In this document: piece by piece, positions 1-36,710 of the stretch
Position numbering within the stretch: position 1 is the first letter of the stretch
Layout: each line of letters begins with the position of its first letter
Assembly: GCA_947063675.1 (NCBI GenBank)
Contig: CAMSTM010000016.1
Coordinates: 1-36,710, forward strand
Length of the DNA stretch: 36,710 bases
Direction: 5' to 3'
From: an uncultured Lachnospiraceae bacterium
Lineage (GTDB): Bacteria; Bacillota; Clostridia; Lachnospirales; Lachnospiraceae
Made by a program: the position numbers and the translations under genes
The notes under the pieces: generated by a model
What the model was told of the DNA's origin: nothing
Database searches by the model: none
Seen by the model: the letters and a program-made list of their open reading frames with translations, nothing else

Positions 1-1
1 G

Positions 2-637
2 CTTTTGCTATGCCGGTCGCTTTTTCAAGTTCCGCAAGTGTCATGTGGCGGCTGGAGCGAGAATGAGAAGATTATCAAAGGCGCTCAGGAGCTGATTGAC
101 TTCGTTAACGCAGGTTACCTTGAGAGCGGCGCACCGGGTGCATTCCCTGAGAGCCAGAACAAGATTGGTCTTACGGAAAAGGTTGCAATGATTGTATGTG
201 CCAACTATGTATGTGCAGAGGTAAACAACAACACAGGTTCCAACATTAACTGGGGTCTGATGAACTATCCTGCAGTTGACGGCGGCGCTGATTCTTCCAA
301 CGCTTATGCCGGCGCTAACTCCCTTGCAATTTCCAAGAACTGCGCAAATCCTCAGGCAGCATTTGATTTCATCATGTTCCTGACAAGCGGTGAGTTCGAC
401 CAGAAGATGGCTGACGGCGCTTCCCAGATTCCTGCAGATTCCAGAAATACCGCTCCTGCAATTATGAACGGTACTGTTGAGACTCTGCTTGCTACCAAGG
501 CTCCCCTTAAGTGGAACATGGGCCTTTCCGATAACTCCGACCTTGGTCCTCAGTTTAAGGATGTAGCAATTAAGTTATTCGAAGGCGGATTCAAGACAGG
601 TGAAGAGTTCGCAGCGGCTATGGACGCTCTGTACTAA
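2..637 (+). CDS. Sugar ABC transporter substrate-binding protein, C-terminal part (left edge truncated)
   Basis: This is the C-terminal part of an extracellular solute-binding lipoprotein of the carbohydrate-uptake (CUT1) type. The reading frame is open to the left edge, so the signal peptide and N-terminal lobe lie outside the window. The visible part resembles the C-terminal lobe of maltose/oligosaccharide-binding proteins: a tryptophan-containing segment (GGWSENEKI), a 'NSLAISKNCANPQAAFDF' stretch typical of the late hinge region, and a C-terminal helix ending DALY. It is followed by two CUT1 permeases and a GH112 phosphorylase, so it probably captures a galactosyl disaccharide such as lacto-N-biose or galacto-N-biose; that ligand is inferred from context only. 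The TTG start in the ORF track is not credible. The first 45 or so bases read better in frame 1 (see findings), which suggests a frameshift or a sequence-edge error. Confidence 0.85.
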   Translation, partial: LLLCRSLFQVPQVSCGGWSENEKIIKGAQELIDFVNAGYLESGAPGAFPESQNKIGLTEKVAMIVCANYVCAEVNNNTGSNINWGLMNYPAVDGGADSSNAYAGANSLAISKNCANPQAAFDFIMFLTSGEFDQKMADGASQIPADSRNTAPAIMNGTVETLLATKAPLKWNMGLSDNSDLGPQFKDVAIKLFEGGFKTGEEFAAAMDALY

Positions 638-671
638 ATCATTACAACAATTAAACAGACTTTTTAAAAAT

Positions 672-704
672 GAGGTGGCACTATCGTGGTGCCGCCTCGT
701 TTTA
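672..704 (+). terminator. Attenuating hairpin between binding protein and permease genes
   Basis: The arms GAGGTGGCAC and GTGCCGCCTC form a 10-bp stem with one G-U pair around a 7-nt loop, followed by a short T-run (GTTTT). It lies between the binding-protein stop and the first permease. Hairpins at this place are common in sugar ABC operons and keep binding-protein mRNA more abundant than permease mRNA. The weak T-run suggests partial read-through. Confidence 0.7.
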
Positions 705-724
705 ACGAGAGGGGTGACAGGAAA

Positions 725-1618
<894 letters not shown>

Positions 1619-1631
1619 GGAGGTGTAAAAA

Positions 1632-2507
1632 ATGGCCAGAAGTAAAAAAGAAAAAAACTTTAAACAGCCCTGGAACTGGTCCAGGGAAATACGGCTTTTG
1701 CCCGGTTACCTTATTGTTCTGATTTGGATAGGATTTACGGCAACCTTCCTTTGCTGGATTCTGGGAGCCAGCTTTTCAACCGCAAAAGAAATTTTCTCAG
1801 GCAAAGTGTTTGCTTTCGAGTCGGGTTTTCACTGGGAAAACTATGTAAATGCATGGCAGGCCCAGAACGTTGCAAAGTTCTTCGGAAACTCCCTGCTGTA
1901 CGCGGTGACAGCCTGTATCGGCACGCTTTTGATTTCTGCGCCCGGCGCATACGTTTTGTCCCGTTTTGATTTCTTTGCAAACAAATCCCTGAAGTCCAGC
2001 CTGATTATTGCAATGAGCGTTCCGGCGGTTATGATTATCATGCCCATTTTTTCACTGACGACGCAGCTTGGCATCAAGGGAAGAATTTTGCTGATTCTTT
2101 TATACATCCTTATGCATGTTCCGTCTACCACGACATACCTGCTGAATTTCTTCGCAACGCTGTCCAAAACCTATGAAGAGGCGGCAGCCATAGACGGATG
2201 TCCTCCGGGAAAAACATTCTGGGTAATTATGCTGCCTCTTGTTCAGCCGGCAATCATTACCGTTACCATTTTCAACTTCCTGGGCGTATGGAACGAGTTC
2301 TTCATGGCTTTGATTTTTGCAAGTTCCGCAGAGATGACCCCTGTCGGCGTTGGATTGCTTCAGATTGTAAACGCGATGAAGTACACCGGCGACTACGGCG
2401 GACTGTTCGCGGCAGTTGTTATCGTATTCCTGCCTACCTTCCTGCTTTACATTTTCCTGTCTGAGAAGATTATAGCAGGCGTTACAGGCGGCGGCATCAA
2501 AGGTTAA
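1632..2507 (+). CDS. Sugar ABC transporter permease (MalG/UgpE-like)
   Basis: Second inner-membrane permease of the same CUT1 importer. It starts 13 bases after the first permease stop, with AAGGAGGTG just upstream of ATG. The 291-aa protein has an N-terminal cytoplasmic lysine-rich stretch, then about six membrane segments. The EAA motif is visible as YEEAAAIDGCPPGKTFW followed by LPLVQPAI. The C-terminus (EKIIAGVTGGGIKG) is typical of MalG-type subunits. It is co-transcribed with the binding protein, the first permease and the GH112 phosphorylase, whose start is 18 bases downstream. Confidence 0.92.
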   Translation: MARSKKEKNFKQPWNWSREIRLLPGYLIVLIWIGFTATFLCWILGASFSTAKEIFSGKVFAFESGFHWENYVNAWQAQNVAKFFGNSLLYAVTACIGTLLISAPGAYVLSRFDFFANKSLKSSLIIAMSVPAVMIIMPIFSLTTQLGIKGRILLILLYILMHVPSTTTYLLNFFATLSKTYEEAAAIDGCPPGKTFWVIMLPLVQPAIITVTIFNFLGVWNEFFMALIFASSAEMTPVGVGLLQIVNAMKYTGDYGGLFAAVVIVFLPTFLLYIFLSEKIIAGVTGGGIKG

Positions 2508-2525
2508 AACAGGAGGAACTTTAAA

Positions 2526-4700
2526 ATGAGCAAAACAAACGGCCGGGTTACTATTCCTACAGACGTGGACGTTATTCCGCAAACTCTGGAACTGTCCAGA
2601 CGCTGGGGCGCGGACGCAGTGCGCGACTGCGACGGCACGGATTTTCCCGTTGAATTGAAAGACGCGGGGATGAAGGTATATTCCACGTATTACACCACAA
2701 GAAAAGACAACGCATGGGCGAACGCCAATCCCGACGAGATTCAGCAAATGTATGTGATGACGCCTTTTTACACGGCAACAGAGGAACTTTTACGCATACG
2801 TCTTATGAAGGGCCTCTATCCCGATATGCTGACGCCCAACAGCCGGGATGATATCAAACGCTGGTGGGAAGTGGTTGACAGAACCACAGGCGAAGTTGTT
2901 CCCGCCGGGGACTGGACCTATGACGAGGCGGCAGGAGAAGTTGCCGTCAAGGCTGTGCCTTTCCACGACTATACCGTAAGCTTCCTGGCTTATATCATGT
3001 GGGACCCCGTACATATGTACAATGCGGTGGTCAACGACTGGAAGGATGTGGAACATCAGATTACCTTTGATGTGAGACAGCCGAAAACCCATGCTTATAC
3101 CATGGAACGCCTGCGCAAGTTTATTCAGGAGCATCCTTATGTAAACGTACTGCGTTTTACCACCTTTTTCCACCAGTTCACACTGATATTTGACGAACTG
3201 GCAAGGGAAAAATACGTGGACTGGTATGGTTATTCCGCTTCGGTAAGCCCTTATATCCTGGAGCAGTTCGAGAAGGAAACAGGTTATCCGTTCCGTCCCG
3301 AATATATCATCGACCAGGGCTACTATAACAACCAGTACCGGATTCCCTCAAAGGAGTTTCAGGACTTTCAGGCTTTCCAGAGAAGGGAAGTAAAAAAGAT
3401 TGTAAAGGAAATGGTGGATATCACCCATGAATATGGCAAGGAAGCCATGATGTTTTTGGGCGACCACTGGATTGGCACAGAGCCCTTTATGGAAGAGTTT
3501 AAGGAAATGGGACTGGACGCCATTGTGGGGAGCGTCGGAAACGGCTCTACCCTGCGCCTGATTAGCGATATCGAAGGCGTATCCTACCGGGAGGGAAGAC
3601 TTCTCCCGTACTTTTTCCCTGATACCTTCCACGAGGGCGGAGAGCCGGTAAAGGAGGCAAAAGTCAACTGGGTGACTGCCCGGCGCGCAATCCTCCGCAA
3701 ACCTATCGACCGCATCGGCTATGGCGGTTACTTAAAGCTTACGCTGGATTTCCCTGAATTTGTGAACTATGTGGAATCTGTCTGTAATGAGTTCAGGGAG
3801 CTGTACGACAACATCAAAGGCTGTGTACCCTACTGTGTTAAAAAGGTGGCTGTGCTGAACTGCTGGGGCAAAATGCGCGCATGGGGCTGCCATATGGTGC
3901 ATCACGCCATTTACTTTAAGAAAAATTATTCCTATGCAGGAGTGATAGAGGCGCTTTCCGGCGCGCCCTTCGACGTACAGTTTATCAGCTTTACGGATTT
4001 GAAGGAAAATCCCGATATTTTAAAGGGAATTGATGTTCTCATCAATGTGGGCGATGCCGATACCGCCCATACCGGCGGCGAGTGGTGGTGCGATGCTGAG
4101 ATTTCCTCTGCAGTCAGAAAATTTGTGTACGAGGGCGGCGGAATTATCGGTGTGGGAGAGCCCTGCGCCCATCAGGCAAACGGCCGCTTCTTCCAGCTTT
4201 CCAATGTGTTCGGCGTGGAAAAAGAGCTTGGCTTCACTCTTGGCTACGATAAATATAACCTGGAATGCCACAGCCATTTTATCACGGAAGACGTGAAGGG
4301 TGAAATAGATTTCGGGGAAGGACAGAAAAATATCTATGCCCTGGAGGGCGCTTCCATCCTTGCGGCAACAGGCGAAGACCCCAAGACAAAGGATGTGCAG
4401 CTCGCCGTAAACAGCTTTGGAAAAGGACGCGCCGTCTATATCAGCGGACTTCCCTACAGCTTTGAAAACAGCAGGCTTCTTCACCGGGCAATCCTCTGGA
4501 GCGCCGGCGATGAGGAAAATCTCCATCAGTGGTTTTCAGGCAACTACAATGTGGACGTTCATGCTTATCCCGAAAACGGCAAATACTGCGTGGTAAACAA
4601 TACCTACGAGCCTCAGAGCACCGTTGTCTACAAAGGAAACGGAGAAAGCTTTGAGCTGAATCTGGATGAGAACCAGATTATCTGGTATGAGATAGACTGA
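2526..4700 (+). CDS. GH112 beta-galactoside phosphorylase (galacto-/lacto-N-biose phosphorylase family)
   Basis: Cytoplasmic GH112 enzyme that cleaves a beta-galactoside with inorganic phosphate to alpha-galactose 1-phosphate plus the acceptor sugar. The family signature near the N-terminus (RRWGADAVRDCDGTDFP, about residues 26-42) is unmistakable. The catalytic-acid motif GDHWIG places its Asp at residue 313 by my count, the position reported for the Bifidobacterium longum enzyme. The length of 724 aa is usual for the family. A TIM barrel is expected first, then a glutamine-amidotransferase-like middle domain (DVLINVGDADTAHTGGEWW) and a small beta C-terminal domain. GH112 members act on galacto-N-biose, lacto-N-biose or galactosyl-rhamnose, and I cannot separate these by eye. 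AGGAGG precedes the ATG. No galactose-1-phosphate or N-acetylhexosamine kinase genes follow, because the next gene is convergent. Confidence 0.93.
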   Translation: MSKTNGRVTIPTDVDVIPQTLELSRRWGADAVRDCDGTDFPVELKDAGMKVYSTYYTTRKDNAWANANPDEIQQMYVMTPFYTATEELLRIRLMKGLYPDMLTPNSRDDIKRWWEVVDRTTGEVVPAGDWTYDEAAGEVAVKAVPFHDYTVSFLAYIMWDPVHMYNAVVNDWKDVEHQITFDVRQPKTHAYTMERLRKFIQEHPYVNVLRFTTFFHQFTLIFDELAREKYVDWYGYSASVSPYILEQFEKETGYPFRPEYIIDQGYYNNQYRIPSKEFQDFQAFQRREVKKIVKEMVDITHEYGKEAMMFLGDHWIGTEPFMEEFKEMGLDAIVGSVGNGSTLRLISDIEGVSYREGRLLPYFFPDTFHEGGEPVKEAKVNWVTARRAILRKPIDRIGYGGYLKLTLDFPEFVNYVESVCNEFRELYDNIKGCVPYCVKKVAVLNCWGKMRAWGCHMVHHAIYFKKNYSYAGVIEALSGAPFDVQFISFTDLKENPDILKGIDVLINVGDADTAHTGGEWWCDAEISSAVRKFVYEGGGIIGVGEPCAHQANGRFFQLSNVFGVEKELGFTLGYDKYNLECHSHFITEDVKGEIDFGEGQKNIYALEGASILAATGEDPKTKDVQLAVNSFGKGRAVYISGLPYSFENSRLLHRAILWSAGDEENLHQWFSGNYNVDVHAYPENGKYCVVNNTYEPQSTVVYKGNGESFELNLDENQIIWYEID

Positions 4701-4713
4701 TACCGGACAGCTT

Positions 4714-4757
4714 AAAATAAGGCAGACATCTTTTTGTACAGATGACTGCCTTTTATT
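4714..4757. terminator. Bidirectional rho-independent terminator
   Basis: AAGGCAGACATCT and AGATGACTGCCTT pair with one mismatch around a short T-rich loop. The stem is followed by TTTATTT on the plus strand and by TTATTTTAAG on the minus strand. It sits between the convergent GH112 and flavodoxin genes and probably ends both transcripts. Confidence 0.85.
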
Positions 4758-4810
4758 TATCCGCTTTTTGTCTGCTTTTATCTTCCTGCTTTGCGCCTGA
4801 TACCGACGCC

Positions 4811-5371
4811 TTACTTCCCGGCCTTTACACATTCAACCAGCGGCCTGATATATTTCTTATCGGATATATCGTAAGACCTTGCAATCATCTCCTCAAACTG
4901 CCTGTCCTTTTCATCCTTGTCCTTTTTATTCTTTATTTTCGTTTTCATCACGCCGGCAAAGGCTTTCATCATCATTTTTTCCATAAAAGGCATCTTCTCA
5001 TAGCGCAGGCCGCCCTGCATATAAAAATGGGGGATTCGGGAAAGCTCCTCCTCTGAAAGATTATTGCCCCACATTTCGGCTATCGTTCCCTCCTCCGAAT
5101 TCGGCATGGCGCCGGTGGCAAATACAATAAAACGCGGCGCCCGGCTGTTTTCGAAAAGCTCTTTTGCCTTTTTAAGCCCGTCAACTGTACCGGCATGCAT
5201 TCTGCCGCCAAAAATCACCGTGTCAAAGCCGGAAATTCCTCCGGCAGCCGCATCTTTCAGCTCCATAGACGTACAGTTATTTTCCTTTTCCAGACTGTCC
5301 GCTATCCATTCCGCATATTCTCTGGTAAAGCCTGTCACGCTTTTATACATCACCAATATCTTTTGATTCAT
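4811..5371 (-). CDS. Flavodoxin-domain protein (HemG-like)
   Basis: Small FMN-binding flavodoxin-fold protein of 186 aa. The N-terminal phosphate loop fits the pattern (YKSVTGFTREYAEWIAD), and the second conserved strand reads TVIFGGRMHAG. The layout resembles the Flavodoxin_5/HemG group (menaquinone-dependent protoporphyrinogen dehydrogenase), but many such clostridial proteins have no known role, so I do not assign hemG. A lysine-rich patch follows residue 135. The ATG is preceded by GGAGGAGGAAAAGG. It lies about 120 bases downstream of the AIR-synthase-like gene on the same strand and probably shares its transcript. Confidence 0.8.
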   Translation of the reverse strand: MNQKILVMYKSVTGFTREYAEWIADSLEKENNCTSMELKDAAAGGISGFDTVIFGGRMHAGTVDGLKKAKELFENSRAPRFIVFATGAMPNSEEGTIAEMWGNNLSEEELSRIPHFYMQGGLRYEKMPFMEKMMMKAFAGVMKTKIKNKKDKDEKDRQFEEMIARSYDISDKKYIRPLVECVKAGK

Positions 5372-5493
5372 CCTTTTCCTCCTCCATACTGACGCCCAAC
5401 TCCTCCGATTTGGTCTGCGCCATCTGCAGATTTGTCTCCGATTGATATCATTCTTCCAGAGACATAATATTTTTTCGCTCCCGGATTGCCGGA

Positions 5494-6537
5494 CTACATT
5501 TTTAATATTTCATCCTGGCCCGGACGTCCCAGATACCTGATTTCTTCTCCGTTTCTGACAATCTTGTCATTTCCAGAATCCATACTTCCGATAACGGCAG
5601 AAAAAATCCCTGCTTCTGCAAGCGCGCCTGTAAGCCCGGCTCCGTCTGCCGTTACCATAAGCAGAGCGCCGCCGGATAAAAGCTCATAAGGATTTAAACC
5701 GAAAAACTCGCACACTTCAATCGTTTCCTGTCTTACGGGAATCTTTTTCAAATCTACGCAAAATCCCATCCCCGCCTTTTGGGATAATTCCCACAATGCA
5801 CCGAAAACGCCGCCGTATCTTAAGTCGTGCATTACATAAGCACCCTGTTTAAGGGCAATCTCCGCCTCCAAAGCCACGGACAGAAATTTTTCCTGCGCCT
5901 TTGCTTCACTGACAAGCCTTACCGGATATCTCGTCAAAAGCTCTTTCTCCTTCTCCCCGGCAAGAATACAGGTTCCCTCCAGTCCAATCCACTTACTCAT
6001 GACGATATCAAACTTATGGCTTCCTTCCATTTCCCGGTAAATCACCGGCATTTGTTTTTCCGTATCTCCAATCGCCGTCGCCGTGATAACGGGACACCTG
6101 ACATAGCTGCTGACCTCTGTATGCCCGCCTGCAATCTGAACCCCCAGCTCCATGCAGCAACGCTCCGCTTCCCCCATCAGTTCTCTAAGCTGCGCCTCCT
6201 CCGTTTCCACCGGCAAGGTGACAGACAGCATGACAGATACCGGACGCCCTCCTCCCGCCGCAACATTATTGGCGGCTGCCATTACCGCCAGGTATGCCGC
6301 ATTTTTGACCGGAAGATTCACCGTCTCTGTGGAAACGGCCATTATTGCCGCCAGCTCTTTTCCTGCCTTTGCAGTTTTTTCTCCCTGCCCGGTTCCCTTG
6401 CCGTTCTCACTTTCCAACGCCAAAAAGGCGCAGTCATTGCCGACGCCTGCGCCTTTTAATACTTCATTTCTACGATTCTTAATCTTCCCCAACACGGAAC
6501 GCTTTAAGATACTTTCCGGCAGCTTTCCTGTTTTCAT
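5494..6537 (-). CDS. AIR synthase-related (HypE/ThiL-like) protein
   Basis: Cytoplasmic protein of the PurM/HypE/ThiL/SelD ATP-binding superfamily. An N-terminal AIR-synthase domain contains GVGNDCAFLAL and the glycine-rich AAANNVAAGGGRPVSV segment; a C-terminal domain follows from about residue 165 (DIVMSKWIGLEGTCILA). It is closest in layout to HypE, but the C-terminus (DEILKM) lacks the PRIC-type cysteine on which HypE builds the thiocyanate, and no other hyp genes are nearby. Its substrate is therefore unknown. The second ATG (6537) is chosen because GGAGGG lies six bases upstream; the first ATG (6543) directly abuts that site and overlaps the upstream stop as ATGA. It is translationally coupled to the VanW gene. 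Confidence 0.8.
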   Translation of the reverse strand: MKTGKLPESILKRSVLGKIKNRRNEVLKGAGVGNDCAFLALESENGKGTGQGEKTAKAGKELAAIMAVSTETVNLPVKNAAYLAVMAAANNVAAGGGRPVSVMLSVTLPVETEEAQLRELMGEAERCCMELGVQIAGGHTEVSSYVRCPVITATAIGDTEKQMPVIYREMEGSHKFDIVMSKWIGLEGTCILAGEKEKELLTRYPVRLVSEAKAQEKFLSVALEAEIALKQGAYVMHDLRYGGVFGALWELSQKAGMGFCVDLKKIPVRQETIEVCEFFGLNPYELLSGGALLMVTADGAGLTGALAEAGIFSAVIGSMDSGNDKIVRNGEEIRYLGRPGQDEILKM

Positions 6538-6539
6538 AA

Positions 6540-8150
6540 TCATCCCTCCGGTTCTGCTTCCGCCGGAGCCTCCGGTGCCGGTGCCGCATCTGCAGGCGGA
6601 GCCCCTTCTGCCGGTGCCCCTTCCCCGGGTACGCCTTCCGCCGGAGGCGCCGGCAAAGGAGGCGCTGCTTCCCCGGTACTGAGTGCAGCGACAACGCTCT
6701 TTACATAATCAATACTGTTCGTACCGATTGCCTCCATCATCTGATTATAGATATTAGGGTCTTCCGTCGCCACGCCCACTGTCGCCGTCCGGGGGGTCAT
6801 CTTGTAAGAGCTGGAATTCACCTGCTCCCGGCTGACCTCCTGCCCGTTCTCCTTCACAACCTTCCAGAGATTCGCCTTATAGCCGATATGAGCCGACTGA
6901 ACCGATATAGAGCCCACAGGCAAAGACGCGTTGGGGTAAATCACCTCCGTGTCAGGATAGGTCTGGCTGATAACCTCGCTCTCATATATCACCTGACGGC
7001 TGCTTTCTCTGGTTTCCATTCCATATATGGTAAATGTGATATTCTTATCATCCGTGCTGATTCCTTCAATATAAATCGGCGCTTCCGTATTATTGATAAA
7101 TTTGAAGTCCTTTCCGGCGGACTCCGCAATAGCCGCGTCGGCGGAAGGATTCACATAAGTAACTATCATGGAATGATTGTGTCTCTCCGTGACCTCAAGC
7201 TCAGACAAAAGCACCGCGTTATAAAGCGTTGTGGATACCTGGCAGATACCGCCCCCCAGGCTGTCCACCACCTGACCGTTCAGGTAAGAAGCCGCCATAT
7301 AATAGCCGTTTGATTCCGTAAAAGGCGATACCGCCTCGTAGGTTGAAAACTCATCCCCGGGATAAATGGTCGCTCCGTTAATCAGCGCGCACCCGTTGCG
7401 CACGTTAGCGCTTCTGGAAGGCCCTGAAGTCCGAAAGCTTGTGGTAAAGGTGCCAAGTACATCCTTCACTTTGGCAAGCTCCTCCTCCGCTCCCCTTGGT
7501 TCGTCCACAATAACCTCCAATTGGAGGGAATCGTCTCCTCTGTTCCATTCACTGTTAAAGAAATCGCTGATGAGCGTCTCGCAGGCCACCTCGTCCACTA
7601 TCAGCCCGGTCTGCCCCGGATTCACCACAAATCCGCCGCCCTCCCTGCTTAAAGTAGCGTCCGCCGCTTCCACATTATATACAGAGCACTGCTCGGCCAG
7701 AATGGTTTTAACCAATTCTTTATCCACCGACAGCTCCAAATCAAATACCTTATTTTCATATTGAAGGTCTTTAGCCGCTTTATACCTCTGTACGATATTG
7801 CCGCTCCGGCCGATTTGGGCCGCTTCCTCCACAACCGTCGGATTGTTCCAGCTAAGTCCCACATCAGCCGGAGTAATCTCCACGGAATTTCCATCCATAA
7901 TCATCAGGGTAATCACTTTCTCCGACAGACCGTCCACGTAATTCTCCACCATGGCCTTTGCATCGCTGACGGTCATTCCCCCCAGGGACATATCCTCAAT
8001 ATAAATGCCGGGTAAGATGGAGTCCTCCTCCTGCGCTTTCACCTCTGTCCCCCAAAGCCCTGTCAAAACTGCCGCCGTTAAAAAGCAGGCTGCTCCCCTC
8101 AATAATTTCTTCATAACCTTCCTCATTTCCACATTTCTGTTGCTTACCAT
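6540..8150 (-). CDS. VanW-family secreted protein with peptidoglycan-binding-like domain
   Basis: Exported protein of 536 aa. The signal peptide is plausible (MKKLLRGAACFLTAAVL, likely cleavage after EVKA near residue 40). A PG_binding_4-like region covers roughly residues 60-200, and the VanW domain follows at about 230-370 with its signature GGGICQVSTTLYNAVL and RHNHS. The C-terminus is a low-complexity Pro/Ala/Glu/Gly tail of about 45 residues, perhaps a wall-spanning spacer. VanW proteins are named after a vancomycin-cluster gene, but most, like this one, are not in resistance clusters and their biochemistry is unsettled. The start at 8150 uses TTAAGG overlapping the stop of the preceding small ORF, which suggests coupling; internal ATGs up to MKKLLRG are alternatives. 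Confidence 0.88.
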   Translation of the reverse strand: MVSNRNVEMRKVMKKLLRGAACFLTAAVLTGLWGTEVKAQEEDSILPGIYIEDMSLGGMTVSDAKAMVENYVDGLSEKVITLMIMDGNSVEITPADVGLSWNNPTVVEEAAQIGRSGNIVQRYKAAKDLQYENKVFDLELSVDKELVKTILAEQCSVYNVEAADATLSREGGGFVVNPGQTGLIVDEVACETLISDFFNSEWNRGDDSLQLEVIVDEPRGAEEELAKVKDVLGTFTTSFRTSGPSRSANVRNGCALINGATIYPGDEFSTYEAVSPFTESNGYYMAASYLNGQVVDSLGGGICQVSTTLYNAVLLSELEVTERHNHSMIVTYVNPSADAAIAESAGKDFKFINNTEAPIYIEGISTDDKNITFTIYGMETRESSRQVIYESEVISQTYPDTEVIYPNASLPVGSISVQSAHIGYKANLWKVVKENGQEVSREQVNSSSYKMTPRTATVGVATEDPNIYNQMMEAIGTNSIDYVKSVVAALSTGEAAPPLPAPPAEGVPGEGAPAEGAPPADAAPAPEAPAEAEPEG

Positions 8151-8155
8151 TTGCC

Positions 8156-8263
8156 TTAATACATAAAAGATGCTATAGTTGGTATAATCATAGCAAGCAC
8201 AAGCAAAATGATAATCACTCCTGAAACAACTTTTTTGCTTTTTTTATTATAAAAATTAAACAT
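8156..8263 (-). CDS. 35-aa single-pass membrane protein (Prli42/DUF4044-like)
   Basis: This small ORF is missing from the supplied track. It reads MFNFYNKKSKKVVSGV, then a hydrophobic helix (IIILLVLAMIIPTIASF) and the stop TAA. A very strong ribosome site, CGGAGGAACAAA, precedes the ATG. A short lysine-rich cytoplasmic N-terminus and one C-terminal membrane helix are the layout of the Prli42/DUF4044 miniproteins, of which Prli42 in Listeria tethers the stressosome. That assignment rests on size, topology and a KK...V...LAM-like pattern only. Its stop is 5 bases before the VanW start, so it is the first gene of that operon. A plausible promoter lies at 8298-8326. Confidence 0.72.
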   Translation of the reverse strand: MFNFYNKKSKKVVSGVIIILLVLAMIIPTIASFMY

Positions 8264-8297
8264 TTTGTTCCTCCGATAAATCTCTCTTCGAAAGGAT

Positions 8298-8326
8298 ATT
8301 ATATATGAAATACCCATTTTTTGCAA
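8298..8326 (-). promoter_or_regulatory. Sigma-A promoter for the small-ORF/VanW operon
   Basis: On the minus strand TTGCAA (8321-8326) and TATAAT (8298-8303) are separated by 17 bases. They lie 35 bases upstream of the small-ORF start and overlap the beginning of the divergent gene at 8305. Confidence 0.6.
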
Positions 8327-8916
8327 GTTTTATCATGTTCTGTCTGTGGCTTCTGTACACTCTGCACAGACAGCGCAGCAAGGAAGCAAATTCCGACAAA
8401 GATTTCTGGAAAAGAGAGGCCGCCGCAAACAGCACCCGCCGCAAAAGCCTTGACAATCTCGACTATATCCGAATTCCCTTTGAGGCTCTCCCCATGGATA
8501 CTCTTGCCGATGACCCGGCCGTTGCGGAATACCATGAGACGCTCCGCGAGCTCTCCAAAGAGCCAATCGTAAATTTTACCGGCATCAGCAACACGGATTT
8601 AAAGCTTATGTACGGCGCCCCCAACATAGATATCCTCTCCCGCTATGACCAGCGTTATACTGTGCTCGTCCGCACGCTCCAGAATTTTGCCCAGACTCTT
8701 TATGACAAAGGCTATCTGGACGAAGCCTGCAGGATACTGGAATTTTCCGTCAGTACCCGTACGGATATAAGCGCCACTTACAAGCTGCTCGCCACAATTT
8801 ACCGGGAAAAAGGCGAAACCGAAAAAATTGCCGGGCTGATTCCCGTCGCAAAAGAACTCAACAGCAGTCTGTCTAAGCACATTGTGGCAGCTCTTGAGGA
8901 GTTTCTCCCACAGTAA
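8305..8916 (+). CDS. Membrane-anchored TPR-like protein, function unknown
   Basis: A 203-aa protein with one N-terminal hydrophobic segment (residues 4-19), then a charged linker, and a helical C-terminal half. The C-terminal half (TLYDKGYLDEACRILEFSV and ATYKLLATIYREKGETEKI) looks like one or two degenerate tetratricopeptide repeats. It is therefore probably a membrane-tethered protein-interaction module facing the cytoplasm; no enzymatic motif is seen. The ATG at 8305 is preceded by AAAGGA at good spacing. It is divergent from the VanW operon, with about 40 bases between the two start codons, and the two may be co-regulated. Confidence 0.75.
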   Translation: MKYPFFASFIMFCLWLLYTLHRQRSKEANSDKDFWKREAAANSTRRKSLDNLDYIRIPFEALPMDTLADDPAVAEYHETLRELSKEPIVNFTGISNTDLKLMYGAPNIDILSRYDQRYTVLVRTLQNFAQTLYDKGYLDEACRILEFSVSTRTDISATYKLLATIYREKGETEKIAGLIPVAKELNSSLSKHIVAALEEFLPQ

Positions 8917-9029
8917 CAGCCTCCCCGCTTTGATAAGCTCCGTTATTATTTTATGTATTGTCTGATAAATATATTCCGGTTTTCTTTCAGGTGTGTCCGA
9001 AATAACACCAGGTCTTTCAATATATAAAG

Positions 9030-9090
9030 GTCTTCGGATATTAATCAGGGAAGAGCCTGCGTTGCTCTTCCCTGATTTATATCCGAAGAC
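9030..9090. terminator. Long hairpin between the TPR-like gene and dnaJ
   Basis: Two 27-base arms (GTCTTCGGATAT.. and ..ATATCCGAAGAC, with AATCAGGGAAGAGC inside) pair with one mismatch around a 7-base loop. The inner 14 bp alone makes a good terminator stem. The region lies 28 bases after the dnaJ stop on the minus strand and downstream of the TPR-like gene on the plus strand, so it probably terminates both. No long T-tract follows on either side, and the stem is unusually long. Confidence 0.65.
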
Positions 9091-9118
9091 AAAACAGCCT
9101 TCTTACAGCTCCTGTCCC

Positions 9119-10279
9119 CTACTTCCAGAATTTCTTTTTCTTTGTGTCCTTTGTCTCGCCTTTATCTGTCTGTACATTCTTTGCGGCATTTAAGCTGTCT
9201 CCTGTAAGGGCGTCAAACTGCTTAAGCAGCTCCTTTGCCTCGTGAGAAAGCCTCTCCGGCGTCTGCACCACCAACGTCACATAATGGTCGCCCCGCACAT
9301 CCTTGTTGCGCAGAGTGGGAACGCCCTTACCCTTTAAGCGCACCTTGGTATCAGTCTGCGTGCCCGGCTTCACCTCGTAAAGCACTTTGCCGTCCACGGT
9401 ATCCACAATCACATCCCCGCCGAGCGCCGCCACGGCATAAGAAATGGGAACGGTGGAATAAATATGGTAATCCTGTCTCTGGAAAATCGCATGGCGTCCT
9501 ACAATCACTTCCACCAGCAAATCGCCTCTGGGGCCGCCGTTTACGCCAGGCTCTCCCTTTTCCCTGATGCGGACGCTCTGCCCGTTATCAATACCTGCCG
9601 GAATCGACACCTGAATCTTTTTCCGGCTTGCAATAAACCCTGAACCATGACAGTCCGTACATTTTTCCTTAATCACCTTGCCGGTTCCGTTACATTCGGG
9701 GCAGGTCTGCACATTTCTCACCGTGCCGAAGAACGACTGCTGGGTAAACACCACCTGGCCCTTGCCCCCGCACTTATGGCAGGTTTCCGGTTTCGTCCCC
9801 GGCTTTGCTCCTGTACCCCTGCATGTTTTGCATTCATCCTTTAATGTAAGCTCAATCTCTTTCTCAACGCCGAATACAGCCTCCTCAAAGGTGATTCTCA
9901 CGCTGGTTCTGATATTGGCGCCCTTCATAGGCCCGTTGCTGTTACGGCCTTTTCTCCCGCCGCCAAAGAAGTCGCCGAAAATATCGCCGAAAATATCACT
10001 GAAATCGGCACTGTTAAAATCAAAGCCGCCAAACCCGCCGGCTCCGCCCTCAAATGCGGCATGCCCGAATTGATCGTACTGCCTCTTTTTCTCCGGGTCA
10101 CTCAAAATAGCATAAGCTTCAGAAGCTTCTTTAAACTTTTTCTCAGCCTCCGCATCTCCGGGATTCATATCAGGATGATACTTCTTGGCAAGAGCTCTGT
10201 ATGCTTTTTTGATTGCGGCGTCGTCTGCATTCTTATCAATGCCAAGCACTTCATAGTAGTCGCGTTTCTGTTCTGCCAT
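9119..10279 (-). CDS. dnaJ: Chaperone protein DnaJ
   Basis: Hsp40 co-chaperone that delivers unfolded proteins to DnaK and stimulates its ATPase. All type I domains are present in order: a J domain (residues 5-70) with the HPD motif in [10 protein letters not shown], a Gly/Phe-rich linker ([16 protein letters not shown]), four CxxCxGxG zinc motifs ([32 protein letters not shown]) and the two C-terminal beta domains. The length of 386 aa is normal. GGGGAGGG stands eight bases before the ATG. It is the last gene of the hrcA-grpE-dnaK-dnaJ operon and is separated from dnaK by a hairpin that may tune its level. Confidence 0.98.
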
Positions 10280-10316
10280 TACAAATCCCTCCCCACGCCC
10301 GTCAGCGCATACTTAC

Positions 10317-10342
10317 CTGAGGCGGTCGAACGGCCGCCTCAG
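10317..10342 (-). promoter_or_regulatory. Intercistronic hairpin between dnaK and dnaJ
   Basis: CTGAGGCGG and CCGCCTCAG form a perfect 9-bp stem with an 8-base loop. On the minus (transcribed) strand no T-run follows, so it is more likely an mRNA stability or processing element that sets the dnaK:dnaJ ratio than a full terminator. Confidence 0.6.
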
Positions 10343-10362
10343 ATAAATTTTTATTTCTGATT

Positions 10363-12237
10363 TTATACTTCTCTGTAATCTCCGTCAACCACATCATCGG
10401 CCGGGCCTGCATCCGTGTTGCTCATATCAGGACCCGCGCCTGCTCCCATGTCAGGACCTGCCCCGCCTGCCTGCTGCATGTTCTCATACATCCTGGTAAA
10501 AAGTGCCTGCGCGCTTGTGGTAAGCTTTTCTCTGGCAGCCTTTAATGCGTCCAAATCAGAGTCGGACATTTCCTGGTCCCTGGTTCTCTCCAGAATATCC
10601 TTCACCGCCTGCATATCGGCCTCCACATTTGCTTTTTCGGAAGCGTCAATCTTGTCGCCCACCTCATTTAACGCCTTTTCTGTCTGGAATACGAAAGAGT
10701 CCGCTTCATTTCTTGTGTCAATAGCCTCTTTCCTCTTCTTATCCTGCGCTTCAAATTCGGCTGCTTCCTTCACTGCCTTATCAATTTCATCATCCGACAT
10801 ATTGGAACTTGCCGTGATGGTAATATGCTGTTCCTTCCCTGTGCCAAGGTCTTTTGCCGAAACGTTTACAATACCGTTGGCGTCGATGTCAAAGGTAACT
10901 TCAATCTGAGGCACCCCGCGCATTGCCGGAGGGATTCCGTCCAGTCTGAACTGTCCTAAGGACTTGTTATCCCTTGCAAACTGTCTCTCGCCCTGCAGAA
11001 CGTTGATGTCAACCGCTGTCTGGTTGTCTGCCGCCGTGGAGAAAATCTGGCTCTTCTTTGTAGGGATGGTAGTATTTCTCTCAATCAGTCTGGTTGCGAT
11101 ACCGCCCATGGTCTCGATAGACAGTGAAAGCGGAGTAACGTCCAGAAGAAGGATTTCGCCTGCGCCGGCGTCTCCCGCCAGCTTGCCGCCCTGAATGGAA
11201 GCGCCAAGCGCCACGCACTCGTCGGGATTCAGGCTCTTGCTGGGCTCATGGCCCGTAAGCTGTCTTACCTTATCCTGTACCGCAGGAATACGTGTGGAAC
11301 CGCCTACTAAAAGCACCTGACCCAAATCGGCGTTTGTAAGTCCCGCATCCTTCATTGCATTCTGAACCGGAATGGCTGTCTTCTCAACCAAATCATGTGT
11401 CAGTTCGTCGAATTTGGCTCTGGACAGGTTCATGTCAAAGTGCCTGGGTCCCTCTGCCGTAGCGGTAATGAAAGGAAGGTTAATATTGGTGGTTGTCGCT
11501 GAGGACAGCTCTTTTTTGGCCTTTTCTGCCGCTTCGCGAAGTCTCTGAAGCGCCATCTTGTCGTTTGACAAATCAACGCCCTCTGCCTTCTTGAATTCAC
11601 TTATCATCCAGTCTGTCAGCTTGTTGTCAAAATCGTCGCCGCCAAGACGGGTATCTCCGTTGGTTGCGAGAACCTCAATAACGCCGTCGCCGATTTCAAT
11701 AATGGATACGTCAAAGGTACCGCCACCCAGGTCGTATACCATGATTTTCTGCTCTTTTTCGTTGTCAAGGCCGTAAGCAAGGGCTGCAGCCGTAGGCTCG
11801 TTGATAATACGCTTTACATCCAGTCCGGCAATCTTTCCGGCGTCCTTGGTCGCCTGACGCTGCGCGTCGTTAAAGTACGCGGGAACGGTAATTACGGCTT
11901 CCGTCACCTTTTCTCCCAGATAACTTTCTGCGTCTGCTTTCAGCTTCTGAAGAATCATAGCCGAAATCTGCTGAGGGGAATATTTCTTGCTGTCAATGGT
12001 GCGGCTCCTGTCTGTACCCATATCTCTCTTAATGGAAGAAATGGTTTTTTCCGCATTGGTTACTGCCTGACGCTTCGCAGGCTCGCCAATCAGCCTCTCG
12101 CCGGTCTTGGTGAACGCTACCACAGAGGGTGTTGTTCTTGCGCCTTCCGCATTGGCGATAACGGTGGGTTTTCCACCTTCCATAACTGCCACGCAGCTAT
12201 TTGTTGTACCTAAGTCAATACCAATTATTTTACTCAT
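10363..12237 (-). CDS. dnaK: Chaperone protein DnaK (Hsp70)
   Basis: ATP-dependent Hsp70 chaperone in the cytoplasm. The N-terminal nucleotide-binding domain opens with [18 protein letters not shown] and contains the phosphate-2 loop [11 protein letters not shown] and the adenosine motif [13 protein letters not shown]. The interdomain linker ([10 protein letters not shown]) leads to the substrate-binding domain and a helical lid. The tail ends [11 protein letters not shown]. At 624 aa it is full length for a Gram-positive DnaK, which has the usual shorter nucleotide-binding domain. GGAGGAG lies upstream of the ATG. Transcription is expected from the CIRCE-controlled promoter upstream of hrcA. 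Confidence 0.99.
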
Positions 12238-12348
12238 AATTATCTCCTCCTGAATTGGTTTTGTTTATTTTAATATAGTTAAAATGTTACTATCTCACCT
12301 TATCGCAGCGGCTTAACCTTCCGCCTTTGAAGCCCTGATACGCCTGTC

Positions 12349-13125
12349 TCAGCTTACCACCGCCACCATGCTGTGCCTTACAACGCTGTCCCTGTAGGTG
12401 TAGCCCTTCTGCAGTTCCTGGGCAATCACGCCGGATTCATATTCCTCGCTCTCCACCTGCATCACCGCGTTGTGGAAATTCGGGTCAAATTCCTCTCCCA
12501 CCGCCGGTATGGGCTTTACTTCCATTTTCTCAAGCTCGGAAATGAGCTGCTTATATATCATTTCCATCCCTTCCGCAAAAGCGTCTCCCTTCTGCTCTTC
12601 TGGAATGGCGGCAAGCCCTCTTTCAAAATTGTCCACCACCGGAAGGATTTTCTCGATAACGCTCTTTGCGCCCATCTCAAACATGGCGCCTTTTTCTTTT
12701 TCCGTGCGCTTTCTGAAGTTATCGAATTCCGCCATCTGGCGCTTTACCTTGTCTTCCAGTTCGTCTATCTTTTCTTTCAGCGCATCCTGTTTTTTATCAA
12801 ACTTAAACTTCTTCTTTGCTGCTTTCTTTTCAGCTTTTGGCTCCGTGCTGTTGCCGCCTGCGGAACTTTCTTCGCCGCTTTCGGCTTCTGTATCTCCTTC
12901 CGCACCGGCTCCCTCCTCGCCGTCCGCATCCTTTTCATCAGTTTCTCCGCCGGCCGATTCCTTCTCGTCCCCGGCGCCTGTATTTTCTTCAACAGCTTCC
13001 TTCTCTTCTGAATTCATGCCTTTCGTTTCGTCATTCGGCGCGCCCTCCGGCATCTCTTCCTTTATCTTTTCCTTTCCCGGCTCCGCCTGCATATCCTTTT
13101 TTAATTCTTCACTCATTGGCTTCAT
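12349..13125 (-). CDS. grpE: Nucleotide exchange factor GrpE
   Basis: Releases ADP from DnaK. The core domain occupies about residues 105-258: a long coiled coil (KEKIDELEDKVKRQMAEF), the family motif FRKRTEKEKGAMFEMG, VVDNFERGLA, and the beta-wing region ending YRDSVVRHSMVAV. The first 100 or so residues are an acidic, low-complexity extension rich in Glu, Gly, Ser and Asp, so the protein is longer than the usual 180-220 aa. The gene follows hrcA by 11 bases and precedes dnaK by about 110 bases. Confidence 0.96.
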   Translation of the reverse strand: MKPMSEELKKDMQAEPGKEKIKEEMPEGAPNDETKGMNSEEKEAVEENTGAGDEKESAGGETDEKDADGEEGAGAEGDTEAESGEESSAGGNSTEPKAEKKAAKKKFKFDKKQDALKEKIDELEDKVKRQMAEFDNFRKRTEKEKGAMFEMGAKSVIEKILPVVDNFERGLAAIPEEQKGDAFAEGMEMIYKQLISELEKMEVKPIPAVGEEFDPNFHNAVMQVESEEYESGVIAQELQKGYTYRDSVVRHSMVAVVS

Positions 13126-13136
13126 CCTTTCTGGCT

Positions 13137-14168
13137 TTATGTTCTTTTCTTATATAAATCGTCCAACTGGTGGGTTATGGTTTTAAGCGCCCCCACAACC
13201 TTATCATAATCCATACGCTTTGGACCGATGATTCCTATGGTTCCCCGCATGCCCTCCCCCAGTTCATAGGTTGCCGTCACCACGCTGCAGTCCTTCATGG
13301 TCTGAATCGGCGTTTCATTTCCGATATAAACCTGAATACCCGTGTTGCTTTCGTCCGAGAGGGTTTCCTGCACCAGCTCTGTCAGAAGCTGCTTTTCCTC
13401 AAAAGTATTGATAATCTCGCTGGCCTTCTGCTGGTCCGCCAGCTCCGGGTATTTGAAAATATTGTTGGCTCCGCTGGTATAAATCTCCAAATCCTCTTCT
13501 GCTTTAATTGAAAGGGCTATGCTGTCTATCACATCCCCGACCACTTTGCTGTGAATCCCGGCCTGCTGCTTCATGGATGAAATCATTCCCAGATTAATTT
13601 CCTCCAGCGCCAGCCCGTTCAAATGGGTATTTAAAAGTATATTTAATTTCAACAGCGTTTCATCGTTCAGTTCTTCCGCCACGGAAATGATGTTATTCTT
13701 AATGATATTGCCTTCCGCCACCACCACTGCCAGCAGCTGGCCTGCGTCCAGCCTGGATAACTGTACAAACTTGATTTTATTTGTGTGAATCGTAGGTGCG
13801 GAAATCATAGAGGCGTAGTTGGTGTTTGCGGCCAGGAGCTTCGCCACCTGCCGGAGAAGATGTTCCATCTTGTCTTCCTTTTCCAGCATCATTTCCTTCA
13901 GTTCTTCCAGCTCTTTATCCTTCTCCTCCATCATGGTGTCCACATACAGGCGGTAGCCCATATCAGAGGGTATTCTTCCCGCCGAGGTATGGGGCTGTAC
14001 AATATATCCCATCTCCTCCAAATCAGACATTTCATTTCGGATGGTTGCAGAGCTTAAATTCAAATCCGTGTACCTGGAAATCGTCCTGCTCCCCACCGGT
14101 TCTCCGGTCTCAAGATAGTTGCGGATAATGGCTTGCAATATTTTAATTTTTCTTTCGCTTAACTGCAT
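13137..14168 (-). CDS. hrcA: Heat-inducible transcription repressor HrcA
   Basis: Repressor of class I heat-shock genes that binds CIRCE and needs GroEL for activity. The N-terminal winged helix is clear (LSERKIKILQAIIRNYLETGEPVGS, then SSATIRNEMSDLEEMGY). The rest is the HrcA GAF-like domain, with the C-terminal GPKRMDYDKVVGAL motif. I choose the third ATG (14168, MQLSER), which lies nine bases after AAAGGG; the ATGs at 14177 and 14174 are too close to that site. It is the first gene of its own target operon, with CIRCE 56 bases upstream of this start, so it is autoregulated. Confidence 0.97.
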   Translation of the reverse strand: MQLSERKIKILQAIIRNYLETGEPVGSRTISRYTDLNLSSATIRNEMSDLEEMGYIVQPHTSAGRIPSDMGYRLYVDTMMEEKDKELEELKEMMLEKEDKMEHLLRQVAKLLAANTNYASMISAPTIHTNKIKFVQLSRLDAGQLLAVVVAEGNIIKNNIISVAEELNDETLLKLNILLNTHLNGLALEEINLGMISSMKQQAGIHSKVVGDVIDSIALSIKAEEDLEIYTSGANNIFKYPELADQQKASEIINTFEEKQLLTELVQETLSDESNTGIQVYIGNETPIQTMKDCSVVTATYELGEGMRGTIGIIGPKRMDYDKVVGALKTITHQLDDLYKKRT

Positions 14169-14223
14169 TTCCATCATCCCTTTCTATCGGATTCCATCAA
14201 GACTGATTCATCTTTTCAGGTTG

Positions 14224-14250
14224 TTAGCACTCGCCTTTGTGGAGTGCTAA
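14224..14250. promoter_or_regulatory. CIRCE operator (HrcA binding site)
   Basis: TTAGCACTC-N9-GAGTGCTAA is a perfect match to the CIRCE consensus. It lies just downstream of the -10 of the hrcA promoter, so bound HrcA would block transcription initiation. Confidence 0.99.
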
Positions 14251-14264
14251 TATCTTCTTACCAT

Positions 14265-14293
14265 AAAATATCACTTACCCTATTTATTGTCAA
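14265..14293 (-). promoter_or_regulatory. Sigma-A promoter of the hrcA-grpE-dnaK-dnaJ operon
   Basis: TTGACA (14288-14293) and TATTTT (14265-14270) are separated by exactly 17 bases on the minus strand. The expected start site falls a few bases before the CIRCE element. Confidence 0.9.
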
Positions 14294-14324
14294 CACATAT
14301 AGTACAAAATAATTATTAAAAAAT

Positions 14325-14360
14325 TCTAAAAAACGGGCGCTGCAGTGCAGCACCCGTTTT
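14325..14360 (-). terminator. Rho-independent terminator of the DUF6465-type gene
   Basis: AAAACGGGTGCTGCA and TGCAGCGCCCGTTTT on the minus strand form a 15-bp stem with one G-U pair and a very small loop, followed by TTTTTTAGAATTTTTT. It ends the gene at 14401 and insulates the heat-shock promoter. Confidence 0.9.
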
Positions 14361-14400
14361 CGGCAAACAACATATTTACTTTCACATCACAGATATCGCT

Positions 14401-14838
14401 TTAAATAAAGAAGCTCCCAGTCACATCGCCGTTGATTACATAATATGTAACGTTCTCCTCCGGCTTTACATACAAATCAATGCTCCTGATATCCTCTTCC
14501 TTGCCGCCCAAATCGTATTTCCATACGTCCTTGCAGCTCTTAAGCAAATCTTCCGTAGTATAAGATTTACCTCCAAACTGGAAATTAATTGTTGCTTTAA
14601 CTTCCTCTTTCATCTCTGCCTTTGCAGACGCTTTTGTTTCGGCCTTAACCGCTGTCTTTTTAGCCGCAGGCTTCTTTGCAGGCTCTGCCTCCTCTTTCTT
14701 TGCTGCCGGCTTTTTAGCGGCTGCCGCCGGTTTCTTTGCGGTTTCCTTCTTCACTGATGTCTTTTCCTCTACTGTCTTAACCTCTTCCTTAACCGGTTCT
14801 GTTTTCGTATTTGCCTTTGTTGTAGCTTTTACTGCCAT
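14401..14838 (-). CDS. Lys/Ala-rich histone-H1-like protein with C-terminal DUF6465-type domain
   Basis: A 145-aa protein in two parts. Residues 1-80 are a low-complexity tail dominated by Lys, Ala, Glu and Pro with repeated KKPAA units (AAKKPAAKKEEAEPAKKPAA), similar to the tails of histone-H1-like and HU-extended proteins. Residues 85-145 form a compact acidic/aromatic domain (INFQFGGKSYTTEDLL, YYVINGDVTGSFFI) that I recognise as DUF6465, common in Lachnospiraceae. The function is not known; the tail suggests binding to nucleic acid or another polyanion. AAAGGAG precedes the ATG. It is monocistronic, with its own strong promoter and terminator. Confidence 0.82.
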   Translation of the reverse strand: MAVKATTKANTKTEPVKEEVKTVEEKTSVKKETAKKPAAAAKKPAAKKEEAEPAKKPAAKKTAVKAETKASAKAEMKEEVKATINFQFGGKSYTTEDLLKSCKDVWKYDLGGKEEDIRSIDLYVKPEENVTYYVINGDVTGSFFI

Positions 14839-14938
14839 GATAAACTCCTTTCATACAGAGAAAACTTCTCTGATATGTGCCATAATCAACGAATATACAG
14901 GGCTTCCTCCCATAAATTCCCTGTTTCATATCGAAAGC

Positions 14939-14967
14939 AGTATACTCTCAATTTCGTCACTTGTCAA
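14939..14967 (-). promoter_or_regulatory. Sigma-A promoter of the DUF6465-type gene
   Basis: TTGACA (14962-14967) and TATACT (14939-14944) are 17 bases apart on the minus strand, a near-consensus promoter. About 95 bases of 5' leader follow, including a small hairpin (CAGAGAA/TTCTCTG) shortly before the ribosome site. Confidence 0.85.
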
Positions 14968-15005
14968 CTGACAGACAACTTTTTTGCAAAAATTCCATCT
15001 AAATT

Positions 15006-15854
15006 TTATTTTAACCCGAAATAAAGCAGCACCACGGCTCCAAGAACGATGCGGTACCACCCAAACACCTTAAAATCGTGTTTCTTAATATATCCCATCA
15101 AAAACCGTATTACAATCACTGAAACAACAAATGCCGTAACCATTCCCGTAACCAGTATCATAATTTCATTTCCTGTTATCACGGCGTCAAATTTCAATAC
15201 CTTAAGGAGACTGGCCCCCAGCATCACGGGAATCGCCAGGAAAAAGGTGAATTCCGCCGCAACCGTTCTTGACACACCAATCAAAAGCGCGCCTAAAATC
15301 GTAGCGCCCGAGCGGGATGTGCCGGGGAAAATGGCTGCAATCAACTGGAAAAATCCGATAATCAGCGCCGTGTTAAAGGTGATTTCCGATAAGGACCTTA
15401 TTCTTGCCCTCCTGTGCTTATTTTTATTTTCAATAAGAAGGAAGCCCACGCCGAACACAATCAGGGCGATTGCCACGCAGACGCCGTTGTAAAAAAGGCT
15501 TTCAAAATACTCGTCAAACAAGAGCCCCACTACCGCTGCGGGAAGGCATGCCACCACGATTTTAAACCACATAAGCCAGATATCCTTTTTACACCAGGAA
15601 AGGAATCCTTCTTTTGCCACCGGATGCCTGTTATTTTTTTTGCCAAAGGGCCAAATCTGATTCCAGAAAAGTATGACAACCGCCAGAATCGCTCCTAACT
15701 GAATCACTACCAGAAACATCTCCCAGAACTCAGGCGAGACATCCAGCTTCACAAACTCGTCAAGCAATATCATATGTCCCGTACTGCTGACAGGCAGCCA
15801 CTCTGTAATTCCTTCCACAATGCCAAACACTACCGCTTTTAAAAATTCAATCAT
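15006..15854 (-). CDS. uppP: Undecaprenyl-diphosphate phosphatase
   Basis: Membrane enzyme that dephosphorylates undecaprenyl diphosphate to recycle the lipid carrier of cell-wall synthesis; it can contribute to bacitracin tolerance. Both family motifs are visible: VEGITEWLPVSSTGHMI near the N-terminus, which includes the catalytic glutamate region, and PGTSRSGATI in the middle. About eight membrane segments fit the 282-aa length. It starts 3 bases after the aminotransferase stop, so it is probably the last gene of the long transcript that begins at the mannan promoter. I see no GC-rich terminator downstream, only an A/T-rich inverted stretch around 14975. Confidence 0.96.
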   Translation of the reverse strand: MIEFLKAVVFGIVEGITEWLPVSSTGHMILLDEFVKLDVSPEFWEMFLVVIQLGAILAVVILFWNQIWPFGKKNNRHPVAKEGFLSWCKKDIWLMWFKIVVACLPAAVVGLLFDEYFESLFYNGVCVAIALIVFGVGFLLIENKNKHRRARIRSLSEITFNTALIIGFFQLIAAIFPGTSRSGATILGALLIGVSRTVAAEFTFFLAIPVMLGASLLKVLKFDAVITGNEIMILVTGMVTAFVVSVIVIRFLMGYIKKHDFKVFGWYRIVLGAVVLLYFGLK

Positions 15855-15857
15855 GAT

Positions 15858-17039
15858 TTAATATCCTTTCACAAATTTTCGAAGAGCTTCCAGAGACCTC
15901 TCCACCTTTTCCGTATCGATACAATAAGCCATTCTGAAAAATCCCGGCACTCCGAAGCTGTCGGAGGGCACCAGCACCAGGTCGTAAGCAAGAGCCTTCC
16001 GGCAGAAAGCAGCCGCATCCTCCTCCAGGGCTTTAGGGAATATATAGAAAGTCCCGCCCGGCCTTACACATTCAAATCCAAGAGCCGTAAGCTCATTGTA
16101 GAGAATGTTCATATTCCTCTCATATACCGACATATCCGCCGTCACATCAGGAATCTCCGCTACCGCAAGCTGGATGATGGAAGGCGGACAGTTGTGGCCG
16201 ATTCCCCTGGATATCTGACCGCAGATAGCGCTTATCAGCTCCGCATCCCGGCAGGCCGGATTTGCCGCCACATAGCCGATTCTCTCTCCCGGAAGCGACA
16301 GGGACTTGGAATAAGAATAGCAGGACAGTGTGTTGTCATAAAAACGGGATACGTAAGGCGCTTTTTTGCCGTCAAATACAATTTCCCGATAAGGCTCGTC
16401 GGAAATCAGGAAAATATCATGTCCGTATTCCTTCTGTTTCCTCATAAGAAGCTCCGCCAGCTTTTTCAGGGTATCCTCGCTGTATACAGCCCCCGACGGG
16501 TTATTCGGCGTGTTGATAAGCAGCGCCGCCACCTTCTCCGTCAGCATTTCTTCTAATCTGCCAAACTGAATCTGAAAGCTTTCCGTGTCAGCCGGAACCA
16601 CCTTCAGCCTGGCTCCGGTCATATTCACGTACATATTGTATTCCGGAAAATAAGGCGCAATGGTAAGAACCTCATCCCCCGGCTCGGTTACACAGCGCAC
16701 GGCATGTGCTACCGCTCCCGCGGCTCCGGTGGTGGGGAAAATATGATTACCGGTATAATTCATCCCGAACCTCTGATTTAAAGAATCCGCAATTTTTTCC
16801 TTAACCGACGCAATACCAAGGCTGGGGCTGTATCCGTGCAGCTCCATGGAATCTTTCGTCCTAAGAAGCTTTATCATTGCTTCCGTAAACTCCCCCGGAA
16901 CGGGTACGGAAGGATTTCCAAGGCTGTAGTCAAACACGTTTTCATAGCCGATTTCCTTTCCCCGCTCAGTGGCGAACTCCGACAGCTGCCTGATTACGGA
17001 TTTTCCCTCCAGCATCCTTTTGTATTGCTCGTTAATCAT
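15858..17039 (-). CDS. Pyridoxal phosphate-dependent aminotransferase, class I/II
   Basis: Fold type I aminotransferase of 393 aa. Recognisable elements are NTPNNPSGAVYS (substrate/PLP region), the PLP aspartate in ISDEPYREIVF, and the Schiff-base lysine in SYSKSLSLPGERIGY. It resembles AspB-type aspartate/aromatic aminotransferases; the amino-acid substrate cannot be read from sequence. It lies 44 bases downstream of manA and 3 bases upstream of uppP. A link to mannan use is not obvious, and it may simply share the transcript. Confidence 0.92.
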   Translation of the reverse strand: MINEQYKRMLEGKSVIRQLSEFATERGKEIGYENVFDYSLGNPSVPVPGEFTEAMIKLLRTKDSMELHGYSPSLGIASVKEKIADSLNQRFGMNYTGNHIFPTTGAAGAVAHAVRCVTEPGDEVLTIAPYFPEYNMYVNMTGARLKVVPADTESFQIQFGRLEEMLTEKVAALLINTPNNPSGAVYSEDTLKKLAELLMRKQKEYGHDIFLISDEPYREIVFDGKKAPYVSRFYDNTLSCYSYSKSLSLPGERIGYVAANPACRDAELISAICGQISRGIGHNCPPSIIQLAVAEIPDVTADMSVYERNMNILYNELTALGFECVRPGGTFYIFPKALEEDAAAFCRKALAYDLVLVPSDSFGVPGFFRMAYCIDTEKVERSLEALRKFVKGY

Positions 17040-17083
17040 AGTTTCTCCTCTCCTCCGCGCGTCCTTTGCTCATATGCCCTTCC

Positions 17084-18022
17084 TTAATTTGCCGTGGATA
17101 CAATGAGCTGCATTTTTCCCTGTAAATCCACTTCCCCGAACCCTTTCGGCAAAATGAAATGGTCGCCTTTCTTTACATCCTTTCCGTTTACCGTCCCTTC
17201 CCCGTCAGTCACGCTCATAATCAGGAAAGGGTATTCCTGCTCAAAGGAAAACCCTCCGGCAACTTCCAGCTTCCATACCCTGTAATAATCGCAGGAAATC
17301 AGCTCGTTCATTGTATTTTCGGGAAGATACGCCGCCTCCTTCACACTGTCCTTTGCCGAAAGCGCAGGCACGGTAATCACATCAATGCTCTGCTCCACAT
17401 GAAGCTGACGGGGCTTCCCGTCCGTAAGCCTGCCATAATCATACACCCGGTAGGTAATATCGCTGTTCTGCTGGGTTTCCAGAATCATCATACCGCCTTT
17501 TATGGCATGAACCGTTCCCGGATTAATCTGGATAAAATCACCCTTCTTTACGGGAATCTCACGAATCAGCTCAGACCACCTGCCCTGATGAATCATCTCC
17601 GCAAGCTCCTGCCTCGTCCCGGCATTATGCCCCGCAACTAAAGTTGCCCCCTCCGGGCAGTCGAGGATGTACCAGCATTCCGTCTTGCCAAGAGAGCCGT
17701 TTTCATGCTCCCCCGCATAAGTATCGTCGGGATGCACCTGAATGCTCAGGTCGTCCCTGGCATCGATAATTTTAACCAAAAGCGGAAATCTGTCCGTTTT
17801 CGGATTGCCGAACAGCTCCGGATGCTTTACCCAAAGCTGCGAGAGGGGCATCCCCTCATAGATTCCTTCCTTCACCGTACAGTCCCCGTTGGGGTGGGCG
17901 CTTACCGCCCAGCACTCGCCGGTATCGTCCCCCGGAATATCATAACCAAAGCTGCTTCGAAGCTGATTTCCGCCCCAGAGCATCTGCTTGAACACGGGGT
18001 TTAAAAATATGATTGGTTTCAT
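17084..18022 (-). CDS. manA: Mannose-6-phosphate isomerase, class I
   Basis: Converts mannose 6-phosphate to fructose 6-phosphate, bringing mannose into glycolysis. The 312-aa protein shows the zinc-ligand motif IQVHPDDTYA, KTECWYIL, a second cupin-like stretch INPGTVHAI and the family's GGNQLRSSFGYDIP opening. It follows the GH130 gene by 3 bases within the mannan operon. Mannose 1-phosphate from the phosphorylases would first need a phosphomannomutase, which is not encoded in the window. Confidence 0.96.
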   Translation of the reverse strand: MKPIIFLNPVFKQMLWGGNQLRSSFGYDIPGDDTGECWAVSAHPNGDCTVKEGIYEGMPLSQLWVKHPELFGNPKTDRFPLLVKIIDARDDLSIQVHPDDTYAGEHENGSLGKTECWYILDCPEGATLVAGHNAGTRQELAEMIHQGRWSELIREIPVKKGDFIQINPGTVHAIKGGMMILETQQNSDITYRVYDYGRLTDGKPRQLHVEQSIDVITVPALSAKDSVKEAAYLPENTMNELISCDYYRVWKLEVAGGFSFEQEYPFLIMSVTDGEGTVNGKDVKKGDHFILPKGFGEVDLQGKMQLIVSTAN

Positions 18023-18025
18023 CTT

Positions 18026-19195
18026 TCATTCTCCCAGTATATTCAGATTTTTCGCAATAAATTCACATCTCTGCTTTACGCAGTCAGGAGACCTGTGGGG
18101 ATCCTTCGGCGTATTGAACAGATAGTCCTCCATCTTGTCGATGGTAGTGGTTGCCACATGCATCCTCGTGTCGCAGGAGGCGTAGTAAATGTAAATATCG
18201 CCGTTTTCCCTTGCAATCGCCCCGTTTGTAAAAACCACATTGGAAACGTCGCCTACCCTCTCTTTTCCAAGGGGAACGAGGAACACACCCGAGGGCTCCG
18301 CAATCACCCTGGAAGGGTCCTTTAAATCCGTGCCGAATGCGTAGAGTACGTAACGCAGCCCTGCCGCCGTATTGCGGACGCCGTGTGCAATGTGAATCCA
18401 GCATTTTTTTCCTTTAATCGGAACCGCTCCGGCTCCGTTCTTCGACTCGGTGAGAGTATGGTAAATTCTTCTGCTGATGATTTTTTCCTCGTCAATTACG
18501 GCATGCTCAATATCTTCGCACAGGCCAAACCCGATTCCGCCGCCGCTTCCCGTCTCGATAAATCCGTCCATGGGCCTTGTATAAAAAGCATATTTCCCGT
18601 CTACAAATTCCGGGTGAAGGGCTACGTTTCTTTGCTGGGGAGATTGTAAGGTTTTCAGATTATCCAGCCGCTCCCAGCTCTTTAAATCCTTTGTGCGGAC
18701 AATACCGGCCGCCGCAACCGCCGCCGACAGGTCAGGATTTTCCTTATCCTTGCTCTCCGAGCAGAACACGCCGTAAATCCAGCCGTCCTCGTGCTTCGTA
18801 AGACGCATATCGTATACGTTAGTCTCCTCCGGGCAGGTATCAGGGAGCTGCACCGGATAATCCCAGAAATGAAAGCCGTCGATTCCGTTGTCGCTCTCCG
18901 CAACCGCAAAGAAAGATTTCCTGTCATTTCCCTCCACCCGGACCACCATTATATATTTTCCGTCCAGATAAACAGCTCCCGAATTCATCACCGCGTTAAT
19001 GCCGAGACGCTCCATGAAATAGGGATTCCTCTCCGCATCAAGGTCATACCGCCAGTGAACCGGCGCAAATTCCCGGGTCAGCACCGGATAAACGTATCTG
19101 TCATAGATGCCGTTATAGTAATTACTCTTCTGATTTTTTCCGGCAACAAGCTTATCCACTTTTGCCTTTTCCACATAATATTGTTTATGTAACAT
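18026..19195 (-). CDS. GH130 phosphorylase, probably 4-O-beta-D-mannosyl-D-glucose phosphorylase
   Basis: Cytoplasmic GH130 enzyme that cleaves mannosyl-beta-1,4-glucose with phosphate to alpha-mannose 1-phosphate and glucose. The GH130_1-like features are [23 protein letters not shown] and the catalytic-Asp motif NVYDMRLT, followed by [14 protein letters not shown]. At 389 aa it matches this subfamily, which is longer than GH130_2. The start at 19195 (MLHKQYY) is chosen because GGAGGG lies eight bases upstream; the track start at 19213 overlaps the previous gene. Its partner is the 2-epimerase 4 bases upstream, which makes its substrate from mannobiose. Confidence 0.93.
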
Positions 19196-19199
19196 CCTT

Positions 19200-20369
19200 T
19201 TATCCCTCCACATTTCTTTTTATCACTTCAAAGCACATTCTTCCGTTGTGATAAGGACACTTCCACGGCTCCACAATAGGCTTTTCTACGGGCTTTCTGT
19301 CCCTGTCAACGGACCAGAACCACTCGGAACCGCTTCTCTTATCCACCACACAGGTTTTAATATAATCCCAGATATCCCTGGCCGCTTCCAGATATTCCCT
19401 ATGCTGCGGCGCTTTCTGATACCCGTTTAAAAATCCCACCACAGCTTCCGCCTGCACCCACCAGACCCGGGTGGTATCCACCACGCCGTTTTCCGCCTCG
19501 TTTACAAGGGAATGGTCTATATAGGCCCGCTTATAGATATTTTCCGTAATGGTCCTGGTGATGGGGGAAAGCTTTTCCGTGTAAGCCTTGTCATCAAGCA
19601 CCTCCAGCCCTCTGTCCACAAGCCATGCCGTCTCGATGTCGTGCCCGTAGGAATACAAGTCTATCAGACTGTTCCATGTCCTGTCAAAAAATACCTCCTG
19701 ACGGCCCGCTTCTTTATTATATACCTTATCCGCAATCAAATCCATCATATATCGAATCTTATCTGCCACTTTTCCCTCCCGGGTGACCCGGTACAGCTCC
19801 GTATAAGCCTCGAAAACGTGAAGAAGCGTGTTCATGGTTTTTTCCGCCATGACTCCGTTCTCCGAAAGCTTATCATTTTCCTCCGGCTCAAAGCGCACGT
19901 TAAAGGCCTCCAGATAACCGTATTCGTCCCTGCACTTGCTCTCGATAATCTCATAGAGCTCCCATGCCAGCGAAAGCGCTTCCTCGTCCCTGGAAGCGTC
20001 ATAATAGGAAGAAAGGGCATAAATGGCAAAGGCCTGATTGTAGGTGTGCTTGGTGGTGTCCTCCGGCTTTCCGTCAAAGGCAAGAGACCAGTAAACGCCC
20101 CCGTTTTCCTTATCCACACAGTAATCCCTCAGGAAGCGGAACGCATGCTCCGCGTCCGTAAGCAAGTCCTCCTCCTTCAAAACCAGGTAAGCGTTGGAGA
20201 AAAACCAGAGGATTCTGCTGTTTAAAATACAGCCCTTCACCGCTTTTTCGTCCAGCCCGAGGTCGTAACCCATATAGCCGTAAAAGCCGCCGTACTTCTC
20301 ATCCTTAAGCCCTCGCCAGAAAGGAATGATGACTTTTGTCAAATGCTCTTTTATTTCTGATGTAAACAT
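19200..20369 (-). CDS. Cellobiose 2-epimerase (AGE family)
   Basis: Interconverts the reducing-end sugar of beta-1,4 disaccharides, here most likely mannobiose to mannosyl-glucose. It is an (alpha/alpha)6-barrel protein of 389 aa. Catalytic-site motifs of the family are visible: [26 protein letters not shown] with its histidine, [13 protein letters not shown], and the C-terminal [10 protein letters not shown] with the second catalytic histidine. I place the start at 20369 ([10 protein letters not shown]), four bases after GAGGTGG, rather than at 20447, which overlaps the preceding GH130 gene. The gene order between two GH130 genes is that of the known mannobiose pathway in Ruminococcus and Bacteroides. 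Confidence 0.93.
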
Positions 20370-20413
20370 ATTCCACCTCATTTTCACGATGTTTTGCGGT
20401 TCCTCTTTGCTCC

Positions 20414-21436
20414 TTATCTTCTCCCGATTTCCGTGTCCGCCTCGCACACCACGCTGTGCTCTTTGATATATCCGATTACGTCGTCTATCTGTGTAAAGGC
20501 AAGTCCCACATAGGTATCGGCGCAGCCATAGTAAATGGCAATCCTCCCCGTCTCCGCATCCTGAAGCGTTGCGCAGGGAAACGCCACGTTAGGCACAAAG
20601 CCCCTTTCCTCGTACCACTCCTCGGGCGTCAGGAGGAAATTCTCACAGCGGTATTTTACAATGGAGGGATTGTCGATGTCCAGAATCGCCCCGCCGATGC
20701 TGTATACATATCCGTTGCAGGTTCCCGTTACGCCGTGGTAGAACAAAAGCCACCCCTCGCTGGTTTCAATGGGCGCCGCGCCCCCGCCAATCTTAAGGCT
20801 CTCCCACCACTCGCTTCCTTTTCCCATCACATGGCGGTGCTTGCCCCAGTAGACCATATCCGGGCTTTCAGAGAGGAAAATATCTCCGAACGGCGTATGG
20901 CCGCTGTCGCTGGGACGGGAGAGCATCATAAAATTCCCGTTTATTTTTCTGGGAAACAGGACGGCATTCCTGTTAAAAGGCAGGAACGGGTTTTCAATTC
21001 TTGTAAAGGACTTAAAGTCTGTGGTTTTCGCCATGCCGATTGCCGCCCCGAAAAAGTCCTGACACCATATAATATAATAGGTATCCTCCACTTTGACAAG
21101 CCTGGGGTCATAAGCGTATTTCGGCATGAAGTCGTTTCCGTCCTCGTCCTTAAAGGGAATCTTGTTTTCGTCAAAGTCCCAGCAAATGGCGTCTTTGCTT
21201 CTTCCCAGGTAAATATAAGGAATGCCGTTGGTCTGCTCCCCGCGGAAAACGCCGATAAACTCGCCCTCATAGGGCATCACCGCACTGTTAAAAATCCTCG
21301 CCACCCCTTTCACCGGATTGCGCCCGATAATCGGATTTTCGCTGTATCTCCATACCGGCGCGCCGCAAAGCCCCTCCGGTTTTTCCTGCCAGGGTACGTT
21401 GGGGGTGGAAATTCCATAAATTTTTACGTTGCTCAT
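20414..21436 (-). CDS. GH130 phosphorylase, probably beta-1,4-mannooligosaccharide phosphorylase
   Basis: Shorter GH130 enzyme (340 aa) of the GH130_2 type, which removes mannose from the non-reducing end of beta-1,4-mannooligosaccharides as mannose 1-phosphate. Seen motifs are ARIFNSAVMPYEGEFIGVFRG, the catalytic-Asp segment YAYDPRLVKVEDTYYI, KIGGGAAPIETSEGWLLFYHG and YYGCADTYVGLAF. It is the first gene of the mannan operon. The start at 21436 has AAAGGAG about ten bases upstream, and a promoter with a large dyad lies just beyond. Exact chain-length preference cannot be read from sequence. Confidence 0.93.
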   Translation of the reverse strand: MSNVKIYGISTPNVPWQEKPEGLCGAPVWRYSENPIIGRNPVKGVARIFNSAVMPYEGEFIGVFRGEQTNGIPYIYLGRSKDAICWDFDENKIPFKDEDGNDFMPKYAYDPRLVKVEDTYYIIWCQDFFGAAIGMAKTTDFKSFTRIENPFLPFNRNAVLFPRKINGNFMMLSRPSDSGHTPFGDIFLSESPDMVYWGKHRHVMGKGSEWWESLKIGGGAAPIETSEGWLLFYHGVTGTCNGYVYSIGGAILDIDNPSIVKYRCENFLLTPEEWYEERGFVPNVAFPCATLQDAETGRIAIYYGCADTYVGLAFTQIDDVIGYIKEHSVVCEADTEIGRR

Positions 21437-21480
21437 GTTGTTATTGCTCCTTTCTTTTCGGTTAATTAATTACCAATCTT

Positions 21481-21521
21481 TTAATTAATTTAATTATATT
21501 ATTTTCAATTAAATTAATCAA
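21481..21521. promoter_or_regulatory. Promoter and dyad operator of the mannan operon
   Basis: On the minus strand TTGATT (21516-21521) and TATAAT (21493-21498) are 17 bases apart. Both lie within an inverted repeat: TTAATTAATTTAATT (21481-21495) and AATTAAATTAATCAA (21507-21521), with 14 of 15 positions complementary and an 11-base spacer. A related near-palindrome, GGTTAATTAATTACC, follows at 21460-21474. Operator function is an inference, since the region is also simply very A/T-rich. Confidence 0.7.
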
Positions 21522-21552
21522 CTAACTTTTTACTTTTTAAAAGAAAACCATC

Positions 21553-21581
21553 TTTACCCATTATAACGTTTTTGATATAAT
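21553..21581 (+). promoter_or_regulatory. Sigma-A promoter of the 62-aa orphan gene
   Basis: TTTACC (21553-21558) and TATAAT (21576-21581) with a 17-base spacer lie 60 bases upstream of the ATG at 21641, divergent from the mannan promoter. Confidence 0.65.
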
Positions 21582-21640
21582 ATAAATATTCAATATAGTA
21601 CAGCACCATAGACAACAAAAAAGAAAGTGGGTGATTGTAT

Positions 21641-21829
21641 ATGCCAAGTGCAGCCGATATTATAAAAGACTATATTACCGAATTTTCCAGACTACAGGAT
21701 TGGATGCTCCCTATCAAGGAAGCCGCACCCGAAACATATAATTCCATGCATAAACGATACATCGAATTAAAAGTTACCCTGTCAAGCCTGGGCGTCAACC
21801 TCACTGAATTAGACAGAATCAAAGAATAG
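21641..21829 (+). CDS. Small hypothetical protein, 62 aa
   Basis: A soluble, mostly helical protein (MPSAADIIKDYITEFSRLQDW, then EAAPETYNSMHKRYIELKVTL) that I do not recognise. There is no signal peptide and no membrane segment. The ATG at 21641 is chosen over the TTG at 21635 because it is a standard start with the purine-rich AAAGTGGGTGA upstream. The gene stands alone between two minus-strand operons, with its own promoter and a strong terminator, so it is probably expressed as a single cistron. It could be a regulator or adaptor, but nothing in the sequence decides. Confidence 0.65.
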   Translation: MPSAADIIKDYITEFSRLQDWMLPIKEAAPETYNSMHKRYIELKVTLSSLGVNLTELDRIKE

Positions 21830-21848
21830 CCGGATCATAGTAGCCATA

Positions 21849-21898
21849 AAAGGTGTAAAGTCTCTTATGTGATAAAGAGACCTTACACCTTATTTTTT
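21849..21898. terminator. Rho-independent terminator, possibly bidirectional
   Basis: AAGGTGTAAAGTCTCTT and AAGAGACCTTACACCTT form a 17-bp stem with one mismatch, followed by ATTTTTT on the plus strand. On the minus strand CCTTTTATGG follows, so it may also end the beta-glucuronidase transcript. Confidence 0.9.
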
Positions 21899-21940
21899 CT
21901 GTAAATACACTATTTGAAGAGAATATGCCAATAACCGGTC

Positions 21941-23770
21941 TTACTCCCCGCCCTTATAATCCAGCGGAAGCTCTTCCCACCTTTTCTTAATCAGATAAGC
22001 GCTGTCCTTGGGCTGTCTGTCTCTGGTAAAAATCCCTTTCTTGTTTCCGTTCACCCTTCCGATTCCCTCCACTGTCTGGAAATCAGCAAAGTTCCACACC
22101 TGCTCGCCCTTCACGAAGGGATAGGAATCAAAGAGCTCGTGATACAGCTCTAAATATTCCAGCTGGTATTCCTGACTCCACATAACGGAGGGCAGCTTGT
22201 GCTCCGAGGAAAGAGTGTCCGCACCGTACTCGGTAAACACCATGGGTTTCACCGGGTCCTGGCTTGCCCACTCGTCCATTTCCTTCCGGAAAGCAATCAT
22301 GGCGTCGCTGATTTCATAGCCGCCCTTCACATACCATCCATAGTAGCGGTTCATGGTCCAGAAATCGCAGTACTGGTGACAGCACTTTGCGTCGGGACCG
22401 CTGCTGAGCTCCATTGCAAAGGTCCGGGGTCTTTTCTGGGGGTCAAATTCCCGCGCCTTGTCAAATACCACCTTAAAGTACGCGGAAGCTTCCTCTGAAA
22501 TGCTCTCCGGCTCGTTAAACAGACTCCACGCAATGACACAGGCATGATTTTTGTCTCTCTGCACCAGCTCCTTAAGCACATTCACGTGATTTTCCAAAAG
22601 CTCCTGCGTTGTGTCCGCCGCAAAGAAGCTCGTGGGCTTCACCCCGCTTCCCGCATTTTGAAACATTGCCATACCGGAGCGCTTGACAAATCCCACTGCC
22701 GGCACCTCATCAATTACAAGAAATCCCTCCCTGTCCGCCTCCTGGTAGGTCTCCTCCGCATAAGGGTAGTGGGAGGTTCTAAAGGAGTTAGCTCCCATCC
22801 ATTTCATCAGCTCAAAATCCCGTTTCAGATAACAGGGGGCAAAGGTCTTTCCGTTTACCGGGCTGTCCTCATGTCTCCCGAAGCCCTTAAGGTAAACCGG
22901 CTTTCCGTTCACCAGAATATCCGTACCCGAAATCTCCACTGTCCTTACTCCGATGGGCTCCTCGTACTCGTCCACCAGCTTTCCGTCTTCCCATACGCGC
23001 CAGATGAAACGATACAAATAAGCGTCCCTCACCTGCCACAGCCTGACGTTTGCGATTTCCGCTCTGCCGCTTTCTCCTTTTACGGAAGCCGCCTTTTTAT
23101 CCTCCTCGTCCCGGATTTCCAGCTCTACCTCCTGATTTTCTTTCAGGTTCTGCACCAGCACCCGATAGTTTACCGCCGCGTCATTTCCCGTTATCTCGTA
23201 GGTAAGGTCATAGTCCGCAATTCGGGTAAAGGGCGTTACCACCAGTTTTACGCTCCGCTGGATACCGGTATAATTATAGAAATCAAAATACGGAATCGCC
23301 ATCAAAGTCCCGTTCTTAAGCTGCTTCGTCTCTCCGTTGGGAAGGGAAGTTGCCCGCAGCTCCGTATTGACCTTCACCACCAGCAGGTTCTTTTCTCCAT
23401 ATATTGCTGTCTCGCTGACATCCGCGCCAAAGGGCGTAAAGCCTCCTTCGTGCTCCGTAACCTGTCTGCCGTTAAAATACACTGTTGCCCTGTGTGCCGC
23501 ACCGGCAAAACGGATTTCCAGTCTCTGCCCTTTCCATTCTTCGGGTATCACAAATTCCGTCTCATACCAGATATCTCCGCAGAATTCGCGGTACTTCTTT
23601 TCCGTGTACAGGTCGGCAAAGCTGGAGGGTACCGGAATATAATCCTTTCCCGGAATCCCTTTTGAAAAATCCTCCCCCTGATTCTCGAAGCCGAAGTACA
23701 CCTTCCACATTCCGCCCAAATCAATCACTTTTCTTGTACGCGTCATTTTCGGATACAACATTGATATCAT
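21941..23770 (-). CDS. uidA: Beta-glucuronidase (GH2)
   Basis: Hydrolyses beta-D-glucuronides, releasing glucuronate. The 609-aa protein aligns by eye with E. coli UidA over its length: N-terminal sugar-binding domain (CGDIWYETEFVIPEEW, EHEGGFTPFGADV), immunoglobulin-like domain, then a TIM barrel with TSHYPYAEE, the acid/base motif WSLFNEPES, the nucleophile motif FTEYGADTL and VKGEQVWNFADF. The NKKGIFTRDRQPK segment holds the N-x-K pair that reads the glucuronate carboxylate and separates true glucuronidases from beta-galactosidases. A long loop (about 30 residues) after VPAVGF corresponds to the E. coli Loop 1. There is no signal peptide, so it is cytoplasmic. The LacI-type regulator is 49 bases upstream. 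Confidence 0.94.
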   Translation of the reverse strand: MISMLYPKMTRTRKVIDLGGMWKVYFGFENQGEDFSKGIPGKDYIPVPSSFADLYTEKKYREFCGDIWYETEFVIPEEWKGQRLEIRFAGAAHRATVYFNGRQVTEHEGGFTPFGADVSETAIYGEKNLLVVKVNTELRATSLPNGETKQLKNGTLMAIPYFDFYNYTGIQRSVKLVVTPFTRIADYDLTYEITGNDAAVNYRVLVQNLKENQEVELEIRDEEDKKAASVKGESGRAEIANVRLWQVRDAYLYRFIWRVWEDGKLVDEYEEPIGVRTVEISGTDILVNGKPVYLKGFGRHEDSPVNGKTFAPCYLKRDFELMKWMGANSFRTSHYPYAEETYQEADREGFLVIDEVPAVGFVKRSGMAMFQNAGSGVKPTSFFAADTTQELLENHVNVLKELVQRDKNHACVIAWSLFNEPESISEEASAYFKVVFDKAREFDPQKRPRTFAMELSSGPDAKCCHQYCDFWTMNRYYGWYVKGGYEISDAMIAFRKEMDEWASQDPVKPMVFTEYGADTLSSEHKLPSVMWSQEYQLEYLELYHELFDSYPFVKGEQVWNFADFQTVEGIGRVNGNKKGIFTRDRQPKDSAYLIKKRWEELPLDYKGGE

Positions 23771-23819
23771 TTTTTACCCCCCTTTTCCGGTCTCGCACCA
23801 GCCCGGACCGATACTGTTT

Positions 23820-24827
23820 TCATTTTCTTCCGGAAACCGTCTTTTTATAAACAATTTCCCCTGTCACAATCTGAACGCCCTCCACATATTTTCTGCCCTG
23901 CATCTTTTTCAGCAGGGATTTGACGCACAAATCCGCCATTCCCGTCATATCCACCTTGTAGGAGGTGATTCTTGTGTTGTCCATTCCCGCCGGAAGGAAA
24001 TCATCCACACCCGCCACGGAAATGTCCTCCGGCACCCGAATCCCCCGTCCTTCCAGATTTTGAATCAGAGTGTGTGCGGCAAGGTCGCAGTTGCACACAA
24101 AGGCATCCATGCCGTTTCCATCCTCCAGGATGGTTTCGAACAGATTCCCACCCCCGTCCCTGTCCGGGATTTCCCACGCGTCTTCATATTTGATATGGCT
24201 TTCCCGAAGCGCCTTGCGGTATCCCCAGAAACGGTCGGCTATGCTGCCCGTGGCGTCCACGCTTCCCACAAAACCGATTTTGCGGTGTCCCTGGCTTATC
24301 AGATAACGGGTCATGGCATAAGTCCCGTAATACCCGTCGGAGATTACCGTATCAAAGGTTGCAAGCGGCACATAGGTATCCAGAAAGAACACCGGGAACT
24401 GTGTCTGACTGATAATAAAATTAATATACTCTTCCCTCATCTGCCCGAGAAAAATCAGCCCGTCTACCTTTTCTTCCCTCATCACTCTGGGCATCAGAAT
24501 CTCTTTTTCATCCTCCGCATTCAGCAGCTCGAGAATGCCGAAATAATCGTTTTGGTACAGGGATTTGATAACCTTTTCATACAACTGTCCGTAAAAGGAG
24601 CTTGCGTATCCGTAATACTGCTCCGGTACAATCACGCCGATATTTCCCGTTTTCCGTGCGTTCTGCCCGCGTTCCGGTGCGGTATAGCCCATCTCCTCTG
24701 CAAGCCGTATGATTTCCTCCCGCAGCCTGGCGCTCACTCCCGGCTTACCGGTCAGCGCCTTATAAACAGCCACATTACTGACCCCCACCTTTGCCGCGAT
24801 ATCCGCCAATGTCACGTTCTTAGCCAT
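23820..24827 (-). CDS. LacI-family transcriptional regulator
   Basis: Sugar-responsive repressor of 335 aa. Residues 1-55 form the LacI helix-turn-helix and hinge (TLADIAAKVGVSNVAVYKALTG), with VAVYKAL in place of the usual VSRVL segment. The rest is a periplasmic-binding-protein-like effector domain (IGVIVPEQYYGYASSFYGQL, ISVAGVDDFLPAGMD). It lies directly upstream of and codirectional with beta-glucuronidase, so it most likely controls that gene in response to a glucuronide or a related sugar. Its operator was not identified, and it could also act on the nearby mannan operon. Confidence 0.92.
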   Translation of the reverse strand: MAKNVTLADIAAKVGVSNVAVYKALTGKPGVSARLREEIIRLAEEMGYTAPERGQNARKTGNIGVIVPEQYYGYASSFYGQLYEKVIKSLYQNDYFGILELLNAEDEKEILMPRVMREEKVDGLIFLGQMREEYINFIISQTQFPVFFLDTYVPLATFDTVISDGYYGTYAMTRYLISQGHRKIGFVGSVDATGSIADRFWGYRKALRESHIKYEDAWEIPDRDGGGNLFETILEDGNGMDAFVCNCDLAAHTLIQNLEGRGIRVPEDISVAGVDDFLPAGMDNTRITSYKVDMTGMADLCVKSLLKKMQGRKYVEGVQIVTGEIVYKKTVSGRK

Positions 24828-24869
24828 CTAATCCTCCGTTTCCCATAAAAAACTTACTGCGTCTCCTGC

Positions 24870-25484
24870 TTATTCCCCCAGAAAAGCAAAGGGCTCTGCA
24901 CCGTCCATCCGCAAAAAGGACATCAGAAGAAAGGCCGCCCGAAGGGAGACTCTCTCCTCCTTAAGTATCCTTGCCGCTTCCTTCTTATCCACCAAAAGAA
25001 CCTCGATGCTCTCCGTACTTTCCCGGAATCTGCCTGAAATTTCCCCGTCGGCATAGCCGAACACGGAAGTGCTCGTCTCGTCGGTAAGCCCCGCGCCCAG
25101 ATAAACCGGACGGCGGAAGGACGGATTCCCGCCCTCATAGGGCGTAAAGGTAAGTCCCGTTTCCTCCTTCATCTCCCGGACAGCGGCTTCCGAGGCCGTC
25201 TCCCCCTCGTCAATCAGCCCCGCCGGCAGTTCATAAAGCCAGGCGTCAAGAGGATACCGGTACTGCCGCAGCATCACTATCTTTTCCGGATTCCTTTTCC
25301 ATATGGGATAAATCACAATCCCGTTTGAGCAAAGCTTCCCTGTCAGAAGCGGGAGCTTCTCCTCGCTGTTTCTGGAAGCAAAATAATAGTTGAAAGGGGC
25401 TCCCGTGTTTGTCAGCGCGTCCATTTCATAAAGATTTAAAAAGCGATTGTCCGTCAGCTTCCTGACGGCAGTATATTTCTTCAT
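24870..25484 (-). CDS. Nudix hydrolase (ADP-ribose pyrophosphatase-like)
   Basis: Hydrolyses a nucleoside diphosphate linked to another moiety, such as ADP-ribose. The Nudix box is complete (GLIDEGETASEAAVREMKEETGL), matching Gx5Ex7REUxEExGU. The 204-aa length, the YRYPLDAWLYELPAG segment before the box and the upstream N-terminal domain suit the ADP-ribose pyrophosphatase group. It follows glycerol kinase by 30 bases and precedes the LacI gene by 42, so it may be part of the same transcript. Substrate is not certain. Confidence 0.9.
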   Translation of the reverse strand: MKKYTAVRKLTDNRFLNLYEMDALTNTGAPFNYYFASRNSEEKLPLLTGKLCSNGIVIYPIWKRNPEKIVMLRQYRYPLDAWLYELPAGLIDEGETASEAAVREMKEETGLTFTPYEGGNPSFRRPVYLGAGLTDETSTSVFGYADGEISGRFRESTESIEVLLVDKKEAARILKEERVSLRAAFLLMSFLRMDGAEPFAFLGE

Positions 25485-25514
25485 ATCCGCCCCCTTTTTT
25501 CAAATTGCCGACTT

Positions 25515-27005
25515 TCATTCTGCCCAGGCAAGCGCGCATTTCACCGCCCGTTTCCATCCCTTTAAAAGCCGTTCCCTCTGGTTTTCGCTCATCTCATGGA
25601 TAAATTCCCGGCCAAGCTGCCAGTTTGCGCTGATTTCCTCCCTGCTCTCCCAGTAGCCGCAGGCAAGCCCCGCAAGATAAGCGGCTCCGAGAGCCGTTGT
25701 CTCGATACATTCAGGCCGGTAAACCCTTGCTCCTAAAATATCCGCCTGGAACTGCATCAGGAAATCGTTGGCGCTGGCTCCTCCGTCTACCTTAAGCCCG
25801 GCGATGGAAAGCTCGGCGTCCTCCTCCATGGCGTTTAACACGTCGTAAGTCTGGTAGGCAATGGATTCCAGCGTCGCCCTGATAAAATGCTCCTTGCCGC
25901 AGCCTCTGGTGATTCCCACCACACAGCCTCTTGCGTAAGGGTTCCAGTAGGGCGCGCCCATTCCCGCAAAGGCCGGAACCACATAAACCCCTTCCGTGTC
26001 GTCGGTTTTCTGCGCGTATTCCTCCGTCTGGGCCGCCGTTTTCACCATACGCATACCGTCGCGCAGCCACTGTACCGCCGCCCCCGCGACGAACACGCTT
26101 CCCTCAAGGGCGTATTCCACCTGGCTGCCGCTGCTTGCGGCAATCGTGGTAATCAGGCCGTGATGGGAGGTGATGGCCTCGGTTCCCGTGTGCATTAAGA
26201 GGAAACACCCCGTACCGTAGGTATTTTTCACCTGCCCCTTTGAAAAACAGCACTGTCCAAAAAGCGCCGCCTGTTGGTCCCCGGCAATCCCCGCAATCGG
26301 TATCTGGCCTCCTAAAACCGAGCTTTCCGCATACCCGTAAATATAGCTGGAGGGCTTCACCTCCGGCAGCATACTTGCCGGAATATGTAAAAGATTGAGC
26401 AGTTCTTCGTCCCAGCACAGCTTATGAATATCAAACAGCATGGTACGGCTTGCATTGGTATAATCCGTCACATGGATTTCTCCCTTTGTCAGGTTGTAGA
26501 TTAGCCAGGTGTCCACCGTTCCGAACGCCAGCTCGCCCCTGTCCGCCCGTTCCCTCGCTTCCGGCACATTGTCCAGTATCCACGCGATTTTTGTGGCGCT
26601 GAAATAGGCGTCCGGCACAAGCCCGGTGCGCTCTCTTATCAGTTCCCCGTATCCTGCCGCCACCAGCTCATCCACCTTTTCCGCCGTCCGGCGGCACTGC
26701 CATACAATGGCATTGTAAACCGGCTCTCCGGTTTTCCTGTCCCATACGATGGTCGTCTCCCGCTGGTTGGTAATCCCGATTCCCGCAATGTCCTCCGGTC
26801 CCGCTCCCACCATCGCCATGGCCTCCATGGTCACCGAAAGCTGGGAAGACCAGATTTCCATGGGATTGTGCTCCACCCATCCCGGCTTCGGATAAATCTG
26901 CCCGAATTCTTTCTGGGCAATACTTTGAATCTCTCCCTTTTTGTTAAAAAGAATACATCTTGAACTGGTAGTCCCCTGGTCCAACGCCATTACATATTTG
27001 CTCAT
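25515..27005 (-). CDS. glpK: Glycerol kinase
   Basis: Phosphorylates glycerol to sn-glycerol 3-phosphate with ATP. The 496-aa FGGY kinase begins with the typical [19 protein letters not shown], followed by [37 protein letters not shown] and, in the C-terminal domain, [18 protein letters not shown]. All are close to standard GlpK. AAAGGGG stands before the ATG. It lies just downstream of the GlpA-like dehydrogenase and the DUF1667 fusion, whose substrate would be the glycerol 3-phosphate made here. No glycerol facilitator gene is in the window. Confidence 0.98.
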
Positions 27006-27086
27006 GCCTCTTACACCCCTTTCTGAATATCACGTTCCCCGCACATTGCGCCTGTGTCTGTACCTGTCTGTGCAGAAAAACCGCGC

Positions 27087-28508
27087 TTACTGCCCGCCGC
27101 TTTCCATGTTCCCCGTAGCTACCACGGCCACGGAAGTTCCCGCCACACTTTCAATCAGCACGTCCCCCACTTTTACGGGCGCGCATACGGCTCTCGCCTC
27201 GATTTCATCCATACATGCGCCGATTTTTTCCTTCGGAATCTCTGCTGCGGTTTTCACAGGAACCACCTTGCCGCTTCCTCCTTCCACCCGTATCATGGAA
27301 GTCACGGTGCGGACCGGAGCCGTCATTTCGCTTCTGGCGTATGCCTCGCCCTTTTTACAGGTGTTCCCCGTAATGTCAAGGCTGCCGTCCTCTTTCTTTT
27401 TCACCGTAATCAGACAGCCGACAGGGCAGCCGATGCAGATAATCTGACTGGACAAATCCCGCCCCTCGGGAAGGGTGCACTTTGTCTTTTCGGCAATCTT
27501 CGGCCGGATTGCCTCTCCCCAGTCCTTTTCGCCCTCCAAAATATACTCGGCGGCAAAGGCCCCGGCTTTTTCGGCTTCCAGAGAAACATTATCCACAAGG
27601 TCATGGACGTGAAGCACGTTTCCGCAGGCAAAAATCCCCCGCACCGTGGTTTCCAGCCGCCCGTTCACCACAGGCCCCTGAGTTGCCGCGTCCATCTGCG
27701 CCCCGGCGCTGCGGCTTAACTCGTTTTCGGGAATCAGGCCGCAGGACAAAAGAACCGTATCGCATTTTACGAACTCCTCCGTTCCCGGAATCGGCGTAAG
27801 ATTCTCGTCCACTCTGGCAACCGTCACGCCCTCCACTCTCTCTTTTCCGTGGATTTCCGTAACCGTATGGCTCAGTTTAAGAGGAATGCCGAAATCATCC
27901 AGGCACTGCACAATGTTCCGCTTAAGGCCGCCCGAATAAGGCATGATTTCCGCAACCATTTTCACTTTTGCGCCCTGCAGCGTCATACGTCTTGCCATAA
28001 TCAGGCCGATATCGCCGGAGCCTAACACTATGATTTCCTTTCCCGGCATTCTTCCCTCTATATTCACATACCGCTGGGCCGTCCCGGCTGAATAGATGCC
28101 CGCCGGCCGGAAGCCCGGTATATTCATGGCGCCCCTGGAACGCTCCCGGCAGCCCATGGCAAAGACCACCGCTTTTGCCTGTATCCGAAACATGCCCTGT
28201 TCCCTGTTCATGGCGGTCACCACGCAGGGCTCGCCTCCCTGTACGTCTACCACCATGGTATGAAGCAGCGACGGGATTTGCTGTTCCCTGACCATCTCCA
28301 CATAGCGGGCCGCATATTCCGGCCCCGTAAGCTCCTCCTTAAAGGTGTGGAGGCCGAAACCGTTGTGTATGCACTGGTTCAAAATACCGCCCAGCTCTTT
28401 GTCTCTTTCCAGAATCAGAATATCTCTGATTCCCTTTTCCCTGGCGGATAAGGCCGCCGCCATTCCGGCCGGGCCGCCGCCTATTACCACTAAATCCACA
28501 TTTTTCAT
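27087..28508 (-). CDS. FAD-dependent oxidoreductase fused to a C-terminal DUF1667 domain
   Basis: A 473-aa protein. Residues 1-345 or so form a two-dinucleotide-domain flavoprotein: the FAD motif VVIGGGPAGMAAALSA, the GCRERSRGAMNIPGFRPAG segment, the NAD(P) motif VLGSGDIGLIMARR, and the final FAD motif GIFACGNVLHVHDLVD. From about residue 355 it continues as a DUF1667 domain with a cysteine cluster (CIGCPVGCLI) and a fourth conserved cysteine (GNTCKKGEAYA). In many Clostridia these are two separate genes, with the oxidoreductase carrying a further C-terminal part that is absent here. The 4-base overlap with the GlpA-like gene and the proximity of glpK suggest a GlpB-like role, passing electrons from glycerol-3-phosphate oxidation. 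Confidence 0.87.
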   Translation of the reverse strand: MKNVDLVVIGGGPAGMAAALSAREKGIRDILILERDKELGGILNQCIHNGFGLHTFKEELTGPEYAARYVEMVREQQIPSLLHTMVVDVQGGEPCVVTAMNREQGMFRIQAKAVVFAMGCRERSRGAMNIPGFRPAGIYSAGTAQRYVNIEGRMPGKEIIVLGSGDIGLIMARRMTLQGAKVKMVAEIMPYSGGLKRNIVQCLDDFGIPLKLSHTVTEIHGKERVEGVTVARVDENLTPIPGTEEFVKCDTVLLSCGLIPENELSRSAGAQMDAATQGPVVNGRLETTVRGIFACGNVLHVHDLVDNVSLEAEKAGAFAAEYILEGEKDWGEAIRPKIAEKTKCTLPEGRDLSSQIICIGCPVGCLITVKKKEDGSLDITGNTCKKGEAYARSEMTAPVRTVTSMIRVEGGSGKVVPVKTAAEIPKEKIGACMDEIEARAVCAPVKVGDVLIESVAGTSVAVVATGNMESGGQ

Positions 28509-29995
28509 CCTCTGTCCTCCGATGGCAGAAAACTGCCGGCAGTTTCAAGCAGATACCAGGAATCCCCGCCTGCTTTCCTTATGGCGCCCTCATCAACGTT
28601 AAGCTCCCGGGCGAGAATTTCCACCACTTTGGGGTTGCAGAATCCTGACTGGCACCGTCCCATTCCGGCTCTTGTTCTTCTTTTAACGCCGTCTGTGGTC
28701 TTTGCCCCGAGGGGTCTTCTTATGGCCTCTAAAATTTCCCCCTCCGTCACCATCTCGCAGCGGCAGATAACGTTGCCGTAAGCAGGATTTTCTTTTATCA
28801 GTCTCTGCCTCTCCTCGTCCGAGGCTGATTCCATGCATGGAATCCCCTTTCGGGTGCTTACAAAGTCCTTCTTTTCCCGGGGCTTTAAAATTGCCCTTAC
28901 CATTTCCGCCACGTACTCGCCCACGGCGGGCGCGCAGGAAAGTCCCGGCGATTCCATCCCGGCCACGTCGATAAAGCCCGGAGCGTCCGCCGCTTCCCCG
29001 ATAACGAAATCTTCCTCCATTGCCGGTGCAGTCCCTGCCGCATGCGGCGGAACCGTGACGTGGGCCCGCAGCCCTGCAAAGGAAGTAATCACTTCCCTTC
29101 CGGGAATATTTTTTACGCTGAGTGCCGCCTTTGCCCCCACTTGCTTCATGCCGTCCGCCGAAGTCTGCGTCCCTTCCTTATCGGGAATATCAAGCGCCGT
29201 CGGTCCGGTAAGAAGATTTCCGTGAACGGTGGGCGTTACAAGTATGCCCTTGCCAAGGGCTGTGGGGAGCTGGAATAAGGTATGGCTCACCAGATTTCCC
29301 ACATTTTTGTCGTAAAGAAGATACTCTCCCTTTCGGGGAACAATCTCCATTTTGGAATCGCTTACCATATTGTGGAGCTTATCCGCATAAACGCCGGCGG
29401 CGTTCACCACCACCTTCGTCTCGTACCCGCCGTTCCCTGTGCGGATAAGATATCCCTGCTCTTTTCTTTCAATGGCTTCCACTTCCTCGCCGAAACAAAA
29501 TTCAACGCCGTTTACCGCCGCGTTTTCCGCCAGCGCTATGGTCAGCCCGAAAGGACACACGATTCCGCCTGTGGGCGCGTAAAGCGCAGCCACCGCGTCG
29601 TCCCCCACATTCGGCTCCAGCGCAAGAAGTTCTTCCCGGTTTAAAATGGAAATTTCTTCCACCCCGTTCGCCTCTCCTCTTGCCTTCAGCTCCTCCAGCT
29701 TTCCAATGTCCTTTTCGTCAAAGCAAAGCACAATCGAACCGTTTTTCTTATAGGAAAAATCAAGTTCTCTGGAAAGCGCCTCCATCTTCCGGCTTCCCGC
29801 CAGATTGAGCCTGGCCTTTAAGGTTCCCGGAACGGCGTCGTAACCGGCATGCACAATTCCGCTGTTTGCCTTGGACGTTCCTTCACAGACGTCGGATGCT
29901 TTTTCAAGCACCGCAATTTTCATCTCCGTCCGGGCCAGTTCCCTTGCAACGGCGCACCCGCTGACGCCGGCCCCGATAATAATCACATCATACAT
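28505..29995 (-). CDS. GlpA-like FAD-dependent glycerol-3-phosphate dehydrogenase with BFD [2Fe-2S] domain
   Basis: A 496-aa flavoprotein of the DAO/GlpA family. The N-terminal FAD motif is VIIGAGVSGCAVARELA, followed by TSKANSGIVHAGYD, which is typical of anaerobic glycerol-3-phosphate dehydrogenases. At about residues 400-480 a BFD-type [2Fe-2S] domain carries four cysteines (ICRCEMV and GRCQSGFC). It presumably oxidises glycerol 3-phosphate to dihydroxyacetone phosphate and hands electrons to the DUF1667 fusion encoded next, with an ATGA-type overlap. No glpC is present, so the final acceptor is unclear. AGAGGT lies eight bases before the ATG. Confidence 0.9.
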   Translation of the reverse strand: MYDVIIIGAGVSGCAVARELARTEMKIAVLEKASDVCEGTSKANSGIVHAGYDAVPGTLKARLNLAGSRKMEALSRELDFSYKKNGSIVLCFDEKDIGKLEELKARGEANGVEEISILNREELLALEPNVGDDAVAALYAPTGGIVCPFGLTIALAENAAVNGVEFCFGEEVEAIERKEQGYLIRTGNGGYETKVVVNAAGVYADKLHNMVSDSKMEIVPRKGEYLLYDKNVGNLVSHTLFQLPTALGKGILVTPTVHGNLLTGPTALDIPDKEGTQTSADGMKQVGAKAALSVKNIPGREVITSFAGLRAHVTVPPHAAGTAPAMEEDFVIGEAADAPGFIDVAGMESPGLSCAPAVGEYVAEMVRAILKPREKKDFVSTRKGIPCMESASDEERQRLIKENPAYGNVICRCEMVTEGEILEAIRRPLGAKTTDGVKRRTRAGMGRCQSGFCNPKVVEILARELNVDEGAIRKAGGDSWYLLETAGSFLPSEDRG

Positions 29996-30021
29996 AGTTT
30001 TTTACCTCTGATTTTTTAAAA

Positions 30022-30058
30022 GGCCATACAAAATTGATAGCTTATTTTTTGTATGACC
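30022..30058 (-). terminator. Hairpin between map and the glycerol module
   Basis: GGTCATACAAAA and TTTTGTATGGCC on the minus strand form a 12-bp stem with one G-U pair and a 13-base loop, followed by TTTTAAAAAAT. It most likely terminates the transketolase-map transcript, but it sits just before the glpA-like start and could instead regulate that gene. Confidence 0.55.
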
Positions 30059-30093
30059 GCTTAATTTTTCTGAAAATAACAAGTATTCATTTG

Positions 30094-30966
30094 TTACCAT
30101 GTGAGAACCTCGTAACCGTCCTTTGTGACCGCTACGGTGATTTCCCACTGTGCCGAGGGCTTGCCGTCCGCTGTATAGACCGTCCACCCGTCGTTATCGT
30201 CCACATAAATTTCGCTGGTTCCCATATTCACCATGGGCTCAATGGTAAACACCATTCCCGGCACCATCAGCATTTCCGTGCCGGCGCTTGTCACATAGCT
30301 CACAAAGGGCTCCTCGTGAAATTCCAGTCCGATTCCATGGCCGCCGATGTCAACCACCACGCTGTAGCCGTTTTTCCTGGCATGGTCGTTCACCGCCTGC
30401 GCCATGTCGCCCAGGAAATTCCAGGGTTTCACCATGGACAGCCCCAGCTCCATGCACTCCTTTGTAACCTCCACAAGCTTCCGCTTTTCCCCGCTCACCT
30501 GACCGATGCAGTACATTCTGGAAGAGTCGGAATAGTAACCTTTATACAGGGTAGACACGTCCACATTGATAATATCCCCGTCCTTCAAAATTACGTCCTT
30601 TGACGGGATTCCGTGGCAGACCACCTCGTTTATGGAAGTACACACGCTTTTGGGAAAGCCCTCATAGTTAAGGGGAGCTGCAATTCCGCCCATCCTTGCG
30701 GTTACCTCCGTTACCACATCGTCAATCTGCTGGGTGCTGACGCCCGGCCCTATCATTTCTCCCACGGCGTCCAGAACGGCCATATTGATGACGCTGCTTT
30801 CCCTGATTCCCTGTATCTGCTTTTCTGTTTTCAGAATATTCCCCGGCGGTACGATATGCCCCTCCAGCTCATAACGATGAATCTTTTCGTCCATAGCCAT
30901 ATGGCAGGCTTTATATTTTCTGCCGCTGCCGCACCAACAGGAATCGTTTCTACCTAACTTTACCAT
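30094..30966 (-). CDS. map: Methionine aminopeptidase type I with N-terminal SEC-C zinc motif
   Basis: Removes the initiator methionine from new proteins. The first 25 residues hold a SEC-C zinc motif (GRNDSCWCGSGRKYKACH), probably for ribosome or protein contact. The pita-bread catalytic domain follows with all five metal ligands in context: INVDVSTLYKGYYSDSSRMY (two Asp), GHGIGLEFHEEP (His), FTIEPMVN (Glu) and QWEITVAV (Glu). The length of 290 aa fits the SEC-C-bearing form, which many Clostridia carry beside a shorter copy in the ribosomal-protein cluster. It follows rpe by 28 bases. Confidence 0.96.
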   Translation of the reverse strand: MVKLGRNDSCWCGSGRKYKACHMAMDEKIHRYELEGHIVPPGNILKTEKQIQGIRESSVINMAVLDAVGEMIGPGVSTQQIDDVVTEVTARMGGIAAPLNYEGFPKSVCTSINEVVCHGIPSKDVILKDGDIINVDVSTLYKGYYSDSSRMYCIGQVSGEKRKLVEVTKECMELGLSMVKPWNFLGDMAQAVNDHARKNGYSVVVDIGGHGIGLEFHEEPFVSYVTSAGTEMLMVPGMVFTIEPMVNMGTSEIYVDDNDGWTVYTADGKPSAQWEITVAVTKDGYEVLTW

Positions 30967-30994
30967 CTCTTTATGTCTTCTTTACCAAGTCTTT

Positions 30995-31684
30995 TTATTC
31001 AAGTCTTTCTTTATGAAGCGCTTCCTTTTCCCGGAAAGCTTTCATAAACTGCGAAATATTGTCGCTGATGCTGCGCTTTTTAAATACCGCAGACCCGGCC
31101 ACGCACACGTCCGCGCCGGCTTCAATGACGTCCCGCACATTTTTCTTGCCCAGTCCGCCGTCCACCTCGATTTTGACAGGCAGTCCCTTTTCGTCTAAAA
31201 AGCTCCGAAGCTGTCTGATTCTGTCATAGGCTTCCGGCATAAAAGGCTGGCCCCCAAAGCCCGGCTCCACGCTCATAATAAGAACCATTTCCACCTCGGA
31301 AAGGTAGGGATATACCGCTTCCACCGGCGTTGCGGGTTTAATGGAAATACCGGCCTTAAGCCCCGCCTTATGGATATTTTCTATCACCTTATGGGCGTCC
31401 TCTACGGCCTCTAAATGGAAAGTAACGCCGTCCGCCCCGCAGGCTGCAAATTCCTCAATATACCTCCCCGGGTCCGCTATCATAAGGTGCACGTCAAAAA
31501 ACTGTCGGCTGGTTTTTCTGATGGATGTGATAAGGGGCATCCCGAAAGAAATGCTGGGCACAAAAATACCGTCCATCACATCAATATGAAGATATTCCGC
31601 CCCCGCTTCTTCCGTTTCCCTGATTTGCTGTCCCAGTATGTTAAAGTCTGCCGCAAGAAGAGACGGCGCCAAAATATATCTCAT
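30995..31684 (-). CDS. rpe: Ribulose-phosphate 3-epimerase
   Basis: Interconverts ribulose 5-phosphate and xylulose 5-phosphate. The 229-aa TIM barrel shows LAPSLLAADF, the metal/catalytic HIDVMDGIFVPSISFG, VEPGFGGQPFM, the second catalytic Asp in KIEVDGGLG, and the phosphate loop VAGSAVF. It follows the transketolase C-terminal subunit by 15 bases, so one transcript supplies both non-oxidative pentose-phosphate enzymes. Confidence 0.98.
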   Translation of the reverse strand: MRYILAPSLLAADFNILGQQIRETEEAGAEYLHIDVMDGIFVPSISFGMPLITSIRKTSRQFFDVHLMIADPGRYIEEFAACGADGVTFHLEAVEDAHKVIENIHKAGLKAGISIKPATPVEAVYPYLSEVEMVLIMSVEPGFGGQPFMPEAYDRIRQLRSFLDEKGLPVKIEVDGGLGKKNVRDVIEAGADVCVAGSAVFKKRSISDNISQFMKAFREKEALHKERLE

Positions 31685-31699
31685 GTCATCTCCAACTTT

Positions 31700-32656
31700 C
31701 TATTTCAGAAAATCTTTAATCTGCTCGTAAATACCCTTGCCGTCCAATTTATATTTCTCAACCAGAGCCGCCGCGGAACCGGACTCTCCAAACACGTCCT
31801 GCATTCCGATTTTCATAACGGGAACCGGATAAGACTTACAGAGGGCGTCGCACACCGCGCTGCCCAGTCCGCCGATTACGGAATGTTCCTCCGCCGTCAC
31901 CACTTTCCCGGTTTTTCTTGCGGAGTTTACAATAATCTCCTCGTCAAGGGGCTTGATGGTACAGATGTTAATCACCTCGGCGCTGATGCCCTCCTGCGAA
32001 AGCATTTCCGCCGCTTCAAGGGCGCTGCCCACACAGATGCCTGTGGCTGCAATGGTGACGTCCTCTCCCTCCCGGACCACCGTTCCCTTCCCTATTTCAA
32101 ATTTGTAATCCGGCCTGTCGTTAATCACAGGACAGGCAGCCCGCCCGAACCGCATGTAAACAGGGCCTTCATAGGCTGCAGCCGCTTTCACCGCCGCTTT
32201 TGCCTCCACGTCGTCTGCCGGACACATTACCACCATGCCCGGAATCGTTCTCATAAGGGCAATGTCCTCGTTGCACTGGTGGGACGCGCCGTCTTCTCCT
32301 ACGGTGATTCCCGCATGGGTGGCGCCGATTTTTACATTCAAATGGGGATATCCCACGGAATTTCTCACCTGCTCAAAAGCCCGGCCCGCCGCAAACATGG
32401 CAAAGCTGCTGACAAAAGGAATCTTGCCTGTGGTTGCAAGCCCGGCTGCAATTCCCACCATATTGCATTCCGCAATGCCGCAGTCAATGTGCCGCTCAGG
32501 ATACGCTTTTTTGAATACGCCCGTCTTGGTGGCCGCCGCCAAATCCGCGTCCAGCACCACCACGTCGGGATTTTCGGCTCCCAGCTCAAGCAGCGCGTTT
32601 CCGTAGCTTTCTCTGGTTGCAATCTTCTTAACTTCTTTTTTATTTACATCCGCCAT
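31700..32656 (-). CDS. Transketolase, C-terminal subunit
   Basis: Second half of a split transketolase (318 aa), with the pyrimidine-binding and C-terminal domains. Motifs seen are VVLDADLAAATKTGVF, CGIAECNMVGIAAGLA (the catalytic glutamate region), THAGITVGEDGASHQ and VVTAEEHSVIGGLGSAV. The start overlaps the stop of the N-terminal subunit by one base (TAATG), indicating coupled translation and a 1:1 complex. Split transketolases are common in Clostridia. Confidence 0.96.
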   Translation of the reverse strand: MADVNKKEVKKIATRESYGNALLELGAENPDVVVLDADLAAATKTGVFKKAYPERHIDCGIAECNMVGIAAGLATTGKIPFVSSFAMFAAGRAFEQVRNSVGYPHLNVKIGATHAGITVGEDGASHQCNEDIALMRTIPGMVVMCPADDVEAKAAVKAAAAYEGPVYMRFGRAACPVINDRPDYKFEIGKGTVVREGEDVTIAATGICVGSALEAAEMLSQEGISAEVINICTIKPLDEEIIVNSARKTGKVVTAEEHSVIGGLGSAVCDALCKSYPVPVMKIGMQDVFGESGSAAALVEKYKLDGKGIYEQIKDFLK

Positions 32657-33501
32657 TACGCTTCTCCTTCCTTCGCCAGTTCTTCGCCAATCTTCTCAAG
32701 GTCCGCCATTGCCACCGCGTACTGCTCGTCGCCGGGCGCCTTGCCGTGCCAGTCAACGCTTCCCTCCATGAAAGAAACCCCTTTGCCCTTTAAGCTGTGG
32801 GCGATAATTGCCGTGGGCATCCCTTTTGTCTCCCTTGCTTCCTTAAAAGCTGCCCGGATTGCGTCAAAATCATGGGCGTCCACATTTATCACATGAAAAT
32901 TAAAAGCTTCAAATTTTTTATCTATCGGATAAGGGGAGCAGACCTCCGCCACAGGCCCGTCTATCTGCAGCCCGTTATTATCCACAATCACTACCAGATT
33001 ATCCAGCTTGCGGTGTCCCGCAAACATGGAAGCCTCCCAGACCTGTCCTTCTTCTAACTCGCCGTCGCCTAAAAGCGTATAAACTCGGAAATCCTTTCCG
33101 TCCATCTTAGCGGAAAGCGCCATGCCTACCGCCGCGGAAATCCCCTGTCCCAGAGAACCGCTGGACATATCCACGCCGGGAACATGCTGCAGGCAGGGAT
33201 GTCCCTGAAGATAAGAGCCCAGCTTACGCAGCGTTGTCAAATCCTCCACCGGGAAAAATCCTCTGTGCGCCAAAGCGGAATAAAGCCCCGGAGCCGTGTG
33301 TCCCTTGGACAGCACAAAACGGTCTCTGCTTTCCATTTTGGGATTTTTCGGGTCAACATTCATCTCTTCAAAATAGAGATATGTATAAATGTCAGCCGCA
33401 GATAATGAACCGCCCGGATGTCCCGCTTTTGCGCTGTGGACTGCCGTAACGATACCCTTGCGCACTTCATTTGCCGTTTTTTTCAGTTCCAGATTATTCA
33501 T
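32656..33501 (-). CDS. Transketolase, N-terminal subunit
   Basis: First half of the split transketolase (281 aa), which binds the thiamine diphosphate phosphate via Mg2+. Evidence is AGHPGGSLSAADIYTYLYF, LSKGHTAPGLYSAL, and the ThDP motif GDGELEEGQVWEAS ending in VIVDNNGLQIDG. The start at 33501 (MNNLELKK) is preferred because GGAGG lies just upstream; the track start at 33555 would overlap the promoter region. It leads the tkt-tkt-rpe-map transcript. Confidence 0.96.
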   Translation of the reverse strand: MNNLELKKTANEVRKGIVTAVHSAKAGHPGGSLSAADIYTYLYFEEMNVDPKNPKMESRDRFVLSKGHTAPGLYSALAHRGFFPVEDLTTLRKLGSYLQGHPCLQHVPGVDMSSGSLGQGISAAVGMALSAKMDGKDFRVYTLLGDGELEEGQVWEASMFAGHRKLDNLVVIVDNNGLQIDGPVAEVCSPYPIDKKFEAFNFHVINVDAHDFDAIRAAFKEARETKGMPTAIIAHSLKGKGVSFMEGSVDWHGKAPGDEQYAVAMADLEKIGEELAKEGEA

Positions 33502-33545
33502 GCTTTCCTCCATTTCCGTCAACCGCGTTTTTGTAAACAAGTAAT

Positions 33546-33574
33546 ATTTTATCACAACTGCTTCATATAATCAA
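33546..33574 (-). promoter_or_regulatory. Sigma-A promoter of the transketolase-rpe-map operon
   Basis: TTGATT (33569-33574) and TAAAAT (33546-33551) are separated by 17 bases on the minus strand, 45 bases upstream of the transketolase start. It lies in the divergent interval shared with the DUF885 gene. Confidence 0.7.
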
Positions 33575-33600
33575 ACGAATAGTCAGACGAGGTGACAACT

Positions 33601-35565
33601 TTGCCCTCCGAAAAAAAATTTACCCGAAAACAGAAAATATTATGCCTGGCCGTACTGATTTTGTCCGGCCTGTTTCTTCTATATTATTATCTTTTCAGCG
33701 ACAGCCGTAAATTCACGGTTCTCACCAGAGAACTGTTTTATTCCGAGCTTTCGGAAAACACCCTAAGCCTCCACTATACGCTGGCTTATCCCGAAAAATG
33801 GGGCTTTACCGGAGAAGCCGTACTTTCCTCCTATGAAACGGATAACACCGGCGGGGACGGAGACGGAACGGGAGCGGACACGCCGGACGAAAATCTGTCC
33901 CCGGCTGATGAAAACAGCGATTATGCGGATATTGCCGAAACCTTAAACCGCCTTTCCAAAATTTCCCGAAGCCGGCTAAACGACAGCGATGCCTACACCT
34001 ATGATTTGCTGGAACGCTATCTGACCCTCCGCCTTAAAGGGGCGTCATACCCTTACTACAGCGAGCCCCTCGCGCCCTCCTCGGGAATGCAGTCCGGCCT
34101 GCCCGTTCTCCTTGCCGACTATACCTTCCGCTCCGAAAAGGACGTGACGGACTACCTGCACCTGTTAGACCAGACGGATACTTACTTTGAGGGACTCATT
34201 CAATATGAAAGGGAAAAATCCGCAAACGGGCTTTTCATGTCTGAGACTTCCGCCGAAAAAATCATAAAGCAATGCGTGGATATCATGGACAAAAAAGCGC
34301 TTTCCTCCGGCACCCATTTCCTCCACGACACCTTTAAAGAACGGCTGGATTTGCTTGCCCAAAACGGCGCCATCACAGATATTCAGAAAGAGCACTGGAT
34401 TTCCGAAAACGACCGGCTTTTAACCACCGTTGTCGCTCCGGCTTACGAGGACGTGGCGGACGCCTTTACGGTTCTTTCGGGAACCGGCGTCAATACCATG
34501 GGGCTTAGCTATTTCCCCGACGGCCGCGCTTATTACGAATATCTGCTCGCCTCCACTACCGGTTCTTCCCGGAGCATTCCCGAAATCAAGGCTATGCTCT
34601 GGAACGATTTTCAGCAGAATATTGTTGCGCTGGTGAACCTGTACAATTCATGCCCGGAGCTTACGTCTGTAAGCGGCAGCTCCCGCGATACCTTCCCCCT
34701 TTCTTCACCGGAAGAAATGCTGGAGGATTTACGAAACCGGATTACGGATGATTTCCCGGATTTTCCGTCAGCCGAAAAAAACGGCGAATCAAAGTCCTCC
34801 CTTTTTCCCTCTGTCAGGAAAGCATCCGGCCAGGCCGACTCAACTTTAATTACAAACCGGGAGGCTTTCGTACCCGGTTACACTGTTAAAAGCGTATCTC
34901 CTTCCATGGAAAACTATACCAGCCCCGCTTACTACCTCACGCCGCCCATTGACGATATGACCAACAACGTTATTTATATTAACCACAAAAACTCCCCCGA
35001 CGCCCTTACCCTTTATACCACACTGGCCCACGAGGGCTACCCGGGGCATCTTTACCAGACGGTTTACAGCCAGATATATATGAACGGCCAGAACGTTTCC
35101 CCTATCCGCTATCTGCTCCATTACGGCGGGTACGTGGAGGGCTGGGCCCTTTATGTGGAAAATCTCTCCTATGTTTATGCCGGTCAGCTTCTGGGAAAAG
35201 ACCGACCTCTGGAAGCTCTGTGGTACGAAGCCTGCCGGCTCGACAGGAATCTTCAGTTATGCCTTTATTCTCTGCTGGATATCGCCATTCATTATGAAGG
35301 GGCGACGCCGAAACAGGTTCGGGCAATCCTTGGCAAAATGGGGATTACAAACGCGGAAACCGCATCCTCCATCTATCAGTATATCGTGGAGGAGCCTGTG
35401 AATTATCCGAAGTATTATCTTGGTTTTCTGGAATTTCTCAGCTTAAGGGACGCGGCGCGCCAATTATGGGGAGAGGAATTTACCCTGCGGCGTTTCCATC
35501 AGTTTGTGCTGGAAAACGGTCCGTCTGATTTTCAGGGGTTGCGGGAGAGGCTGGGGGTATCATAA
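33601..35565 (+). CDS. DUF885-family peptidase-like membrane protein
   Basis: A 654-aa protein with one N-terminal membrane segment (residues 15-32, ILCLAVLILSGLFLLYYYLF) and no lipobox cysteine, so it is probably membrane-anchored with the bulk outside. A Gly/Asp-rich stretch near residues 80-105 (NTGGDGDGTGADTPDE) looks like a linker or inserted loop. The DUF885 domain fills the rest, with its HEGYPGH motif (TLAHEGYPGHLYQTVY), a variant zinc-peptidase signature, followed by EGWALYVENL, which supplies a glutamate. Peptidase activity is inferred from these motifs. The TTG start at 33601 is chosen because GAGGTGA lies six bases before it; the GTG at 33592 is inside that site. Confidence 0.87.
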   Translation: MPSEKKFTRKQKILCLAVLILSGLFLLYYYLFSDSRKFTVLTRELFYSELSENTLSLHYTLAYPEKWGFTGEAVLSSYETDNTGGDGDGTGADTPDENLSPADENSDYADIAETLNRLSKISRSRLNDSDAYTYDLLERYLTLRLKGASYPYYSEPLAPSSGMQSGLPVLLADYTFRSEKDVTDYLHLLDQTDTYFEGLIQYEREKSANGLFMSETSAEKIIKQCVDIMDKKALSSGTHFLHDTFKERLDLLAQNGAITDIQKEHWISENDRLLTTVVAPAYEDVADAFTVLSGTGVNTMGLSYFPDGRAYYEYLLASTTGSSRSIPEIKAMLWNDFQQNIVALVNLYNSCPELTSVSGSSRDTFPLSSPEEMLEDLRNRITDDFPDFPSAEKNGESKSSLFPSVRKASGQADSTLITNREAFVPGYTVKSVSPSMENYTSPAYYLTPPIDDMTNNVIYINHKNSPDALTLYTTLAHEGYPGHLYQTVYSQIYMNGQNVSPIRYLLHYGGYVEGWALYVENLSYVYAGQLLGKDRPLEALWYEACRLDRNLQLCLYSLLDIAIHYEGATPKQVRAILGKMGITNAETASSIYQYIVEEPVNYPKYYLGFLEFLSLRDAARQLWGEEFTLRRFHQFVLENGPSDFQGLRERLGVS

Positions 35566-35567
35566 AC

Positions 35568-35604
35568 ATATGGCAGGCGGCAGTCCATTTGCCGCTTGCC
35601 ATAT
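35568..35604. terminator. Terminator hairpin between the convergent DUF885 and Mrr-like genes
   Basis: ATATGGCAGGCGGCA and TGCCGCTTGCCATAT pair over 15 positions with one mismatch and a 7-base loop. T-runs on both sides are short, so termination efficiency is uncertain. Confidence 0.7.
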
Positions 35605-35607
35605 CTG

Positions 35608-36063
35608 TCAATCCTCCTCCATCATACTCTCCACATAACCGCCGTCCCAAAGCAATATTTTCAGTTTTTTCGCCGCCTCCACTGCCGGAGCGGTAAAATA
35701 CTGATTGGTCATTACGGCTCCCACCATCCTGTCATAATAGTCCCTGCCCGCGTAGGCTTCCTGAATCGCTTTGACCCCAACCGGCGCCGTGTAGCGTTTG
35801 CACTGAACGGCATATGTCACACCGTCCTTTTCCGCCAGAATATCTATTCCATAGTCTCCGCTGCCTCGTGTCACTTCCACCTCCACAAATCCCCTTCGTT
35901 CAAGCAAATCCGCGCAGAAATATTCAAATTCGTGGCCGTCCATATCCTCAAAGGCGTCTGTATATCTGCGGCGTCTTAAGAAAAACCAGACTGTAATTGC
36001 CGCAAAAATAAGAATAAGTATAATAATTGCCACTATTTTAAACAAAGAGACTATTTCCATCAT
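35608..36063 (-). CDS. Membrane-anchored Mrr-like restriction-endonuclease-fold protein
   Basis: A 151-aa protein. Residues 5-29 form a membrane helix (IVAIIILILIFAAITVWFF), followed by a basic patch (LRRRRY). Residues 40-140 are a compact Mrr-type nuclease domain: HEFEYFCADLLERRGF, the active-site Asp in GSGDYGIDILAEKDG, and the Q-x-K pair in YAVQCKRY. The catalytic residues appear intact, so nuclease activity is plausible, yet there is no methylase or specificity gene nearby. It starts 5 bases downstream of the GNAT gene. Such short anchored Mrr proteins are widespread in Firmicutes and their role is unsettled. Confidence 0.87.
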   Translation of the reverse strand: MMEIVSLFKIVAIIILILIFAAITVWFFLRRRRYTDAFEDMDGHEFEYFCADLLERRGFVEVEVTRGSGDYGIDILAEKDGVTYAVQCKRYTAPVGVKAIQEAYAGRDYYDRMVGAVMTNQYFTAPAVEAAKKLKILLWDGGYVESMMEED

Positions 36064-36068
36064 AGGTA

Positions 36069-36710
36069 TTATCCTGCACTTTCCTCATATGTCAGATTTT
36101 TAACAATATCGTTGTATACGGAACTCCCGTCAAGCGTGGTTCCGAATGTGTCAATCCAAAAGGGTTTATAACCGCACCTGTACGCCGTCATTTGCGAAGC
36201 GATATTCGTAACGGAAGCCGAGTAAAAAGGAACAATCCCCCGTGCCAGCAGTTCTCCCGTCAGGCCGCGCACCAGATATGTCCCAAGACCGGCGTTTCTG
36301 TAATCTTCCGCCACATCCACGCCGACTTCCCAGACATCTTCTATGGATGATTCTGCCGCACCGGCGACTCCGATAATCCGGTTATCCCTTTTTGCAATAA
36401 AAACCGCTTTCGTGGGTGTTAAGCCCTTATCGTCAAAGGCCAGAGAGTTTTCAAACCCTTTCAGACCGTTTAATTGCAGAATATCTTTGCCTTCAATATA
36501 CCTGCAGACGTAACCGCGGGCCATAGACCCATTTCCCGCATAACCACCGTCGGAAATATCCGGAATATAATGTATTGTCTGCCCATACACAAACGGTAAT
36601 TCAAAAATTTCATCCTTGCTCCTATTTGGCAGCAGTGTTTTGGCTTTTGTATGCCAGTCCTTAGATGTGCAGACCAATACACAATTTTTATATGCCAGTA
36701 TTTTAATGTA
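36069..36710 (-). CDS. GNAT-family N-acetyltransferase, N-terminus cut by window edge
   Basis: A C-terminal GNAT acetyltransferase domain that would move an acetyl group from acetyl-CoA to an unknown amine. The acetyl-CoA loop is seen in EVGVDVAEDYRNAGLGTYLVR, with the preceding strand AVFIAKRDNRIIGVAGAAE. The upstream part (ELPFVYGQTIHYIPD) is a conserved-looking N-terminal extension. The frame stays open past the track's TTG start at 36677 to the window end, reading YIKILAYKNCV, so the true start lies outside the window. The Mrr-like gene follows after 5 bases. Confidence 0.85.
   Translation of the reverse strand, partial: YIKILAYKNCVLVCTSKDWHTKAKTLLPNRSKDEIFELPFVYGQTIHYIPDISDGGYAGNGSMARGYVCRYIEGKDILQLNGLKGFENSLAFDDKGLTPTKAVFIAKRDNRIIGVAGAAESSIEDVWEVGVDVAEDYRNAGLGTYLVRGLTGELLARGIVPFYSASVTNIASQMTAYRCGYKPFWIDTFGTTLDGSSVYNDIVKNLTYEESAG

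Follow-up and report, generated by a model that had tools for sequence, protein, structure and literature searches.

The window analysed here is a stretch of 36,710 nucleotides from an uncultured Lachnospiraceae bacterium. An open reading frame (ORF) on its reverse strand (8156–8263, stop codon included) is predicted to encode a 35-aa single-pass membrane miniprotein, an assignment based on the reading frame itself, its conservation in the genus, dN/dS and an AlphaFold2 model. The ORF translates as MFNFYNKKSKKVVSGVIIILLVLAMIIPTIASFMY and then a stop, with a lysine-rich N-terminus and one helix, and a GGAGG ribosome-binding site (8270–8274, reverse strand) lies 6 nt 5' of the ATG. A Shine–Dalgarno (SD)-like motif was found 5' of the ORF in 66 of 77 related loci. 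The first-pass annotation had placed the ORF, its ribosome site, its lysine-rich N-terminus and its single membrane helix correctly. The ATG was constant between species while the length of the in-frame leader was not, so extensions of the frame upstream of it are non-coding, and a longer in-frame reading from a TTG (8326) was rejected for this reason.

The next gene on the same strand (6540–8114) codes for a VanW-family protein with a signal peptide and PG_binding_4, VanW and G5 domains. The VanW domain (PF04294) scored 150.6 bits, over the cut-off, Cys303 and His326 (positions in the longest ORF, of 536 aa) were invariant in 71 of 71 homologues, and a PDB search with the protein matched the G5 domain only. 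The start with an SD in the conserved part of the gene is the ATG at 8112–8114 (GAGGAAGG at 8117–8124), likely the true start, or the ATG at 8124–8126, leaving a gap to the miniprotein gene of about 41 or 29 nt, respectively. The miniprotein gene had earlier been placed 5 bases before the VanW gene; the order holds but the distance does not, having been counted from the ATG of the longest ORF (8150). In C. difficile, VanW domains act as L,D-transpeptidases (CD1436, CD2149; PMC12729407, PMC11986978), an activity that is missing from some VanW proteins (PMC12729407). A third gene (5494–6543, reverse strand), overlapping the VanW stop by 4 nt, encodes an AIR-synthase-related protein (AIRS; HypE/ThiL/SelD-like). 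This protein falls between HypE, ThiL and SelD, all below cut-off, and of the miniprotein's operon neighbours it was the most constant.

The neighbourhood was compared over 80 named loci (Acetatifactor muris, Eisenbergiella, Hungatella, Lachnoclostridium and metagenome-assembled genomes, MAGs). Gene order in these loci ran from nth through a DnaQ-like exonuclease gene and an oppositely oriented TPR gene to the miniprotein, VanW and AIRS, with a radical-SAM gene added upstream and an Lrp-type regulator downstream in a broader sample. VanW lay directly 3' of the miniprotein in 74 of 76 close loci, AIRS was downstream in all 76 loci with room for it, and the TPR gene was divergent from the miniprotein in 65 of 80. 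The conserved order bears out the proposal that the miniprotein is the first gene of a VanW operon, and the conservation beside VanW in Lachnospiraceae that the first-pass annotation had suggested is found in these close relatives.

The divergent gene (8305–8916, forward strand) encodes a membrane-anchored TPR-like protein with no family above cut-off. Its conserved motifs are FWxRE..ANS.R+K and NLTG.TNTDLKL.YG, and it occurs in other families of the order and was lost in at least 15 genera. The promoter claimed earlier for the miniprotein was recovered in full, with a TTGCAA –35 box (8321–8326, reverse strand) inside codons 6–8 of the TPR gene, a 17 nt spacer and a TATAAT –10 box (8298–8303, reverse strand) between the SD and the ATG of the TPR gene, so that the start signals of the two genes overlap physically. 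TPR codons 5–9 (TTT TTT GCA AGT TTT) displayed codon identities of 100, 100, 100, 92 and 100% across 24 species, compared to a mean of 60% for the other 149 scorable codons, of which 1.3% were fully invariant. The promoter is thus under selection, with hardly any synonymous change in the TPR codons that cover its –35 box. Beyond the genus, the promoter pattern was present in 58 of 65 loci with a divergent TPR gene, compared to an expectation of 7 from shuffled sequence. The overlapping start signals of the two divergent genes (8290–8326) make mutual exclusion or antisense control possible.

The genomes compared were mostly drafts or MAGs, and loci were assessed by ORFs and BLAST rather than by annotation. 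The miniprotein ORF was present in 24 of 25 same-genus genomes (the sole genome without it being 59% complete) and was always flanked by the divergent TPR gene and VanW wherever the contig reached. Pairwise dN/dS (NG86) had a median of 0.20 over 226 pairs, with variability at codon positions 1, 2 and 3 of 0.15, 0.06 and 0.24. Conservation of the reading frame and the balance of synonymous and nonsynonymous change, on which the earlier claim of an unlisted gene had been staked, both indicate a genuine gene under purifying selection.

Across Lachnospiraceae, a profile search matched the miniprotein in 258 of 298 genomes and 240 of 280 genera, usually with one copy per genome. Direct inspection of the locus in 20 profile-negative genomes yielded a diverged copy at the expected place in 13, a 31-aa relative at another place in two (both of the same genus) and no copy in five. 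Within one genus, 16 genomes of which were sampled, the miniprotein was unmatched in eight and two more had weak matches inside large ORFs only; being undetected in most of these genomes, it is not a universal requirement.

Other families of the order carry short lysine-rich ORFs with a transmembrane (TM) segment, found at weak E-values, that lie immediately behind a UvrD-like helicase gene, ahead of VanW, AIRS or TPR, or both, and the neighbours in common support their homology to the miniprotein. At seven loci in these families the miniprotein ORF follows a UvrD-like helicase gene within about 250 nt, usually <60 nt. Most matches of a class-wide profile search were to large proteins, at their N-terminal export or TM segments (M23 peptidases, a PDZ protease and other exported proteins), and the miniprotein was never found fused to a larger protein. 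As the profile also matches export segments, no homology is claimed outside the order, where short lysine-rich TM ORFs are also present at other conserved loci. Conserved 25–35-aa ORFs with a K/R-rich part, a TM segment and a similar AM/SM motif occur at other fixed loci in other clostridial families (two loci after obgE/YhbY genes and five others), and these are possibly further members or convergent.

Among 90 non-redundant family members, conserved residues were N3, K8, K/R10, S14, I17, I18, L21, V22, A24, M25 and P28, and the C-terminal end was variable. Conservation within the helix followed an alpha-helical periodicity (peak at 95 degrees; permutation P = 0.007), AlphaFold2 gave a single helix at residues 7–34 (mean pLDDT 86), and the positive-inside rule predicts an N-in/C-out topology. 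The periodic conservation, the variable C-terminus and the modelled helix are more in keeping with a small subunit that packs by its helix than with a leader peptide, a secreted signal or a toxin, although helix faces can be conserved for causes besides partner binding. The reading we prefer, with a probability of about 55%, is that the miniprotein is a single-pass inner-membrane protein that packs its conserved helix face against a partner, has a role in the envelope and is co-transcribed with VanW. A housekeeping-type promoter would drive it as the first gene of a miniprotein–VanW–AIRS operon; its lysine/arginine-rich N-terminus would stay cytoplasmic, its helix of ~22 residues would cross the membrane and a few residues would end outside. 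The conserved face (S14, I17/18, L21, A24/M25, P28) would then pack against a larger membrane protein, or against itself, and so modulate or stabilise an envelope complex. The data show that the gene is conserved, that its promoter is selected, that the operon order is kept and that the miniprotein is independent of VanW and TPR; translation, helix and topology are predicted, and we infer the helix-packing partner and the envelope role. The latter is plausible because the neighbouring VanW protein combines VanW, PG_binding_4 and G5 domains with an invariant Cys and His, and C. difficile VanW domains are L,D-transpeptidases; co-transcription with a protein of a domain family that includes such enzymes would suit cell-wall upkeep.

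No neighbour is obligatory for the miniprotein. It was kept in eight genomes without VanW genome-wide (PF04294, E ≤ 1e-5), one of which lacked TPR as well, the TPR family was missing in 15 miniprotein carriers of Lachnospiraceae, and four carriers outside Lachnospiraceae gave no AIRS match at E ≤ 1e-20. In the genus sampled with 16 genomes, a copy lay at the VanW locus in two genomes and behind a PatB-like aminotransferase gene in four, never both, and the remaining genomes had no miniprotein or weak matches within large ORFs. At four loci of this genus, the relative behind the PatB-like aminotransferase gene was 30–31 aa long and not at the VanW locus. Incomplete genomes could cause single absences of a neighbour but not the whole pattern. 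As VanW, TPR and AIRS are each absent somewhere while the miniprotein persists, its essential partner is probably encoded elsewhere in the genome. A broader reading, in which the miniprotein, present order-wide in single copy and so far missed by family databases, serves a core envelope machine of Lachnospirales as a small regulatory subunit and does not depend on VanW, TPR or AIRS, is offered tentatively, at well short of even odds.

The absences of VanW weigh against a dedicated partnership with it, in which the miniprotein would be an accessory subunit or membrane anchor that either brings the secreted VanW enzyme to the membrane or restrains it there. Such a role would suit the adjacency in 74 of 76 close loci, the presence of the miniprotein beside VanW in several further families of the same order, and the signal peptide of the neighbouring VanW protein, which looks cleavable, in place of the membrane anchor that C. 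difficile VanW enzymes are described as having (PMC12729407). However, the eight genomes without any VanW domain retain the miniprotein, which is thus not lost when VanW is lost, one genus has the VanW locus without the miniprotein and a similar ORF elsewhere, and the miniprotein also accompanies VanW proteins with their own TM segment. The link to VanW suggested by the first-pass annotation is real without being obligatory, while the dedicated partnership is doubtful and we consider it unlikely.

Still less probable is a diverged Prli42/DUF4044 miniprotein that tethers a stress-sensing complex to the membrane. The resemblance noted earlier is real in size and layout, but neither the Prli42 HMM (NF033880; curated cut-off 27.5 bits) nor the DUF4044 HMM (PF13253; gathering cut-off 21.8 bits) matched the ORF even at E ≤ 10, and each exceeded its cut-off in one control genome. 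Among 28 relatives, sub-cutoff matches were obtained in three for Prli42 (best E 0.014) and in one for DUF4044 (E 0.04), a level that many unrelated TM models equalled, and we assign the miniprotein to neither family. When the ORF and the 28 relatives were scanned against Pfam and NCBIfam, the matches were generic TM ones only. We rate the miniprotein as a new family, without a Pfam or NCBIfam model, of a known kind, the single-pass membrane miniproteins; unnamed smORF clusters in published microbiome catalogues may already include it. Small-peptide proteomics in Blautia mainly targeted soluble proteins, and VanW is not mentioned in the main text of that work.

Two further readings are both improbable to a greater degree. 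As a leader peptide, the ORF would regulate the downstream VanW gene through its translation rather than its product, consistent with its place as first ORF of the operon, 29–41 nt before VanW; the strongest constraint nevertheless falls on second codon positions, the protein is conserved across an order, and there are genomes that keep it at a different locus or have no VanW. A signal-peptide-like precursor of a secreted peptide signal would share the lysine-rich and hydrophobic layout, and the class-level profile also matches N-terminal export segments of secreted proteins, but conservation is lowest in the part that such a precursor would release and sits within the helix. Least probable of all is a type I toxin-like hydrophobic peptide under antisense control by the divergent TPR transcript, since type I toxins are sporadic and multicopy whereas this protein, although small, hydrophobic and overlapped at its promoter by the TPR gene, occurs at about one copy per genome in a syntenic operon position in most genera, and 15 carriers have no TPR gene.

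Lachnospiraceae are among the main human gut bacteria. A miniprotein that most of their genera keep, and that has a fixed motif and a promoter under selection and no Pfam or NCBIfam model, offers a clean target for small-protein biology. Should it modulate wall cross-linking or another envelope machine, that process would be opened to genetics in little-known organisms.

Compared to known systems, the nearest enzymatic likeness belongs to the neighbouring gene and not to the miniprotein. The neighbour shares VanW and PG_binding_4 domains and an invariant Cys and His with the C. difficile VanW L,D-transpeptidases and differs from them in its signal peptide and G5 domain, its own activity being putative. 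Prli42, the stressosome anchor that binds RsbR, has the same layout as the miniprotein (about 31 aa, a basic N-terminus and one TM helix), as does DUF4044 (about 33 aa, lysine-rich, one TM helix); unlike Prli42, the miniprotein is unmatched by the Prli42 HMM and carries a family motif of its own, NKKTKK...S..I...L..AM..P. Although it scores above cut-off with no library model, it resembles small regulatory membrane proteins in general in its single helix and its predicted co-transcription with an envelope gene.
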